This document shows positions 1-64,000 of a stretch of DNA of 64,000 nucleotides, piece by piece. This stretch comes from an uncultured Saprospiraceae bacterium (lineage in GTDB: Bacteria; Bacteroidota; Bacteroidia; Chitinophagales; Saprospiraceae), in the NCBI GenBank assembly GCA_937921775.1, contig CAKZUK010000033.1, forward strand, positions 1 to 64,000, read 5' to 3'. Within the stretch, counting starts at the first letter, position 1, and every line of letters starts with the position of its first letter. Under the pieces are notes generated by a model. That model was not told the origin of the DNA. It saw only the letters and a program-made list of their open reading frames with translations, and ran no database searches. The position numbers and the translations under genes are program-made.

Positions 1-18
1 TATTCCAAAGAACGAACC

Positions 19-52
19 AAAAAAAAAGCGAATTAAATAAATAATTCGCTTT
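19..52 (-). terminator. terminator of tsf operon
   Basis: An 11-bp perfect stem (AAAGCGAATTA at 25-35 and TAATTCGCTTT at 42-52) with a 6-nt loop lies just past the tsf stop. The A-run at 19-27 becomes a U-run when read on the minus strand, giving a classical intrinsic terminator. Confidence 0.85.
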
Positions 53-69
53 CTTTAATAAAATATCAT

Positions 70-918
70 TTAGCCGAGTTCGACATGTTTGAAATCGACA
101 ACTGTTAATTTCGGATCAACGCTTTGTAGGTAAGCAGCAATTGTCTGCTTGCTGTTCTTCACAAAGATTTGATTAAGTAAAGTTCGCTCCTTGTAAAACT
201 TATTTAGTTTACCCATTGCGATCTTTTCCAGCATCTCCTCTGGCTTACCCGCTTGGCGAGCTTGCTCTTTTCCAATTTCAATTTCCTTTTCAACAGTAGC
301 AGAGTCAACTCCATCCTTATCAACAGATACAGGACGCATAGCAGCTACTTGCATAGCAACATCTCTACCTGGCTCCGTTATATGTTCACCTTCAACATTG
401 AAAGAAACGATAACACCAGCACGGTATCCCATGTGGATGTAAGGAACAACTTGACCTTCACCAGCAGCTGTTACAAGCTTGTGGTAACCACCTAGGTTTA
501 GCTTCTCGCCAATTACACCAACTTGTTCAGTGATTTTTTCACCTATACTCAATCCACTTTCAAAAGGAAGTGCAAGAAGCGCTTCAACTGTTTCTGGTAA
601 ATTAAGAAGTGCGATCTCTGCAATCTTTTTTGTTAGAGCAATGAAACCATCTGTTTTAGCAACAAAGTCAGTTTCACAACCGAGCCGTATAACAACGCCA
701 TTATTATTATTATCAGAAGTAAGAGCCATTACAACTCCTTCCTTAGTTTCACGGTCAGCTCTCTTATCAGAAAGCTTCTGACCGTTCTTACGTAGATTTG
801 CAATTGCTTTTTCAAAGTCTCCACCTGCTTCGGTTAGAGCTTTCTTGCAATCCATCATACCTGCACCGGTTTGGTCACGTAATTTTTTTACGTCCGACGC
901 TGAAATCTTTACGTCCAT
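70..918 (-). CDS. tsf: translation elongation factor Ts
   Basis: Guanine-nucleotide exchange factor for EF-Tu. The 282-residue protein has the N-terminal UBA-like module with the family signature TGAGMMDCKKAL at residues 17-28, and the second signature ETDFVAKTDGF near residue 80. Length is normal for the family. It is the last gene of rplM-rpsI-rpsB-tsf, 64 nt after rpsB, and is followed by a strong terminator. The gene order is the usual one for Bacteroidota. The ATG start directly precedes the conserved DVKISASDVKKLR helix. Confidence 0.98.
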   Translation of the reverse strand: MDVKISASDVKKLRDQTGAGMMDCKKALTEAGGDFEKAIANLRKNGQKLSDKRADRETKEGVVMALTSDNNNNGVVIRLGCETDFVAKTDGFIALTKKIAEIALLNLPETVEALLALPFESGLSIGEKITEQVGVIGEKLNLGGYHKLVTAAGEGQVVPYIHMGYRAGVIVSFNVEGEHITEPGRDVAMQVAAMRPVSVDKDGVDSATVEKEIEIGKEQARQAGKPEEMLEKIAMGKLNKFYKERTLLNQIFVKNSKQTIAAYLQSVDPKLTVVDFKHVELG

Positions 919-982
919 CGAAGGTTATTTTTTAGTATTAATAAAATTAGTTTAAAATAGAGAACAAGTAGTTGGCATACTA

Positions 983-1732
983 CTAACCTTTTTCAGGTTG
1001 TTTCTCAGCTTGTTTTTCACCCTGCTTATCATTCTTCTGAGCTTGCTCACGTTGCTTTAATCCTTCTTTGATTGAATCTACCATAAATCTGGTAATCATA
1101 GCGATAGACTTAGATGCGTCATCATTAGATGGAATTGGAAAATCAACAGTGTTTGGATCAGAGTTGCTATCAACCATTGCTATAGTACGCATGCCCAATT
1201 TTTTGGCTTCAGCCAAAGCAATGTGTTCGTGCGAGATATCAACGATAAATACAGCAGAAGGCAATCTGTTAAGATTAGCGATACCACCTAGAACCTTTTC
1301 TAGTTTGTTACGCGATCTAGTTAACGTCAATCGTTCTTTCTTTGTTACACTGGTCAAAGAACCATCTGCAAGCATTCGATCGATTGTGTTCATTTTCTTA
1401 ACAGACTTCTTGATCGTACTAAAGTTCGTCATCATTCCCCCTAACCAACGATCCACAACGAAAGGCATGCCAACACTTCTTGCAGCTTCAGCAATAATTT
1501 CACGAGATTGTTTTTTAGTAGCAACGAAAAGAATCTTACGTCCTGATTTTGCAATTTGAGTCAGCGCCTTACCAGCGTTGTCCATGCATTCAAGTGTACG
1601 GTTCAAGTCTATAATGTGAATACCTTTACGCTCCATAAAGATATATGGCTGCATTTTAGGATTCCATTTCTTTTTTTGATGTCCGAAGTGTACGCCGGCA
1701 TCTAGTAATTCTTTATAGGTAGGTTTTGTCAT
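983..1732 (-). CDS. rpsB: 30S ribosomal protein S2
   Basis: Small-subunit protein S2, 249 residues. The N-terminus carries GVHFGHQKKKWNPKM, and the C-terminal half has VDISHEHIALAEAKKLG followed by the DSNSDPNTVDFPIPSNDDA segment, both diagnostic of S2. The last 25 residues form a Q/K/E-rich hydrophilic tail (KQGEKQAEKQPEKG), a low-complexity extension. It sits between rpsI (62-nt gap) and tsf and is almost certainly cotranscribed with both. Confidence 0.98.
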   Translation of the reverse strand: MTKPTYKELLDAGVHFGHQKKKWNPKMQPYIFMERKGIHIIDLNRTLECMDNAGKALTQIAKSGRKILFVATKKQSREIIAEAARSVGMPFVVDRWLGGMMTNFSTIKKSVKKMNTIDRMLADGSLTSVTKKERLTLTRSRNKLEKVLGGIANLNRLPSAVFIVDISHEHIALAEAKKLGMRTIAMVDSNSDPNTVDFPIPSNDDASKSIAMITRFMVDSIKEGLKQREQAQKNDKQGEKQAEKQPEKG

Positions 1733-1794
1733 TTTTTAATGATGTTTTACTGAATGAATAAGCGGGCATAAAAAATACCCAATACATCCAAAAA

Positions 1795-2181
1795 TTAACG
1801 TTTACTAAACTGGAAGCTTTTACGTGCTTTAGGCTTACCGTATTTTTTACGTTCAACCACACGTGCGTCACGAGATAAGAATTTTCTAGCCTTCAATGGC
1901 GAGCGGAATTCTTCGTTTAGTTTTACCAATGCACGGGCAATACCCATACGTACTGCTTCTGACTGTCCTTTAAAACCACCACCTTTTACGTTTACATTTA
2001 AGTCGTAGGCATTTTCAGCTTCAATAGTAGAAAAAGGATCAGTAATATTAGACTGTACATGTTGTTGTGGAAAATACTCTTTGTAGTCTTTTCCATTTAT
2101 CGTGATATTTCCTTCACCTTTAGTGAGGTAAACTCTTGCGACGGAAGCTTTACGTCTTCCTATGGCATTAATCATTTCCAT
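1795..2181 (-). CDS. rpsI: 30S ribosomal protein S9
   Basis: Small-subunit protein S9, 128 residues. GRRKASVARVYL is at the N-terminus and the C-terminus ends in the invariant QFSKR, whose basic tail reaches the ribosomal P site. The gene begins only 4 nt after the rplM stop, consistent with translational coupling of L13 and S9, a pairing conserved across bacteria. Confidence 0.98.
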   Translation of the reverse strand: MEMINAIGRRKASVARVYLTKGEGNITINGKDYKEYFPQQHVQSNITDPFSTIEAENAYDLNVNVKGGGFKGQSEAVRMGIARALVKLNEEFRSPLKARKFLSRDARVVERKKYGKPKARKSFQFSKR

Positions 2182-2185
2182 ATAA

Positions 2186-2629
2186 TTATATGTTTAAAGG
2201 TTCAGGTTTTTGTGCTGCATGTGGGTGCTCTTCACCTGCATACAAAAACAATTTTTTACTAATAGCTCGGCCAAGTTTGTTTTTTGGAATCATTCCTTTG
2301 ATTGCTGATTCAACAATCATTGTAGGCTTCTTTACCATTAACTCCTTAGCTGTAATACTCTTCTGACCACCTGGATAGCCAGAGTGAGATAGATAGTATT
2401 TATCGTTCATCTTGTTACCAGTGAAACGAGCTTTGTCTGCATTGATCACAATGACGTAGTCACCTGTGTCAACGTGTGGCGTATAAGAAGGCTTGTGTTT
2501 GCCTCGTAGTACATTTGCAATAGCAGTCGCCATACGTCCAACAGTCATGTTTTCTGCATCTACGATCCACCATTTGTGCTCTACGGTTTGCTTATTCGCC
2601 GATTTTGTTTTATAACTTAATGTATCCAC
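2186..2629 (-). CDS. rplM: 50S ribosomal protein L13
   Basis: Large-subunit protein L13, 147 residues. It contains WWIVDAENMTVGRMATAIANVL and HVDTGDYVIVINADK, the characteristic N-terminal fold of L13, and ends in a lysine/proline-rich tail. It is the first gene of the rplM-rpsI-rpsB-tsf operon. The promoter at 2701-2731 lies about 70 nt upstream, so the leader is short. Confidence 0.98.
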   Translation of the reverse strand: MDTLSYKTKSANKQTVEHKWWIVDAENMTVGRMATAIANVLRGKHKPSYTPHVDTGDYVIVINADKARFTGNKMNDKYYLSHSGYPGGQKSITAKELMVKKPTMIVESAIKGMIPKNKLGRAISKKLFLYAGEEHPHAAQKPEPLNI

Positions 2630-2954
2630 GTTTTAAGATTTTGTGGTCAGTAATTAAATGAATTTTTCTCTTATTTATATGGCTTTCGCCAAAGCAGGTG
2701 CAAATGTACCGCTCTTTATCTCAAAAAACAAGGGATTTTGGAAAAAAAATGAAGATTGGACTTCATAACTCATTGATAAACAGTCTTATTTTCGCACAAA
2801 AATTTTAGACTGCTCCAGATTGACTCCTTTTTTAAGACAAAAAATGGGCTATAAGAACAACCATTTGTGCAACTAGATGTTGAACCTAGGGTATAAGTCG
2901 GCTATGTCCGCATAAAGACCTACCTTTACACCAGCAAGATACATTAGACGATCA
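2630..2954. other. divergent intergenic region, rplM / idi2
   Basis: This 325-nt region separates two divergent genes. Toward rplM it holds a good Bacteroidota promoter (2701-2731). Toward the isomerase no clean TAnnTTTG box was found; the nearest AT-rich candidate is around 2785-2800. No RNA gene or ORF of substance is seen. Confidence 0.6.
2701..2731 (-). promoter_or_regulatory. Bacteroidota sigma-A promoter of rplM operon
   Basis: On the minus strand TTG (2729-2731) is followed after 20 nt by TACATTTG (2701-2708). This matches the Bacteroidota primary-sigma consensus, TTTG near -33 and TAnnTTTG near -7, at the usual spacing. Confidence 0.6.
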
Positions 2955-4010
2955 ATGAGTAAAAAGCATAAAATACTACCTAGCCCGCTTATCGAAAATG
3001 ATGCGGAAGCGGCATCTAGAAAGCGTGACCACATTGAGCTGGCGTTCCGCTCACAGGTAACCAAACAAAAATTAGACAAACGGTTTTACTACGAGCCCAT
3101 GCTTTCTGCTCACCCCGCTCAAAACAGCTTAGAATCAATTCAATTTCTCGGAAGAACAATGAAGGCTCCTCTTTGGGTGTCAAGCATGACTGGTGGAACT
3201 GAATGGGCCAACACTATAAATCATAACCTTGCACGAGCTTGCAAAGACTTTGGAATGGGAATGGGCTTAGGCTCTTGTCGATCATTAATTTATGAAGACA
3301 AGACTTTTGATGATTTTAATGTAAGGCCTATCATAGGTAATGAGCTACCTTTATATGCTAATCTTGGAATTGCGCAGATTGAACAGTTGATCGCAAGAGA
3401 TGAATTTTTCCTAATAAAAAAATTAGTAGATCGCTTGCAGGCAGACGGATTAATCATTCATGTCAACCCATTTCAAGAGTGGTTACAACCAGAAGGAGAT
3501 CGATTTGAGAAGCCACCATTGGAAACCATCCAAACCTGTCTTGATCAATTAAAATATCCAATCATCGTAAAAGAAGTAGGACAAGGAATTGGTTATGAAA
3601 GTCTGAAAGCACTTTTCCAATTGCCATTAGCAGCAATCGATTTTGCAGCAAGTGGAGGAACCAACTTTGCAATGCTTGAGCTATTGCGTAGTGATAAAAC
3701 AAAACAAGAAACTTTTGAAGAGTTGGCTTATATTGGTCATAGTGCTGTTGATATGGTGGAGATGAGCAATCAAATTATAACAGAATTAGGTAGTAAATTG
3801 TCATGCAAACAAGTAATAATATCAGGCGGAGTTTCCGGTTTTTTGGATGGGCACTATTTAATTAATAAATTAGCCCTCCCAAGTATCTATGGCCAGGCTT
3901 CAGCATTTTTGAAGCATGCCCGTGGCGACTACGAAGATTTACACAAATATGTAGCTTCACAAATACAAGGGCTAACTTTAGCAAACGCGTTTTTAAAAGT
4001 AAGAGATTAG
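2955..4010 (+). CDS. fni: type 2 isopentenyl-diphosphate delta-isomerase
   Basis: FMN- and NAD(P)H-dependent isomerase interconverting isopentenyl and dimethylallyl diphosphate. Of its 351 residues, the N-terminal RKRDHIELAF is a substrate-binding signature, the segment NPFQEWLQPEGDRF matches the NxxQExxxPEGD motif of the family, and SGGVSG near residue 295 is the FMN-phosphate loop of the TIM barrel. It is followed 3 nt later by HMG-CoA reductase and then a GHMP kinase, so it belongs to a mevalonate-pathway operon. This type is unrelated to the Nudix type 1 enzyme. Confidence 0.95.
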   Translation: MSKKHKILPSPLIENDAEAASRKRDHIELAFRSQVTKQKLDKRFYYEPMLSAHPAQNSLESIQFLGRTMKAPLWVSSMTGGTEWANTINHNLARACKDFGMGMGLGSCRSLIYEDKTFDDFNVRPIIGNELPLYANLGIAQIEQLIARDEFFLIKKLVDRLQADGLIIHVNPFQEWLQPEGDRFEKPPLETIQTCLDQLKYPIIVKEVGQGIGYESLKALFQLPLAAIDFAASGGTNFAMLELLRSDKTKQETFEELAYIGHSAVDMVEMSNQIITELGSKLSCKQVIISGGVSGFLDGHYLINKLALPSIYGQASAFLKHARGDYEDLHKYVASQIQGLTLANAFLKVRD

Positions 4011-4013
4011 AGA

Positions 4014-5375
4014 ATGAAAAAGTCCATCTCAGGTTTTTCCAAAATGTCGAAACGCAAAAAACTGCGCTGGATCGTTGAAAATTTTTTCAAGGACCCTGAG
4101 AATGTTATGCGTGAGTTGAGCGGCTACTGGCTGTCCAATGAAAAAGAACAACGCATACTGGACGGGTTTAGTGAGAACACAATCAGTAATTTTTACCTGC
4201 CTTTTGGCGTAGCTCCAAACTTTATTGTCAATGGAAAAACCTACGCTGTACCAATGGTGATAGAAGAAAGCTCTGTCGTTGCTGCTGCATCCGCTGCTGC
4301 AAAATTTTGGATGAAGCGTGGCGGTTTTCACGCAGAAGTAATCTCTACAAAAAAAGTTGGCCAAGTCCACTTCTCTTGGAATGGGAATCCGGAAACATTA
4401 AAAACTGTTTTTCCAGAAATTAAAACAGAGTTAATTAAAGCAAGTGCAGGGATTACTAAAAACATGGAAAACCGTGGCGGAGGTATAGCTGATATTGTTT
4501 TGAAGGATATGACCAAACACGATAAAGGTTACTTCCAGTTGATGGCTACATTTGAAACTTGCGATTCGATGGGGGCTAACTTTATCAACTCTATTTTAGA
4601 AAATTTTTCGCAAAGCTTAGTTCAATTTATAAAAGAGGATGATCGATTTGATGGAACGGAAAAAGAGGTAGATATAATCATGTCTATCTTATCCAACTAC
4701 ACACCAGAATGCTTGGTGCGCACTTGGGTAGAATGTCCCATAGAAGATTTAGGTACTTTTGGAAATGATATGGGGTCGGAACAATTTGCGAACAAGTTTT
4801 GCAGAGCTATCAAAATTGCGCACATAGATCCCTATCGTGCTACAACGCATAACAAAGGGATCTTTAATGGTATTGATGCAGTTGTTTTAGCAACAGCTAA
4901 TGATTTCCGGGCTATTGAGGCTTGTGGTCATACCTACGCTGCTAAGGATGGTCAGTACAGAAGCTTAACGCACTGCAAAATAGAAAACGGATTATTTAAA
5001 TTTTGGATGGACCTACCACTTGCAATCGGTACTGTAGGGGGATTGACAAAACTACATCCGATTGCACGACGTTCTCTAGAGTTATTGGGTAACCCAGGAG
5101 CGGAGGAATTAATGGGAATAATTGCAGCAACTGGATTGGCTCAAAATTTTGCGGCGATCAGGTCATTGGTGACAACGGGTATCCAAAAAGGACATATGAA
5201 AATGCACCTTTTGAACATCCTTAATCATCAAGATGCATCCGAAACAGAAATTAAAGATGCCGTCAAACACTTTAGTGATAAAACAGTTTCTGTTAGCGGA
5301 GTGCGTGATTACTTAAATGAGAATCGCGACCAAACGGATAAAGATTCCTCAACTCTCAGCTTAAAAGCGGAATAG
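4014..5375 (+). CDS. mvaA: hydroxymethylglutaryl-CoA reductase, class II
   Basis: Converts HMG-CoA to mevalonate, or the reverse. The 453-residue sequence has ENTISNFYLPFGVAPNF (class II substrate motif), the EESSVVAAASAAAKFW segment with the catalytic Glu, DSMGANFINSILE (cofactor-binding DxMGxN), NKGIFNGIDAV with the catalytic Lys, and GIQKGHMKMH with the catalytic His. All key residues are present. The gene is 3 nt downstream of fni. Class II enzymes occur in archaea and bacteria; with an isomerase and a GHMP kinase in the same operon, a biosynthetic direction is the natural reading. HMG-CoA synthase and mevalonate diphosphate decarboxylase are not in the window. Confidence 0.93.
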   Translation: MKKSISGFSKMSKRKKLRWIVENFFKDPENVMRELSGYWLSNEKEQRILDGFSENTISNFYLPFGVAPNFIVNGKTYAVPMVIEESSVVAAASAAAKFWMKRGGFHAEVISTKKVGQVHFSWNGNPETLKTVFPEIKTELIKASAGITKNMENRGGGIADIVLKDMTKHDKGYFQLMATFETCDSMGANFINSILENFSQSLVQFIKEDDRFDGTEKEVDIIMSILSNYTPECLVRTWVECPIEDLGTFGNDMGSEQFANKFCRAIKIAHIDPYRATTHNKGIFNGIDAVVLATANDFRAIEACGHTYAAKDGQYRSLTHCKIENGLFKFWMDLPLAIGTVGGLTKLHPIARRSLELLGNPGAEELMGIIAATGLAQNFAAIRSLVTTGIQKGHMKMHLLNILNHQDASETEIKDAVKHFSDKTVSVSGVRDYLNENRDQTDKDSSTLSLKAE

Positions 5376-5553
5376 TAGATTAAAGTAATTGTTCAAGACG
5401 GCTGGAGGAATTTTGCGAACTCCACGAGATGACTTTAGGCTAAAGACAAATTCTAAAAATACTACCAAGCGTTTTTATTTATCTAAATTTTTGAAAACCC
5501 AAAATAGCTTAGTACAGCTCTCTCCTTTCGATTACAATCAAAACATTGCCTCA

Positions 5554-6492
5554 TTGAATAGCTCCACATATTACGCAAAAGGAAAGTTCTTACTATCTGC
5601 AGAATACTTTGTACTGGATGGAGCTTTGTCTTTGGCATTGCCACTAAAATTCGGTCAGCGATTGGAAATAAAGGAACTAGAACACTCCAACTCAATCGAG
5701 TGGAAAAGTTTTGATTACAAAAAAAATATTTGGTTCGAGGCATCTTATGATCTTCGAACCTTAGCTATTAAAACGGCAAATGAGGTCGACACAGCTGAGC
5801 GATTAAAAGATATTTTTGAATCTATTCAAAAACAACAGCCAAAATTATTTGAAGGAACAGGTTTTCAAATGGAAAGCTATCTTGATTTTCCAAGACCTTG
5901 GGGATTAGGAACAAGCTCTACTTTGTTATCCTTATTATCACAATGGTCAGAGACTGATGCTTACCAAATATTGGAAGAAACTTTTGGAGGTTCCGGATAT
6001 GACATTGCTTGTGCAATAGCAGATGGACCAATTCACTTTCAAAAACTTGGATCTGAAATAAAGGTACAGGCAAGTTCGTTTTTACCTGCGTTTAGGGACA
6101 AGTTATATTTTGTATACCTCGGTAAAAAACAAAACAGTAGAGACGGAATTGCACACTACAGAAAACTAGACTTAGATAAAAATATTTTTATAAAACGACT
6201 TTCTGAAATAAGTAAGGAAATGGCTTTCGCCAAAACATTGAATGTTTTCAATCAACTTATTATCGAACATGAAACAATCATTAGTCAAACGCTAAGCATC
6301 CCAAGAGCAAAGGATTTGTATTTTTCAGATTTTGAAGGAGAAGTAAAATCATTAGGTGCTTGGGGTGGAGATTTTGTTTTGGTGACCAGTAAAGGTCCAA
6401 TTAAAAAAACCACCGGCTATTTCAACGAAAAAGGCTTTGAAGTGTTTTATAAATATGAAGATATGGTGAAGAAGAATAACACGATCGATTGA
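5554..6492 (+). CDS. GYDIA-family GHMP kinase
   Basis: Small-molecule kinase of the GHMP fold, probably phosphorylating a mevalonate-pathway intermediate; the exact substrate cannot be read from sequence. The domain starts at YYAKGKFLLSAEYFVLDGA, has the ATP loop RPWGLGTSSTLLSLLS, and the motif GGSGYDIACA that names this Bacteroidota family. The reading frame is open upstream to TTG 5389, but no ATG occurs before the domain; TTG at 5554 places the start just before the conserved first strand and is preferred. Third gene of the fni-mvaA cluster. Confidence 0.8.
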   Translation: MNSSTYYAKGKFLLSAEYFVLDGALSLALPLKFGQRLEIKELEHSNSIEWKSFDYKKNIWFEASYDLRTLAIKTANEVDTAERLKDIFESIQKQQPKLFEGTGFQMESYLDFPRPWGLGTSSTLLSLLSQWSETDAYQILEETFGGSGYDIACAIADGPIHFQKLGSEIKVQASSFLPAFRDKLYFVYLGKKQNSRDGIAHYRKLDLDKNIFIKRLSEISKEMAFAKTLNVFNQLIIEHETIISQTLSIPRAKDLYFSDFEGEVKSLGAWGGDFVLVTSKGPIKKTTGYFNEKGFEVFYKYEDMVKKNNTID

Positions 6493-6495
6493 AGT

Positions 6496-7440
6496 CTGTC
6501 AGCGTAGCGATCCTAGATTCATGCCAGCGGCATGACGATCTCTCAACCGATGATTCATTCGGTGATCTGACAATACAGCGATCTCAAAAATAAATTAATG
6601 GCTTGGACATGGTACGATAGTAAAGTAATTAAAATTGAAGATCAGTCGCCTACGACGAAACGCTTCTGGGTGGAAGTACCCGAGGAGGAAATACTTGATT
6701 TCAAAGCTGGACAGTTTGTAACAATGGACTTACCAATCAGCGATAAGCGCAACAAACGTTGGAGAAGCTACTCCATCGCCAATGCTCCTGATGGTACCAA
6801 TGTATTAGAATTTTGTATCGTTTTATTAGAAGGAGGAGCAGGTACCACTTATTTATTTAATGACTTGGAAGTTGGTGGGACCATTCGCTTTAAAGGGCCA
6901 TCAGGTACCTTCGTGTTACCTGAAACAATCGACTCCGATTTAGTTTTTATTTGTACAGGTACAGGTGTCGCACCATTTAGAGGCATGCTATGGGATATTT
7001 ATAATCAAAAGAAATCGCACCAAAAACTCCATTTAATTTTTGGTACACGCCACAAAGAAGGTTTACTTTATAAAGATGAGCTAGATGAGTTGACGAATAA
7101 ACTGGAAGGTTTTAGTTATTCCGTTGCTTTGTCAAGAGAGGAAGATTGGGATGGATACAAAGGCTATGTCCACCAAATTTATATGAAGGACTATAAGGAT
7201 ATTCGTCCTGATGTACATTTTTACCTCTGTGGTTGGACCAATATGATTGATGAAGCTGTGGCAAATCTGATTGTAGAAATGGGATATGATAAGTCTCAGA
7301 TTCATTATGAGTTGTACGGTTGATTGGAGACCGCTTCGTTGAGAGACTTCGCTCGACTAAGAACACAGTAGTGAACTGAAAGTGGGACTGCGGAAGTGGG
7401 AAAGTCTTTCAGCAATGCAATCTGACAGCGAAGCGACCTC
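6496..7440 (+). repeat. 19-nt imperfect direct repeats flanking the FNR gene
   Basis: CTGTCAGCGTAGCGATCCT (6496-6514) and CTGACAGCGAAGCGACCTC (7422-7440) share most positions and bracket the flavoprotein gene. A shorter related word, CTGACAATACAGCGATC, occurs around 6567-6583. They may be members of an intergenic repeat family. Confidence 0.45.
6598..7323 (+). CDS. ferredoxin-NADP reductase-like flavoprotein
   Basis: FAD- and NAD(P)H-binding oxidoreductase of the FNR family, 241 residues. RWRSYSIANAP near residue 58 is the RxYS flavin-binding motif, and CTGTGVAPFRGML around residue 120 is the GxGxxP pyridine-nucleotide loop. There is no fused 2Fe-2S ferredoxin domain, so it must pass electrons to or from a separate carrier. 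Lying between the isoprenoid cluster and an Fe-S scaffold gene, it could serve an FMN or Fe-S enzyme, but that is inference. It is flanked by similar 19-nt direct repeats (6496 and 7422). Confidence 0.85.
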   Translation: MAWTWYDSKVIKIEDQSPTTKRFWVEVPEEEILDFKAGQFVTMDLPISDKRNKRWRSYSIANAPDGTNVLEFCIVLLEGGAGTTYLFNDLEVGGTIRFKGPSGTFVLPETIDSDLVFICTGTGVAPFRGMLWDIYNQKKSHQKLHLIFGTRHKEGLLYKDELDELTNKLEGFSYSVALSREEDWDGYKGYVHQIYMKDYKDIRPDVHFYLCGWTNMIDEAVANLIVEMGYDKSQIHYELYG

Positions 7441-7493
7441 TCTCCTCAATAATAAAAACGGTCCCCAGAACAACTTTCTATCTCTTTTTGTGT

Positions 7494-7501
7494 TATTTTT
7501 G
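7494..7501 (+). promoter_or_regulatory. possible -7 box of nfu gene
   Basis: TATTTTTG fits the Bacteroidota -7 consensus TAnnTTTG and lies about 75 nt before the Nfu start. No convincing TTTG is found at the expected upstream spacing, so support is weak. Confidence 0.3.
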
Positions 7502-7574
7502 TGTATAATTAATCTAAATAAGGATTGGAACCAGAGGGTTACCGTCTAGTATATTATAAAATAGAGAATTTATT

Positions 7575-8189
7575 ATGGAAGATACTGCAACTAAAAGCCC
7601 AGTAATGCTCTACACAGAGCAAACGCCGAATCCGGAGTCATTAAAATTTGTGACCAACCGTATGCTATATAAAGGTACTGCTGACTTTCGTGAGGAAGAA
7701 TTGGCACATGAATGGTCTCCAATAGCAACGGCTTTATTTGAATTACCCTATGTAAAAGGAGTTTACGTTTGTAATAACTTCGTTACTGTAACTAAGGAAT
7801 TCAACTATGCATGGGAAGACATCATGTTGAAGTTGAAGGAATTCATTAAGGCCTATATTGAAGATGGGAAGGATATTCTTAAAGAAGGTTTCGCAGAAGC
7901 AATGGAAAAAATAGAAGCAGAGGTTGGTGCGGGATACCAATACTCTGAAGATGATGCGGAATTGGTAAAAAAGATTAAAGACCTAATTGACACTTACGTA
8001 AAACCAGCTGTTGAGATGGACGGAGGTAATATTGAATTTAAATCATGGAACAAAGGAACCGTAACTGTTGTACTACAAGGCTCTTGTAGTGGTTGCCCTT
8101 CCTCAACTGTTACCTTGAAATCTGGTATTGAAGGAATGTTGAAGCGAATGGTTCCGCAGGTGCAGGAGGTAGTTGCGGAGATGGGATAA
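7575..8189 (+). CDS. Nfu-type Fe-S cluster scaffold/carrier
   Basis: Fe-S cluster assembly or transfer protein of 204 residues. Residues about 10-100 are an Nfu N-terminal domain (TEQTPNPESLKFVTNR) and residues about 130-204 the NifU C-terminal domain. The cluster-binding pair is Cys171 and Cys174 in GSCSGCPSS. This two-domain layout matches mitochondrial NFU1 and many Bacteroidota proteins. The gene stands alone, is followed by a bidirectional terminator, and has no other suf/isc genes nearby. Confidence 0.93.
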   Translation: MEDTATKSPVMLYTEQTPNPESLKFVTNRMLYKGTADFREEELAHEWSPIATALFELPYVKGVYVCNNFVTVTKEFNYAWEDIMLKLKEFIKAYIEDGKDILKEGFAEAMEKIEAEVGAGYQYSEDDAELVKKIKDLIDTYVKPAVEMDGGNIEFKSWNKGTVTVVLQGSCSGCPSSTVTLKSGIEGMLKRMVPQVQEVVAEMG

Positions 8190-8207
8190 TACTGGTAAAG
8201 CATAAAA

Positions 8208-8245
8208 AAAGAAAGGGTCTTTGGAATTCCAAAGGCCCTTTCTTT
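8208..8245. terminator. bidirectional terminator, nfu / RlaP-like
   Basis: AAAGAAAGGG-CTTTGGAATTCCAAAG-CCCTTTCTTT forms a near-perfect self-complementary stem between convergent genes, with A and T runs on its two sides. It can terminate transcription in both directions. Confidence 0.85.
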
Positions 8246-8257
8246 TTGTTAACGACC

Positions 8258-9037
8258 TTAAGCTTGTTCTGCTTGTACGCTATGCTTTAGCATTTGTCTA
8301 AAGAATAAATCAATAGCTTCCATATCGACTTCTTGTTGTTTTGGCAAAGCCTCTGCGTAAATTGAACAGGCCTTGCGACTCTCAAAAATAAATTCATCCA
8401 ATGCAGTAATTCGTTTAATTGCTTTGCCATCGTTTGTTTCTTTTTTAAGACGAATGAGTTGATGAACAGCTAACAAAACTTTAGGATGTTTTTCCAAAAT
8501 AGGAAGTAAATCCATAAAAAGCATTGGTGCAGGTGATTGATTTTCTTTAACCCAAATGGAAGCTAGAATTGAACGAACAATGATGAAGTATTTTTTTAAT
8601 GGAATTGTCTCCTTTTCAAAATGCTTTTTAATCAATGCATTGCTCAAACCTAGATAGTGATAAATCGCTTTGCGCGGTTGAAAATATTTTTCAGAAAGTT
8701 CGATTAAACTTTCTCTAAAAGCAGGACAACCTCCATATATCTTAGCAGATTGTAGCCATTCAAATAAAATAATATTTGACTTAGAAAGTAAAGACAATGT
8801 CTTCTTAAGATCCCAAGCTTGGGTATCCATGTTGTCTTCTATCAGTATAATGTTATCGGGTTTTTCATTGACGGATAGGTACCAGTCCGGAGAGTGGTTA
8901 TATATAATGCGAATATCGTAATCACTATTTGGAGATGGAACTCCCCAAGCTCTACTTCCTGATTCACATGCATAAAGAATATTGATCTTATGTTCGTCTT
9001 TCAGTTTGTCCAAATATGTTTCTATCTGTTGTGCCAT
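8258..9037 (-). CDS. RlaP-like nucleotidyltransferase
   Basis: Predicted DNA-polymerase-beta-superfamily nucleotidyltransferase of 259 residues. ESGSRAWG (residues 25-32) is the active-site Gly-Ser loop, and Asp39 and Asp41 in SDYDIR are the metal-binding pair. The remainder is helical with no other known motif. The layout agrees with the PF10127 family (B. subtilis YcgL; RlaP of some RNA-repair loci). No RNA ligase or kinase lies beside it, so involvement in RNA repair is unproven here. Single-gene unit, convergent with nfu. Confidence 0.8.
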   Translation of the reverse strand: MAQQIETYLDKLKDEHKINILYACESGSRAWGVPSPNSDYDIRIIYNHSPDWYLSVNEKPDNIILIEDNMDTQAWDLKKTLSLLSKSNIILFEWLQSAKIYGGCPAFRESLIELSEKYFQPRKAIYHYLGLSNALIKKHFEKETIPLKKYFIIVRSILASIWVKENQSPAPMLFMDLLPILEKHPKVLLAVHQLIRLKKETNDGKAIKRITALDEFIFESRKACSIYAEALPKQQEVDMEAIDLFFRQMLKHSVQAEQA

Positions 9038-9270
9038 GACTCGTTATTTTCAAGTGGTTGTAAGTTTCAAAATTGTAATTTTAGCTTGACTAAATGTGCC
9101 AGGTATTAGGTAGTTAACAGGGAGGTAAACTTTCGTTGAAAGCGGTATTTATATTTCTGCAAAAACTATCCCAAGTGCTTTAATTTCAAGGGTTTTTACT
9201 GAAAAAGTGATACCTTTCGATATAAAATACCATAAAAAGGGTAGGACTTTTTATAAAATTTGAACCAAAA

Positions 9271-10083
9271 ATGAATCATAAAAATTTAGAAGAGCTTTGT
9301 AAGCAATCCTGTAAGGTGGTACTTAATGTTGCAGACTTTATACAAGAAGAGTTAGGAAAAGTTGAAGTAAAAGACATTGATGTCAAAAGTGTTAACAGCC
9401 TTGTTAGTTATGTGGACAAAGAATCTGAAAAAAAACTGGTGGCTAGCTTAGCTGCGCTTTTACCAGAGTCCGTTTTTATAACAGAGGAAGAAACAGTAGA
9501 ATCACTAGAAGGTGATTACCGATGGATTATTGATCCATTAGATGGAACAACTAATTTTTTACATCAGCTACCATTTTTTGCGATAAGCGTAGCCTTACAA
9601 TTTAAGGAGCAAACGATTCTAGGAATTGTCTGCGAGGTAAATAGAAAGGAACTATTCTATGCATGGAAAGGAGGAGGAAGTTGGTTAAATGGTAAGCCCA
9701 TAAAAGTTAGTACCAACACAGTGTTGCAAGACGCGATGATTGCTACCGGTTTTCCATATTATGACTATCAACACGTTCCTGCTTATATGCAAACACTTGA
9801 GTACTTTATGCGAAAAACAAGAGGGATTCGCCGATTTGGAGCAGCAGCACTTGACTTGGCTTATGTCGCCTGTGGTCGTTTTGATGCCTATTATGAATAT
9901 AGTTTAAGCCCTTGGGATGTCGCAGCAGGAGCTTTACTTGTAGAAGAAGCCGGAGGCAGGGTAAGTGATTTTAAGGGTGAAGGTCAATATCTTTTTGGTA
10001 AAGAGATCATCGTTGGTTCAGCTGCCATGTTTGATGAAATTTTTGAAACGGTAAATGGTGCATTCTATCCACCAAAGCCCTAG
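9271..10083 (+). CDS. inositol-1-monophosphatase family phosphatase
   Basis: Mg-dependent sugar-phosphate phosphatase of 270 residues. ITEEE near residue 70 supplies the first metal-binding Glu, DPLDGTTN (residues 88-95) the central motif, and PWDVAAGALLVEEAGG with Asp216 the C-terminal signature. All metal ligands are intact. The family covers inositol monophosphatase (SuhB), histidinol phosphatase and PAP phosphatase, so the in vivo substrate stays open. Monocistronic, with a 140-nt gap before the transporter gene. Confidence 0.9.
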   Translation: MNHKNLEELCKQSCKVVLNVADFIQEELGKVEVKDIDVKSVNSLVSYVDKESEKKLVASLAALLPESVFITEEETVESLEGDYRWIIDPLDGTTNFLHQLPFFAISVALQFKEQTILGIVCEVNRKELFYAWKGGGSWLNGKPIKVSTNTVLQDAMIATGFPYYDYQHVPAYMQTLEYFMRKTRGIRRFGAAALDLAYVACGRFDAYYEYSLSPWDVAAGALLVEEAGGRVSDFKGEGQYLFGKEIIVGSAAMFDEIFETVNGAFYPPKP

Positions 10084-10223
10084 ATTAGGTAAATCCCAAA
10101 TAGTAACACTATTGTAACTGCCATTACTATTGTCACTGCTACTTTATAGCTATTTATCTAAGCAACTACCCTATTCATCTAACAAAAACAAAAAAGCTTA
10201 CCTTTAACGATATTTTTGAATTC

Positions 10224-11462
10224 ATGAATTTAAAGGAGAATATAAAGATTGCGATTCGTTCAGTGAGAAACAATATGCTCAGAGCTATTCTCACCATTAT
10301 GATTATTGCAGTGGGAATCACTGCTTTGATCGGTATCTTGACAGCTATCGACGTAGCCATTTATTCTTTAAGTGAAAACTTCACCTCTTTGGGTGCCAAT
10401 TCCTTCGTTCTATATCCAAAAGGAGAAGGGGCTAAGGGGAATAGAAAAGGTCGTCGGGCCAAACGAGGAGAACCTATATCCTTTGATCAGGCCATGGACT
10501 TTAAAGAACGCTTTGAATTCCCAGCTGAAGTTTCCATCAATATGTTCGGCACAAGCCTAGCCACGATAAAACACGATAAAGAAAAAACAAATCCCAACGT
10601 AAAGGTTAGAGGAATTGATGACTTGTATTTTGCCATCAATGGACTCGAACTTATCGAAGGGCGAAACTTCTCTCCACATGAAGTAATGAACGGAAATCAT
10701 AGAGCCATTATAGGAATGGATATCGTCAAATCACTATTTGATGAAAAACCAGAAGTGGCAATGAATAAAATGATTTCTATAGGTAACATAAAATATAAGG
10801 TGATTGGTGTTTTGAAATCAAGAGGCTCAAGTATGAATGCCAGTGAAGATAAAGTTGTTTTTACACCTTTGCTAAATGCTAAAAGATATTATGGCTCCTC
10901 CAACACCAATTACAGCATTGCTGTTGCTGCCAATAGAACCGAAGATATTGAAGACGCAGAATCCAACACCATCGGCTTGTTTCGAAATATTCGGGGACTT
11001 CGCTTGTCGCAAGATAATGACTTCGCTATTTTCAAAAGCGATGGATTGATTGAATTCATAAAAGAAAATACATCTAAATTACGATTAGCAGCAGTGGCCA
11101 TCGGCTTGATGACTTTACTTGGTGCTGCCATCGGATTGATGAACATTATGCTGGTATCTGTAACAGAACGAACTAGAGAAATAGGGATCTGTAAAGCAAT
11201 AGGCGCTACGAAAAACAACGTGCTCATTCAATTCTTGACAGAAGCTGTTGTGATTTGTCAAATAGGTGGAATCGTCGGAATTATTTTTGGTATCCTTATC
11301 GGAAATGGGGTAACGCTCGTGATGGGAGGAAGCTTCATGGTTCCATGGAAATGGGTATTCCTAGGCGTTGCTACCTGTATGATTGTGGGTGTTGTATCTG
11401 GTCTGTATCCGGCATTGAAAGCATCGCGACTTGACCCAATTGAGTCATTGCGCTACGAATAG
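10224..11462 (+). CDS. MacB-type ABC transporter permease
   Basis: Inner-membrane permease of the MacB/LolC type, 412 residues. A first transmembrane helix (residues about 21-43, LTIMIIAVGITALIGIL) is followed by a long periplasmic MacB core domain and three C-terminal helices of an FtsX domain, with the typical ERTREIGICKAIGATK coupling motif before the penultimate pair. No ATPase gene is adjacent, so the partner must be encoded elsewhere. The flippase gene begins 8 nt downstream. Confidence 0.92.
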   Translation: MNLKENIKIAIRSVRNNMLRAILTIMIIAVGITALIGILTAIDVAIYSLSENFTSLGANSFVLYPKGEGAKGNRKGRRAKRGEPISFDQAMDFKERFEFPAEVSINMFGTSLATIKHDKEKTNPNVKVRGIDDLYFAINGLELIEGRNFSPHEVMNGNHRAIIGMDIVKSLFDEKPEVAMNKMISIGNIKYKVIGVLKSRGSSMNASEDKVVFTPLLNAKRYYGSSNTNYSIAVAANRTEDIEDAESNTIGLFRNIRGLRLSQDNDFAIFKSDGLIEFIKENTSKLRLAAVAIGLMTLLGAAIGLMNIMLVSVTERTREIGICKAIGATKNNVLIQFLTEAVVICQIGGIVGIIFGILIGNGVTLVMGGSFMVPWKWVFLGVATCMIVGVVSGLYPALKASRLDPIESLRYE

Positions 11463-11470
11463 TAATCATA

Positions 11471-12922
11471 ATGAATCGCGAGTTTCTCCTAAACATACTT
11501 TTCCTGGTTTCGATAAACCTGCTGATAAAACCGTTCTACATTTTTGGAATAGATCGTGTCATTCACAACCAAGTGGGAGACGGTAGTTACGGACTTTATT
11601 TTACCCTTTTCAATTTTACTTTCCTTCTGCAGATTATCAATGACTTTGGAATTCAGGTATACAATAGTCGGAAGATTTCTCAAAATCGGGACTTGCTCAA
11701 AACTTTTTTCCCCGCAGTTATGATGTTAAAATTGCTACTGGCGGGATTATATATTCTTGTAGTTTTTGTAGCGGCTTTATTTAATTACAATGAAGCTTCT
11801 TACTACCCGCTCCTAGCTGGGATTGCCCTAATTCATATTCTCAACTCATTGATCTTATACCTTCGTTCCAACATTGCAGGATTAGGCTGGTACCGAACCG
11901 ATAGTATTATTTCATCATTGAGTAAGTTGTTGATGATATTGGTTTGTGGGGCCTTATTGTGGACCGCTCGTTTTCGGGAGGCCTTCGTGATTGAATGGTT
12001 TATTTATGCACAAATTGGAACACTTGCAGTGACTGCTCTCATAGCTGGATGGATTATCAGAAAGAAAGTCTCTTGGAAAAGATGGAGATTTGATTTCCCC
12101 CTTCTTATTCAAATTGCGAAAGAAAGCTATCCTTACGCATTGGCCATTTTCCTAATGACCATTTATACAAGAGTAGATGTAGTCATGCTGGAGCGAATGT
12201 TGGCAAATGGTATTATTGAAGCAGGTGTTTATGCAAAAGCTTATCGACTTTTAGATGCGAGCAATATGATAGGTTTTCTATTCGCAGGATTGTTAATCCC
12301 CATGTTTTCACGAATGTTAAAAGATAAAGAACCCTTTCGTGATTTACTTCGATTTAGTTTTCAGATGATAATGGCTGGGGCCATAACCGTTTCCATTTCA
12401 GTGTTTTTCTTTCAGAAGGAAATCATGCTTTTGCTTTATGATACCGCCACTTCTGAACGGGGAGCAGTTTTGGGCTATCTAATTTTGAGTTTTATTCCTG
12501 TTTGTGCCATTTATGTTTATAGCGCTTTGCTGACAGCCAATGAAAGCTTGATGCAAATGAACCGACTGTTCGTCATCGGGATATTGCTTAACGTAATTAT
12601 GAATTATTTTCTGATCCAAACGCATCAGGCAGCAGGAGCTGCAATGGCAACCACCGTCACACAGTCCTTTATAGCATTTGGTTTAATAGCTTTGGCTATT
12701 AAAACCTTTAAACTCTCTTGGGATCCAAGCTTAATTTTAAAAATAGGAGGCTTCACCTTGTCGGTAATCGGCCTTGGTTATGTAGCTAGCACTAAATTTG
12801 ACGTCGAGTGGACAGTTAAATTTTTAGCAACTATACTCCTCAGTCTTTTACTCGCGTTACTTTTCCAACTTATCCACCCAAAGTCATTGATTGATTTGGT
12901 GAAAACTAAAACCAATAGATAG
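11471..12922 (+). CDS. polysaccharide flippase (Wzx/MATE type)
   Basis: Multispanning membrane protein of 483 residues with about 12-14 predicted helices, low in charged residues, and a Wzx-like N-terminus (YGLYFTLFNFTFLLQIINDFGIQVYNSR). It should move lipid-linked oligosaccharides across the inner membrane. It begins 8 nt after the permease gene and precedes Wzz, ligase and methyltransferase genes, which supports a role in surface polysaccharide export. The transported glycan cannot be inferred. Confidence 0.85.
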   Translation: MNREFLLNILFLVSINLLIKPFYIFGIDRVIHNQVGDGSYGLYFTLFNFTFLLQIINDFGIQVYNSRKISQNRDLLKTFFPAVMMLKLLLAGLYILVVFVAALFNYNEASYYPLLAGIALIHILNSLILYLRSNIAGLGWYRTDSIISSLSKLLMILVCGALLWTARFREAFVIEWFIYAQIGTLAVTALIAGWIIRKKVSWKRWRFDFPLLIQIAKESYPYALAIFLMTIYTRVDVVMLERMLANGIIEAGVYAKAYRLLDASNMIGFLFAGLLIPMFSRMLKDKEPFRDLLRFSFQMIMAGAITVSISVFFFQKEIMLLLYDTATSERGAVLGYLILSFIPVCAIYVYSALLTANESLMQMNRLFVIGILLNVIMNYFLIQTHQAAGAAMATTVTQSFIAFGLIALAIKTFKLSWDPSLILKIGGFTLSVIGLGYVASTKFDVEWTVKFLATILLSLLLALLFQLIHPKSLIDLVKTKTNR

Positions 12923-13048
12923 TTATCTTTGTCACTTTATCGGATAAAGAATCAACAGCAAAGCAAAAGTCCCTGAACCGAAATTTGGAATATTATAAAA
13001 AATCGTGTAGCTAGTGGCAAGGTGTAACAGCAATTCCCCTACCACTCG

Positions 13049-13080
13049 TTTCAGGAAGCGGGCAAAAATGTCTACTTTTG
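13049..13080 (+). promoter_or_regulatory. promoter of wzz-ligase-fkbM unit
   Basis: TACTTTTG (13073-13080) is an exact TAnnTTTG -7 box. TTTC at 13049-13052 lies 20 nt upstream and matches three of four -33 positions. The predicted start would be about 10-20 nt before the wzz ATG, giving a very short leader. Confidence 0.45.
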
Positions 13081-13099
13081 CGCGAACAAACAGCTTTAA

Positions 13100-14200
13100 A
13101 TGACTAATAACTACAACCTCTTCGATGTGTTGAGATCGGTTCTGAAATGGAAAAAAACCATTATAGCCATCTCTTTTCTAGCAGCCCTTGGAACGGCGAT
13201 CTACTCCTTTTTCTTAATGGATAATTTCTATCAGGCTACGACTCAGTTCTATGCCGCTAGCCCAGACTTAGCAAAACCCGAACCAGTGGGAATGATGTCA
13301 GGCGACAGGGATTATTACGGAGAAGATGAAGATATTGATCGAGTTTTGAGTTTAGCTGAATCAAGTCAAATCACTAGTTACCTAATCAAAAAATATGATT
13401 TGTATGAACATTATGATATTGACACTAGTCATATCAAAGCACCATTTTTTGTAGCGAAAAAATTGGCAAAGCTTTATAAAGTGACTCGTACAAAATACGG
13501 AGCTATTCAGTTAGCACTGGAAGATAAGGATCGTACCCTTTGCGCGACTATGGTCAACGATGCTCGAAATCAAATTAATAGCATGGCACAAGTCTTAATT
13601 AAAGATGGCCAAAGAATTCAAATTTCACGATTCGAAGATAACATCAAAGCGAAAGAATCAGAAATAACAATGCTAGGTGATAGCTTGCAAAAATTACGAG
13701 CAAAGTATAGCATATATAATACCGTCACTCAAAGTGAGGTACTACCCGAGTTGGTCGCTAAAGCTAAATCTAAATTAATCCGGACGGAAACCAAACTGAG
13801 ACTCTTAGCAAAAGCAAATGTACCACGCGATACCTTGATTTATTTAGAATCAGAAGTAGAAGGACTGAAATATGAAGTAGAGGGACTCAATGGAGCATTG
13901 GTAACTTTCAACAAAGGAATGTCGGTGATTCAGGTATTAACCGAACAGCACGAAGAGTCTAGAAGTCAAATTGCATTAGACAAAGAACGACTCAAACAAT
14001 TACAAGCTGTTTACAATTCGGACTTTAAAGCAATTTATGTGATAGAGGCAGGAGTAGAGCCGGTTGTGAAATCCCGACCAGGGAGAACTATTCTTGTTTT
14101 GAGCGTAGCTATTGTAGCATTTGTTTTTAGTGTATTAGGAGCTTTACTATTAGAAGCTTATCGTGATATCAATTGGAAAGAAGTTTTAGATGCCAACTAA
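13100..14200 (+). CDS. Wzz-like polysaccharide chain-length/co-polymerase protein
   Basis: Inner-membrane protein of 366 residues with the Wzz layout: an N-terminal helix (about 20-42, KKTIIAISFLAALGTAIYSFF), a long periplasmic coiled-coil region (about 170-320), and a C-terminal helix (about 330-352) preceded by the proline-containing PVVKSRPGR. No C-terminal tyrosine-kinase domain is present. It should control polymer length. Its end overlaps the ligase-like gene by 11 nt, suggesting translational coupling. Confidence 0.87.
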   Translation: MTNNYNLFDVLRSVLKWKKTIIAISFLAALGTAIYSFFLMDNFYQATTQFYAASPDLAKPEPVGMMSGDRDYYGEDEDIDRVLSLAESSQITSYLIKKYDLYEHYDIDTSHIKAPFFVAKKLAKLYKVTRTKYGAIQLALEDKDRTLCATMVNDARNQINSMAQVLIKDGQRIQISRFEDNIKAKESEITMLGDSLQKLRAKYSIYNTVTQSEVLPELVAKAKSKLIRTETKLRLLAKANVPRDTLIYLESEVEGLKYEVEGLNGALVTFNKGMSVIQVLTEQHEESRSQIALDKERLKQLQAVYNSDFKAIYVIEAGVEPVVKSRPGRTILVLSVAIVAFVFSVLGALLLEAYRDINWKEVLDAN

Positions 14201-15656
14201 ACAGCCATTTATTCCAGACATACAGACAAAGAATCTACTCCATATATTTGGAGGGATTATTTTGGCCAGTATATTTACAGGGCTCATCACTGAGGCTTAT
14301 TACCTGTTTGGGATACCTGCGTTTTTGTTGTTGATATATTTAACAATTATTGATTTCAAAAAAGTCTTCTTTCTTTTAGTCATAAGTATTCCTTTGTCTA
14401 TGGAAGTCTACCTGCCCAATGGGCTTGGTACAGACCTTCCCATAGAACCACTCATAGTAGGTCTCATGTTGGTTTATGTTTTTTATCTGGCCGCGAACCC
14501 AACTAAAACAAACGGTAACTTTATCCGTCATCCGATCACACTACTTTTGGTCTTACATTTTACCTGGACGATTATAGCAAGCCTATCCTCTGAGATATTC
14601 GTGTTTTCCTTAAAGTTTTCAATTGCAAAGCTCTGGTACATTGTCGTATTTTATTTTTTAGCAGGACGAATGTTAAAGACAGAAAAAGACATCCGAATAT
14701 TTTTTTGGTGTATCCTAATTCCGATGTTGGTTACGGTGTTAAGTTTCTTTGTTCAACATTATCAGTTTGATTTTTCCTTTGAGAAAGTGAACGGAGCTGT
14801 GGACCCCTTTTACAGAAACCATGTAAGCTTCGCAGCAATATTAGCACTCTTCTTTCCGGTGGTTTGGTTTGTTCGCTTGTGGTATCCAAAGGGAAGTAAC
14901 AGTCGTAAGTTTCTGACGGTAGCTTTAGTTGTTTTGCTTCTAGCAATCAATTTTTCATTTACTCGGGCAGCTTATGTAGCGATCTTTATTGCTGGAGCTG
15001 CATATTTTGTGGTTAAGTGGCGATTGATGAAACCGGTATTGATTTTAAGTACAGTGGTTCTACTTGGGCTCGCTTATTTTTTGTCGCACAATAATAAATA
15101 CTTAGATTTTGCGCCAGATTTTGAAAAGGCGGTGACGCATACCGAATTTGACAATCTTCTAGAAGCAACCTATAAAATGGAAGATGTATCTACGGTTGAG
15201 CGTTTTTACCGCTGGATTGCTGGAGGTTATATGGTCAGACATAACCCAATGACAGGTGTTGGTCCGGGAAATTTTTATAATTTCTACAAAGGCTATACTG
15301 TGACAAGTTATGTTACCTACGTAAGTGACAACCCCGAAAAGTCTGGAATTCATAATTACTTTTTAATGCTATTGATTGAGCAAGGGATATTTGGCCTCTT
15401 GTCTTATATGGTGTTGAGCTTTTATGTTTTGCTGAAAGGCGAAAAAATTTACCATCAGACAACGAATATAAAACACAAGCATATTCTAATGTTTTCAATG
15501 CTGTCTTTGATTGTCATCCATGCTTTGTGTTTGATTAATGACCTGATTGAAACAGATAAAGTAGGCTCTTTTTTCTTCATGTTTATGGCTCTTATTGTCA
15601 ATATTGATTTGGCCAACAAACAACAACTACAAAATGAAGGAACAACTGATTCGTAG
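14190..15656 (+). CDS. O-antigen ligase/polymerase-like membrane protein
   Basis: Integral membrane protein of 488 residues with about 11 hydrophobic helices and a large periplasmic loop in the C-terminal half holding NPMTGVGPGNF and, later, HNYFLMLLIEQGIFGLL, the pattern of the Wzy_C (WaaL/Wzy) family. The conserved His is in SGIHNYFL. It either polymerises or ligates surface polysaccharide; these two roles cannot be separated by sequence. It overlaps wzz upstream and the FkbM gene downstream. Confidence 0.85.
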   Translation: MPTKQPFIPDIQTKNLLHIFGGIILASIFTGLITEAYYLFGIPAFLLLIYLTIIDFKKVFFLLVISIPLSMEVYLPNGLGTDLPIEPLIVGLMLVYVFYLAANPTKTNGNFIRHPITLLLVLHFTWTIIASLSSEIFVFSLKFSIAKLWYIVVFYFLAGRMLKTEKDIRIFFWCILIPMLVTVLSFFVQHYQFDFSFEKVNGAVDPFYRNHVSFAAILALFFPVVWFVRLWYPKGSNSRKFLTVALVVLLLAINFSFTRAAYVAIFIAGAAYFVVKWRLMKPVLILSTVVLLGLAYFLSHNNKYLDFAPDFEKAVTHTEFDNLLEATYKMEDVSTVERFYRWIAGGYMVRHNPMTGVGPGNFYNFYKGYTVTSYVTYVSDNPEKSGIHNYFLMLLIEQGIFGLLSYMVLSFYVLLKGEKIYHQTTNIKHKHILMFSMLSLIVIHALCLINDLIETDKVGSFFFMFMALIVNIDLANKQQLQNEGTTDS

Positions 15657-16545
15657 ATTATCAAGGCTGGAGGATATTGCAAAAGGGACTAAGCTCAAAC
15701 GATTATTCCATAGCCCAGGTCATTATATTAAGGGGCAGTTTTTTAATCATGTTATTTACAAAAATACTAAGAAAGGTAAGTTGGCTATTGCCAAAACTTT
15801 TTTTGATGTTGACATGAAACTATTACTACCTGCAGGGATGGACATTTATCTCCTTGGCGGAAAAACACATGACTCCGAGATCAGACTAACGCGATTTATG
15901 TTGGAGCATTTGAAAGAGGGTGACACGGTACTGGATGTCGGAACACACTTTGGTTTTTATTCCTTACTGGCTTCAAAATTAGTTGGTGACTCCGGCCGTA
16001 TCATTGGGATAGAAGCCTCCGAGGCTATGTTCCAAATTTATAAAAGTAATATTGCGACAGCCAAGAACATTAAGCCTTTTCATTTAGCTGCAGCTGAGGA
16101 AAATAGCGAAGTTTCCTTTTTTGAATTTCCTGTACTTTACTCCGAATACAATACTTTAAGCCCGGATCAATTTGATGGAGCAGAGTGGATTAAAAAGAAC
16201 CCTCCGAAAGAAATAAAAGTGCAAGGAAAAAGACTGGAAGATGTTTTACGTAGTGAAAATGCGGTGCCAGATTTCATAAAAATAGATGTTGAAGGTGCTG
16301 AAGATAAAGCGATCAAGGGCTTGATCCAAACACTAAAAGAATCATCTCCATTAGTTGCGCTGGAATATCTAGCAGATGAACGAGAAAACCAAGCGCACAG
16401 AAACGCAGAAACACAACTAAAACAACTAGCTTATAAAGCGCATCTTATAGCGCCTTCCGGTCAATTAATTCCAATTGAAAATGTAAGCCATTCTATGCGA
16501 GCCAGTAAAATAGAGTCAGATAATATTATCTTTAAGAAAAATTAA
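15634..16545 (+). CDS. FkbM family methyltransferase
   Basis: SAM-dependent methyltransferase of 303 residues. Motif I is TVLDVGTHFGFYSLLA, motif II GRIIGIEAS, and the family hallmark FIKIDVEGAEDKAIKG lies in the C-terminal third. The ATG at 15634 is chosen over the upstream TTG because it gives a typical N-terminus (MKEQLIRRLSRLEDIAK) and a 23-nt overlap with the ligase-like gene. In this context it probably O-methylates a surface glycan residue. A second FkbM protein is at 22645-23520. Confidence 0.87.
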   Translation: MKEQLIRRLSRLEDIAKGTKLKRLFHSPGHYIKGQFFNHVIYKNTKKGKLAIAKTFFDVDMKLLLPAGMDIYLLGGKTHDSEIRLTRFMLEHLKEGDTVLDVGTHFGFYSLLASKLVGDSGRIIGIEASEAMFQIYKSNIATAKNIKPFHLAAAEENSEVSFFEFPVLYSEYNTLSPDQFDGAEWIKKNPPKEIKVQGKRLEDVLRSENAVPDFIKIDVEGAEDKAIKGLIQTLKESSPLVALEYLADERENQAHRNAETQLKQLAYKAHLIAPSGQLIPIENVSHSMRASKIESDNIIFKKN

Positions 16546-16579
16546 TTAGAACCAACTTAATGGTTCTGGCAAAACCAAG

Positions 16580-17761
16580 ATGATGCGTATAACCTCACTC
16601 TTATTCTTACTTCTAGTTTGCACTCAAATCACATTCGCTCAAAATGAATTTTTTGACGATTTCAATTACACCGATGCCAATGATACGATCATTGAAAATT
16701 TCGGTTGGATTGTACTCGATGGCCCCAACTATCCCGGACAAAACGGTCCAGTTCCATATACAAAGGAAAATGTAAATTTTTTAGATAATATCTCCGTTCC
16801 AAATGATCGAATACTTAGCCTGTCTACTCAAACCACCAACCAATTGGCGGACAGAAGTTTTTCAAGAGTTGAATACAGCGAGTATATTTTTCTTGAAGGG
16901 ACCTATGCCGCTAGGGTACATTTTGACAACTCATCCGCTACTTCGGAAGATGGAAATGTACAAACCTTTTATACCATTTTTAATGCTCCTAGTGGTGATC
17001 CAACGCACGCCGAATGTGATTTTGAATACCTCGCTTATAATGTTTGGGGCGGGGGTAATTTTACCAATATACTATATGCTACGACCTGGGAATCTTACAT
17101 TCTTAGCCCTTGGTTACCAACAAATGCAAGCACCGGTTCTTTGGAAGATTATTCAGATGATTGGAAAATTTTAATCTTCACAGTGATGGATGGTACCGTG
17201 ACTTATTACCTTGATGGAAACCTCTTTGCTACACACGCCGTAGCGGATCAGGATGGTACCACCTCTGTTTACCCTGATAGTGATATGCAAATTTCACTGG
17301 CGAATTGGATCTGGTCTAACAATTCATTGCCATTAGGATCGTCCCCGAATTTACGTAGTTCAACCATGCAAGTCGACTGGGTCTATCATCTAAAAGAAGG
17401 CCTATTGGACCAGGAAGAAGTTTTGATGAGAATCAACAATTTTAGATCATTAGAAATTCATCGAAAAAATTCTATGGACGAAATAGTAAGTACTACTAAA
17501 CTTTCTAATGCTGACTTATTCTCAGTCTATCCCAACCCTGGAGAAGGGAACAGCTTTAGGCTGGAAAATAAATCAGAGAAGTCTGTTCAATCCAAAATAG
17601 AAATGATGAACACAGAGGGAGTCCTTGTTTATCAAAAAGAGATAATGACTTCTGCTAATAGTGATATCTCTTTAAACCTTGAACATTTACCAAAAGGTTT
17701 GTACCTCATTTCTATTTTTGCAGAAGAGAGGGTGCAGGTTGTGAAATGGGTTTTACAATAA
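16580..17761 (+). CDS. secreted GH16-like protein with T9SS sorting domain
   Basis: Secreted protein of 393 residues. Residues 1-20 are a signal peptide ending in FAQ. The middle (about 22-270) looks like a concanavalin-A-like jelly roll: ECDFEYLA matches the ExDxE catalytic core of GH16 glucanases (compare EIDIEFLG in lichenases), and WKILIFTVMDGTVTYYLDG resembles a GH16 strand pair. The last 80 residues are a type A T9SS sorting domain (FSVYPNPGEG at its start, LPKGLYLIS near the end). It may cleave or bind a beta-glucan or galactan. The GH16 call rests on motif only. Confidence 0.72.
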   Translation: MMRITSLLFLLLVCTQITFAQNEFFDDFNYTDANDTIIENFGWIVLDGPNYPGQNGPVPYTKENVNFLDNISVPNDRILSLSTQTTNQLADRSFSRVEYSEYIFLEGTYAARVHFDNSSATSEDGNVQTFYTIFNAPSGDPTHAECDFEYLAYNVWGGGNFTNILYATTWESYILSPWLPTNASTGSLEDYSDDWKILIFTVMDGTVTYYLDGNLFATHAVADQDGTTSVYPDSDMQISLANWIWSNNSLPLGSSPNLRSSTMQVDWVYHLKEGLLDQEEVLMRINNFRSLEIHRKNSMDEIVSTTKLSNADLFSVYPNPGEGNSFRLENKSEKSVQSKIEMMNTEGVLVYQKEIMTSANSDISLNLEHLPKGLYLISIFAEERVQVVKWVLQ

Positions 17762-17806
17762 AATCACAAGAAGAATAAATTAATTATCAGTTTCCAAAAA
17801 ATTACT

Positions 17807-20263
17807 ATGAAAAACATTGCTGTACGCTTAGTGGTATTATTACTTTTTATGTCATGTTCAACTCCTCAAGCCATTGTTAAGTCAGACACTTCAAAAAATA
17901 AGACTAATAATTTCCTTTCTGGAAAGGAAAAAAGCGAAGGCTTTTTTAATTTTCACTGGGATAAAAAAACAGGGAAAATTCATCTAGAAGTTGATAAACT
18001 CGATTTCGAATTTTTATATGTCAATTCATTACCAGCAGGAGTTGGCTCTAACGATATTGGTTTGGACCGCGGACAATTAGGAAAAAATCGCGTGGTCAAA
18101 TTTGTACGAAGTGGACCAAGACTTTTATTAATACAACCCAATTATTCCTTCCGTGCAGAAAGTGATAATGAGGCAGAACGGAAATCAGTAGAGGAAGCTT
18201 TTGCACAGTCCGTACTCTGGGGTTTTGCGATAGAGTCCGAAAAAAATGGAACATTCATAATCGACATCACGCCTTTCATGCTACGTGATGCACATGGTGT
18301 CGTAGGAGCATTAGTCGAATCTAAACAAGGTAATTACAAATTAGATAAGTCAAGAAGTGTTGTTCATGAGTCTATGACCAGAAATTTTCCCAAAAACACA
18401 GAACTGGAAGCCATGCTCACTTTTACCGGGAAACCAAAAGGAGCTTACGTAAGAGATGTGGTACCAAGTCCAGAGGCTATAACTGTTCGCCAAAGACATT
18501 CTTTTATTGAACTACCGGATGATAATTACAAGCCAAGAGTTTTGGACCCACGTTGCGGGTTTTTCGGAATCAACTATAAAGATTATGCAACAGCAATTGA
18601 TGAACCAATGATCAAGCGATTTATCAACCGTCACCGATTGGAAAAGAAAGATCCAAATGCTGCGATGAGTGAAGCAGTAGAGCCGATCATCTATTATGTT
18701 GATCGAGGTGCACCGGAGCCAGTACTATCTGCGCTTTTAGATGGCGCTCGTTGGTGGGATCAAGCATTCGAAGCAGCAGGTTATAAAAATGCATTTCAAG
18801 TAAAAGTATTACCCGAAGGTATTGACCCGATGGATATTCGTTACAACGTCATCCAATGGGTGCACCGGTCCACCCGAGGTTGGTCTTATGGAGCTGCTGT
18901 TAGTGATCCAAGAACAGGAGAAATTATCAAAGGACACGTAAGCCTCGGTTCTCTGCGGGTACGTCAGGATTTTCTAATTGCACAAGGTCTACTCTCTCCC
19001 TACGAAACTGGAAAACCTGTTTCAGGTGAAATGAAGCAAATGGCACTAGCTCGCTTACGTCAACTTTCCGCTCACGAAGTAGGACACACTTTAGGAATCA
19101 CTCATAACTTTGCGGCAAGCACCAACGGCCGTTCATCTGTGATGGATTATCCGCACCCTTACGTTAGTTTGAAAGGAGATGGCAGTTTAGATTTTTCAAA
19201 AGCTTATGATGATAAAATCGGAGAATGGGACAAGCGTGCCATCCTATACGGTTATCAAGATTTTCCGAAAGGAACAGATGAACTAAAAGGGCTCAAGAAA
19301 ATAATAGAAGATACGCAGAAAAAAAATTTACGTTTTATTAGTGACCGAGATGCTCGACCAGCAGGTGGTGCACATCCTTACGCACACCTCTGGGATAATG
19401 GCGAAGATGCAGTGGTAGAACTAGATCGCTTGTTGGAAATACGTGCAGTAGCTCTTTCTCGATTTGGCGAAAATACCATCCCATTCGCAAGCCCAATGTC
19501 GGATTTAGAAGAAGTATTGGCGCCTTTGTATTTATCGCATCGTTATCAGGTGGAGGCCGTTGCCAAAATGATAGGAGGAGTCGAATACCAGTATACACTT
19601 CGTGGAGACGGACAAGAAGCAGTCAAAGTATTAGAGGCCAATCAACAGGGAAAAGCCTTGACTGCCTTACTAAAAACATTGGATCCCAAAGTATTAGTAT
19701 TACCTAAAAAATTATTGCAACAGATAGCACCTAAAGTATTTGGTCAGAGTAGAGGTCGCGAAAGCTTTAAATCAAAAACAGGTTTAACCTTTGATCCTGT
19801 TGCAGCAGCAGAGAGCGCAGCCCAACACAGCATTTCAATGCTACTCAATCGAGATAGAGCAACTCGTCTAGTGCAGCAGCATGCTTTGAATAATTCAATG
19901 CCTTCACTTGCTGTTGTAATTGATAAACTACTCGCTGCTACTTGGAAGACCGATCACAGCGAAGACTATGAAGGAGCAATCGGGCGAATGGTCGACCAGT
20001 TGGTGTTGAAACAATTGATGCGCCTTTCTGCAGATGAGAAAGCAGCAAGTCAAGTTCGTGCAGTCGCACTCCTAAAAATAAATAACCTAGCAACAGAATT
20101 AAAGTCAAATTCAGCTAGTAATGAATCTCAAAAAGCACATCATCAATTTGCGCTTTCAGAGATCGCTCACTTTAAATTGCATCCCAAAGAAATGCTTCAA
20201 TCTGAATCATTGAAAATGCCAGACGGTTCACCAATCGGTGCTGGATATCGTTGTGAACATTAG
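17807..20263 (+). CDS. zinc-dependent metzincin lipoprotein (DUF5117/DUF4953 type)
   Basis: Large peptidase of 818 residues. The N-terminus is a lipoprotein signal with the lipobox-like LFMSC. The zinc site is HEVGHTLGITH (residues 423-433, HExxHxxGxxH) and the Met-turn SSVMDYPHP follows, so the active site is complete. N-terminal (DUF5117-like) and C-terminal (DUF4953-like) regions flank the catalytic part. Expected location is the periplasm or outer membrane surface. It stands alone between the T9SS protein and uvrB. The substrate is unknown. Confidence 0.88.
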   Translation: MKNIAVRLVVLLLFMSCSTPQAIVKSDTSKNKTNNFLSGKEKSEGFFNFHWDKKTGKIHLEVDKLDFEFLYVNSLPAGVGSNDIGLDRGQLGKNRVVKFVRSGPRLLLIQPNYSFRAESDNEAERKSVEEAFAQSVLWGFAIESEKNGTFIIDITPFMLRDAHGVVGALVESKQGNYKLDKSRSVVHESMTRNFPKNTELEAMLTFTGKPKGAYVRDVVPSPEAITVRQRHSFIELPDDNYKPRVLDPRCGFFGINYKDYATAIDEPMIKRFINRHRLEKKDPNAAMSEAVEPIIYYVDRGAPEPVLSALLDGARWWDQAFEAAGYKNAFQVKVLPEGIDPMDIRYNVIQWVHRSTRGWSYGAAVSDPRTGEIIKGHVSLGSLRVRQDFLIAQGLLSPYETGKPVSGEMKQMALARLRQLSAHEVGHTLGITHNFAASTNGRSSVMDYPHPYVSLKGDGSLDFSKAYDDKIGEWDKRAILYGYQDFPKGTDELKGLKKIIEDTQKKNLRFISDRDARPAGGAHPYAHLWDNGEDAVVELDRLLEIRAVALSRFGENTIPFASPMSDLEEVLAPLYLSHRYQVEAVAKMIGGVEYQYTLRGDGQEAVKVLEANQQGKALTALLKTLDPKVLVLPKKLLQQIAPKVFGQSRGRESFKSKTGLTFDPVAAAESAAQHSISMLLNRDRATRLVQQHALNNSMPSLAVVIDKLLAATWKTDHSEDYEGAIGRMVDQLVLKQLMRLSADEKAASQVRAVALLKINNLATELKSNSASNESQKAHHQFALSEIAHFKLHPKEMLQSESLKMPDGSPIGAGYRCEH

Positions 20264-20308
20264 AAGCAAAACTAATAACAGGAATTGAATAGACTAAGAA
20301 CTTATTTG

Positions 20309-20327
20309 TTGAAGTTGTTAAACAACT
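20309..20327. repeat. 19-nt palindrome before uvrB
   Basis: GAAGTTGTT-A-AACAACTTC is a perfect palindrome in the gap between the metzincin and uvrB. It has no U-run, so an operator or mRNA hairpin is as likely as a terminator. A related GAAGTT/AACTTC pair occurs at about 25070-25089. Confidence 0.5.
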
Positions 20328-20461
20328 TCGTTATAAACGCTATTGTTTTTATCTTTGAACTCAATAAGTTTCTAGCAGGATACTTTAATGTAAGAGAGAT
20401 AAAAACATAAGCGACGTCTATCATGGATGTAGCATAATTCTTAATTGAGTAACAACAAACT

Positions 20462-22480
20462 ATGGCTTTCGAATTAATCTCTCCCTTCTCCCCTACAGGT
20501 GATCAACCTAGTGCCATCAAACAACTCGTTCAAGGTGTTGAAGCTGGCGAACGCACGCAATGTTTACTTGGAGTTACGGGATCCGGTAAAACCTTTACCA
20601 TTGCCAACATGATCACTCAGTTGAATCGGCCAACATTGGTATTGACACATAATAAAACTTTGACTGCACAGCTCTATGGTGAATTCTGTGAATTCTTTCC
20701 AAATAATGCGGTGGAGTACTTTGTGTCCTACTATGACTATTATCAACCCGAAGCTTATATCATGCATTCGAATACTTTCATTGAGAAAGATTTGTTGATC
20801 AATGAAGAAGTAGATAAGTTGCGTCTTCGAGCAACGTCCTCACTATTGTCGGGGCGACGAGATGTCATTATCGTTGCATCCGTTTCCTGTATTTACGGTA
20901 TGGGAAATCCAGAGGATTATGCTGGGAGTATTATTCGAATCGAGCAGGGAATGAAAATCACCCGAAATACATTTTTGTATAGCTTAGTGGAGAGCTTGTA
21001 TTCAAGGACGGAGATAGAGTTTTCGCGAGCGACATTCCGAGTGCGGGGTGATACAGTAGACATTAATTTGCCTTATGTTGATTATGGATATCGAGTAATA
21101 TTTTTTGGCGATGAGATTGAAGAAATTGAACGTATAGAATTAGAAAGTGGTAAGCGAATTGAGTCGATGGAGAATTGTGCAATTTTTCCAGCTAACCTAT
21201 ACATTGCACCAAAGAATCGTATCCACGGAATCGTTGAAGAGATTCAGGATGAGTTATATAAACAAGAAAAATACTTCAAAGAAGAAGGCCGTGAAGAAGA
21301 AGCAAATCGTATAAAAGAACGCGTTACTTTCGATCTTGAAATGTTGAAGGAACTGGGCTACTGTAGTGGTGTAGAAAACTATTCTCGTTTCTTTGATGGC
21401 CGTACACCGGGTACGCGTCCCTTCTGTCTACTAGATTATTTTCCAGATGATTATTTGATGGTGATTGATGAGAGTCATGTTACCATTCCGCAAGTTCGAG
21501 GTATGTGGGGAGGTGATCGTGCGAGAAAATTGAATTTGGTTAACTTCGGATTTAGGCTACCATCTGCTATGGACAACCGACCCTTGAATTTTTCTGAATT
21601 TGAAAACCTCCTCAACCAAGTTGTATTCGTATCCGCAACACCAAGTGATTATGAACTGGAGCAAACCGGAGGTGTTTTGGTAGAACAAATTATTCGTCCA
21701 ACTGGATTGTTAGATCCTCCAATCGAAGTGCGTCCAAGTGTGAACCAAGTAGATGATTTGCTGGATGAGATCAACGAGCGGATCAAAAAGAAAGAACGCG
21801 TTTTGGTGACAACCCTCACCAAACGAATGTCAGAAGAACTAAGTAAATATTTGGCAAAACTAAATATCATGTGTCGTTATATCCACTCGGAAGTGGACAC
21901 AATGGAACGAGTCGAAATATTACGGGATCTACGGTTAGGCGTTTTTGATGTATTGATTGGAGTCAATTTATTAAGAGAGGGTTTAGATTTACCAGAAGTA
22001 TCACTCGTGGCTATTTTAGATGCAGATAAAGAAGGCTTCCTACGTAATGCGAAATCGCTAACGCAAACGGCAGGACGTGCCGCACGTAATTCCAATGGTT
22101 TGGTCATTTTTTATGCGGACAAAATTACCCGCTCCATGAAAATGACGATAGATGAAACAGAGCGTCGTCGCGAAATTCAAATTGCATATAATGCTGAACA
22201 TGGTATTACACCAACAACTATCTTCAAATCACGAGAAGAAATAATAAGCTCTAGCTCAATTCTTGATGTACGTGGAAAGAAGGCTTATGTGGAAAGCGAA
22301 GAGCCAAGTTTGGCTGCAGATCCAATTGTGAATTACCTCAACAGAGAGCAGATGGAAAAACTAATAGCAGAGACAGAGCGAAAGATGAAGGCTGCTTCAA
22401 AAGAGTTGGACTTTATTACAGCGGCACAATATCGTGATGAGATGCAGGCTTTGAAGAAACGCTTGAAGCAGTTGGGCTAA
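20462..22480 (+). CDS. uvrB: excinuclease ABC subunit B
   Basis: DNA-damage recognition helicase of nucleotide excision repair, 672 residues. Walker A is GVTGSGKTFTIANM, the beta-hairpin region contains YYDYYQPEAYI, helicase motif II is VIDESHVT, motif VI lies in QTAGRAARN, and the C-terminal UVR motif (residues about 630-672) that binds UvrC ends the protein. Normal length. No lexA box was looked for reliably in the 200-nt upstream gap; a palindrome at 20309 is the only clear element there. Confidence 0.98.
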   Translation: MAFELISPFSPTGDQPSAIKQLVQGVEAGERTQCLLGVTGSGKTFTIANMITQLNRPTLVLTHNKTLTAQLYGEFCEFFPNNAVEYFVSYYDYYQPEAYIMHSNTFIEKDLLINEEVDKLRLRATSSLLSGRRDVIIVASVSCIYGMGNPEDYAGSIIRIEQGMKITRNTFLYSLVESLYSRTEIEFSRATFRVRGDTVDINLPYVDYGYRVIFFGDEIEEIERIELESGKRIESMENCAIFPANLYIAPKNRIHGIVEEIQDELYKQEKYFKEEGREEEANRIKERVTFDLEMLKELGYCSGVENYSRFFDGRTPGTRPFCLLDYFPDDYLMVIDESHVTIPQVRGMWGGDRARKLNLVNFGFRLPSAMDNRPLNFSEFENLLNQVVFVSATPSDYELEQTGGVLVEQIIRPTGLLDPPIEVRPSVNQVDDLLDEINERIKKKERVLVTTLTKRMSEELSKYLAKLNIMCRYIHSEVDTMERVEILRDLRLGVFDVLIGVNLLREGLDLPEVSLVAILDADKEGFLRNAKSLTQTAGRAARNSNGLVIFYADKITRSMKMTIDETERRREIQIAYNAEHGITPTTIFKSREEIISSSSILDVRGKKAYVESEEPSLAADPIVNYLNREQMEKLIAETERKMKAASKELDFITAAQYRDEMQALKKRLKQLG

Positions 22481-22511
22481 TTAGGTAAGAATTTTTTTTC
22501 TAAAAAAATAC

Positions 22512-22618
22512 GTTCTTTGACAAACCCGTGGCTAATGTTAAAATGAAAGGAAAAGTGACCGAAGGAAAAGTTGCTTTTATTTTATCATTGGGTTCTACCA
22601 CGGGATTTGTCAAAGAAC
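22512..22618. repeat. long inverted repeat after uvrB
   Basis: Arms 22512-22531 and 22598-22618 are reverse complements over 20 bp with one bulged base, starting with GTTCTTTGACAAA and enclosing 66 nt. It lies between convergent uvrB and an FkbM gene. The same 13-mer forms part of a 17-nt palindrome at 50415-50431. Possible identities are a small mobile-element remnant, a protein-binding site or a long RNA hairpin. Confidence 0.7.
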
Positions 22619-22633
22619 CAAAAATAAAAGACA

Positions 22634-22671
22634 GCAGCACTCAATTAGTTATTGGATGCTGTTGTTTTTTT
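22634..22671 (+). terminator. putative terminator between uvrB and fkbM
   Basis: AGCAnnCAAT pairs with ATTGnnTGCT across a short loop and is followed by a run of seven T. The stem has a 2x2 internal mismatch and overlaps the last codons of the convergent FkbM gene. Confidence 0.4.
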
Positions 22672-23520
22672 GATATGACGGGAAGCCATAATTACGTTCA
22701 CAGGACGAACTGCGATATAATTTTCGGTAGTCTCTTCAATATGAGAAGTTCGATCGATAGGAGCAACATTAAATCCATGTTGCTCCAAGAAAGGAACCAC
22801 TTCGGTATCCGCCATTTTATTAGGACCTTCAAAAATAATGGTATGCAATTCTGGGTTGTTCAAAATGTCTGTACAGCCTTTCAATACATTTAACTCCCAC
22901 CCTTCTACGTCCATTTTGATAATCGTTGGTCGAGGAGCAAGCCCCTGCTCTACAACAAAATCACCAGTACAACTGAGTGTATTCACTGCGGAGTCAATTC
23001 CACCTTCAATTTCTAGGAAACTAGTTCGACCAGAATTTCCTTCAGAAGTATACATTCGGTTTACTTCCGAATCATTGGAAAGGCCAAAACTAAATTTTTT
23101 GATTCTGATGTCGTAGTTGCAACTAAGATTGATTGCCAGTTTGCGGAAGTTATAATAAAAAGGTTCAAAGGCACAGGAAGTTACCTCAGGAAAAAGTTTT
23201 TTAATGGTCATTGCATGAAGACCTACGTTGGCTCCGATATCCCAAAACACAGCTTTTGTGTTAGAAGTCTCAACTGCTTGAATTAATAAATCAAGCACTT
23301 CTGTTTCGTAGTAGCCGTTAACGATAATCTCTTTTTCTACATACTCACAAGGATCTAATTTCATTTGAACACCATATTGGTTCTCGACAGCGATCTCATG
23401 CCTGCCAAATAGCTTACTAAGAAGGCCACCGCCTTTAAGCTTATTTTTTAGAAGGAATAGGATTAATTTATCTAGCATAATACCTGATATATTTATTTCA
23501 CTTGGAATGTAATACTTCAA
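22645..23520 (-). CDS. FkbM family methyltransferase
   Basis: SAM-dependent methyltransferase of 291 residues. Motif I is FWDIGANVGLHAMTI, motif II SCAFEPFYYN, and the FkbM signature IIKMDVEGWELNVLKG is near residue 200. The gene is isolated, convergent with uvrB and divergent from mtaB, not within the polysaccharide block, so its glycan or other substrate is unknown. It is only distantly similar to the FkbM protein at 15634-16545. Confidence 0.88.
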   Translation of the reverse strand: MKYYIPSEINISGIMLDKLILFLLKNKLKGGGLLSKLFGRHEIAVENQYGVQMKLDPCEYVEKEIIVNGYYETEVLDLLIQAVETSNTKAVFWDIGANVGLHAMTIKKLFPEVTSCAFEPFYYNFRKLAINLSCNYDIRIKKFSFGLSNDSEVNRMYTSEGNSGRTSFLEIEGGIDSAVNTLSCTGDFVVEQGLAPRPTIIKMDVEGWELNVLKGCTDILNNPELHTIIFEGPNKMADTEVVPFLEQHGFNVAPIDRTSHIEETTENYIAVRPVNVIMASRHIKKTTASNN

Positions 23521-23714
23521 AGATAAAGCCCATATATTAACTCAATGTAAAGGAAGTGATAAGTATTTATACTATACAAAGACTTATTTGTGAAGAATCA
23601 TTGACTTATCGGCTATTTAAGGTGAAAATTAGCTTTTTAATAGAATAGACCGACCTAGTCAATAAATGCACTTAAAACCGTAAATTGCGCCCTGATTACT
23701 AATAAGATTAAAAA

Positions 23715-25067
23715 ATGGCTACACCAAAAACAGTTGCTTTCCATACTTTAGGTTGTAAACTCAACTATTCTGAGACTTCGGCTATCGGTCGAATGTTTGA
23801 GGATAAGGGATATTCTACCGTAAAATTTGATGAAGGAGCTGATATCTACGTGATAAACACTTGCTCGGTAACTGATTTTGCCGATCGTAAATGCCGGAAG
23901 GTAGTACGACAGGCTTTGCGAAAAGCACCAGATGCCAAGGTCGTTATGATAGGCTGTTATGCGCAATTGAAGCCTGAAGAAATATCTGAAATCCCAGGAG
24001 TAGATTTGGTATTGGGAGCTGCTGAGAAATTTCGAATTTTAGATTACGTTGATAACTTGGAAAAGGCAACTGACAAAGGAATGATTCAGGCGGGTGAAGT
24101 GACAGAAGCCAAAGATTTTATCAATGCTTTTTCTTTTGGTGATCGAACCCGATCATTTTTGAAAGTACAGGATGGCTGTGATTACAAATGTTCGTTTTGC
24201 ACGATCCCACAAGCTCGTGGTAATAGCAGAAGTAACACCGTCGAAAGTATTGTCGCCAACGCCAAGTCTATTGCGGAAATGGGCGTAAAGGAAATCGTTT
24301 TAACAGGAGTCAACATCGGCGACTTTGGAAACGGTACTGAAGTGATTGAGGGGATCAAGCCCAAGAAAGAAGCCATGTTTATCGACCTGATTCACGAGTT
24401 GGATAAAGTAGAAGGCATCGAACGTTTTCGCATCTCTTCCATCGAACCCAATTTATGCACCAACGAAATCATAGAATTTGTAGCTCAGTCCCAACGCTTT
24501 ATGCCGCATTTCCATATGCCGCTTCAATCGGGTAATAACAAGCAATTGCAAATGATGCGACGTCGATACAAAAGAGAATTGTATCAAGAACGTGTAGCAA
24601 GCATAAAAAAATTAATGCCACATTGTTGCATCGGTGTGGATGTAATTGTTGGTTTCCCCGGTGAAACAGAAGAGGACTTTTTAGAAACATACCGCTTTAT
24701 CAAGGACTTGGATATTTCTTATTTACACGTCTTCACCTATTCCGAACGGGCCAACACTCCTGCTGCTGAAATGGAGGGAGTAGTACCTATGCACATTCGC
24801 CGTGAACGCAATGAACAACTACGCATTCTTTCTGAAAAGAAGCGACAATATTTTTATCGGCAGTTTATCAACCAACAGCGTCCTGTCCTTTTTGAAGGGC
24901 ATAAAGACAAAGAGTTAATGGCTGGCTTTACCGATAATTATGTTAAAATAGAAACGGCGATTGATTCCAATTTGATTAATGAAATTGCTATCGCAGAATT
25001 GATAGAAGTCAATAAAAATGGCCAGATGGACATTCGTTTATCCGAATTAGGAGCACTAAAGGAATAA
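23715..25067 (+). CDS. mtaB: tRNA t6A37 methylthiotransferase MtaB
   Basis: Radical-SAM methylthiotransferase adding the ms2 group to t6A37 of ANN-decoding tRNAs. Of 450 residues, the N-terminal UPF0004 domain has cluster-binding cysteines in LGCKLNYSE, NTCSV and IGCYAQ, the radical SAM site is CDYKCSFC (Cys155, Cys159, Cys162), and a C-terminal TRAM-like region ends the protein. It is the MtaB rather than MiaB or RimO subfamily by the LGCKLNxxE start. TsaB, which makes the t6A substrate, is encoded at 42301. Confidence 0.93.
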   Translation: MATPKTVAFHTLGCKLNYSETSAIGRMFEDKGYSTVKFDEGADIYVINTCSVTDFADRKCRKVVRQALRKAPDAKVVMIGCYAQLKPEEISEIPGVDLVLGAAEKFRILDYVDNLEKATDKGMIQAGEVTEAKDFINAFSFGDRTRSFLKVQDGCDYKCSFCTIPQARGNSRSNTVESIVANAKSIAEMGVKEIVLTGVNIGDFGNGTEVIEGIKPKKEAMFIDLIHELDKVEGIERFRISSIEPNLCTNEIIEFVAQSQRFMPHFHMPLQSGNNKQLQMMRRRYKRELYQERVASIKKLMPHCCIGVDVIVGFPGETEEDFLETYRFIKDLDISYLHVFTYSERANTPAAEMEGVVPMHIRRERNEQLRILSEKKRQYFYRQFINQQRPVLFEGHKDKELMAGFTDNYVKIETAIDSNLINEIAIAELIEVNKNGQMDIRLSELGALKE

Positions 25068-25154
25068 ATTGAAGTTATTAATCAACTTCTTTGTCGATTA
25101 AGTCTTGGTATTCTCCTTCGGAACTCTATTTTTGCTCTCAACAAACTCAATACT

Positions 25155-26363
25155 ATGTTTCCAGATCTCTCGTATATACTACACTACTTTTTTGGTACAC
25201 AGCCAGATAACGCTGCTTCTATCGTTAAGACTTTTGGTTTGATGCTCGTGATTGCGATTCTTACCGCAGCATGGATGTTGATGAAGGAGCTTCGCCGCAA
25301 GGAGGAACAAGGTCTTCTCAAACCAGTTAAAGTGAAAACCATCATTGGTGCACCAGCCTCTCCAATGGATTTGTTGATGAATTCATTGTTGGGATTCTTT
25401 TTAGGTTTTAAAGCAGTCTATGCTTTTTTCAACTTTGAAGCATTTAAAAATGATCCGGCAGATATCATCCTGTCGACAAAAGGAAGTTGGATCGCAGGGA
25501 TTATTGGTGCTTTGATATTTGGAGGGATGAAGTATTTCGAAAAACGTCAGGAACAATTACCAAAACCAGAAGAACGAGATGTAAGTATTTCTCCACACGA
25601 AAGAATTGGAGACCTTACGATACTTGCTGCAGTAGGTGGAATTGTAGGTGCCAAAGTTTTTGCTTTGTTGGAAGATATTGATTTGCTAATTGCTGGAGAG
25701 CGTACAATGACGGATATGGTTAATTCCTTTTTCTCTGGTGCAGGAATGGCAATCTATGGTGGATTGATCGGCGGTTTTTTAGTTTGTTATTTCTATCTGA
25801 AAAAGAAAAAAATTGCACCGATTCACGTGATGGATGCAGTTGCACCTGCACTTATGGTGGCATATGGAATTGGTCGTTTGGGCTGTCAATTTTCGGGAGA
25901 TGGTGATTGGGGTATTCCCAATACAAGCCCAAAACCAGGATGGATGTCATTTCTTCCGGACTGGATGTGGGTTCAAACTTACCCAAACAATGTAATTGAC
26001 GGTGGTGATAGCGCTCACGTATTAATAGAAAATTGTACTTATCGATATTGTACAGAACTTTCACCAGGGGTTTACCCAACATCAGTTTGGGAGTTTATAG
26101 CTGCTCTAGTTCTTGGTGGAATTTTATGGAAATTGCGAAAGCGAATTACCATACCGGGAATGTTGTTTGCCATATACCTGTTCATGAATGGATTTGAACG
26201 TTTTTGGATTGAAAAAATCCGAGTAAACGAAGATTATATCGTTCCTTTGATTAAGGTAAAATCAACACAGGCAGAGTTCATTGCATCAATCATGATGATA
26301 CTTGGATTGCTGGGTGCCTTATATGTTTGGCGTAAAAGTAAAGGCTCGGGAAGTGTCGCTTAA
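25155..26363 (+). CDS. lgt: prolipoprotein diacylglyceryl transferase
   Basis: Inner-membrane enzyme that attaches diacylglycerol to the lipobox cysteine of prolipoproteins. At 402 residues it is over 100 longer than E. coli Lgt; the extra length comes from an N-terminal region and an insert in the region after the signature. The signature GRLGCQFSGDGDWG corresponds to GRxGNFxNxExxG, with Asp replacing the usual Glu as in Bacteroidota. About seven hydrophobic helices. Its stop overlaps that of the convergent glycosyltransferase by 3-4 nt. Confidence 0.93.
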   Translation: MFPDLSYILHYFFGTQPDNAASIVKTFGLMLVIAILTAAWMLMKELRRKEEQGLLKPVKVKTIIGAPASPMDLLMNSLLGFFLGFKAVYAFFNFEAFKNDPADIILSTKGSWIAGIIGALIFGGMKYFEKRQEQLPKPEERDVSISPHERIGDLTILAAVGGIVGAKVFALLEDIDLLIAGERTMTDMVNSFFSGAGMAIYGGLIGGFLVCYFYLKKKKIAPIHVMDAVAPALMVAYGIGRLGCQFSGDGDWGIPNTSPKPGWMSFLPDWMWVQTYPNNVIDGGDSAHVLIENCTYRYCTELSPGVYPTSVWEFIAALVLGGILWKLRKRITIPGMLFAIYLFMNGFERFWIEKIRVNEDYIVPLIKVKSTQAEFIASIMMILGLLGALYVWRKSKGSGSVA

Positions 26364-27487
26364 TGTTGGACCAAGTCGTACATCAAAGCATAAACTCGCT
26401 TGGCCGCCACTTTCCAGCTAAAGGCTAATTTCTGTTTTTTACCATTGTAGACAAGTTGTTGGTAAAGTGCCTTGTCTGATTCGATTCGCTCTAAAGCTTG
26501 AGTGATTTCGCTAAGGGACTCAGGGTTCACCAACATTCCGGCATCACCGGCCACCTCCGGCATGGATGAGCAATTGGAAGTAATAAAAGGCACGCCACAG
26601 TTCATCGCTTCGACTAAAGGTAAACCAAATCCTTCAAATAAAGAAACATAGGTCAGCGCATAAGCCGCGCCCATTAATCTTGGGACCTCCTCGTTTTTGA
26701 GATAGCCCAAGAACAGTATGTCTTCTTGATGTATAGCATTGTCATAAGCCAATTTTACTTCCCCGGTTTTCCAAGCAAAGCGACCACCAATTAGAAGTTT
26801 TTTCTTGCTTTTTGTATTGCTTTTGAATTGATCAAAAGCAGATATAAGTCGATGCACATTTTTGCGGGGATGCACAGCACCAACGTAGAAAAAATACTCT
26901 TGACCTTCTGCGTACTTTTCTTGAATTAGAGCTTTTTCAATTGCATCAATTACTTGAAATTCTTTTCGACATCCATTGTAAACAGCTACTACTTTTTCGG
27001 GATCAACCGGATAAGCTGCCAATATATCATTGCGTGTAAATTTAGAAACGGTAACGACCTTTTGCGCATGCTTTAAAAAACGCGGAACCATTTGTTGGTA
27101 ATATTTTCGAGTTAGAAATGCGATTTGCTGGGGATAGTGAACATGTGCAATATCATGAGTCACCATTACTGTTTTGACAGAAGTCGAAAGAGAAGCATAG
27201 CCATCGGGAGATAAAAAGACATCTGCCTTGTGCTTTTTTAATGCACTTGCAATCGACCATTCAAACCACCAATGCCACAAAAATGGATGTCGAGCTTGAG
27301 GGAACAAAACAACAGGTGTTACATTTTTTGCAAAAACATATTGATCAGAATAAGGGCGGTCAAAGAAGAAAATAAATTCGTCATTGGGTTGTTGCTCCAC
27401 CATGCATTTTAGCAATTCATAGGTATACCAACCAATCCCTTCAAGTTGGTCTTTGAGTAAAAAACGTGTGTTGACTGCTATTCTCAT
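26360..27487 (-). CDS. GT-B glycosyltransferase (GT4 type)
   Basis: Glycosyltransferase of about 375 residues from the chosen ATG at 27487, which gives the typical MRIAVNTRFLLKDQLEGIG start; the frame extends 25 codons further to a poor TTG start. GVGAVHPRKNVHRLISAFD-like donor motif (FYVGAVHPRKNVHRLI) and FEGFGLPLVEAMNCGVP, with the conserved EX7E-type Glu pair, mark a group 1 retaining enzyme. Acceptor and donor sugars are unknown. Convergent with lgt. Confidence 0.88.
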   Translation of the reverse strand: MRIAVNTRFLLKDQLEGIGWYTYELLKCMVEQQPNDEFIFFFDRPYSDQYVFAKNVTPVVLFPQARHPFLWHWWFEWSIASALKKHKADVFLSPDGYASLSTSVKTVMVTHDIAHVHYPQQIAFLTRKYYQQMVPRFLKHAQKVVTVSKFTRNDILAAYPVDPEKVVAVYNGCRKEFQVIDAIEKALIQEKYAEGQEYFFYVGAVHPRKNVHRLISAFDQFKSNTKSKKKLLIGGRFAWKTGEVKLAYDNAIHQEDILFLGYLKNEEVPRLMGAAYALTYVSLFEGFGLPLVEAMNCGVPFITSNCSSMPEVAGDAGMLVNPESLSEITQALERIESDKALYQQLVYNGKKQKLAFSWKVAAKRVYALMYDLVQH

Positions 27488-28065
27488 AAAAAGGACTGCG
27501 CGGTATGGCCGCAAATTTGAATTTGAATCGAAATTAAAGTGTGCGAAATTTTGCTTTCTCAAATTCCAAAATTTCGTTTATTAACATTTCATGCTAGGCT
27601 TTTACAAACGTTTACAAATCTTGCGAGACAAAGCATTTAAAAGCTTGCAAATTAAACTTTAATTTATCCTTTCTATAAAAGATTTGTTTTAATTGATGAA
27701 TAAGTGCTTGGACTAAATTAAGTTATAGTTTAATCACAGAGTCTTTTAGTCCTACTTTTCCCAAATTTTAGGCTACAGCCAAAAGGATGAAGCTTAAAAT
27801 TTAGTCAATTAGAACTAAAATCTTTCATTGATTAATGTTAACCCAATTTCCGTACATATACTTACTATAATGAGGTGGCTTAGTTATTGCGAAAAAATAA
27901 AGACTTGTGATATTGATAGATTAGGGAGTCGATAGTAACAAAAAAAAACAGCGAAGAAAGAAGCTTTGCTTCTCAACTTCACTGTTCAAATACTTTTCGG
28001 GTAGAAAACTTACTAAAATTTGGGCTTGAAACTTAACTTAAATCCATTAACATCTTTCATCATAA
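27488..28065. other. 578-nt non-coding gap
   Basis: AT-rich spacer between two minus-strand genes. It contains the LytTR gene terminator at 27941-27986 and presumably the promoter of the glycosyltransferase. No ORF or RNA gene of note is seen in the rest. Confidence 0.55.
27941..27986 (-). terminator. terminator of LytTR gene
   Basis: Two nested stems (AACAG.GAAG with CTTC.CTGTT, and GAAGC-TTT-GCTTC inside) are followed on the minus strand by a run of nine U (complement of 27941-27949). Confidence 0.75.
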
Positions 28066-28497
28066 TTATCCATAGTATTTTTTCAAAGATTCAAAAAAAT
28101 CATTTTTTCGGCCAGCAGAAACATTGCGAGTAGATCCGTCATCCATGATGACATAGCCCCCCTTGCCCTTAATGTATTTTGAAATCTTGTTTAAGTTGAT
28201 GGTACAGGATCGGTGGATTCGAACAAACTGTATTGAATTTTTCAGCATGTCTTCCATTTCCATCAATGTTTTGCAAACGAGTAGTTGTTTACCACTTTCA
28301 AGACATAGAAAGGTATAATTTCCTTTCGCCTCAAGACTGATAATGTTTTGTACAAGTTCAAAGTGCATGCCTTCCATAGTAGGTAAAGCAATTTTTCGAA
28401 CGTCTTCACTTGCCAGGTAAGGAGCAACCTTGGGGCTTGTAGCCATAGGTATACGCTGTGCCTGGAAATTAGAATAAGGTGTTTTTAAAACTCTCAT
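28066..28497 (-). CDS. LytTR DNA-binding domain regulator
   Basis: DNA-binding protein of 143 residues. Residues about 45-143 are a LytTR domain (FVRIHRSCTINLNKISKYI and GGYVIMDDGSTRNVSAGRK). The first 40 residues are unstructured-looking, and there is no receiver domain, so it is not a standard response regulator. Divergent from the helical-repeat gene with a 221-nt shared upstream region. LytTR proteins often regulate peptide signalling or virulence traits; here a small GG-leader peptide lies 1.8 kb away. Confidence 0.85.
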   Translation of the reverse strand: MRVLKTPYSNFQAQRIPMATSPKVAPYLASEDVRKIALPTMEGMHFELVQNIISLEAKGNYTFLCLESGKQLLVCKTLMEMEDMLKNSIQFVRIHRSCTINLNKISKYIKGKGGYVIMDDGSTRNVSAGRKNDFFESLKKYYG

Positions 28498-28718
28498 GGC
28501 AGTAATATTTTTTGAGTGAGCAGATAGTAGTCAGGCCTTAGTTTCGTATAAGCTTGTGTTTGTTGCCTGATCTGTAAGTAATATTACGGCAAGGTGAGAA
28601 AGTAAACAATCCGTGTTCTGGTTATTTGTCAGTTTTCTGAATTGCAAATTTTTACACAACACAGACACAATTACCTAAAATATTTAGCTACCTTTTGGGT
28701 GTAATTAACAAATAATGT

Positions 28719-30257
28719 ATGCCTAAGACACCTTCTTACAAACTTTTCAAGCTAGTAAAATCTCTTTCAGGGCCTGAAAAACGGTACTTTAAGCTCAACG
28801 CTAATGACAAATGGGGGGGTGAAAAGAACAAGTACTTGACCTTGTTTGATGCTATAGATGCGCAAGAGGAGTTTGATGAAGATGCACTCAAATTGAAGGT
28901 ATATGAAGGCCAAGCAATAGAGAGTCGAAAATACTCTGAGTTGAAGGCTTATCTCTATGATTTGATATTGAAAAGCCTTCAAGGATATGATGAGAAATCT
29001 TCTATTGAATACAAAATTAAGAGCTTGCTAAAAAGTGTCAAAGTTCTTTATAAGAGATCTCATTATGAGGCCTGCGAGGAGCTAATGGTCAAGGCAAAAA
29101 AATTGTCGATAGAATACGAATCATTTGTCCACTTATTAGAAATATTGAACTGGGAAAAGCAGGTTGCTTTCACAAAAGAAGATATTGCTTTTTTAGATAA
29201 AGAGTTGGATCGAATTGATGAAGAAGAAAAAAAATGCTTGAACCAACTGCGTAATTTATCTATCTACAAAAATATATTTTATCAGATGATAGTGAGCATC
29301 CGAAAAGATGCCGTATTGAGAAGCGAAGAGAAAGTAGAGCGATTGATGAAAATGATGAAGCATCCACTTTTAAGAGATGTATCGGAAGCACAATCTCACT
29401 TGGCCAAAGTGTTGTATCACAGAGTTTACGGTTTGTATTATTATTCAATTTCTGATTATAAAAACTTTTACGAATCAAGTAATTTATTTTTAAAAAAGAT
29501 CGAATCTAAGCCCCATATTTTAAAGGAAGATGTTTCCGATTATATTTCAGCAGTTAGTAACCTTATTTTGAGTTGTGGTTTAATTAATCGCTATACAGAG
29601 GTGCGTAGAAATTTAAGTAAGATGTTGAAAATCAAGCCAATAACAAAGCATGATGAGCTTCGAATACAGCGTCAGTACTATGCCTTTAAGTTTAATCTAT
29701 GTAATTTTACTGGCGAGTTTGAAGAGGGGATTGAAGCATTGGAGGATCATATAAAAGCACGAAAAAAATACGGAGAAGAAACCTTTCAAACGGGGAGTTT
29801 TTATCTTCAATATTTTAATATTTATTTTGGGGCCGAAGATTTTGAAAAAGCGTTAGAGAACTTAAACGCATGGCTCAATTTACCAAAAAGTATAGAACGG
29901 CAAGATCTGCAGAGTCTGGTAAGGATTTTGAATCTTGTGATTCATTACGAGATGGGAAATACCTTTTTGTTGGAATACTTGCTGCGATCAACATATCGCT
30001 TTTTGCGTAAGCGAAATAGGATGTTTGAATTCGAAAAGAGAGTACTTGGCTTTATCAAAAACTCAAATAAAATTTACACCAATAAGGAATTGAAAAAGGC
30101 TTTCATAATCCTAAAAAAAGATTTTGAAAGCCTTTCACAAATACCCTCTGAAAAAGCCATGCTGCAATATTTTGATTTCATTGCTTGGCTTGAAAGTAAA
30201 ATTGAGGGGAAGTCTTTTTCAACAGTGATCAAAGAGAAGAATAAAACAGGGGTTTAA
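28719..30257 (+). CDS. helical-repeat (TPR-like) protein of unknown function
   Basis: Cytoplasmic protein of 512 residues, nearly all alpha-helical, with no signal peptide or membrane segment. It begins with YKLFKLVKSLSGPEKRYFKL, a start I have the impression recurs in Saprospiria proteins. Repeats of about 34-40 residues with aromatic/Ala spacing (for example EEGIEALEDHIKARKKYGEE and FEKALENLNAWLNL) suggest TPR-like helical hairpins. Function unknown. It is divergent from a LytTR regulator and its stop overlaps that of the convergent GG-leader peptide gene by 3-4 nt. Confidence 0.75.
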   Translation: MPKTPSYKLFKLVKSLSGPEKRYFKLNANDKWGGEKNKYLTLFDAIDAQEEFDEDALKLKVYEGQAIESRKYSELKAYLYDLILKSLQGYDEKSSIEYKIKSLLKSVKVLYKRSHYEACEELMVKAKKLSIEYESFVHLLEILNWEKQVAFTKEDIAFLDKELDRIDEEEKKCLNQLRNLSIYKNIFYQMIVSIRKDAVLRSEEKVERLMKMMKHPLLRDVSEAQSHLAKVLYHRVYGLYYYSISDYKNFYESSNLFLKKIESKPHILKEDVSDYISAVSNLILSCGLINRYTEVRRNLSKMLKIKPITKHDELRIQRQYYAFKFNLCNFTGEFEEGIEALEDHIKARKKYGEETFQTGSFYLQYFNIYFGAEDFEKALENLNAWLNLPKSIERQDLQSLVRILNLVIHYEMGNTFLLEYLLRSTYRFLRKRNRMFEFEKRVLGFIKNSNKIYTNKELKKAFIILKKDFESLSQIPSEKAMLQYFDFIAWLESKIEGKSFSTVIKEKNKTGV

Positions 30258-30460
30258 CCTCGACTTGAACCATTAAAACGCTCAATAATCGGATCTGGTT
30301 CTTTTTGTGTTTTTACCGAAGTCCAATTTGTATTGACGGTGATATATTGATCTGTCATATTAACATAACCGCCCTTTGCCGTTTTCTGTTCTGACTTACT
30401 CATTACTGTAACTGAGCTCTTTACTTTCAAGTTCTTTAGTGGTAATTTATTTTTTGACAT
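30254..30460 (-). CDS. small double-glycine leader peptide, RiPP precursor-like
   Basis: A 68-residue peptide. The leader (residues 1-31) has LKNLKVKSSVTVMSKSEQ and ends in KGG (Gly30-Gly31), closely resembling leaders of Bacteroidota class I lanthipeptide/pinensin-type precursors. The predicted 37-residue core is rich in Thr, Ser and Asn but has no cysteine, so lanthionine rings are impossible. No LanB, LanC, protease-transporter or other modifying gene is in the window. It may be a signalling peptide, an orphan precursor modified in trans, or a linear secreted peptide. Confidence 0.65.
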   Translation of the reverse strand: MSKNKLPLKNLKVKSSVTVMSKSEQKTAKGGYVNMTDQYITVNTNWTSVKTQKEPDPIIERFNGSSRG

Positions 30461-30713
30461 AACGTAAAATTTTAAGTGAGCAAAAGTCTTAACACTTTAA
30501 ATATAACAGAACTAAAGTGATTTTCCTAGTACTCAAAATAGCAAAAGTCAGAATTCTAAACGTTCATATTAGGATCTTAAATGATTTATTTCAGACATTT
30601 CTGTGACAAAGCAAGTCGTTTGTTGAATAAAAATTTAAAGTAAAATGAAAAATCTGCTAACAAACGTAAAAATGTAATTGATGTTCTATGTCTTTTCCTT
30701 TTCATTGTATATC

Positions 30714-31190
30714 CTACCTAGGATATAATTCCTTGATAACTGTCCAAACTAAACTAGCTTCATATCCCTTCCTGATAGCAAAGTTAGCAAGTGCTCCATT
30801 TAGTTTAAATTGGTTTTTCTCCCTCGAAGTTTTGGCTTTTTTAACTAGCAATGCCTCCAACTTGTCCCTATAGTCCACTTCCTCTATTTCCTTCATCGCC
30901 TTTTTTATACAGTATTCTGAAATCTGACGCCGCTTCAATTCTATCTTTATCCGTATTTTTCCCCAGCCCTTCATCCTAAACTTTCCTCGTGCATATGAAC
31001 AGGCAAAACGTTCCTCATTCAAAAAATTATCTGAAATTAGCTCAGTGATTACATTCTCAAGGTCAAGGCCATAGACGCCAAGATCAAGTAACTTCTTGCG
31101 AACCTCTTGATGACATCGGTCCTGATAAACGCAATACCGTTGCAATTTTATCAAGGCAGTTATCTTATCGGTAGTTTTTTTATTTTTCAT
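30714..31190 (-). CDS. recX: regulatory protein RecX
   Basis: Small helical protein of 158 residues that inhibits RecA filament growth. It has three-helix repeats with the RecX motifs YCVYQDRCHQEVRKKL, DNFLNEERFACSYARGKFRMKGWGKIRIKIEL (the core of the signature) and YKLE-like repeats. Length and motif order fit the family. No recA gene is in the window. Minus strand, monocistronic. Confidence 0.93.
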   Translation of the reverse strand: MKNKKTTDKITALIKLQRYCVYQDRCHQEVRKKLLDLGVYGLDLENVITELISDNFLNEERFACSYARGKFRMKGWGKIRIKIELKRRQISEYCIKKAMKEIEEVDYRDKLEALLVKKAKTSREKNQFKLNGALANFAIRKGYEASLVWTVIKELYPR

Positions 31191-31457
31191 AAAGGAAACC
31201 TCATGTATTCTTAATTTATATCCCTGAGGCTAGGTATAAATGATTTTAAAGCAAACTCTTGAAATGTAAACTTAATTAAATAATTCATTCAAGACTAACA
31301 ATGTCTTTTTGAACAAATTCCGTTTGTTGTCGTAATTGTTAATTGATATATGGTTACCTTTCCCAATGTGAATCGTTTTATTTATACAATGGTTCCAGTA
31401 AATTTTTATTACGAATTATAAAAGGAAAGAAAAATTATTTAAAAAATTAAACACACA

Positions 31458-32267
31458 ATGGAAAAGCGAATAGAACAGTTTTGGACAATGGCAATTGATT
31501 ATACACCAAAAGTAATAGGTGCAGTTATAACATTAATCATTGGATTATTAGTTATAGGATGGATTACAAGCATGATTAAAAAATTGATGGCAAAAAGAGG
31601 AGTAGACGAAACTATTCGCCCCTTCTTAGGTTCTCTAGTTAATATTGGCTTGAAAGTCATGTTGTTGCTAAGCGTGGCATCTTCTTTCGGAATTGAAACG
31701 ACCTCCTTTGTGGCTATTTTTGGTGCAATGGCCTTTGCTATAGGAATGGCACTTCAAGGTAGTCTTGGACATTTTGCAAGCGGAGTAATGGTACTACTTT
31801 TCAAACCTTACAAAGTTGGTGATTTAGTTGATATTGCTGGTGGACAGGTTGGTGCGGTAGAAGAAGTTCAAATCTTTAATACCGTTTTGAGAACCTTGGA
31901 CAACAAGAAAATAATAGTTCCTAACGGAGTAGTGACCAACAATGTCATCACTAATATCTCTGGTCAGGAAACAATTGGAGTCGAGTTAACCTTTGGTATT
32001 GACTACGGCGATAGTATTGACAAGGCACGAGCAGCTATTTTGCGAGTAGGAAAACAATGTCCTTGGATTTTAGACTCACCAGCACAAGGTGTTGTTGTAG
32101 GTGAGCTAGGGGACAATTCAGTTAACCTTAATACAAGACCTTTCTGCAAGAGTGAACATTATTGGGATACCTATTTTTATATGCTTGAAAATGTGAAAAA
32201 GGAATTTGACAAAGATGGGATTAGCTTTCCATTCCCGCAAATGGATGTTCACATGCCTGCTAAGTAA
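31458..32267 (+). CDS. small-conductance mechanosensitive channel (MscS)
   Basis: Inner-membrane channel of 269 residues gating under hypo-osmotic stress. Three helices lie within residues 1-100; the pore-lining TM3 is the Gly/Ala-rich AIFGAMAFAIGMALQGSLGHFASG. The beta domain follows with FKPYKVGDLVDI and VPNGVVTNNVITN, the MscS hallmark, and a C-terminal alpha/beta cage domain. Size is that of E. coli MscS (286 residues). Monocistronic, 146 nt before a tRNA gene. Confidence 0.95.
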   Translation: MEKRIEQFWTMAIDYTPKVIGAVITLIIGLLVIGWITSMIKKLMAKRGVDETIRPFLGSLVNIGLKVMLLLSVASSFGIETTSFVAIFGAMAFAIGMALQGSLGHFASGVMVLLFKPYKVGDLVDIAGGQVGAVEEVQIFNTVLRTLDNKKIIVPNGVVTNNVITNISGQETIGVELTFGIDYGDSIDKARAAILRVGKQCPWILDSPAQGVVVGELGDNSVNLNTRPFCKSEHYWDTYFYMLENVKKEFDKDGISFPFPQMDVHMPAK

Positions 32268-32342
32268 TGAAACAATGTTAAGATTGCAAGCTGCAAAGCT
32301 GCTAAGAAGGATAATTTTTTTTGATTTCTCGGCACTTTCTCC

Positions 32343-32373
32343 TTGCATACTGTGTTTCAAATATGTAAATTTG
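32343..32373 (+). promoter_or_regulatory. promoter of tRNA(CAT)
   Basis: TTG (32343-32345) and TAAATTTG (32366-32373) are separated by exactly 20 nt, matching the Bacteroidota primary promoter consensus. The tRNA begins 41 nt further on. Confidence 0.65.
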
Positions 32374-32413
32374 CGCTCACTTGATCAACCCCTTGGGGTA
32401 AATAATGATCGAA

Positions 32414-32490
32414 GGGCCTATAGCTCAGTTGGTTAGAGCACCTGACTCATAATCAGGTGGTCCCAGGTTCAAGTCCTGGTGGGCCCACCA
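32414..32490 (+). tRNA. tRNA-Met or tRNA-Ile2 (CAT)
   Basis: A canonical 77-nt cloverleaf with encoded CCA. The acceptor is GGGCCTA with TGGGCCC-side pairing, the anticodon loop CTCATAA in stem CCTGA/TCAGG, and the T arm contains GGTTCAAGTCC. CAT could be elongator Met or the lysidine-modified Ile2. The GACTCATAATC anticodon arm resembles E. coli Ile2 more than elongator Met, but this does not settle it. It has its own promoter and terminator and looks native, unlike the array at 35170-36268. Confidence 0.93.
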
Positions 32491-32494
32491 ATAA

Positions 32495-32528
32495 AGCCTC
32501 TTGTAAGATATCTTACAAGGGGCTTTTT
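32495..32528 (+). terminator. terminator of tRNA(CAT)
   Basis: AGCCTCTTGTAAGA and TCTTACAAGGGGCT pair over 14 bp with one G-T, followed by a run of five to six T. Confidence 0.85.
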
Positions 32529-32626
32529 ACTTTTTAAGCAACCTCTATTCCCGAAAACAGTATAATGTAACTTAGTATATTCCGTTTATTGTTTACATGT
32601 TCCTATTTTGCAGCAAATTTCAATAA

Positions 32627-33550
32627 ATGAGTAAAGAGATATTAGTTGTTGGCGATGTTATGCTGGATTGCTATATCAAGGGCGAGTCACTTCGACTATC
32701 TCCTGAGGCACCAGTCCCTGTGGTAAGTGTCAATGAAGAGTTTTATAATCTTGGTGGGGCGGCCAATGTTGCTCAAAATATTTCCATTTTGCAAACGAAC
32801 TGCTCAGTACTCGGTGTCATAGGAGATGATTTTGGAGGAAATAAAATCAGTCAGCTTTTTAGCGAATCGAATATCCAAAACCATTGTGTGATTCCTGATG
32901 ATAAGATGTTGACTACAGTCAAAACAAGAGTGGTATCTGGTCATCAGCAAATTGTTCGTTTTGATAAAGAGCAGATTTATAATGGCGCAAATTTTTTAGC
33001 AGATCAATTGCGTTTTCTATTACAAAAACAAGAGAGCGATTTTATAGTAGTTTCTGATTATGCAAAAGGCGTTTGCTCTCAGGAACTAATGACCGAAATT
33101 CTAAGATATACAGCAAAGGTACTAGTTGACCCAAAAGGAAATAACTGGGACAAATATCGAGGAGCCTTTTTGGTTAAACCAAACTTAAAAGAACTATCTG
33201 TCATCGCAGGAGAACCAATAGCAAATACGGATGCTGCTGTTGCGAAATATGGTAAAGCAATTTTAGAACAATATGAGTTCACTTATTTATTAGTAACTCG
33301 TGGAAGTAAGGGAATGACGCTGATCGCAAAAGATAAAGTAAGTCATCATCAGGTCGATCAAATTCGAGTGTACGATGTGTCTGGTGCGGGTGATACGGTA
33401 GTAGCTGTTTTGGCAGTTTTACTCAATGAAGGGTATTCCATAGATTACGCAGTGAATGCTGCTAATGAAGCTGGGAGATATGTTGTAGCACAGCCATTTA
33501 CCTACGCTATCAATCGATCAGAACTGGATGCGATTCTAAAGGAGGAATAA
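32627..33550 (+). CDS. PfkB kinase, HldE/RfaE domain I-like
   Basis: Ribokinase-fold sugar kinase of 307 residues. The N-terminus GDVMLDCYIKGESLRLSPEAPVPVV and the pattern GGAANVAQNI are typical of D-glycero-beta-D-manno-heptose-7-phosphate kinase. VSGAGDTVVAVLAV carries the anion hole and catalytic Asp. There is no nucleotidyltransferase domain, so this corresponds to a stand-alone HldE domain I. A glycosyltransferase follows 28 nt downstream. Heptose precursor synthesis for surface glycan is likely but not proven. Confidence 0.85.
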   Translation: MSKEILVVGDVMLDCYIKGESLRLSPEAPVPVVSVNEEFYNLGGAANVAQNISILQTNCSVLGVIGDDFGGNKISQLFSESNIQNHCVIPDDKMLTTVKTRVVSGHQQIVRFDKEQIYNGANFLADQLRFLLQKQESDFIVVSDYAKGVCSQELMTEILRYTAKVLVDPKGNNWDKYRGAFLVKPNLKELSVIAGEPIANTDAAVAKYGKAILEQYEFTYLLVTRGSKGMTLIAKDKVSHHQVDQIRVYDVSGAGDTVVAVLAVLLNEGYSIDYAVNAANEAGRYVVAQPFTYAINRSELDAILKEE

Positions 33551-33578
33551 TTTTAAATTATCAGAAGCTGATTAAGAA

Positions 33579-34727
33579 ATGAAAAAGAAAGTAGTAATAG
33601 TTGGCCCAGCCTACCCTTACCGAGGAGGACAATCTTTAGTAGAAGCGCATCTCTATGATACGATGACAAATCATGGTTATGATGTACATACCGTTTCTTT
33701 TACCTTACTATATCCAAAAATATTTTTCCCAGGGACCACCCAATTTGATGAATCAAAAACAACCTTCTTTAGCCATCAAGATCGTATCTATCGTATCATC
33801 AATTCCATCAATCCTTTTACTTGGTTCAAAGCCATTAAAAAAATCCGAGCAATCAATCCGGACAATACCATCTTCGTTTGGTGGATGCCTTTTTTTGGAC
33901 CTGCCTACTGGACCATTGCATTTTTTCTAAAGCGATTAACTAAAACGAAAGTAACCTTCCTCGTCGAAAATTACATCTCTCATGAAAACAGATGGTTTGA
34001 TAAATTCTCAAGTAAAGTAACCTTAAATCTTGCTGACTATTTCATCTGCCAATCTGATTTCGAACGCGGAAGAATAGCTGCTGTACATAAAGAACAAAAG
34101 ATTTTCAAGACAACTCTATCCGTTTTTGATTGCTACAACATGGATCGCTATGACAGCAAAAGTGCTAGAGAATTTTTAGGAATCAAGACGGAAAGAGTGA
34201 TCATGTTTTTTGGCTTAATTCGTCGATATAAAGGTTTGGATAAGCTAATAGAAGCATTTACTACTATCGAAAAATCATATCCAGATCTAACCTTATTAAT
34301 TGTCGGCGAATGCTACGAAGATATACAGTATTACAAAGACTTAATTAAAAAAGAAGGAATTGGTGACCGCACCATTTTAGTCGATAAATTTATTGCTAAC
34401 GAAGATGTAGAGCCTTACTACAAAGCTGCGGACATGGTCTGCCTCCCCTACAATTCCGCCTCTCAAAGTGGAATACTAATGATGGCCTACGGATTCAAGG
34501 TCCCGGTTCTTGTCAACAACGTGGGCGGGCTCCCTGAACTAATCGTAGAAGGAAAAACCGGAACCGTCATTCCCGACAACAGTCCTGATTCAATTGCCAA
34601 AGGAGTTTGCCGAATTTATGAAAATGGCGAAAAGGAAGATTACAAATCGAACATCAAAAATATCAACGAAAGTCTGGGATACATCAACTTGCATGAAATG
34701 ATTTCTGAAATTGTTTCTGATAAATAA
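33579..34727 (+). CDS. GT4 family glycosyltransferase
   Basis: GT-B glycosyltransferase of 382 residues. VVIVGPAYPYRGGQSLVEAHL is the N-terminal Rossmann start, MFFGLIRRYKGLDKLIEAF the donor-side loop, and SQSGILMMAYGFKVPVLVNNVGGLPELI the C-terminal nucleotide-sugar region, where SGILMMAYG replaces the common E-x7-E segment. Probably acts in surface glycan synthesis with the upstream kinase. It is the last protein gene before the 1.7-kb tRNA array. Confidence 0.87.
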   Translation: MKKKVVIVGPAYPYRGGQSLVEAHLYDTMTNHGYDVHTVSFTLLYPKIFFPGTTQFDESKTTFFSHQDRIYRIINSINPFTWFKAIKKIRAINPDNTIFVWWMPFFGPAYWTIAFFLKRLTKTKVTFLVENYISHENRWFDKFSSKVTLNLADYFICQSDFERGRIAAVHKEQKIFKTTLSVFDCYNMDRYDSKSAREFLGIKTERVIMFFGLIRRYKGLDKLIEAFTTIEKSYPDLTLLIVGECYEDIQYYKDLIKKEGIGDRTILVDKFIANEDVEPYYKAADMVCLPYNSASQSGILMMAYGFKVPVLVNNVGGLPELIVEGKTGTVIPDNSPDSIAKGVCRIYENGEKEDYKSNIKNINESLGYINLHEMISEIVSDK

Positions 34728-34973
34728 TTTTTTTATTAAAAAATAAAAAAAAGATTCAACTTTCTAAGTTAACTGAAAGTCAAGTACTTACGCAGTTTTT
34801 AGCCAAACGCTTTCGCCTACGATTTCAAACAAACAAATATTTTTTTACTTACCCGGAACTTTCTTTCCCCTTCTCGCAGTTTACCTCATTGTAAATTAAC
34901 AACGAATCATTTTATAAAAAATGTTACAAACAAAACAACATATTAATCTTCATAATTTCTCGCTAGGGAAACA

Positions 34974-35117
34974 TTTCCTCGACTGTAATCGAGGAAAACA
35001 GGATTGCTATATCAGTGAACATTTTGAACTGATATCGCTCAGTATTGATTCCAGTATTAGAAACTCATTCTAATAACTCCACTTAAAGAAGTCGTAGTTG
35101 TTAGATAGCAACTACGA
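34974..35117 (+). ncRNA. four tandem perfect hairpins ahead of the tRNA array
   Basis: Stems: TTTCCTCGA/TCGAGGAAA (34974-34997, 6-nt loop), ATATCAGT/ACTGATAT (35009-35035, 11-nt loop), TATTAGAA/TTCTAATA (35055-35075, 5-nt loop) and TCGTAGTTG/CAACTACGA (35092-35117, 8-nt loop). Spacers are 11-19 nt. Stem sequences are unrelated to each other, so this is structural conservation rather than a sequence repeat. They do not fold as whole tRNAs. A structured leader or processing signal of the array transcript is possible. Confidence 0.5.
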
Positions 35118-35169
35118 AAAACCTTTCTCTTTTTATTTCTCATTTTTCGTTAATCGTAGTTTGCTCAAA

Positions 35170-35244
35170 GTGACGTAGTTCAATTAGTCAGAGCAGGGGG
35201 ATTGTCTATCCTCAAGTTGTCTCGATTTAATCGGAATCGTTACC
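35170..35244 (+). tRNA. tRNA-Asp-like (GTC), atypical T loop
   Basis: The acceptor pairs GTGACG with CGTTAC. D arm AGTTCAATTAGTCAGAGCA is normal. The anticodon loop is TTGTCTA in stem GGGGA/TCCTC. The T arm folds as CGATT/AATCG but its loop is TAATCGG, not TTCRANN, and no CCA is encoded. The loss of the T-loop consensus would weaken the D-T elbow, so function is doubtful. Confidence 0.5.
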
Positions 35245-35251
35245 GCGAAAT

Positions 35252-35325
35252 ACCTTAGTAGCCCAATTGGCAGAGGCGCTTGACTTAGAATCAAGATGTT
35301 GGGGGTTCGAGTCCCTCCTGAGGTA
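35252..35325 (+). tRNA. class I tRNA with anticodon TAG (Leu codons CUA/CUG)
   Basis: A complete cloverleaf: acceptor ACCTTAG/CTGAGGT, D stem GCC/GGC, anticodon loop CTTAGAA in stem CTTGA/TCAAG, a 5-nt variable loop, and T arm GGGGG-TTCGAGT-CCCTC with discriminator A. Bacterial Leu tRNAs are class II with a long variable arm; this one has none. No CCA is encoded. Its amino-acid identity is therefore uncertain. The anticodon is not an amber suppressor (that would be CTA). Confidence 0.75.
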
Positions 35326-35419
35326 CGGATGTAATTAAAATTTTCACTATCGAATTTACGCAATCGGGCATTTTAATTGAATCTAACTTAGAGGGCATTG
35401 AAGTTTAAATTTCCATTTT

Positions 35420-35495
35420 GGTGGGTCTAGTTTATCTGGCAAAACACTGCCTTGTGACGGCAGAGAATAGGGTTCGACTCCCGGGCACCACCCCA
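35420..35495 (+). tRNA. tRNA-His (GTG)
   Basis: Has the His identity features: an extra G (35420) opposite discriminator C (35492), and anticodon GTG in loop TTGTGAC closed by CTGCC/GGCAG. The D stem is GTTT/AAAC and the T loop TTCGACT. CCA is encoded at 35493-35495, the only one in the array. Two acceptor pairs and one T-stem pair are mismatched. Confidence 0.75.
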
Positions 35496-35513
35496 AGTTA
35501 GGAACTATGAAAA

Positions 35514-35584
35514 GTAAGTGTAGTATAATGGTATTATGTCTGATTTCCAATCAGAGGACCAGGGTTCGATTCCCTGTACTTGCT
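35514..35584 (+). tRNA. tRNA-Gly (TCC)
   Basis: 71 nt. Acceptor GTAAGTG/TACTTGC, typical Gly D arm GTATAATGGTATTAT, anticodon loop TTTCCAA in TCTGA/TCAGA, T arm CAGGG-TTCGATT-CCCTG, discriminator T as expected for Gly. No CCA encoded. The best-formed member of the array with Lys and Glu. Confidence 0.88.
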
Positions 35585-35609
35585 CTAGACTTCAAAAAAC
35601 TTAATAGTT

Positions 35610-35681
35610 GATCCGGTAGCTTAATGGCAAAGCTGCACTTTGTTAAAGTGCAAGATGTAGGTTCGAGTCCCACCCTGATCG
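35610..35681 (+). tRNA. tRNA-Asn (GTT)
   Basis: 72 nt. Acceptor GATCCGG/CCTGATC with one mismatch, D stem AGCT/AGCT, anticodon loop TTGTTAA in GCACT/AGTGC, T loop TTCGAGT with one T-stem mismatch, discriminator G as in Asn tRNAs. No CCA encoded. Confidence 0.82.
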
Positions 35682-35701
35682 CAAAACAAAAACCGATAAA
35701 T

Positions 35702-35798
35702 TCCGAAATGGCGCAAGGGTTAGCGTAGTCGTCTTATATGCGGAAGGTTGTTTGCCTGTCTAGCTGCGGTCAGATAGGTTCAAACCCAACTTTCGGGA
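35702..35798 (+). tRNA. tRNA-like, class II length, apparent anticodon TAT
   Basis: 97 nt. Acceptor TCCGAAA/TTTCGGG is perfect with discriminator A, and D stem GCGC/GCGT is fine. The anticodon arm GTCGT-CTTATAT-GCGGA is weak (one mismatch, two G-T) and reads UAU. A 29-nt variable region follows and the T stem is poor around TTCAAAC. Long variable arms belong to Leu, Ser or Tyr tRNAs, yet UAU is an Ile anticodon. A pseudo-tRNA or degenerating gene is likely. Confidence 0.4.
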
Positions 35799-35836
35799 CA
35801 AAAAAGGTAAATAAAAATGTGTTCACACTTTTAAAT

Positions 35837-35908
35837 GGCAATAAAGCTCTCGGGGAGAGAGCGTTCCGCTGAAAACGGAAAGGGCAGGGTTCAACTCCCG
35901 TGTTGCCA
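35837..35908 (+). tRNA. tRNA-Phe (GAA)
   Basis: 72 nt. Acceptor GGCAATA/TGTTGCC, D stem GCTC/GAGC, anticodon loop CTGAAAA in TTCCG/CGGAA, T loop TTCAACT with a three-bp strong core and outer mismatches, discriminator A as in Phe. No full CCA encoded. Confidence 0.8.
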
Positions 35909-35975
35909 CAATAGGTTATAATTTATGGAAAGCCTACTTTTTGATAGACTGTAATCTCAAGCTTCTTTTTTATTC

Positions 35976-36048
35976 TGCTCTGTAGCTTAACTGGTAGAGC
36001 AATCCACTTTTAATGGATGAGGTGAGAGTTCGATTCTCTCCGGAGCAA
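35976..36048 (+). tRNA. tRNA-Lys (TTT)
   Basis: 73 nt. Acceptor TGCTCTG/CGGAGCA, D arm TAGCTTAACTGGTAGAGCA, anticodon loop CTTTTAA in ATCCA/TGGAT, T arm with GAGAG-TTCGATT-CTCTC, discriminator A. Well formed; no CCA encoded. Confidence 0.9.
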
Positions 36049-36195
36049 CTTTTTTATATAGACGGGAGACCGAAGTCTGAAGGCGGAAGTTTCCCACTGT
36101 CGTGTAAACCAAAATTTTAATTTAGTCCAAGCACTTACTAGGAATACGGTATTTACATTACAAGGAAACTTCGGATTTCTGTCTTTTCCTTCCAC

Positions 36196-36268
36196 GCTCC
36201 TGTCGTCTAATGGTTTAGGACACCTGACTTTCTATCAGGAAATGCGAGTTCGATTCTCGTCGGGAGTG
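36196..36268 (+). tRNA. tRNA-Glu (TTC)
   Basis: 73 nt. Acceptor GCTCCTG/CGGGAGT, D arm TCGTCTAATGGTTTAGGAC, anticodon loop CTTTCTA in CCTGA/TCAGG, T arm GCGAG-TTCGATT-CTCGT, discriminator G as in Glu. Well formed; no CCA encoded. Last member of the array. Confidence 0.9.
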
Positions 36269-36450
36269 CAAATTCTTTCAGGTGTGAAGTTATAGTATCA
36301 ATAGTGTCAGGGGGCATATTTTCCTTTAGAGACTAAGGGCGCGCACGAGGAAATGACAAACGATATTTACGTTAGAAGGCAAACCTTTACATTTAAACTT
36401 TTGCGGTTTTACATTTTACATTTGAATAGGACTTCCGTCTAAATGTCTAA

Positions 36451-37431
36451 TTACATATTCACAACAACAGCCTTCCCCATAACTTTTCGGTTCATCATAT
36501 CTTCCAATGCGTTTGCTGATTCAGCAAGTTGATAGGTTTTGTAAATGTGCGGTTTGATTTTGTCTTGGATAATGAATTGCAAGAGTTCCATGGAATTTTG
36601 CATACCCAATGTAGGTTCTTTTTTGAGCATGAAGTCACCCCAGAAAACACCAAGGATGTCACAACCTTTTAGGAGTGGTAAGTTTAAAGGGATTTTTGGA
36701 ATGTCACCTGCCGCAAATCCAACGACAAGGAAACGCCCCTTCCAAGCAATCGCTCTCAATGCTGCTTCCGTATACTGTCCGCCAACTGGATCGTAAATCA
36801 CATCAACACCTTTTCCTTCTGTCAATTCTTTTGCTCTAATTTTTAAATCTTCTGTGTTATAATTGATGATTTCGTCTGCACCATATTTTTTGCAAAGCGC
36901 TAATTTTTCATCACTTGAAGCTGCTGCAATTACTTTAGCCCCTAACATTTTTCCTAATTCAATAGCGGCTAATCCAACGCCACCTGAAGCACCTAGAATC
37001 AGGAGTGATTCACCAACTTGTATATTCGCACGATCTTTTAAAGCATGATAAGAAGTGCCGTAAGCAAGTAAAAAAGAAGCAGCTACTTCAAACGAAATTC
37101 CAGGGGGAATAGGGAAGCAACTTTTCTTTGGAAGAATTGCTTCTTCAGCAAAGCCGCCATGGCTCACTACTCCGAAAACAGAGTCACCTACTTTGTAATG
37201 TTTAACCCCATCTCCTACTGCTTTGACTATACCGGCTACATCAGAACCCGGTGTAAATGGAAGTGCTGGTTTGAATTGATATTTGCCTTGAATGATAAGT
37301 GTGTCAGGAAAGTTGACACCACAAGCTTTTACATCAATAAGTACTTCACCTTCTTTTGGATTGAGTGATGGTATCTCTTCAAATGTCAAAGATGATGGCG
37401 GTCCAAAGGTTTTGCAAATGATGGCTTTCAT
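36451..37431 (-). CDS. NADPH:quinone oxidoreductase family protein
   Basis: Zinc-free medium-chain dehydrogenase of 326 residues, quinone-oxidoreductase type. GCPROES-type fold start MKAIICKTFGPPSSLTFEE, substrate domain NFPDTLIIQGKYQ, and the NADPH loop LILGASGGVGLAAIELGK (AxxGxxG) near residue 145. No catalytic zinc cysteine cluster. It probably reduces quinones or enoyl compounds with NADPH. The gene starts 2 nt after the cyclase gene ends on the same strand, so the two could be cotranscribed. Confidence 0.92.
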   Translation of the reverse strand: MKAIICKTFGPPSSLTFEEIPSLNPKEGEVLIDVKACGVNFPDTLIIQGKYQFKPALPFTPGSDVAGIVKAVGDGVKHYKVGDSVFGVVSHGGFAEEAILPKKSCFPIPPGISFEVAASFLLAYGTSYHALKDRANIQVGESLLILGASGGVGLAAIELGKMLGAKVIAAASSDEKLALCKKYGADEIINYNTEDLKIRAKELTEGKGVDVIYDPVGGQYTEAALRAIAWKGRFLVVGFAAGDIPKIPLNLPLLKGCDILGVFWGDFMLKKEPTLGMQNSMELLQFIIQDKIKPHIYKTYQLAESANALEDMMNRKVMGKAVVVNM

Positions 37432-37433
37432 GT

Positions 37434-39059
37434 TTAGATTTTAGTGCTTGCGTTTCTGTTGGTTAATATTTTATTGACGTAGTACATGTTGACAGAACCT
37501 ATATTTTTTGCAGCTATTTTTCCTCTGTCGTCGAAGTCGAATAGGTAACGAACTTCGTTGTAAGTTTGTTCGGAGACATTGATTCGTCCGACCTCACAGG
37601 TTTGTTCTAATCTTGAAGCAACGTTGACAGTTGCCCCCCAAATATCGTAGGCGAATTTTTTGGTACCAACGACTCCTGCAACTACCGGTCCGGTATGAAT
37701 TCCGATTCGTGCTTCAAAGAATGGTAAACCTTTTTTTATTCGTGAGGCCTTGTATTCGTTTAGGAATTTCTGCATTTCTAAAGCAGCTTTTATCATCTCC
37801 TTAGGGCTTTCTTTTTTGTTGCTTAAGCCAGAAGCACACATGTAAGCATCCCCTATTGTTTTGATTTTTTCAATGCCGTATTGTTCGATGATATTGTCAA
37901 AACCTTTAAAGCAATAATCCAGTTCTTTTACTAGGTTTTCCGGAGTCAAGTTTTTTGCTATGGTCGTAAAATCTTTGAAATCAGTTAGGAGAACGGTAGT
38001 ATGGTCATATTTTTTAGCAGAAGCCTTTCCGTTTTGTTTTAATTCAGCTGCAATATCTTTTGGAAGAATATTGAGTAATAGGTCGTCAGAACGTTGACGT
38101 TCTTGATCTAATGCAATGTTTGCTTTTTGTTTGGTTCTAAAACGACTATAAAGAGATAGTGCTAGCAATACTAAAAACAAGGCGAGAGCTCCTGCGAAAA
38201 TGGATAGCCACCAAGCTTGAGTAGCATTTTTTTCTGCGGTTAGAATTTCTACTTCCTGATCTTTTAGCAATAAATCTTTTTCTAATTTATCACGGGTTAA
38301 TTCTTTGACCTCCCTTTCTTTTCTTCTAACCCTACTCTCTGCTTTTTCCTTCTCAATCGAAACACTCTCAAGTGCTTCTTCCGTTACACTTATTTCTTGT
38401 TCTACTTTTTCTTTTTCTTCAAGTAACTCTTTTTGTTTTTCGGTCAAGACTTCTTTATCGTCGCTTAATTGATTACGTTCATTTTTCAAACCATTGATTT
38501 GAACTTCTAATCGCAGTTTTGCTTTCTCTAATGTCTTTTTATCTTTTTCGATCTGTCTCTTTTGGAGTTCATATTTTTGTTCAAGATCACTGATACTTGT
38601 TCCAGATTTACTAAAATAATCAAAAGCTTCTTGCGTAATTTCGTATGCTTTCCGATAATTGTTTTTTCGTTTTGCAAAACGACTTCTTTTCGAAACACTC
38701 TTAATAATTAAATCAGAGTCTTTCATTTTCATAGCATATTTTTGAGCAGACTTTAACCAAATTTCGGCATTACGTGTGTCTCGCTTATTCTCATAAGCAA
38801 GAGCCATAATAAACGCAGATTGACCTGCAAGCCCAAACTTTTTCAAATTAACAGCCTTATCATGTGCAGCTCTGGAAAGTTTAATTGATTTAGAGGCATC
38901 TTTACTTACATATGCCTTTGCTAACTGATATTGCAAATTCATCTTTGCTTGATTATCAGTAGCTTCGCTAAGCTCCTTTTCCAAACCTTTAATGGACGTT
39001 TGCGCAAAAAGGAATAATGGAGCGAGAAATACTAAGAGAGTTAGAAGTTGTTTCTTCAT
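37434..39059 (-). CDS. TPR / coiled-coil / class III nucleotide cyclase
   Basis: Membrane-bound adenylate/guanylate cyclase of about 541 residues from ATG 39059, which starts a clear signal peptide (MKKQLLTLLVFLAPLFLFAQ); the frame extends upstream without a good start. Helical TPR-like repeats (about 25-160), a long charged coiled coil (about 165-275), one transmembrane helix (about 285-310), then the catalytic domain. Metal-binding Asp residues are in VLLTDFKDFT and TIGDAYMCASG, and NVASRLEQ supplies transition-state Asn and Arg, so it should be active. Periplasmic sensing to cytoplasmic cAMP/cGMP is inferred. Confidence 0.87.
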   Translation of the reverse strand: MKKQLLTLLVFLAPLFLFAQTSIKGLEKELSEATDNQAKMNLQYQLAKAYVSKDASKSIKLSRAAHDKAVNLKKFGLAGQSAFIMALAYENKRDTRNAEIWLKSAQKYAMKMKDSDLIIKSVSKRSRFAKRKNNYRKAYEITQEAFDYFSKSGTSISDLEQKYELQKRQIEKDKKTLEKAKLRLEVQINGLKNERNQLSDDKEVLTEKQKELLEEKEKVEQEISVTEEALESVSIEKEKAESRVRRKEREVKELTRDKLEKDLLLKDQEVEILTAEKNATQAWWLSIFAGALALFLVLLALSLYSRFRTKQKANIALDQERQRSDDLLLNILPKDIAAELKQNGKASAKKYDHTTVLLTDFKDFTTIAKNLTPENLVKELDYCFKGFDNIIEQYGIEKIKTIGDAYMCASGLSNKKESPKEMIKAALEMQKFLNEYKASRIKKGLPFFEARIGIHTGPVVAGVVGTKKFAYDIWGATVNVASRLEQTCEVGRINVSEQTYNEVRYLFDFDDRGKIAAKNIGSVNMYYVNKILTNRNASTKI

Positions 39060-39147
39060 TTTGTTAGGTGTTCTGTCGTAGACGACAAATATACAAACTA
39101 CAGATGTGAAATAAACTAGAAATGTAGATGATGTAGTTTTTCTACTG

Positions 39148-39155
39148 TACTTTTG
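39148..39155 (+). promoter_or_regulatory. possible -7 box of hydrolase gene
   Basis: TACTTTTG matches TAnnTTTG and lies 62 nt upstream of the hydrolase ATG, but no TTTG is found at -33. Confidence 0.33.
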
Positions 39156-39216
39156 CAAAAGTTACTTCTTTTTATGGAAAAATTGGAAGACGAAGTACTT
39201 AAAATGAAAATATACA

Positions 39217-39984
39217 ATGGAGTTAAATTATAAAGAATTTGGTCAAGGGGATCCCATCGTAATCTTACATGGACTGTTCGGTACATTAGATAATTGGCAA
39301 ACAATGGCAAAGCAATTGGCAAATGATTACACTGTGATTATTGTTGACCAAAGAAATCATGGCCGTTCTCCACATGCTGAAGAGATCAACTACAGCCTTA
39401 TGGCCGAAGACTTAAAGGAATTACTTGAAAACAACTGGATTTATAAAACGCGTATCATTGGTCACTCAATGGGGGGGAAAACAGCGATGGAGTTTGCACT
39501 CAATTATCCAGATTTGGTAGAGCAGCTTGCAGTGATAGATATAGGGCCCAAAGCCTATAAAGGCAATCACGAAAGCATTTTTGAAGCACTTGAGAGAGTA
39601 GAATTAGACAAAATAGAAGGACGAAAAGAAGCAGACGGTGTACTTGCTGAAACGATAGAAGATTCTGGAGTTCGCCAGTTTTTGTTAAAAAATCTAAGCA
39701 GGAACAAAGAAGGTGGTTATCGTTGGAAAATGAACCTCCCCGCTCTTCGAAAACACTATAATGATATTCTGGCGAATGTGAAGGGTGATGAAATTTATGA
39801 TGGACCTACTTTATTCGTTGGAGGAGGCCAATCTAATTATATTTCGCAAGAAGATTTGCCAGAGATCAACAAACTGTTTCCAATGGCTAGCATGGAAATA
39901 GTAGAAAAATCGGGACATTGGATACACGCAGAGGCTCCAAAAGAACTGTATTCTTTACTAACGAGATTTTTTAAAACACCTTAA
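39217..39984 (+). CDS. alpha/beta-fold hydrolase (YbfF-like esterase)
   Basis: Serine hydrolase of 255 residues. LHGLFGTLDNWQ is the oxyanion strand region, IGHSMGGKTAMEFAL the nucleophile elbow (GHSMGG), and KSGHWIHAEAP the catalytic His. VDQRNHGRSPH is typical of the YbfF acyl-CoA-esterase-like group. All triad elements are visible. Divergent from the cyclase gene. Substrate not predictable. Confidence 0.9.
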   Translation: MELNYKEFGQGDPIVILHGLFGTLDNWQTMAKQLANDYTVIIVDQRNHGRSPHAEEINYSLMAEDLKELLENNWIYKTRIIGHSMGGKTAMEFALNYPDLVEQLAVIDIGPKAYKGNHESIFEALERVELDKIEGRKEADGVLAETIEDSGVRQFLLKNLSRNKEGGYRWKMNLPALRKHYNDILANVKGDEIYDGPTLFVGGGQSNYISQEDLPEINKLFPMASMEIVEKSGHWIHAEAPKELYSLLTRFFKTP

Positions 39985-40463
39985 ATGTAAGTAGGACTTA
40001 GACGGAAGATGTAAGTCCAAAGGCCGAATCACTATCTAACGCGGCATTCGAATTTGACTTGGTTCTGTAACTAAACAGGACTTGTGGTAGTAGAAAAATT
40101 CAGTCTTTCGTCTTCGTGTTTTGGTATTTTGATTCCCGTCTGAACAGCTCAAAAACACATTAAAATAAATTCGGTTGGCATTGTTTTTAGTATACTATAG
40201 CATAGTTGTCATAATTTGATACCCTTTTCCCTCAATCCCCCCTTTACACAGCTATCCCCCATGTCTTAGTTATTATCCCCTTATATTTACTATCGGTAAA
40301 TATCGATTATACCCCCTTTTTATCTGTAAAAAGCTAAAAGCTTTGTTACACGATGATAAATGCTTAATTTTAATTAAGTAATTGATCATCTACACAATAA
40401 AAGTCCCCTTTTTGTGGTCAATTATTAGATACATAACTGGTTTTTGTAAAAACACTTTTAATT
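39985..40463. other. 479-nt gap upstream of S41 protease
   Basis: Non-coding spacer. The 3' half has C-tracts (CCCCCC, CCCCC, CCCC, CCCCC) and, at 40283-40303, the inverted repeat ATATTTAC-TATCG-GTAAATAT, an operator-like site about 160 nt before the protease ATG. The first 150 nt contain AGACGGAAG-type repeat words also seen in other gaps. Confidence 0.5.
40283..40303. promoter_or_regulatory. operator-like palindrome
   Basis: ATATTTAC and GTAAATAT are perfect inverted 8-mers with a 5-nt spacer, upstream of the S41 protease gene. Its binding protein is unknown. Confidence 0.4.
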
Positions 40464-42113
40464 ATGAAATTTATTAACCGTTTCTCCAAAGTAGCAGCAG
40501 TGCTTGTGGTCGCTTTTCTGGGAGTAGCAGCCGTGTCGACCACCGACCACGGCAAATATTTTGAGATATCAAAGAACATTGAAATATTTACCAACCTTTA
40601 TAAAGAAATTAATACCTACTATGTCGATGATGTAGACCCTGCCAAGCTGATGCGCACAGGTGTTGATGCGATGTTGGAATCTCTTGATCCGTATACCAAC
40701 TTTATATCTGAATCAGAAATTGAAGGTTTCCGTTACATCACAGACGGCAAATATAATGGAATCGGTGCCTTGATCCATAAAAAAGGCGATTATGTCACAA
40801 TAACAGAACCATACGAAGGATGCCCGGCTCAAAAGGCAGGACTAAAAGCAGGAGATATAGTTAAGTCAATTGACGGTAAGTCTGCAAAAGGAAAAACAAC
40901 AGATGACATCAGTAACATACTTAAAGGTTTTCCAGGGACGGAAATCGAAGTGATTGTTGAACGTCCGGGTGTTAGTAAAGAAATGAAACTAACGATGGTG
41001 CGTGATGAAGTCATTGTACCGAATGTACCACACAGCGGAATGCTGGACGGAGATGTCGGATATGTTGCTCTAACTACATTTACCAGAAATGCTGGAAAAA
41101 ATGTAGCAGATGCGGTAAAGAAACTAAAAGAAGAAAATCCTAGTATGAAGGGAGTGATCTTTGACTTGCGTGGCAACGGAGGTGGACTTCTAACCGAAGC
41201 AGTTAATGTATCTAACGTTTTTATTCCAAAAGGAGAGTTGGTTGTAACCACAAAAGGAAAAGTAATCGACTGGGATAGAAGCTTCAAGACCTTAAACAAA
41301 CCAGTTGATGAAGAAATACCATTGGTTGTTTTAATCAACAAGGGTTCTGCATCTGCTTCTGAAATCGTTTCAGGTGTAATTCAGGATTTAGATCGTGGTG
41401 TTTTAATTGGCCAGCGTTCTTATGGAAAAGGTCTGGTACAAAACACACGTGATGTTGGATACAACTCAAAAGTGAAGTTAACGACAGCTAAATACTATGT
41501 TCCTAGTGGTCGTTGTATTCAGGGAGTAAGCTATAAGGATGGATCGCCAATAAATATTCCTGACTCGGAGCGCACATCGTTTAAAACTAGAAACGGACGA
41601 CCAGTTCTTGATGGTGGAGGTGTAAAAGCTGATATCCTTTTGGAAAGAAAAGAAGGACAAAACATTATTTCTAGTTTGGTTCGGAAACACTTGATCTTTG
41701 ATTATGTAACGAAATATTGCATCGGTAAAGAATCGATCCCTGCAGTTGAGAATTTTGATTTTACTGAGTTTGAAGACTTTGTTACTTTCCTTGGAGATAA
41801 GGACTACAACTACGAAACAGCAACAGAAAAATTACTAAAGAAGTTGAGAGAGCAGGCAGAAGAGGATGCATATCTTGATCAGGTTCAATCTCAGATTAAG
41901 ATGATGGAAGATAAAATACTAGCAGAAAAGAAAAATGATCTTTATACCAGCAAAGAGGAGATAACGAATATCATTGAGAAGGAAATTGCCAGCCGTTATT
42001 TCTACCAGAAAGGAAAGATCGAGGTTGGTTTGAAAAATGATAAAGAAATCAAAGAAGCAATTAAGATATTGAATACTCCTGCTGAATACAAGAAGATACT
42101 TCAGCAGAAGTAA
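40464..42113 (+). CDS. S41 family C-terminal processing peptidase
   Basis: Periplasmic or membrane-anchored serine protease of 549 residues. A signal-anchor helix lies at 8-26, a PDZ domain at about 80-170 (YNGIGALIHKKGDYV), and the catalytic core after it. GSASASEIVSG (about residues 294-304) carries the nucleophile Ser and GQRSYGKGLVQ the catalytic Lys, so the Ser/Lys dyad is present. The C-terminal 180 residues are helical. It likely trims or degrades envelope proteins. Followed by two hairpins, the second a good terminator. Confidence 0.93.
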   Translation: MKFINRFSKVAAVLVVAFLGVAAVSTTDHGKYFEISKNIEIFTNLYKEINTYYVDDVDPAKLMRTGVDAMLESLDPYTNFISESEIEGFRYITDGKYNGIGALIHKKGDYVTITEPYEGCPAQKAGLKAGDIVKSIDGKSAKGKTTDDISNILKGFPGTEIEVIVERPGVSKEMKLTMVRDEVIVPNVPHSGMLDGDVGYVALTTFTRNAGKNVADAVKKLKEENPSMKGVIFDLRGNGGGLLTEAVNVSNVFIPKGELVVTTKGKVIDWDRSFKTLNKPVDEEIPLVVLINKGSASASEIVSGVIQDLDRGVLIGQRSYGKGLVQNTRDVGYNSKVKLTTAKYYVPSGRCIQGVSYKDGSPINIPDSERTSFKTRNGRPVLDGGGVKADILLERKEGQNIISSLVRKHLIFDYVTKYCIGKESIPAVENFDFTEFEDFVTFLGDKDYNYETATEKLLKKLREQAEEDAYLDQVQSQIKMMEDKILAEKKNDLYTSKEEITNIIEKEIASRYFYQKGKIEVGLKNDKEIKEAIKILNTPAEYKKILQQK

Positions 42114-42115
42114 GC

Positions 42116-42157
42116 AAGTAGCTAAGAGTATATTGAAATAATATTGCTTAGCTACTT
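42116..42157 (+). other. 11-bp hairpin after protease gene
   Basis: AAGTAGCTAAG pairs perfectly with CTTAGCTACTT over a 20-nt loop. There is no U-run; it may stabilise the mRNA 3' end ahead of the true terminator at 42185. Confidence 0.6.
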
Positions 42158-42184
42158 CAGAATATAGATTATAATTTTACGCTA

Positions 42185-42222
42185 AAGCGGCTTAAATCAA
42201 TTGTATTTAAGCCGCTTTTTCT
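42185..42222 (+). terminator. terminator of S41 protease gene
   Basis: AAGCGGCTTAAAT and ATTTAAGCCGCTT form a perfect 13-bp stem with a 7-nt loop, followed by TTT-C-T. Confidence 0.85.
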
Positions 42223-42300
42223 ATTTTTGAGGCCAATTTGAACATCAAACCAAACTGAACCTTATTTAAAAGAGGTTATCCTACTACTAAAACAATCAAC

Positions 42301-42990
42301 ATGGCACTTATTTTAAATATTGAATCAGCAACAGATATTTGTTCTGTTTGCCTAAGCAGAGAGGAAACGGTTCTAGCTTTGGTTGAAAATGATGAAGGAA
42401 ACGTACATTCTGAGCAAATGACACTGCTCATCGCAAAGTGTATGAAAGAGGCAGGCTTGAAGCTGGAAGATTTAGACGCAATCGCTGTAAGCTCAGGACC
42501 TGGTTCGTATACTTCCTTACGAGTAGGCAGCTCAGTGGCCAAAGGGATTTGCTATGCCTTAGATAAGCCTCTTATTGCTGTAAGTACTCTACAATCAATC
42601 GCTTTGGCTAGCTTAGAAGAGGAAAAAGTGATTCCAGGAGTTTATATTCCCATGATTGATGCTCGTCGGATGGAAGTATATATGGCCATGTTTGATCATA
42701 ATAATAAGCAATTGACAAATATTGAGGCTAAAATTTTAGACGAAAATACAATCAATGATTGGATCGCTCAAAAAGGTCCTTTTATCATTTCTGGTAGTGG
42801 AATGGAAAAAAGTCAAACCGTTCTCAAATCGACTAATATTGCCTTCAGTAAAGTCCTCTGTTCGGCCACTCACATGGTCAATTTAGCTTATGCTTCCTAC
42901 AAAAATAACAGCTTTGCAGATGTAGCCTACTTCTCACCTACTTACTTCAAAGCACCCAACATTACGGTGTCTAAAAAGAAGACATTATAA
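42301..42990 (+). CDS. tsaB: tRNA t6A biosynthesis protein TsaB
   Basis: Dimerisation partner of TsaD in synthesis of t6A37. 229 residues with the ASKHA fold of family PF00814. ALILNIESATDICSVCL opens it and VSSGPGSYTSLRVGSS is the hallmark. As in other TsaB proteins, the metal-binding HxxxH of TsaD is absent. The t6A product is the substrate of MtaB (23715). TsaC, TsaD and TsaE are not in the window. Confidence 0.92.
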   Translation: MALILNIESATDICSVCLSREETVLALVENDEGNVHSEQMTLLIAKCMKEAGLKLEDLDAIAVSSGPGSYTSLRVGSSVAKGICYALDKPLIAVSTLQSIALASLEEEKVIPGVYIPMIDARRMEVYMAMFDHNNKQLTNIEAKILDENTINDWIAQKGPFIISGSGMEKSQTVLKSTNIAFSKVLCSATHMVNLAYASYKNNSFADVAYFSPTYFKAPNITVSKKKTL

Positions 42991-43149
42991 AAAATAACAA
43001 ATTGTAACTTATTATGATTATTAAAATAATCTTTTTATTTTGCGTTGCTAGTCAAGAACATTATGATTTACAACATATTCTAATGTTTTGAGTTGGTATA
43101 GTTTTTGGCTTTGATATTCCAGCATTAGTTAATTTAAAAAAACGTATAT

Positions 43150-43488
43150 ATGAGAAAGCAAAAAAACGAAACCGTTATCCTTAAGAAGGGGAAAAGGGAC
43201 ATACAGTTGGACTACGCAGAATTGCGTAAAGCTGTATTGGTTCTAAGAGCGGTTAATCACAAGTTACGTCAGGATGTTATCGACCTTTTGGAGGAAAATG
43301 AGAAGATGACAGTTACTGATATCTACATTAAATTAAGATTAGAGCAATCTGTAGCATCACAGCATTTGGCAATTCTACGTCGTGCAGGTGTAGTTGCAAC
43401 AGAGCGCCAGGGTAAATTCATTTATTATTCTTTGGATAAAGAGAGACTTTCTCAGATTTCAAGACTTGTTGAGGAACTTGCGTCCTAA
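43150..43488 (+). CDS. ArsR-type winged-helix regulator (1)
   Basis: DNA-binding protein of 112 residues. The helix-turn-helix is in TDIYIKLRLEQSVASQHLAILRRAGVV and the wing in ERQGKFIYYSLD. None of the metal-binding cysteines of SmtB/ArsR is present, so it is probably a non-metal member. Clearly paralogous to the gene at 43711, 220 nt away, with the same LEQSxxSQHLxILR core. Each is its own unit, separated by a terminator. Confidence 0.9.
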   Translation: MRKQKNETVILKKGKRDIQLDYAELRKAVLVLRAVNHKLRQDVIDLLEENEKMTVTDIYIKLRLEQSVASQHLAILRRAGVVATERQGKFIYYSLDKERLSQISRLVEELAS

Positions 43489-43592
43489 ACAATGTATTAA
43501 AGGAAAAATAATATAAAAAAAACCACTTTAAAGAAAGATAAAACACTGTTTATCAATTAGTTTAAAGCTTTTTTTTAGACTTTTCTCTAGAA

Positions 43593-43630
43593 AAAAAATG
43601 CTGTGACCTTCCGGGGCTACAGCATTTTTT
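43593..43630. terminator. bidirectional-looking hairpin between ArsR paralogues
   Basis: AAAAATGCTGT and ACAGCATTTTT pair perfectly around a 14-nt loop, giving A and T runs on both sides. Confidence 0.8.
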
Positions 43631-43710
43631 ATTGGTTTTCTTTTGCTAGGTGTAATAAAAATCCCATATTTGTCTAGCAAACAATACATACGTATAACAA
43701 AACCAGATAT

Positions 43711-44019
43711 ATGAGAAAGGCGAAGGTCAACATAAACAACGAGAAGTTGCAAGAGTCTTCCGAGATTCTACGCGCACTCGCACACCCCCTGCGGTTGAAG
43801 ATCTTAGAATTTATTGACAGGAACAAAACCATCAATGTCAACAAGATTTACAATACAATGAATCTTGAACAATCTATTACTTCTCAGCACCTTAGAATTC
43901 TTCGTGTTACTGGAATAGTAGAAACGAAGAGAAACGGTAAGTTTATTCACTACAGTATTGATTACTCGAAGTTAGCGAATGTTTTAAAAGCAATTAACGC
44001 TTTCCTTAAAGGAGACTAA
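43711..44019 (+). CDS. ArsR-type winged-helix regulator (2)
   Basis: DNA-binding protein of 102 residues with the SmtB/ArsR fold: LAHPLRLKILEFI is helix 1, NKIYNTMNLEQSITSQHLRILR the recognition region and NGKFIHYSID the wing. No metal ligands are visible. It is the tandem paralogue of the regulator at 43150. Its regulated target is unclear; it is convergent with an aldehyde dehydrogenase gene across a strong terminator. Confidence 0.9.
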   Translation: MRKAKVNINNEKLQESSEILRALAHPLRLKILEFIDRNKTINVNKIYNTMNLEQSITSQHLRILRVTGIVETKRNGKFIHYSIDYSKLANVLKAINAFLKGD

Positions 44020-44067
44020 GCTCTTGCTTTAAAGCTAAAACAACACAACCACCAAAAAAATAAAAGA

Positions 44068-44104
44068 AAAAAGGGCCATCTTGCTTATGCAGGATGGCCC
44101 TTTT
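44068..44104. terminator. bidirectional terminator, arsR2 / aldehyde dehydrogenase
   Basis: AAAAGGGCCATC and GATGGCCCTTTT form a perfect 12-bp stem with A and T runs on its sides, between convergent genes. Confidence 0.88.
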
Positions 44105-44129
44105 AATATGGGTTTGTTGTAATTATTAA

Positions 44130-45659
44130 TTACAAATCAAACTTAATTCCTTGAGCCAAAGGCAAAGTACTACTGTAATTGATTGTATTTGTCTGGCGGC
44201 GCATATAAGCTTTCCAAGCATCTGATCCACTTTCTCTTCCTCCACCTGTTTCCTTCTCACCACCAAAAGCTCCACCTATCTCAGCACCACTGGTACCGAT
44301 ATTTACATTGGCAATACCACAATCAGAACCAGCTGCACACAAGAATGCTTCTGCTTCTTTCACACTATCCGTGATGATTGCAGAGGATAAACCCTGAGGC
44401 ACATCATTTTGCATCGTAATAGCTTCGTCTAGGGTCTTGTACTTCATTAAGTAAAGAATTGGAGCAAACGTCTCGTGCTGTACAATCGCATAACTGTTCT
44501 CTACCTCAGCAATACATGGCTGCACGTAGCATCCACCTTTGTATTTCGCTCCTTTCAGTTGACCTCCAGTTACTACAAACTTACCTCCCTCTTCCTTTAC
44601 TTTTGAAATAGAATCGAGATAGTTACTTACTGCATCTTTATCAATTAGAGGTCCTACGTGGTTTTTCGGATTCAAAGGATTTCCAATTTTCAATTGCTTA
44701 TATGCCTTTACCAATCCTTTCTTCACCTGGTCGTATACACTTTCGTGAACAATCAAACGACGAGTAGAAGTACAACGTTGACCAGCCGTACCCACCGCAC
44801 CAAAGACAGCACCAGTAAGTGCGATATTCATATCTGCATTTGGGCTAATGATCATAGCATTATTTCCACCTAACTCTAACAAGCTACGTCCTAGGCGCTG
44901 TGCAACAGTAGCTGCTACAATCTTACCCATACGTGTACTTCCTGTAGCAGATACCAAAGGAATACGTTTATCATTTGTCATCAACTCTCCTACCTTGTAA
45001 TCACCATTAACTAGAGAGCAAACACCTTCTGATACTTTGTTCGCTTTTAATACCTTGTGCAAAAGATTTTGACAAGCAATAGCACACAATGACGTTTTCT
45101 CAGATGGCTTCCAAATACAAACATCACCACAAACCATGGCAATCATTGAGTTCCATGCCCAAACAGCTACTGGGAAGTTGAACGCAGAAATAATACCTAC
45201 TACGCCTAGTGGATGCCATTGCTCATACATACGATGGCTAGGGCGCTCTGAGTGCATAGTAAGACCATAAAGTTGACGTGACAATCCAACTGCAAAATCA
45301 CAGATGTCAATCATTTCTTGGACTTCACCAAATCCTTCCTGAAGACTTTTTCCCATTTCATAAGAAACAAGACGACCTAGTGAATCTTTATGCTTACGCA
45401 ATTCTTCACCGTACTGACGTACAACCTCTCCGCGCTTTGGAGCAGGAACACTTTTCCAGTCGCCATAGGCCTTTTGGGCCGTCTTCATGACGCGTTCATA
45501 TTCCGACTTAGTGGTTACACTAACGCTGCCAATATAAGCACCATCAACTGGGGAATAGGAATCAATGTATTGTTTTGAAGTTGCAAAAGACTTAAGGCCA
45601 GTGCTGGTTCCTTTGTTCTTTTTTGCAAGTCCGAGTTTCTTTAAAAAGCTTGTATTCAT
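44130..45659 (-). CDS. aldehyde dehydrogenase, ALDH7-type
   Basis: NAD(P)-dependent aldehyde dehydrogenase of 509 residues. The catalytic Glu262 is in LELGGNN and Cys296 in GQRCTSTR; NAD-binding VSATGSTRMG (about 236-245) is present. The overall pattern (YEQWHPLGVVGIISAFNFP) matches the ALDH7A1/alpha-aminoadipic semialdehyde dehydrogenase group, suggesting a role in lysine catabolism or aldehyde detoxification. Monocistronic. Confidence 0.9.
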   Translation of the reverse strand: MNTSFLKKLGLAKKNKGTSTGLKSFATSKQYIDSYSPVDGAYIGSVSVTTKSEYERVMKTAQKAYGDWKSVPAPKRGEVVRQYGEELRKHKDSLGRLVSYEMGKSLQEGFGEVQEMIDICDFAVGLSRQLYGLTMHSERPSHRMYEQWHPLGVVGIISAFNFPVAVWAWNSMIAMVCGDVCIWKPSEKTSLCAIACQNLLHKVLKANKVSEGVCSLVNGDYKVGELMTNDKRIPLVSATGSTRMGKIVAATVAQRLGRSLLELGGNNAMIISPNADMNIALTGAVFGAVGTAGQRCTSTRRLIVHESVYDQVKKGLVKAYKQLKIGNPLNPKNHVGPLIDKDAVSNYLDSISKVKEEGGKFVVTGGQLKGAKYKGGCYVQPCIAEVENSYAIVQHETFAPILYLMKYKTLDEAITMQNDVPQGLSSAIITDSVKEAEAFLCAAGSDCGIANVNIGTSGAEIGGAFGGEKETGGGRESGSDAWKAYMRRQTNTINYSSTLPLAQGIKFDL

Positions 45660-45987
45660 TAGTGCTTAATTTTTGATTTATAATTTTTTATCGTTTACAT
45701 AAAATTGAAAAAGAAGCTGACTGACTAATTATCTGAAAGGTCTAAAAAGTAGACTTAGCTTCACTAACAGGCGGCAAAAATATGAATTTTAACAGCCTTT
45801 AACAGGAAAACATACAATTTAACTTTAGAGTAAGTAATAAACTACTGTTTAAAAAGGTTTCTAATCCGGAATTTGCAAAGAGTCAATGACTTTCAATTCC
45901 CAAGGAACAAAAACAAACATACAGAAAAGGAACAGCAACAAACACGAATTACAATTGAGCTTAGAACCAAAACAAAACAAGTTTACT

Positions 45988-46188
45988 ATGAAAAAGTTTC
46001 AAAGCCTGGTAGCTGATCTTTCGTCAAAAGGCCTGGGAGTACTTATCCTGCAAAATGTCTTTTACGAAAGAACAGCCCAGCAAGTTTCCAAATTATTTTA
46101 TCCTCTTTATTCTGAACCACAGATCCCAATTACACTCCCAAAGAGTGTGTCCAAAACCGTTTATAATTATCCTGTGCATTTATTCTGA
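45988..46188 (+). CDS. possible small protein, unknown
   Basis: A 66-codon frame with start MKKFQSLVADLSSKGLGVL and a Tyr/Pro-rich C-terminus. The frame opens 34 codons further upstream at 45886. No signal peptide, motif or family is recognised. Its reality rests on codon makeup that looks ordinary for the genome, an ATG with lysines following, and a terminator downstream at 46397. Could equally be a chance ORF on a noncoding RNA. Confidence 0.35.
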   Translation: MKKFQSLVADLSSKGLGVLILQNVFYERTAQQVSKLFYPLYSEPQIPITLPKSVSKTVYNYPVHLF

Positions 46189-46208
46189 AGAGGTCATCCC
46201 AAAGAGAT

Positions 46209-46292
46209 TCTAATCCGATTTTAGCATGCACGTGGTGATACATAATTATAGGAGGCTATAACGTATCACCACATTTTTAAACTACGATTAGA
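46209..46292. ncRNA. nested-hairpin element, candidate structured RNA
   Basis: Three coaxial helices can form: outer TCTAATC (46209-46215) with GATTAGA (46286-46292), middle GTGGTGATAC (46232-46241) with GTATCACCAC (46263-46272), and inner TTATAG with CTATAA around GAGG. All pair perfectly. It is 21 nt past the small ORF and 105 nt before a terminator. No known riboswitch consensus was recognised. Confidence 0.45.
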
Positions 46293-46396
46293 CAGATTCA
46301 AAAACCGACAAACTACACGGTGTTCAAGATTTTTTTTAAAAAAAATCTAAACGAGCATAAAGAATTTTTTAGTTATTTATTCATGGAACTCATTTT

Positions 46397-46436
46397 AAAA
46401 GCAAAGCATTTTATCGATGCTTTGCTTTTCTTTTTT
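46397..46436 (+). terminator. + strand terminator in the 45.7-46.7 kb gap
   Basis: AAAAGCAAAGCAT and ATGCTTTGCTTTT form a perfect stem with a 7-nt loop, followed by C and six T. There is no annotated + strand gene before it except the small ORF at 45988. Confidence 0.85.
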
Positions 46437-46736
46437 CCAAGAACTTTTTTGACTGTGTGACGACGTACCGGAATCCCTTTTTAAGGTCCTTAGCTAAGGG
46501 CCAATTGCCAACAGCAGGCAATCTGTCACGCACTCAACCCTTTTATACGAGAGGAATGATGAAATAGTTTGTGGAATTAAAGTTAAAAATAAAATGAAAA
46601 CCTTGAACTGGGCTTACTGATGTATGAAAAATTTGCAAAACAACTTCTCTTTAAGGAGAGAACAAATTTGTGAATATCGAAAGCATCAAATATAGCGCAT
46701 TGCAACTGTGAATGAAACTGCCATCTGGAGTGGCGA

Positions 46737-48989
46737 CTACGCCGCATCATCGTCCTTCATCAACCATCTCACCATTACGGGAATTAATAGTAAATCACTA
46801 ACTACCGCACTTACCAGAGTAAGACTAATCAACAAACCAATCGTAACACTAGGTGGATGTATGGAAGTCAATAAGACCATGAAACCAAAAAACAGAATAA
46901 GTGAAGTTAGACAGATGGCCTTACCCGTTTCCATAAAAGTAATATGTAACGACTCTTCAATACTGAGTCCTTTATTTAGCGACAGCTTAAACTTACTCAA
47001 AAAGTGAATCGTGTCATCCACCGCAATCCCAAACACGATTGCAAAAATGATAGAAATACCTGCATCAAGGTCAATGCCTAAATAGCCAAGCATCGCTCCC
47101 GCCAGTAAAAGCGGAAAAATATTTGGAATCAAAGAAATCAAAACCATTCTCCAGTTTCTAAATAAAAGCGCCATTAGTAAACTAATAATGAACACTGCTA
47201 TTCCCAAGCCCTGAATCAGATTGCGTCGAATATAAGCTGCGTTTTTATCTAAGATCAAACCGGTACCAGTTGGTTTGAAAGTGACAATGTTGGGATCGGT
47301 ATTTGCCGCAATCCAAGTATTAATATCATCTTCAATCAACTTAATATTATCGGCTCCGATATCTTTTAGTCGGGTAGAGATACGAGCCATTTTTTGGTTT
47401 TTGCTTAGCATGTTTTCAGTAGCAGATTTCGCTACTTTGCTGGTGAGTTTTTTATATTTTTTATATTTTCCTTCTTCCGCAGGTAGCTGATAGGCCTTGG
47501 GATTATTATTGGAATACATCTGATTAATGCCTTTGTAGACATCAGTGATAGAAGTGATGGATTGAATGGCCTCATATTCTTTCAAATGTTTTTCTACTTT
47601 GTCAATTTGCTTGAGTACCACAATGTCATCGGCCATGTATTCACCTTGTGCAAATACTGCAATGTCCATGGGCCTGAATCCAGTTAACTTATCCTCAAAA
47701 AAGAAAAAGTCTTCTGTTATTTTTTTGCCTATTGGCAAATTACTCTCGATTCGATAGTTCGTTCCAATCTTCATAATTCCGATACCACAGATGATGGCCA
47801 TTAGAACAGCCCCCACTATTATTTTAGAGTGATATTTCTTTGTGAAATTATTAGTTGCAGTCATTAATTTATCCCAACCTTCCTGTGTTTTTCCAAATCG
47901 AATCAACTTGTCGGTAGTAAAGAAAGAAATACAGGCTGTTGTAAAAAAGATGACCGTTAGATATGCAATACCTACACCGATGGCAGCATTCAGACCAAAT
48001 TCTTTGATGGGTGTTACCTTACTGGTCATTAAAGTAAGGAAACCAATAGCAGTAGTGATTGAAGTTAACAGAGTTGCCAGTCCAATTTCTTTGACCGTAA
48101 CTTTTATAGCATCCGTTTTATTACTTCCTTTCCTTAGCTCATCGATGTACTTTGACATGATGTGAATCACATCAGAAGTTCCTACAATGATCATCAGTAG
48201 GGGGTAGAGCGCCGCCATGGCGTTTAAAGGCCTACCGGTACCGCCAAGGAAACCAAAGAACAATAAGAGCCCCATGGCGATAGAAACCAAGGCGATCGTC
48301 ATCCCCCAGAAGCGGCGGAATACCCAAAACATAACAATAGTAACCAACAAACCGGAAATAATCGAAGTGACAATAACTTCTCGCTTTTGCATATCTACCA
48401 TTTCCTTTTGAAAATAAGCAGAACCCAAGAGGTGGTAGTCGTCAAACTCATATTTTTCAAGCGAAGCTTTCAAGGCAGTAATAAATTCATTGGATTGATC
48501 AATATTCAATGCCCCTTTGGTTTTAATACCAACCACCAATGTTGATCCATCTGCTGTAATAAGATTGTTGACAAATCGATCGTCGTTCATGATCAGTGCC
48601 TTGTCTTTTTCGTACTTACTTGGATCGTTGATATGAATTAGTGGGACCGTGGTAATGGCGAAGGGTGTTTTAATGGGGCGTTCCATAGTTGTGAGTGACT
48701 GGCTCTCATTGACATGAGGCAGTCGCAATGCTTCTAGTGTAAAGTCTTTCGTTTTTTGCAAAAAAGATTGTTCAAACACTCCCTCTTCCCTCTCTAAGGC
48801 AACCAGCAAAAAATTGACATCAGCACCAAAGTCTTTTTCAAACTTCAAATAAAATTCAAGATCTTCATCCCCTTGTGGGAAAAACTGCTCCAATGAAAAT
48901 GCGAATTGAAGGTTAAGCGTATGATAAACGCTAAGCGCTGAAAGGATTACAAAAACGGCTGCAATAGTGTTACGATAAATAGGTTTCAT
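46737..48989 (-). CDS. RND/MMPL superfamily exporter
   Basis: Inner-membrane exporter of 750 residues with the duplicated RND layout: TM1 at the N-terminus, a large periplasmic domain (about 30-200), five helices with GTSDVIHIMSKYIDEL (sterol-sensing-like core), TM7 (about 385-410), a second periplasmic domain, and five final helices with GIAVDDTIHFLSKF. The acidic residues in these helices would carry proton flow. Substrates of such MMPL-like proteins are lipids or hydrophobic compounds; none is specified here. Monocistronic. Confidence 0.88.
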   Translation of the reverse strand: MKPIYRNTIAAVFVILSALSVYHTLNLQFAFSLEQFFPQGDEDLEFYLKFEKDFGADVNFLLVALEREEGVFEQSFLQKTKDFTLEALRLPHVNESQSLTTMERPIKTPFAITTVPLIHINDPSKYEKDKALIMNDDRFVNNLITADGSTLVVGIKTKGALNIDQSNEFITALKASLEKYEFDDYHLLGSAYFQKEMVDMQKREVIVTSIISGLLVTIVMFWVFRRFWGMTIALVSIAMGLLLFFGFLGGTGRPLNAMAALYPLLMIIVGTSDVIHIMSKYIDELRKGSNKTDAIKVTVKEIGLATLLTSITTAIGFLTLMTSKVTPIKEFGLNAAIGVGIAYLTVIFFTTACISFFTTDKLIRFGKTQEGWDKLMTATNNFTKKYHSKIIVGAVLMAIICGIGIMKIGTNYRIESNLPIGKKITEDFFFFEDKLTGFRPMDIAVFAQGEYMADDIVVLKQIDKVEKHLKEYEAIQSITSITDVYKGINQMYSNNNPKAYQLPAEEGKYKKYKKLTSKVAKSATENMLSKNQKMARISTRLKDIGADNIKLIEDDINTWIAANTDPNIVTFKPTGTGLILDKNAAYIRRNLIQGLGIAVFIISLLMALLFRNWRMVLISLIPNIFPLLLAGAMLGYLGIDLDAGISIIFAIVFGIAVDDTIHFLSKFKLSLNKGLSIEESLHITFMETGKAICLTSLILFFGFMVLLTSIHPPSVTIGLLISLTLVSAVVSDLLLIPVMVRWLMKDDDAA

Positions 48990-49249
48990 TGAATGGATCT
49001 GTGTTTAGCTGGCGCAATAATACTTCTTTTTGTTGTAACTGTTCAGAACATCTGAAGGCCTAAACACTTACAATCAGTTTAGCCTGTGATCAGTCTTACT
49101 ATCTAAGTCATTTTGCCCTTGTTTTGTTTAAGTTTAGAGATGGTTTTTGAATAACTTTTTAGATAAAGCTCAGTAGATGCTACAAAACACAAGTATTTGA
49201 AAAATAGCTTATGTTTTGTACATTTACTAGAACAATAAAACGAACCAAT

Positions 49250-50374
49250 ATGATCGCACTAGCATTTACCGAATTTCTCTCCATTCCAGATCTTGGAAAA
49301 ATCAGTATTATTCTTCTTATAGGAAGCTTTATGCCCCTTGCGGCAATGACTTACTTCAAAGTAATGCTCAAAAAGAAATCGGCTGAATACAACAAAACAT
49401 TGGCCGACCTAGGGATTGGTTCAGATAAAAGTGTTGAATCATTCTATTCGCCTTCCAAATACATATTACCTGTCGGTTTTGTAACCTTAATATGTTTCAC
49501 AGCAATTACAGCTTTCTCCTATGCAGATGTATATGCAGGAGATATCAAGGATTCGTTGCTGTTGACAGGAGCCTTTTTTGGTAGCGAAAAAACAGGATTA
49601 ATTTATCAAAGTTTGGCTGTCATGAATATGGCCTTTCTAGGTGCTTTTTTATGGTCCGCAAAAAATATCATTCGACGCTTAATCGCTAGGGATTTAGCCC
49701 CAAGCGTATTTTATAGTGCCGGTATTCGGATTATCTTGGCATCAGTGGTTGCATTGGTTTTATCTTTTTTGATTGGTGAACAAAGTAGTACCAACTTTGT
49801 AAGTTTTCGTTCGTCTTTAGGTGTGATTGCTTTCCTTACCGGAATGTTTCCAGAGCGAATTTTACAATATCTGGTTAATTTATATCAACAATATTTTGCG
49901 CCAGACATACTCAATGAAGAAGTCTTGTCACTTTACAAAATTGAAGGCATTAGCCTCCAGCACAAAGAGCGACTCAATGAAATGGGGATTGATAATGCAC
50001 AGAATTTGGCAACAGCCAGTCTAACCACACTTTTAATCGAAACTCCTTTTGGCGCACGTTTAATTTTAGATTGGATCGGTCAGGCTAAATTATTATGCTA
50101 CGCAAAAGAAAATATAGATGGATTGCGACAAGTAGGTATTCGTACCGTCTATGACCTTTACAAAGGGAACAAAAGTCCTGAAGCGCTTAGAGAAATCTCT
50201 GAATCTGTAGGCATAAATACTCCAATGCTACAAGTTATTTACAATCAGGTGATGGATGATATTGGAATAAAAACCCTATATCGTTTCCAACATGGTGTAA
50301 ATGTTCCTGAAAAAGAACACGATTCGCAAAAGTCGGCAGAGGATTTGCCATTAAACCTTACAGAGGCGGATTGA
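49250..50374 (+). CDS. membrane protein with DUF4332-like C-terminus
   Basis: Protein of about 374 residues. ATG 49250 is preferred because the 13 residues before it, from ATG 49211, are short and basic; either is possible. About five hydrophobic helices occupy residues 15-215. The cytoplasmic tail has helix-hairpin-helix-like repeats (IEGISLQHKERLNEMGIDNAQNLATAS and GLRQVGIRTVYDLYKG) as in DUF4332. Function unknown; the HhH-like tail could bind nucleic acid or another protein. Confidence 0.75.
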   Translation: MIALAFTEFLSIPDLGKISIILLIGSFMPLAAMTYFKVMLKKKSAEYNKTLADLGIGSDKSVESFYSPSKYILPVGFVTLICFTAITAFSYADVYAGDIKDSLLLTGAFFGSEKTGLIYQSLAVMNMAFLGAFLWSAKNIIRRLIARDLAPSVFYSAGIRIILASVVALVLSFLIGEQSSTNFVSFRSSLGVIAFLTGMFPERILQYLVNLYQQYFAPDILNEEVLSLYKIEGISLQHKERLNEMGIDNAQNLATASLTTLLIETPFGARLILDWIGQAKLLCYAKENIDGLRQVGIRTVYDLYKGNKSPEALREISESVGINTPMLQVIYNQVMDDIGIKTLYRFQHGVNVPEKEHDSQKSAEDLPLNLTEAD

Positions 50375-50414
50375 TCGTTGTAATGCGGGATAAGTAGGCT
50401 ATACAAATTTTAAG

Positions 50415-50431
50415 GTTCTTTGACAAAGAAC
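50415..50431. repeat. 17-nt palindrome GTTCTTTG-A-CAAAGAAC
   Basis: Perfect palindrome in the 294-nt gap between the DUF4332-like gene and the OmpA gene. Shares GTTCTTTGACAAA with the arms of the inverted repeat at 22512-22618. Confidence 0.6.
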
Positions 50432-50668
50432 AAATGTTAATAAAAGCTGCTTATATCAATTTGATTAATATTCCCGTTGTTAATTTAAATGAAAAGGCAT
50501 CTAGCATGTTTTTAACTTTAGTCTTCGTTCTAAGTAACGAGACCAAATTATTTATATGTTTCCGGTTCTACCTGGCGCTGCCGAGTAGACAGATTTTAAA
50601 TAATTCCGTTAAACTACTTATGTGTTTTCATTTTAATTAAATAAGCGAAACTGCCCCTGCAAGAAGGC

Positions 50669-51775
50669 ATGAGAACACCACAGATTATCCTACTATTATT
50701 GCTAATGACTTGTTTGGTAACAGCCCAAACGGCAACGGCACAGCTTAATATCGTCCCCAATCCTGGGTTCGAAAAATATTCAAGTACACCTATTGGTTGG
50801 TTTTATAAAGGGGCACACTTTACTTCTGTGATGAAGTATTGGAGCTCGCCCACATCAGCTTCGCCTGACGTATTTGGGCCAAGGGTTCGGGTGCCTGCCC
50901 ATTGGGCTTCTAAGGGCTTTGGAGAGCAGTCTGCTCGCTCTGGGAAGTCAATGGTTGGTCTCACCGCTTATGGTTGTGATGAGGGCAAACCACATTGCCG
51001 AGAATATATCCAAATTCAATTGGCAGAACCATTGGTCAAAGGCCAAAAGTATTATGTTGAATTTTGGGTAACCCACCTTTCAAGATCACTACAAGTCAAT
51101 AATCTGGGAGCTTATTTTTCGGATACACCCTTTAAGGAAATCATAGATGTGGTCATTGATGCCGCTCCGCAAATAAAAGCGGATCAGGTCGTATCGGCAT
51201 CTCCCAATAATTGGAAAAAAATATCAGGCAGTTTTGAAGCAAACTCAGAAGCTTCTTATCTGGTGATTGGTAACTTTTACCCTGATAGCTTGACTAAGGT
51301 GCAGCGTTATAATAGCAATAGTTTAAACTATGCTTATTACTATGTTGATGATGTGCAATTGAGAAAAGAACAACCGATTCTTGCGGTGCCGATTAAGGAT
51401 GATGATTTGACGCGTATTACCATCGAAGAAGGTAAAGTAGTACAGTTAAAAAATATCTTTTTTGATACCAACAAAGCGGAACTCTTGCCGCGATCCAACA
51501 TCGAGTTGAAAAAACTATTACAGCTCATGAATGATAACCCAACGATGGTCATCGAAATAAGTGGACACACCGATAGTCGGGGCGATACAGATTACAATCT
51601 TGCGTTGTCTGCTAAGCGGGCAAAAGCAGTGTTTGATTATTTGATCGCCAATGGAATTGGAAATAAGAGAATCCGTTCCGCTGGTTATGGTAGCGCCAAA
51701 GCAATTGCTTCCAACGAAGATGACCTTGGTCGCCAAATGAATCGAAGAGTAGAATTCTTGATTTTGAAAAAGTAG
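50669..51775 (+). CDS. OmpA family outer membrane protein
   Basis: Secreted protein of 368 residues with a signal peptide (1-20, [19 protein letters not shown]). Residues about 25-235 form a carbohydrate-binding-like jelly roll with [19 protein letters not shown]. The C-terminal OmpA domain (about 255-368) has [13 protein letters not shown] and the peptidoglycan-binding [22 protein letters not shown]. It would anchor the outer membrane to peptidoglycan. The N-terminal domain suggests an extra surface or cell-cell role. Confidence 0.9.
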
Positions 51776-51791
51776 TTTTTCAAAATCCAAA

Positions 51792-51832
51792 GATCATTGA
51801 GTTCGTATGGCTGACTGACAGGCTCAATGATC
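51792..51832 (+). other. 10-bp hairpin between OmpA gene and rnhB
   Basis: GATCATTGAG pairs perfectly with CTCAATGATC around a 21-nt loop, in the 86-nt gap. There is no T-run after it, so termination is doubtful; it may be an mRNA stability or attenuation element. Confidence 0.5.
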
Positions 51833-51861
51833 CCTCAAAAAAAATCCGTAGATTCGCGGAC

Positions 51862-52449
51862 ATGTTAGCTCCCTATCACAATATCAATGAAGTAGAAGCC
51901 GGCTGTGACGAAGCTGGTCGCGGCTGTTTATCAGGGCCAGTATTTGCCGCTGCAGTTATTCTGCCTTCAGACTTCCATCACCCTGTATTAAACGATTCAA
52001 AACTAATTACAGAAGCGCAGCGCGAAACCTTGCGGCCAATCATAGAAGAGCAGGCCTTGGCTTGGTGTGTTGCAAAGGTTAGTCCTAAAGAGATCGACAA
52101 GATTAATATTCTGAACGCGTCTTTTTTAGCAATGCATCGTGCCGTTAAAAAACTAGAAGTGCGACCAACCGTCTTACTAATTGATGGAAATCGATTCAAT
52201 CCCTATAAAGGAATTCCACACCATTGTATTGTTAAGGGAGACAGTAAGTTTGCTTCTATTGCAGCAGCTTCCGTCCTTGCCAAGACCTATCGGGATGATT
52301 ACATGAAAAAAATAGATAAAAAATTCCCAGACTATGGCTGGCGTCAAAACAAAGGCTATCCTACCAAAGCGCACCGGGCTGTGATTAAAGAACATGGTCC
52401 TACCAAGCACCATCGGATGACATTTAGGTTGTTAGCAGAAGAGGAATGA
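51862..52449 (+). CDS. rnhB: ribonuclease HII
   Basis: Removes ribonucleotides and RNA primers from DNA. 195 residues. Asp16 and Glu17 in [14 protein letters not shown] are the first two catalytic carboxylates, and VLLIDGNRF (near residue 109) carries the third; [21 protein letters not shown] is the RNase HII signature. Normal length. Preceded by a 10-bp hairpin; 86 nt after the OmpA gene. Confidence 0.96.
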
Positions 52450-52571
52450 TTGAATTTTTGTTTTCTTCAAGTATAGCAGCCAGACTACAAAAGAAGGGAA
52501 AGTTTAGATCGTAATCAATTAAAGAGATACTTTGTAGTAGAATTATTTTTTTTGCATAGGCCTAGACGATT

Positions 52572-54395
52572 TTGTATAAACAAAAAATACGATTGAAAAA
52601 TAAATTTTCTCTTTTAGCTTTTTTCCTTAGTGTCTCATTAATACTGGGAGCCTCTTTTAGCTTTTATCCAAAATGGGAAAAACCAGATGCAGAGAATACT
52701 TTAGGTTGGGATGTAGTCGGATATTATATGTACCTGCCTGCCACATTTATCTATAAAGATTTAAAGACATTATCGTTTTTTCCTGGTATTTTAGATGAAT
52801 ATGGCTTCACACCTTTTTATGGACAAGCCTATTCACATGGAGATGGAATGGTATTAAAATACTCCAGTGGACAAGCCGTGATGTATCTACCCTTTTTTAC
52901 CATCGCTCATATCTATGCCTTAAATAGTGAATACCCTGCGGATGGTTTTTCCAAGCCCTATCAGTTTATGATTAGCTTTGGAAGTTTATTAATTGCCTTT
53001 CTGGGACTATGGTTTTTACGAAAAGTGTTATTGAATTATTTTAGTGATGGAGCTACGGCATGGACCTTAATTGCAATTGTATTTGCCAGTAACTATCTGG
53101 ACTATACGGCCATCAATAGTCCGATGTCTCACAATTATCTATTTACCTTATATAGTTTGCTGCTCTATTTTACCATACGTTTTCATGATAAGCCATCTTA
53201 TAGAAATGCGGGAGCAATAGGACTAATCATAGGTCTGTCTGCCCTTACTCGTCCTACAGAAATACTTGGAGCTTTGATTCCTATACTTTGGGCTGTTTCT
53301 AATTTAAGATTCGCAACGATAAAAAAACGATTTGCTTTTTTGGGAGCACATAAATCCAAGCTGATTTTAGCAACTGGAATTTGTTTACTCATCGGTAGCC
53401 TACAATTAATTTATTGGAAATATGTTAGCGGCTCATGGATAGTATACAGTTATGAAGAGGAAGGTTTTTCCTGGTTGAGTCCTTTCCTAATGGAATGCTT
53501 TTTTAGCTATAGAACAGGTTGGTTGATCTACTCACCAGTTATGTTTTTTTCGCTGATCGGATTTTATTTTTTATTCAAAAAAGATCGAAGATTGTTTTGG
53601 ACTCTTAGCCTTTTTTCGTTCTTGTTTATTTACGTTGTGGTCTCTTGGAATAATTGGTGGTACGGAGGTGGTCTAGGTTTGCGAGCAATGATCCAATCTT
53701 ATCCTATATTAGCATTTCCGATGGCAGCTTGTTTTGATGTTTTATTAAGAAAGAAGATATTGAAATGGTTACTTATTTCGACCATAATTTTATTTACTTA
53801 TTATAATCTGTGGCTCACTTATCAGGCACATGTAGGTGGTATATACAGAGCAGGCAATATGACGAAAGCGTATTTTTGGAAAACGGTTGGGACTATTGAA
53901 CCACAGATAGAAAATCTAAAATTGCTGGATACTGATGATTATTTTTCTGGGAAGCGCAATAATATAAAACTACTTTATCAGAATGACTTTGAGACTGACA
54001 CGACAAGTTATAACTGTCCAAACCTTGTTATTGAGGGAGAGCAGTCATTGTGTGCTGAGCCGGGAAAGTTTACTAATCTTTGTGAATTCGAATTCAAACC
54101 AACTGCCCCATCAGCCTGGATTAGAGCTGAAGCAACATTTCTATGTGAGAAGAAAGAATGGACAGATTGGAAAATGACCCAAATGACGATTCGCTTAACA
54201 AATGGTGAAAATACTGTTAAAGAACGAATGATTCGTATTCATCGATTGATCGATGAAGAGCGTCCCATGGAAGTATACTTTGACTTCGAAATACCTGATC
54301 AGCAGGTAGACAAGATTTTAATATTTATAAATAATACGAATACAAATAAACCAATAGCTTTGGACAAGTTTACTGTGGAGTATTTTACACCCTAG
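52572..54395 (+). CDS. multispanning membrane protein, GT39-like
   Basis: A 607-residue integral membrane protein with about 10-11 hydrophobic helices (residues about 10-430) and a soluble C-terminal domain (about 440-607). GWDVVGYYMYLP near residue 45 and the absence of cofactor motifs resemble lipid-linked-sugar (GT39/GT83-like) glycosyltransferases, but the catalytic Asp pair was not identified with confidence. Only TTG starts are available at the N-terminus (52572; alternatively 52593). Function uncertain. Confidence 0.65.
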   Translation: MYKQKIRLKNKFSLLAFFLSVSLILGASFSFYPKWEKPDAENTLGWDVVGYYMYLPATFIYKDLKTLSFFPGILDEYGFTPFYGQAYSHGDGMVLKYSSGQAVMYLPFFTIAHIYALNSEYPADGFSKPYQFMISFGSLLIAFLGLWFLRKVLLNYFSDGATAWTLIAIVFASNYLDYTAINSPMSHNYLFTLYSLLLYFTIRFHDKPSYRNAGAIGLIIGLSALTRPTEILGALIPILWAVSNLRFATIKKRFAFLGAHKSKLILATGICLLIGSLQLIYWKYVSGSWIVYSYEEEGFSWLSPFLMECFFSYRTGWLIYSPVMFFSLIGFYFLFKKDRRLFWTLSLFSFLFIYVVVSWNNWWYGGGLGLRAMIQSYPILAFPMAACFDVLLRKKILKWLLISTIILFTYYNLWLTYQAHVGGIYRAGNMTKAYFWKTVGTIEPQIENLKLLDTDDYFSGKRNNIKLLYQNDFETDTTSYNCPNLVIEGEQSLCAEPGKFTNLCEFEFKPTAPSAWIRAEATFLCEKKEWTDWKMTQMTIRLTNGENTVKERMIRIHRLIDEERPMEVYFDFEIPDQQVDKILIFINNTNTNKPIALDKFTVEYFTP

Positions 54396-54414
54396 TTGAA
54401 AAGGAGCAATGAAA

Positions 54415-54484
54415 TTGGAAGTAGGAAAGAGCATAGGAATGTAAGCTTTCGCGTCTGTGGGAAACTTTTAGCTCCTACTTCCAA
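54415..54484. repeat. 12-bp inverted repeat between convergent genes
   Basis: TTGGAAGTAGGA (54415-54426) and TCCTACTTCCAA (54473-54484) are exact reverse complements with a 46-nt spacer. It may be a bidirectional terminator-like hairpin or a member of the GGAAGT-rich intergenic family. Confidence 0.6.
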
Positions 54485-54489
54485 CTGCC

Positions 54490-55140
54490 CTAGTATGCCC
54501 CATTCAAAAACGGATTATTCTGTTTCTCATATCCAATCGTAGTCTCTTCTCCATGTCCAGAATAAACTATTATATCATCACCAAGCGGAAAACATTTATC
54601 GCGAATAGAGTCCAACAATGTTTTCATGTCGCCACCCGGCAAATCTGTTCTACCGATGCTTTCACGAAACAGTACATCACCAGCAATTAGAAATTGATCT
54701 GCTGCACAGAAAAAAGAAATACTTGCAGGAGAATGCCCTGGAGTAAAAAGCACCTCTAAAGAAGTATTTCCAAAAGTAATGCTATCTCCTTCTTCGATAA
54801 AACGACTTGGAGCAGGAGAGGTTTCCACATTAGGGACACCATACATCGCACAGACCTGAGTGAAAGATTCGAGTACAGGAAGTTCCCCTTTATGAATCTC
54901 AAGTCCAAGTTGATACGTATCCGCTACAAACTTATTTCCAAACACATGGTCAAGGTGACAATGCGTATTAATTAGGCGAACGGGCCTAAGCCCTGCCGAT
55001 TCGATAAAATCAGAGAAATGCTGCCTTTCGACCTCAGTATACATACCTGGATCAAAAATGATGCATTCTTTCGTCTCGTCGTAGACAATATAAGTGTTTT
55101 CCTGAAAGGGATTAAAGGTGAATTTAGCAACAAGCGCCAT
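54490..55140 (-). CDS. metallo-beta-lactamase fold hydrolase, GloB-like
   Basis: Metal-dependent hydrolase of 216 residues. NTHCHLDHVFG is the HxHxDH metal site, followed by FTPGHSPASISFF and YSGHGEET with two more histidines and GDVLFRESIGRTDL with the bridging Asp. The pattern fits the glyoxalase II/persulfide dioxygenase-like group. The longer C-terminal substrate domain of true GloB is missing. Physiological substrate unknown. Convergent with the membrane protein gene. Confidence 0.9.
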   Translation of the reverse strand: MALVAKFTFNPFQENTYIVYDETKECIIFDPGMYTEVERQHFSDFIESAGLRPVRLINTHCHLDHVFGNKFVADTYQLGLEIHKGELPVLESFTQVCAMYGVPNVETSPAPSRFIEEGDSITFGNTSLEVLFTPGHSPASISFFCAADQFLIAGDVLFRESIGRTDLPGGDMKTLLDSIRDKCFPLGDDIIVYSGHGEETTIGYEKQNNPFLNGAY

Positions 55141-55482
55141 GGTTTTTCCGTTAAATTTTAAGTGTACTTTATAATTAAGTAATAAACAGCGTAAACAGTG
55201 GATTTCGAATCAAAGGAGGCCTCTCAGATTAATTCGAGTAAGCTCCTGACCATTTTTCAATCTATTATTGTTTGCAAAAGTACACTTTGCTATGAATTCA
55301 TTGACATTATAGGTCAAAAAGAGCTAATTTAATAGCTTGAACTATAGGACTGCCAATCTGTTCATCTTTATGAGAATGAAACTTTTAACGCCTTCCAGAG
55401 GCGATCTAAGTATTCAGGATTGATAAAAAAATGACTTATTCTTTTATTGATCCTTAACAACACGAATTCCTAAATCATTAGT
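55141..55482. other. 342-nt divergent gap
   Basis: Separates the MBL hydrolase and the propeller-barrel gene. On the minus strand TACTTTTG (55275-55282) is a TAnnTTTG-type -7 box for the hydrolase, without a good -33. Nothing else is clear. Confidence 0.45.
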
Positions 55483-58400
55483 ATGCGTGCAATAACTTAC
55501 CTCATCGCGATTACAGCCTTCCTTTTTACTTTTGAGCTTTCTGCTCAAAGGCTCGAAACTGAGTTTGGAAAAAATCGAGTTCAATTCCACGATGACTTCA
55601 ATGAATGGATGGAATATGAAAGCCCAAACTTCATTACCTACTGGTATGGAGAAGGTCGAAATATTGGTCAGTATGTAGTGCAAATGGCAGAGATGGACTA
55701 CGAGTATATCCAAAGTATTTTGGAACACAGTATGAATGATAAGATTGAAATTATTGTTTATACAGATATCACAGATGTCAAGCAAAGCAATATTGGTAAC
55801 GAAGAAGCATTCGTAAATACAGGAGGGCAAACGAAAATTGTTGAAAATAAAGTCTTTGTCTATTTTGATGGCAATCACAATAATCTACGTCGTGATATTA
55901 GAGAAGGCATTGGCTCCGTGTTTTTAGATGCGATGCTTTTTGGATCGAACTTACAAGAAATTGTACAAAATGCAGTCTTGCTAAATTTACCACAGTGGTT
56001 TAAGGATGGTTTGATTTCTTATGTTGGTGCGGAATGGAATACAGAGCAAGATAATTTGTTGAGAGACTTGTTAAGCAATGAAAAGTATCAAGGATCTTTT
56101 TCAAAATTGTCAGAAGATTATCCAAAGCTTGCAGGACATGCTATGTGGTATTTCATTGCACAAAATTACGGAAAATCAACAGTCGCCAACCTACTCTACC
56201 TTACCAGAATCAATCGAAGTATTGAAAGTGGTTTTTTGTATGTGCTAGGAAGTTCTTATGAAAGAACCTCTTCCGCTTGTATCGCTTATTTTAAGGAGCG
56301 TTATGAATCGGAGGCGAAAAATATGAGCCAACCAGAAGGTGAAAAAATAAAAATAAAAAACAAAAGAAACTTACCGCTTACGCAAATTAAGATCAGTCCA
56401 GATGGTCGCAAAATTTGCTATGTTGCTAACGAAATTGGGAAGTACAGAGTTTATATTCAGGACGTAGCGACAGGAGATAGAAAGACGATAATGAAAGCAG
56501 GTTTTAGAAATGCTTTTCAGGCAACTGATTATAACTACCCTTTGCTTGCTTGGAATCCCAATAACCTGGAATTGGCGGTTATGTTTGAAAAACGTGATGT
56601 TCCAAAATTGATGCTCTATGATGTAGTTACCAACAAATCCGTAACAGAAGATTTGTCGACTCAATATCAAAGAGTATACAGCATGGAATACATGAATGCA
56701 TTTAACTTAGTGATCTCGGCAACGGTTAGGGGTTTTTCTGATATTTTTATTTACAAAACAAAAACTCGTCAGACAGATCGCATAACCAATGATTTTTATG
56801 ATGATTTGGACGCAGCTTATGTAACGGTAAAGGGGAGAAGAGGAATTGTATTTTCATCAAATCGTGATGATGTCAAACTAGGTAGAATGAAAATGGATTC
56901 AATCTTACCAACCAATAACTTTGATGTATTTTATTATGATTTGGACGATCCAGCCAAGGAATTGGTACGTGTCACCAATACCCCTTTTGTGAATGAAAGG
57001 AGACCAATGGCAATTGATTCTACTTGGTTTGCTTACCTAAGTGACGAGAGTGGATTATTTAATAGACAAACCGCTTATCTGGATAGTGTTCTCGCTTATC
57101 ATGAGCAACATATTTTTTTACGAGGAGGCTCCGAAGTTATTTTGCATGAAGATAGTATGCTCACTACTTTGGATTCTACATTAATTGATTCTATCCGCTT
57201 GGAGCCAGTTTATAAACTGAAAGCCTATGCGCATGTTTCCAGTAATTTTGACAGAAGTATTATCTCTCAAAGTTCTGCTAAGCGGGCAGATAAATCGGTA
57301 GATGTTTTTTATAAAAATGGGACACATGAGGTTTATGTTTATCAGCCAAACCCTGAGAAGGAAGTAACTGCAGCTGCGACTCATTTACAGGAAAATAAAA
57401 AGAAACAAGTGGAAGAAGAGGAAGAAGAGCAAGCTGAAACGATTGAAATTCAAGTAGAAGGTGATTTGGAAGAGGAAGAGCAAACGGAAGAAATAGAAGA
57501 AGAGAAACCTGCGAAAAAAGAAGTCTATCTTTTTCAAAGTGAATTTGATGACGAAGAGGAAGAAGAAATGGAAGATGATTACGATTCGGAAACAGAGATA
57601 GACGATGAAGATGATGAGGTACTTGAACGAGCTTCCTTTGTAGATGCGATGGACTTAAGTGGAGGAACGAAACTACACGAATTCAGGTCGTCACGAATCA
57701 TTCCATATCGGCTAAAGTTTAAAACAGATTTTGTAACAACACAGTTGGATAATAGTCCTTTATTCGGAGGTATGGATGGGATACTAAGCGATTCGCTTTC
57801 ATCTGCTAATGGTAATCCTGCGGCATTTAATTACGCTCCTCCAGGGATTTTGCTAAAAGCAAACTTTAAAGATCTCTTTGAAGATTATGAAGTAGAAGGT
57901 GGTATTCGACTACCTACCTCTTTTAATGGAGCTGAATATTTCTTGGTCTATAACGATAGGAAAAAACGACTAGATAAAAGCTATTCTCTTTACAGACGAT
58001 CTTTGAAATTTAGCGATAGGGAGATTTCCCCTGTTCCGCCAAAGCGAAGAGAAACCGTATTTCAAGGTAAAATGGAAGTGCGCTATCCCTTAGATATATT
58101 TACAAGCTTGAGGGCATCTGCTACATTCCGAATGGACAAGCGCATACAATTGGCCACTGACGCCACTACGCTCAATCGAGCAACAATCAAGAATCAGCGA
58201 ATTGGTATTAGAGGTGAGTATGTTTTTGACAATACCATGAATATTGATTTGAACATCAAACATGGAACGAGATATAAAGTATATGCAGAAGTTGTAAAAA
58301 GGCTAAACGTTGATTTTGTTGACGGCTTCGAGTTTAAAGCAAATAAAGGTTTGATGACGATTGTTGGTCTAGATGCACGGCATTATCAACGCTTGGATAA

Positions 58401-58956
58401 GCATTCAATTTTGGCAATCCGCGGAGCAGGAGCAGCTTCATTTGGCTCAGAGAAACTGTTGTTCTATCTTGGCGGTGTAGAGAACTGGTTATTTCCTCGT
58501 ACCAATAATTCCATATCTGTACCCGACCCAGAAGGATTTGCCTACAAAATGTTAGCAGCTAATATGAGAGGTTTCCGAACGAACATCAGAAACGGTAGTT
58601 CATACGCCATGGTGAATACCGAATTGCGTATTCCGGTATTCAAATATTTCAAAAAAACAATACGATCTTCTTTTTTCCGAAACTTCCAAGCAGTTGGATT
58701 CTTTGATGCAGGCACTGCTTGGCAAGGCTTGACTCCTTATAGTAAAGACAACCCACTGAACACGGGCACGGTCAGCTACCCGGGTAATATAGTCGTGAAC
58801 GTAAATTACTTTAAAGATCCAATTATCGCGGGTTATGGAGTAGGAGTTCGTTCTGTGATATTTGGTTACTTTGTGAAGCTTGATTATGCTTGGGGTATTG
58901 AAACCCGAGTGGTGCAGGATCCATTGTTTTACTTTTCTTTGGGGACAGACTTTTAG
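55483..58956 (+). CDS. TolB-like propeller fused to Omp85-like barrel
   Basis: A 1157-residue outer-membrane protein. Signal peptide 1-21 ends in LSAQ. Residues about 22-280 resemble a peptidase-MA-like domain, with no zinc HExxH. Residues about 290-620 are WD40/PD40 beta-propeller strands (KISPDGRKICYVANEIGKYRV). Residues about 635-715 form a Glu/Asp-rich linker. The rest looks like a 16-strand barrel: MRGF at residues 1028-1031 is the Omp85 L6 motif and FFDAGTAWQG a BamA-like late strand, and the protein ends in Phe. Export or insertion of an unknown protein is possible. Confidence 0.75.
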   Translation: MRAITYLIAITAFLFTFELSAQRLETEFGKNRVQFHDDFNEWMEYESPNFITYWYGEGRNIGQYVVQMAEMDYEYIQSILEHSMNDKIEIIVYTDITDVKQSNIGNEEAFVNTGGQTKIVENKVFVYFDGNHNNLRRDIREGIGSVFLDAMLFGSNLQEIVQNAVLLNLPQWFKDGLISYVGAEWNTEQDNLLRDLLSNEKYQGSFSKLSEDYPKLAGHAMWYFIAQNYGKSTVANLLYLTRINRSIESGFLYVLGSSYERTSSACIAYFKERYESEAKNMSQPEGEKIKIKNKRNLPLTQIKISPDGRKICYVANEIGKYRVYIQDVATGDRKTIMKAGFRNAFQATDYNYPLLAWNPNNLELAVMFEKRDVPKLMLYDVVTNKSVTEDLSTQYQRVYSMEYMNAFNLVISATVRGFSDIFIYKTKTRQTDRITNDFYDDLDAAYVTVKGRRGIVFSSNRDDVKLGRMKMDSILPTNNFDVFYYDLDDPAKELVRVTNTPFVNERRPMAIDSTWFAYLSDESGLFNRQTAYLDSVLAYHEQHIFLRGGSEVILHEDSMLTTLDSTLIDSIRLEPVYKLKAYAHVSSNFDRSIISQSSAKRADKSVDVFYKNGTHEVYVYQPNPEKEVTAAATHLQENKKKQVEEEEEEQAETIEIQVEGDLEEEEQTEEIEEEKPAKKEVYLFQSEFDDEEEEEMEDDYDSETEIDDEDDEVLERASFVDAMDLSGGTKLHEFRSSRIIPYRLKFKTDFVTTQLDNSPLFGGMDGILSDSLSSANGNPAAFNYAPPGILLKANFKDLFEDYEVEGGIRLPTSFNGAEYFLVYNDRKKRLDKSYSLYRRSLKFSDREISPVPPKRRETVFQGKMEVRYPLDIFTSLRASATFRMDKRIQLATDATTLNRATIKNQRIGIRGEYVFDNTMNIDLNIKHGTRYKVYAEVVKRLNVDFVDGFEFKANKGLMTIVGLDARHYQRLDKHSILAIRGAGAASFGSEKLLFYLGGVENWLFPRTNNSISVPDPEGFAYKMLAANMRGFRTNIRNGSSYAMVNTELRIPVFKYFKKTIRSSFFRNFQAVGFFDAGTAWQGLTPYSKDNPLNTGTVSYPGNIVVNVNYFKDPIIAGYGVGVRSVIFGYFVKLDYAWGIETRVVQDPLFYFSLGTDF

Positions 58957-59015
58957 GAGGAGGACGGAAGTTCACTCGATCGAAGAGCTCCACAAGAGGC
59001 CATCCTATTATGGGA

Positions 59016-59051
59016 GAACCCGCTAACGCAAATACGTTAGCGGGTTCTTTA
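59016..59051. terminator. hairpin terminator between propeller-barrel gene and prfA
   Basis: GAACCCGCTAACG pairs perfectly with CGTTAGCGGGTTC around a 6-nt loop, followed by CTTT. Between convergent genes. Termination of the + strand gene is best supported. Confidence 0.75.
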
Positions 59052-59085
59052 TGTATCGGGAAATTTTCAATTTCCAAGCCTTTTC

Positions 59086-60147
59086 TTACATCTCCTCCCC
59101 TTTCAGTTTTTCCGTATTTTCATACATCAATAAAGCATCAATAATGTCATGAACTTCACCAGCGAGTACGCGGTCAAGTTTGTTAACACTTAAACCGATT
59201 CGGTGGTCGGTAACTCTATTTTGAGGGAAGTTATAGGTTCTAATTTTATCGGCACGATCACCAGATCCCACCAAGCTTTTTCTCTTTAGAGAAACTTTAG
59301 CTTCGTGAGCTTCTCGTTGGACGTCATATATTTTTACATACAAACGATTCAATGCAATAACACGGTTTTTAATCTGAGAACGCGCATCCGTACTTTCAGC
59401 AACGATACCAGTAGGAAGGTGCGTAAAACGAACGCCTGATTCCGTTTTGTTGACGTGCTGCCCCCCAGCTCCACTTGCACGGAAAGTATCCGTTTTCAAA
59501 TCAGCTTTGTTGATGTTTACATCCTTCATGATCAACTTAGGCATCACTACTACAGTAGCAGCAGATGTATGTAGTCTACCTTTTGATTCTGTTTTTGGAA
59601 CTCGTTGAACACGGTGAGCACCGGATTCAAATTTTAAGTGGCCATATACATCCGTACCATTCACTTCGAGTACTAGTTTGGTGTAGCCACCTACGGTACC
59701 TTCGTTGATGGTCACAGGTTCAGTTTTCCAACCCATAGAATCAAAGTAGCGGGAATACATACGGTAAAGGTCTCCTGCAAAAAGGCTGGCCTCATCTCCA
59801 CCAGCACCTGCGCGGATTTCAAAGATGACATCTCTTTCATCTTCTGGGTCCTTAGGTATGAGGAGTAATTTTAGATGCTCTTCCAGTTCCTCTTTTTTAG
59901 GAACCAATTCCTCTAGTTCCATTTGAGCCATTTCCTTCATCTCGGGATCACCGAGCATTTCTTTAGAAGAGTCAATGTTGCCAACAACCAATTGATATTC
60001 TTTAATGACGTCAACAATTGGCTCTAGCTTTTTGTACTCCTTATTGGTTTCGGCAAAGCGTTCCTGGTCGGAAAATATACTAGGGTCTCCCAGTTGTTCT
60101 TCCAAATAAATATATCTTTCGTGAATAGAAGTTAATCTGTCAAACAT
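59086..60147 (-). CDS. prfA: peptide chain release factor 1
   Basis: Terminates translation at UAA and UAG. 353 residues. The catalytic GGQ is in SGAGGQHVNKTES (near residue 228). The N-terminal helical domain, SGAHRVQRVPKTESKGRLHTS and the C-terminal SDRADKIRTYNFPQNRVTDHRI are typical RF1. Its length fits full-length RF1. Monocistronic on the minus strand. Confidence 0.97.
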   Translation of the reverse strand: MFDRLTSIHERYIYLEEQLGDPSIFSDQERFAETNKEYKKLEPIVDVIKEYQLVVGNIDSSKEMLGDPEMKEMAQMELEELVPKKEELEEHLKLLLIPKDPEDERDVIFEIRAGAGGDEASLFAGDLYRMYSRYFDSMGWKTEPVTINEGTVGGYTKLVLEVNGTDVYGHLKFESGAHRVQRVPKTESKGRLHTSAATVVVMPKLIMKDVNINKADLKTDTFRASGAGGQHVNKTESGVRFTHLPTGIVAESTDARSQIKNRVIALNRLYVKIYDVQREAHEAKVSLKRKSLVGSGDRADKIRTYNFPQNRVTDHRIGLSVNKLDRVLAGEVHDIIDALLMYENTEKLKGEEM

Positions 60148-60179
60148 AAATCTAAGTCTTTCTCTGAGTAGGGCATTTT

Positions 60180-60276
60180 GAATTAGAATATGAATGTGAG
60201 TTAGAATATTTCCGTAATCGCAGAACCCTTCTTAAAAAGGGCATTCTAATTTTAATTCTAACTCACATTCTAATTC
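60180..60276. repeat. imperfect inverted repeat upstream of prfA
   Basis: Left arm text GAATTAGAAT..ATGTGAGTTAGAAT (60180-60208) is the reverse complement, apart from a small insertion, of 60255-60276. A GGGCATT direct repeat (60171 and 60240) accompanies it. Likely an intergenic repeat unit or structured 5' leader of prfA. Confidence 0.55.
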
Positions 60277-60445
60277 TCCAGCCACTCCTCTGTTTTTAAG
60301 TGCTGCAAAGGTACTACATTGATAGTGATTATTGAAACGCAAGTGTTTACAATAAGCAAGGCAAGGACCTTAGCTATGATGACATCATAACTGTATGTTT
60401 AAATTGTAAGCGACTATTTAGTAGGTTTTTCTCAATAAATCCGTC

Positions 60446-60691
60446 TCAGGTTGCTGGAGTAACTCGGATCTTTTCTTTGATTGACTGAATAAGGGATGGA
60501 GAAACAGTACGTCTCTGAACACGGGATTTAATAAATTCTCGGAAGGATTGTTCTTTACTAAGAACTTCGTGATACATGGGATTTTGTTTTAGCTCTTTTA
60601 GCAATTCTCGTTCTGCTTCTTGGCTAAGTTCGTTGTCAAGATACATGTTGACTTTCTCTACAAGAGACCGGTGGTTTTGCTGATTACCCAT
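60446..60691 (-). CDS. small soluble anti-sigma-factor-like protein
   Basis: 81 residues. The pattern YLDNELSQEAERELLKELKQNPMYHEVLSKEQSF matches the sigma-binding helices of anti-sigma domains (the xLDGELxxxExxxLxxHLxxCPxC type), but the two zinc cysteines are absent and there is no membrane helix. It lies 167 nt downstream of the ECF sigma gene on the same strand, so it is probably its cognate inhibitor. Similarity is low, and the assignment depends on the context. Confidence 0.6.
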   Translation of the reverse strand: MGNQQNHRSLVEKVNMYLDNELSQEAERELLKELKQNPMYHEVLSKEQSFREFIKSRVQRRTVSPSLIQSIKEKIRVTPAT

Positions 60692-60794
60692 TGTTATTAA
60701 AATTTAGTAAATAAATAAGGCGTAGCCCTGTTTTGCTGTTAGTTAAATTTTTTTATTTAGTCTTTCGAGAGTATTGACATGTCTATAAAAAGGG

Positions 60795-60854
60795 AAAAGC
60801 TGTTCCAGTGTAGGACAAAATACGAAATTTTGTGACTAAACTAAAACAGCTTTT
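60795..60854. other. nested hairpin between sigma and anti-sigma genes
   Basis: Outer arms AAAAGCTGTT (60795-60804) and AACAGCTTTT (60845-60854) and inner arms ACAAAAT (60815-60821) and ATTTTGT (60827-60833) pair perfectly. On the minus strand a T-rich stretch follows, so it could terminate or attenuate transcription into the anti-sigma gene. Confidence 0.6.
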
Positions 60855-60858
60855 ACAA

Positions 60859-61422
60859 TTAGCGTTTATTTTTAAATCCTCTTGATTGGGCGTAAGTACT
60901 CAATTGCTCTTTGAGCATATTTCTTGCTCTGTGAAGTCTCGAACGTACTGTACCTATCGGGATATCTATAATTTTGGATATTTCTTCGTAAGAAAACCCT
61001 TCAATATCGCAAAGGAGGATGACCGCTCTAAAATCAACAGGTAAACTATTGACTGCGATCGTTACTTCGTCGCCCATCATATTTTGGAAAATTTCTTCCC
61101 TCATATCGACATAGCCACTCAATTTGCTATCCTCTTCATTCTGGTAGCTTACAATCTCCTCAAAATCAACCTTCGTAGGCCTTTTGGCTTTTTTACGATA
61201 TTGATTAATAAAGGCATTTTTCAGTATTTTAAACAACCAGGCTTTGGCATTGGTACCTACATGATATTTATCAACAAAGCGATAAGCCTTCATATAGGTC
61301 TCCTGCACCAAATCATTGGCGTCATCCTCGCTATAAGTCAAGTTATAGGCGAAGTTATATAGAGCATCTGCATGAGGATAAAACTCCTCCTCAAATACCT
61401 TGTCGTAATGTGCTCTTTCCAT
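60859..61422 (-). CDS. ECF sigma factor (RpoE/SigW type)
   Basis: RNA polymerase sigma factor of 187 residues from ATG 61422 (MERAHYDKVFEEEFYPH; an upstream ATG adds 8 codons). Region 2 spans DALYNFAYNLTYSEDDANDLVQETYMKAY to KNAFINQYRKK, region 4 is NSLPVDFRAVILLCDIEGFSYEEISKIIDIPIGTVRSRLHRAR. It directs transcription of an unknown regulon under the control of the downstream anti-sigma-like protein. Confidence 0.93.
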   Translation of the reverse strand: MERAHYDKVFEEEFYPHADALYNFAYNLTYSEDDANDLVQETYMKAYRFVDKYHVGTNAKAWLFKILKNAFINQYRKKAKRPTKVDFEEIVSYQNEEDSKLSGYVDMREEIFQNMMGDEVTIAVNSLPVDFRAVILLCDIEGFSYEEISKIIDIPIGTVRSRLHRARNMLKEQLSTYAQSRGFKNKR

Positions 61423-61727
61423 GGTAGTTCCAATTGCTAGAGTCATAAAGGTAATAAATTTTGCTTCCGAGATAAATAATGAGACAATTTTGCCCCTGTT
61501 GCTATCGAAGTTTCAATGATTAATGATATGCTATCATATAAACTACAATAGGACAAACCGAGATAATTTCAAAAAAGTTTCTGAAGTTGAATTTTTTTGA
61601 AAATAAATGATTGACTCAATTAGTCATGAGATTAAGATGAGAATAAAAAAAAAGGCTAAAAGGTAGATAAAGAGTAGCTTAGCTTGAAAATATTATTCTA
61701 GTGCATTACCACTGCCACTGAAATTAA

Positions 61728-62333
61728 TTAGATTTTTACTGGGTTTATACCGGAGAATGTCCTTTCAAACCATTTTAAAGGAGCTTGATTCTTGTCACCG
61801 GTACGGGTGTCGCAGACAAAAAAGAGGTAATAAAGCTGAATATCATGACCAATTATACTTAAAAGTTGCTCCAAGCGCTGCTGGCTAGCATCTCTGTCAC
61901 GATAAATATTTTCTAAGCGCCAGATATAATAAGCTTCGTCATGCCACTCCAAAATTTTTAGAATGGCAGCGTCATTAGTAAATTGAGATGTATACTTGCG
62001 GGCAATTACGCCGTGATGTTTTTGAGGATCACGTGGATGTCGATTTTTATCTTCCTGATGTTTGAAAGAGTCATGCGTAAATGCAATAAGGCGAAGCTTT
62101 CTTCTTGTTTCCTGACAAGAAAGCTGGAGCTTATCAACGTTATTCAAAACTTCTCTAATGTGAAATACGACTCTACCTTCAGGATGTCCAAATCTTGGAC
62201 GCCCCCACAAGAGTCCCTCTCTGAAATCTGTTTGCCTCAGAAGGATCACTTCTATTGGATTTTCTGGATTTAACATCTCCTCCAAATTAGCATTTTGGCG
62301 AAGTGCGCGCTCCATATAGTCTGGTTTAGTCAC
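61728..62333 (-). CDS. HD-domain-like protein
   Basis: Predicted metal-dependent phosphohydrolase-like protein of 201 residues. The HD pattern is FHIREVLNNVD, FTHDSFKH, then HHGVIARKY and LEWHDEAYYIW, i.e. H..HD..H..D in order. No second catalytic domain. The substrate (nucleotide, or a small phosphate) is unknown. Monocistronic. Confidence 0.65.
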   Translation of the reverse strand: MTKPDYMERALRQNANLEEMLNPENPIEVILLRQTDFREGLLWGRPRFGHPEGRVVFHIREVLNNVDKLQLSCQETRRKLRLIAFTHDSFKHQEDKNRHPRDPQKHHGVIARKYTSQFTNDAAILKILEWHDEAYYIWRLENIYRDRDASQQRLEQLLSIIGHDIQLYYLFFVCDTRTGDKNQAPLKWFERTFSGINPVKI

Positions 62334-62702
62334 TACACTAATTTAAAAATTATTAAATAGTATTTGGTTTAATGACATTGGATTTGATTTATATTAGCAC
62401 TAGGTATTAACTCTAATATAAACAAAATATAAATTCATTGCTTAGAAAATCGCAAAAACAATTCCAAAAGTCTTAGTGTATATTCAACAACTTCTATATC
62501 TTGTATTGGCTGGCTTTCTAATTAAAAATAAAAGTAAAACGCTGTGCTAATCTTGCCAAAGTATTAATGTGAAAAGCCCTTACTGCATATAGATAATCTG
62601 TGAAACACACTCAGGTAAATTTGTTTGACTAGAACATAAATCGGGAGGTATATTTTTTATCATAATAAGCCTGCAAAATAAAATTATATATAAATTTTAG
62701 AC
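62334..62702. other. 369-nt divergent gap
   Basis: AT-rich spacer upstream of the HD-like gene (minus) and the cyclase gene (plus). TAAATTTG at 62616-62623 is a -7-like box for the plus strand without a good -33. No RNA gene seen. Confidence 0.45.
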
Positions 62703-63470
62703 ATGAAAATTACGATCAAGTCACAAGGAAAAAATTATAATGCCAACCTTTCTAAGCCATTAGATATTTCTTTACCCTTACAAATGGGGCCAGATAACGT
62801 TAATTGCTTCTACGCTCCTTCTCCAAATGCAAAACCTGTCATTGCAGGCGATTTTGTTGGATCTACAGCTCAGGGTGGTTTGGTCAACTTCATGAATGTA
62901 CAAATCAATCCTCACGGGAATGGGACACATACTGAATGTGTAGGACATATTGCCAAAGAAATTTTTACTATCAATAATTGTCTAAAAAAGTTTAACTTTA
63001 TAGCGAAAGTTATTTCCGTGTATCCAAGCAAACTGGAGAATGGAGATTTCGTAATACTCAAGGAGCAAATTGAAGCACACCTGGAAAAAGAAGAAGCAAA
63101 GGCACTAGTCATCCGAACGCTCCCCAACGATCTTTCAAAAAAACAAAAACAGTACTCAGGCACCAACCCTACCTACTTACATTGGGAAGCTACCCAATAT
63201 ATAGTAGAGGCTGGAATTGAACACTTGTTGATTGATTTGCCATCTGTTGATCGAGAAGAGGATGGAGGAAAGCTGTTGTCACACAATGCATTTTGGCAAT
63301 ATCCCGACACCATCAAAAAAAATCGGAAAAAATGTACCATTTCGGAGTTAATTTTCGTCAAAGAAGAAATCAAAGATGGTTTTTATTTGTTAAACATTCA
63401 GATTGCCAGCTTTGAACTAGATGTAAGTCCTAGTAAACCAGTTTTATATAAATTAAAAGAACTGCCTTAG
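62703..63470 (+). CDS. cyclase family protein (kynurenine formamidase-like)
   Basis: Metal-dependent hydrolase of 255 residues. HGNGTHTECVGH contains the HxGTHxDxxxH-type metal site with Glu in place of the usual Asp, and the fold is the short-chain KynB type. Several kynurenine formamidases and polyketide cyclases share it; the true substrate cannot be chosen from the sequence. Monocistronic, followed 64 nt later by a TPR-like gene. Confidence 0.82.
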   Translation: MKITIKSQGKNYNANLSKPLDISLPLQMGPDNVNCFYAPSPNAKPVIAGDFVGSTAQGGLVNFMNVQINPHGNGTHTECVGHIAKEIFTINNCLKKFNFIAKVISVYPSKLENGDFVILKEQIEAHLEKEEAKALVIRTLPNDLSKKQKQYSGTNPTYLHWEATQYIVEAGIEHLLIDLPSVDREEDGGKLLSHNAFWQYPDTIKKNRKKCTISELIFVKEEIKDGFYLLNIQIASFELDVSPSKPVLYKLKELP

Positions 63471-63534
63471 AAATTGCTGTTGGCGATTAGTCAATAATTA
63501 ACAGCGAATAACTAAGTGTTAAAAAAATATTCTA

Positions 63535-64000
63535 ATGCCTACGCCCAGAGAAAAATATGCTTCAAAAGTTTATCTGAACTTCAAGGAAATTGGAGAACGG
63601 GAATACCAAACCATCGTTCGTTTTTTCGAGACGCATGAGGAGGATATTCATAAACTAACATTTGAAGAGTATTTTGAACTGCTCATGGCTTATACTGATT
63701 CTCTTTTTGAAATAGGTGCTTACTCCAATTATATTAACACTTGTGATTTAGCTATCGAATCTACGATTCACTTTAACGTCAAAATATTCCGTGGCGAAAA
63801 CATCTATCAGAAGTTATTGTTTAGAAAAGCGGCATCCTGTTATCATCTCATGCGATACGATGAAGCGGAGCACATTCTTCAGGAGCTCGTCAAAATAAAC
63901 CCAGATCATAAATTAGCGATTCGCTTTTTGAAAAAATGTAAAGTGTCTAGAATCCCAAAAATTGTTCAGCGAACTAGAGCAATTAGTATTGCATTGTTTT
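63535..64000 (+). CDS. TPR-like protein, 3' end beyond the window
   Basis: The open frame from ATG 63535 runs off the window after about 155 codons with no stop. It reads MPTPREKYASKVYLNFKEIG and continues with helical repeats, including FRKAASCYHLMRYDEAEHILQELVKINPDHKLAIRFL, a clear TPR unit. The last residues (RTRAISIALF) may begin a transmembrane helix. Function unknown; whole gene needs the neighbouring sequence. Confidence 0.8.
   Translation, partial: MPTPREKYASKVYLNFKEIGEREYQTIVRFFETHEEDIHKLTFEEYFELLMAYTDSLFEIGAYSNYINTCDLAIESTIHFNVKIFRGENIYQKLLFRKAASCYHLMRYDEAEHILQELVKINPDHKLAIRFLKKCKVSRIPKIVQRTRAISIALF

Follow-up and report, generated by a model that had tools for sequence, protein, structure and literature searches.

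A chromosomal tRNA gene array in a Saprospiraceae bacterium and the conserved leader upstream of it, a candidate leader-peptide attenuator

Arrays of tRNA genes are mostly viewed as cargo of phages and mobile elements, and their purpose is unclear. The locus studied here, a dense tRNA array in the genome of a Saprospiraceae bacterium (6.28 Mb in 259 contigs, 92.7% complete), raises the question as to where such an array comes from, and what might govern its expression. The stretch of DNA analyzed, which is 64,000 nucleotides long, is called the window below, and all the coordinates given without any other label refer to it.

The tRNA genes and their state of preservation

Seven clear tRNA genes located on one strand between positions 35252 and 36269 were identified by both ARAGORN and Rfam RF00005 (Table 1). 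Together with two degenerate genes (Asp and Ile), they account for the nine same-strand tRNA or tRNA-like genes reported within 1.1 kb in a preliminary description of this DNA. Since only about two dozen tRNA genes are scattered throughout the rest of the genome, the density of the array is far above chance, and based on the density of these seven clear and two degenerate genes, the locus can be classified as a tRNA array unit, i.e., many tRNA genes at high density.

Table 1. Features of the tRNA array and its leader in window coordinates, along with the best same-anticodon matches of the intact tRNAs, all of which are in chromosomal arrays
Feature	Position	Strand	Evidence and remarks	Closest match
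Promoter-like stretch	34855..34893	+	Alignment; GGAACT at 34855-34860, TTTACCTCATTG about 19 nt later; putative promoter	
Leader peptide ORF, 50 aa, MLQTKQHINLHNFSLGKHFLDCNRGKQDCYISEHFELISLSIDSSIRNSF	34921..35073	+	Stop codon TAA at 35071-35073 overlaps strand A	
Switch	35068..35117	+	Strands A 35070-35078, B 35093-35104, C 35109-35116; model R1, 66.6 bits	
Strand B' (TCGTAGTTTG)	35154..35163	+	Predicted partner of C; duplex -12.1 kcal/mol, z -4.2	
Degenerate tRNA-Asp(GUC)	35169..35245	+	Sequence comparison with array Asp; U37, T-arm destroyed	
tRNA-Leu(UAG), class I	35252..35326	+	ARAGORN and Rfam	93%, array Leu in L214
tRNA-His(GUG)	35421..35495	+	ARAGORN and Rfam; acceptor stem weakened, CCA encoded	77%
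tRNA-Gly(UCC)	35514..35585	+	ARAGORN and Rfam	89%, G004 array Gly
tRNA-Asn(GUU)	35610..35682	+	ARAGORN and Rfam; weakened	74%
Degenerate tRNA-Ile	35702..35798	+	Insertion of about 22 nt; 25.1 bits, below cut-off	G004 array Ile
tRNA-Phe(GAA)	35836..35909	+	ARAGORN and Rfam	85%, array Phe in L229
tRNA-Lys(UUU)	35976..36049	+	ARAGORN and Rfam	74%
Lys-Glu spacer	36050..36195	+	Short repeats, recurring elsewhere in the same genome and in a genus mate	
tRNA-Glu(UUC)	36196..36269	+	ARAGORN and Rfam; U37	81%, array Glu in L070

The gene previously described as a class I tRNA with a UAG anticodon is a Leu(UAG) gene, the short variable arm of which gives a length of 75 nt, as compared with 83-85 nt in the housekeeping Leu tRNAs. 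The Asp gene survives only as a remnant, the coordinates of which had to be corrected: its T-arm is lost and neither ARAGORN nor Rfam RF00005 gave any call at this position, but its 5' half (35174-35219) shows 93% identity to the Asp of the array of another Saprospiraceae genome (G004), and its acceptor stem is largely paired. The gene said to be UAU-like and to belong to class II does not reach the Rfam RF00005 cut-off of 29 bits. Since its closest relative is the Ile(GAU) of the G004 array, its sequence is best read as that of an array Ile(GAU) tRNA which has undergone an insertion before the T-arm and a change of anticodon. The damage previously reported in the arms of several members concerns Asp and Ile, which are broken, and His and Asn, which are weakened; those of Leu, Gly, Phe, Lys, and Glu look sound or nearly so. 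His is indeed the only member of the array encoding its CCA end. The lack of CCA in the other members had been taken to be a foreign mark, which it is not, because only 3 of the approximately 21 housekeeping tRNAs found in the same genome encode CCA.

The collinear arrays of relatives contain larger numbers of tRNA genes, as well as the giant RNA GOLLD and TROVE/Ro60 genes. One or more tRNAs lie within about 1.5 kb of 15 of the TROVE loci, 32 of which were examined. Neither TROVE nor GOLLD was found in the genome to which the window belongs, and no match with GOLLD or any other known large RNA rose above the noise in the window. The window copy is a reduced one with nine genes, which has partly decayed (Asp and Ile) behind a leader which looks intact. 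The loss of partners, the broken or weakened genes, and the repeats in the Lys-Glu spacer are all features to be expected of a relic, that is, a once mobile or phage-borne array drifting toward pseudogenes without any present function. The fact that five of the tRNAs look sound and that the gene order has been kept (see below) makes this explanation doubtful.

A pyrimidine at position 37, adjoining the anticodon, is rare in tRNAs. It was present in all eight of the array Asp tRNAs which were collected without using U37 as bait (seven U and one C), whereas A37 was present in the one housekeeping and two phage Asp tRNAs compared with them. U37 was also found in 35 of the 62 array Glu tRNAs, 0 of the 12 viral ones, and 0 of the 4 housekeeping ones, but these fractions are biased because the U37-Asp pattern had served to detect the arrays to which most of the Glu tRNAs belong, and a search using the window array had yielded some of the Asp tRNAs. 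Array Asp or Glu tRNAs with a pyrimidine at this position occur in the window (36196-36269) and at loci L062, L063, L065, L072, L124, and L125. The idea that the tRNAs may confer resistance to tRNA-cleaving attack is possible in view of the pyrimidine 37 in the array Asp and often in Glu, and of the RNA-repair genes present at related arrays.

A chromosomal lineage of tRNA arrays

The array is chromosomal: its neighbors are ordinary chromosomal genes, and no integrase, phage structural gene, or other phage gene was found within 5 kb, as the preliminary description had already stated. Similar arrays occur in other Saprospiraceae genomes and in one genome of a neighboring family, where they lie between chromosomal genes at loci which vary. 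The intact tRNAs of the window show 74-93% identity to their best counterparts in chromosomal arrays, 63-79% to viral tRNAs, and 54-68% to housekeeping tRNAs, from which they are therefore strongly divergent. The closest array matches belong to other genera of Saprospiraceae.

The order of the genes was compared with that in eighteen arrays. It is collinear with those of L072 (7 of the 7 shared genes, 0 of 5000 shuffles), L064 (8/8, p 0.0002 versus shuffled orders), L214 (8/9, p 0.0006), L229 (7/8, p 0.001), and L242 (6/6, p 0.002). No collinearity was observed with the arrays of two phages, those on two viral contigs, Planctomycetes arrays, or a Kordia array (p 0.65-1.0). Since eighteen arrays were compared, a lone p-value near 0.01 carries little weight, but the lowest values hold. 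The closest tRNAs, the collinear order, and the 5' leader motif described below place the window array in a lineage defined here as the Saprospiraceae chromosomal tRNA arrays, not every member of which carries the leader motif.

The preliminary description likened this array to those of phages and conjugative elements, and suggested that it had been acquired from them. The likeness is correct as to kind, given the class I Leu, the wide choice of isoacceptors, and the GOLLD present in relatives, but not as to provenance, since every intact member has its best match in chromosomal arrays and the order is not phage-like. The similar content of phage arrays, the links between GOLLD and phages (PMC12286853), and the occurrence of a U37 Asp pattern in 17 IMG/VR contigs might suggest that the array was imported recently by a phage or conjugative element, whose tRNAs would resist a tRNA-cleaving defence or suit the codon use of the element. 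However, the chromosomal arrays of the family provide both the nearest tRNAs and the gene order, neither the leader pattern nor that of the array Leu tRNA has any match in IMG/VR, and phage genes and integrases are absent from the vicinity, which makes an origin of this kind very improbable.

Two ideas about the insertion site were rejected. No convincing duplicate of the 3' end of the tRNA-Met at 32414, as would be expected of an attachment site, flanks the array. Nor does the locus appear to be shared with relatives: a 77% homolog of the glycosyltransferase occurs in G006 without any tRNAs nearby, and the arrangement around the dehydrogenase homolog in G017 is not shared by other genomes. 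In the latter genome, a GOLLD RNA and two degenerate tRNAs are located at L119 6087-7163 (G017:C80), about 5 kb from the dehydrogenase homolog, and this may be an old shared locus.

Several other features of the genome carrying the window (G000) are worth recording. The housekeeping Asp, Glu, Gly(UCC), Thr(UGU), and Pro(UGG) tRNAs were not found in this 92.7% complete draft, and contigs C205, C145, and C106 end at the 3' end of a tRNA gene. An RlaP-family nucleotidyltransferase (RNA repair, PF10127) is encoded at 8258-9037, 26 kb from the array. A phage-like contig with DnaB, SSB, and RecT (L061 5252-5324, G000:C75) carries a tRNA-Cys and a tRNA with a UUA anticodon, which reads the stop codon UAA; TAA ends most of the genes on this contig despite the presence of this tRNA.

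The leader upstream of the array

The preliminary description overlooked a conserved leader located just upstream of the array (34855-35163), which consists of a GGAACT box, an ORF, and competing helices. The hairpin it contains is also present upstream of other arrays, including that of G004. A model called R1 was built from nine leader sequences, including that of the window, using helix B:C only. When 803 kb were searched with this model, 19 non-duplicate loci were obtained (E <= 2.1e-6), ten of which were outside the training set. Each of the 19 is followed, at a distance of 49-554 nt, by the first tRNA of an array, and the 1.5 kb preceding it is free of tRNAs. No match was found in 598 kb of controls comprising housekeeping tRNA loci, arrays of other lineages, and viral contigs. 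The window leader, although it is a training sequence, had the highest score of the 19.

The components of the leader are also conserved. At 15 of 18 loci, GGAACT occurs 55-101 nt 5' of the start codon (ATG) of the leader ORF, versus a background of 0.023 per 110 nt, and a TTTAnTATnTTG-like stretch often comes after it. Apart from one locus, where the contig begins too close to the motif, all of the 19 have an ORF, which is 42-55 codons long, and in these 18 loci the stop codon is at motif position +3 or +6, within or beside strand A. The N-termini of the peptides resemble M-L/Q-x-x-x-Q-H-I-N-F, and many of the C-termini end in PF. Most of the pairwise dN/dS values of the ORF range between 0.13 and 0.62, while two close pairs gave 0.94 and 1.47.

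Strand B is common to two helices, A:B and B:C, which are therefore mutually exclusive. Helix A:B, which had no role in selecting the sequences, is 95.3% paired over the 19 sequences, with compensatory changes at three pairs and a covariation score reached by 0 of 500 shuffles. Helix B:C, which partly determined the choice of the first leader sequences, is 96.1% paired, with compensatory changes at five pairs. The predictions also include a third helix, C:B', lying 22-36 nt further downstream (mean z -2.6 for the 19 loci); about 7 of the 19 loci have a U-tract after it, but the window does not. The predicted ground state of the window leader combines A:B with C:B' (-23.3 kcal/mol, versus -14.2 with B:C). 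With its short ORF ending at the switch and its mutually exclusive helices, the leader resembles a leader-peptide attenuator and would work like one, but there is no terminator U-tract in the window, and it is therefore only called attenuator-like here.

The leader might instead be a gene which encodes a small protein and has a hairpin of its own at the end, or else a palindromic DNA operator, either of which would be a chance neighbor of the array. The protein-level conservation of the ORF in some pairs and the lack of a U-tract behind C:B' in the window are consistent with this idea. We nevertheless consider it unlikely, since the leader is found only at the 5' ends of arrays and A:B and B:C, although mutually exclusive, have both been kept by compensatory changes, for which there would be no need in a lone terminator or palindrome. 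The retention of the ORF, the stop position, and all the helices in the window also argues against a relic. An integron attC-like interpretation of the inverted repeats was rejected, there being one element per array and not one per gene. The motif CGYAGTT, which the array leader has in common with the WYL-RtcB region, was dropped as a candidate operator because three of the five window copies proved to be switch strands.

Many other Bacteroidota arrays seem to be under a different type of control. They are accompanied by RtcB with a divergent WYL/WCX regulator, SPFH/slipin, TROVE, RlaP, or Rnl2, and a palindrome, CTACGCAA-N5-TTGCGTAG, precedes RtcB, WYL, and TROVE and occurs several hundred nt upstream of SPFH. 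This palindrome is probably the operator of the WYL/WCX regulator, judging from its placement at these loci, which is all that counts since its genome-wide counts are not above those of a reversed control pattern. With up to one mismatch, it is present at 14 of 64 leader-less array loci and at none of the leader loci. A WYL operator was therefore rejected as the regulator of the window array, where the operator is absent; nor does the window array belong to the group defined here as WYL-controlled RNA-repair/tRNA-array islands of Bacteroidota, as it lacks RtcB and SPFH. In the window genome, RtcB and WYL are on another contig with an imperfect palindrome between them, and a copy of the palindrome containing one mismatch precedes a hen1-pnkp-like pair. 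Palindrome sites were recorded at L329 9084-9212 (G000:C48), L354 2888-2908 (G000:C139), L125, L208, L258, L260, L278, and L285, as well as before an Rnl1-type ligase in G004. YrlA (Y-RNA-like) matches below the gathering score occur between the operator and SPFH in array islands (L261 3192-3258, L230 1842-1905, L246 1983-2059, L278 5202-5304, and L125 10017-10086).

Proposed role and comparison with known systems

We favor, with moderate confidence, the explanation that the locus is a resident Saprospiraceae chromosomal tRNA array, providing a second set of tRNAs behind a leader which acts as a leader-peptide attenuator. Transcription of the 50-codon ORF would be driven by a promoter near 34855. 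When no ribosome is present on the leader, A:B and C:B' would pair and the array would be off or weakly expressed. Since strand A contains the stop codon, a ribosome which is held there or at the last codons would cover A and free B to pair with C, which would prevent C:B' from forming, and transcription would run into the array. B:C pairing would thus turn the array on, and the signal would be hindered translation, upon which the array tRNAs might replace those which have been cleaved or are lacking. This model suggests an emergency tRNA supply in case of trouble in protein synthesis.

A broader generalization can be put forward only tentatively: Saprospiraceae may keep a divergent second set of tRNAs behind a ribosome-sensing attenuator, so that tRNA loss or drug-stalled ribosomes would switch on replacements, some of which (Asp and Glu) have a pyrimidine 37 that could resist the attacking nuclease, in what would amount to a tRNA-replacement response. 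If this is true, attenuation would control tRNA genes, and a conserved leader tying array transcription to ribosome behavior would give tRNA arrays a testable cellular job. Such a coupling would also tie the arrays to the RNA-repair genes RtcB, Ro60/TROVE, RlaP, Rnl2, and Hen1-Pnkp, which are present at related arrays or in the window genome. The leader also provides a sequence handle for finding further arrays of this kind. In the literature searched, mostly outside subscription papers, the array leader is undescribed, and we came across no report on tRNA genes under the control of a leader peptide, nor any on the Bacteroidota arrays considered here.

The arrays of Enterobacter phage EC152 and Gordonia phage Sixama resemble that of the window in their compactness and their mixed isoacceptors, and Sixama also has a class I Leu(UAG), but their order is not collinear with that of the window array and the tRNA identity is lower. 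Leader-peptide attenuators such as those of trp and tna consist of a short ORF followed by strands which form 1:2, 2:3, and 3:4 helices. The window leader shows the same layout, but it precedes tRNA genes, its stop codon is in strand 1, and it has no terminator U-tract. The tRNA array units of Mycobacterium are dense, contain GOLLD, and are linked to phages, plasmids, and HNH genes (PMC5966550, PMC6582537). They resemble the relatives of the window array in their density and their GOLLD, whereas the window array has neither GOLLD nor phage, plasmid, or HNH genes.

The closest experimental parallel to the window array is the trn operon of Anabaena PCC 7120, a plasmid-borne set of 26 tRNAs which is repressed by TrcR and induced by ribosome-targeting antibiotics, TrcR also repressing rtcB and a slipin gene (PMC10272220). 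That operon is located on a plasmid and controlled by a protein repressor, whereas the window array is chromosomal and has a predicted leader-peptide switch. The two systems are alike in that each provides a second set of tRNAs beside the housekeeping ones, and counterparts of rtcB and the slipin gene are present in related Bacteroidota arrays.
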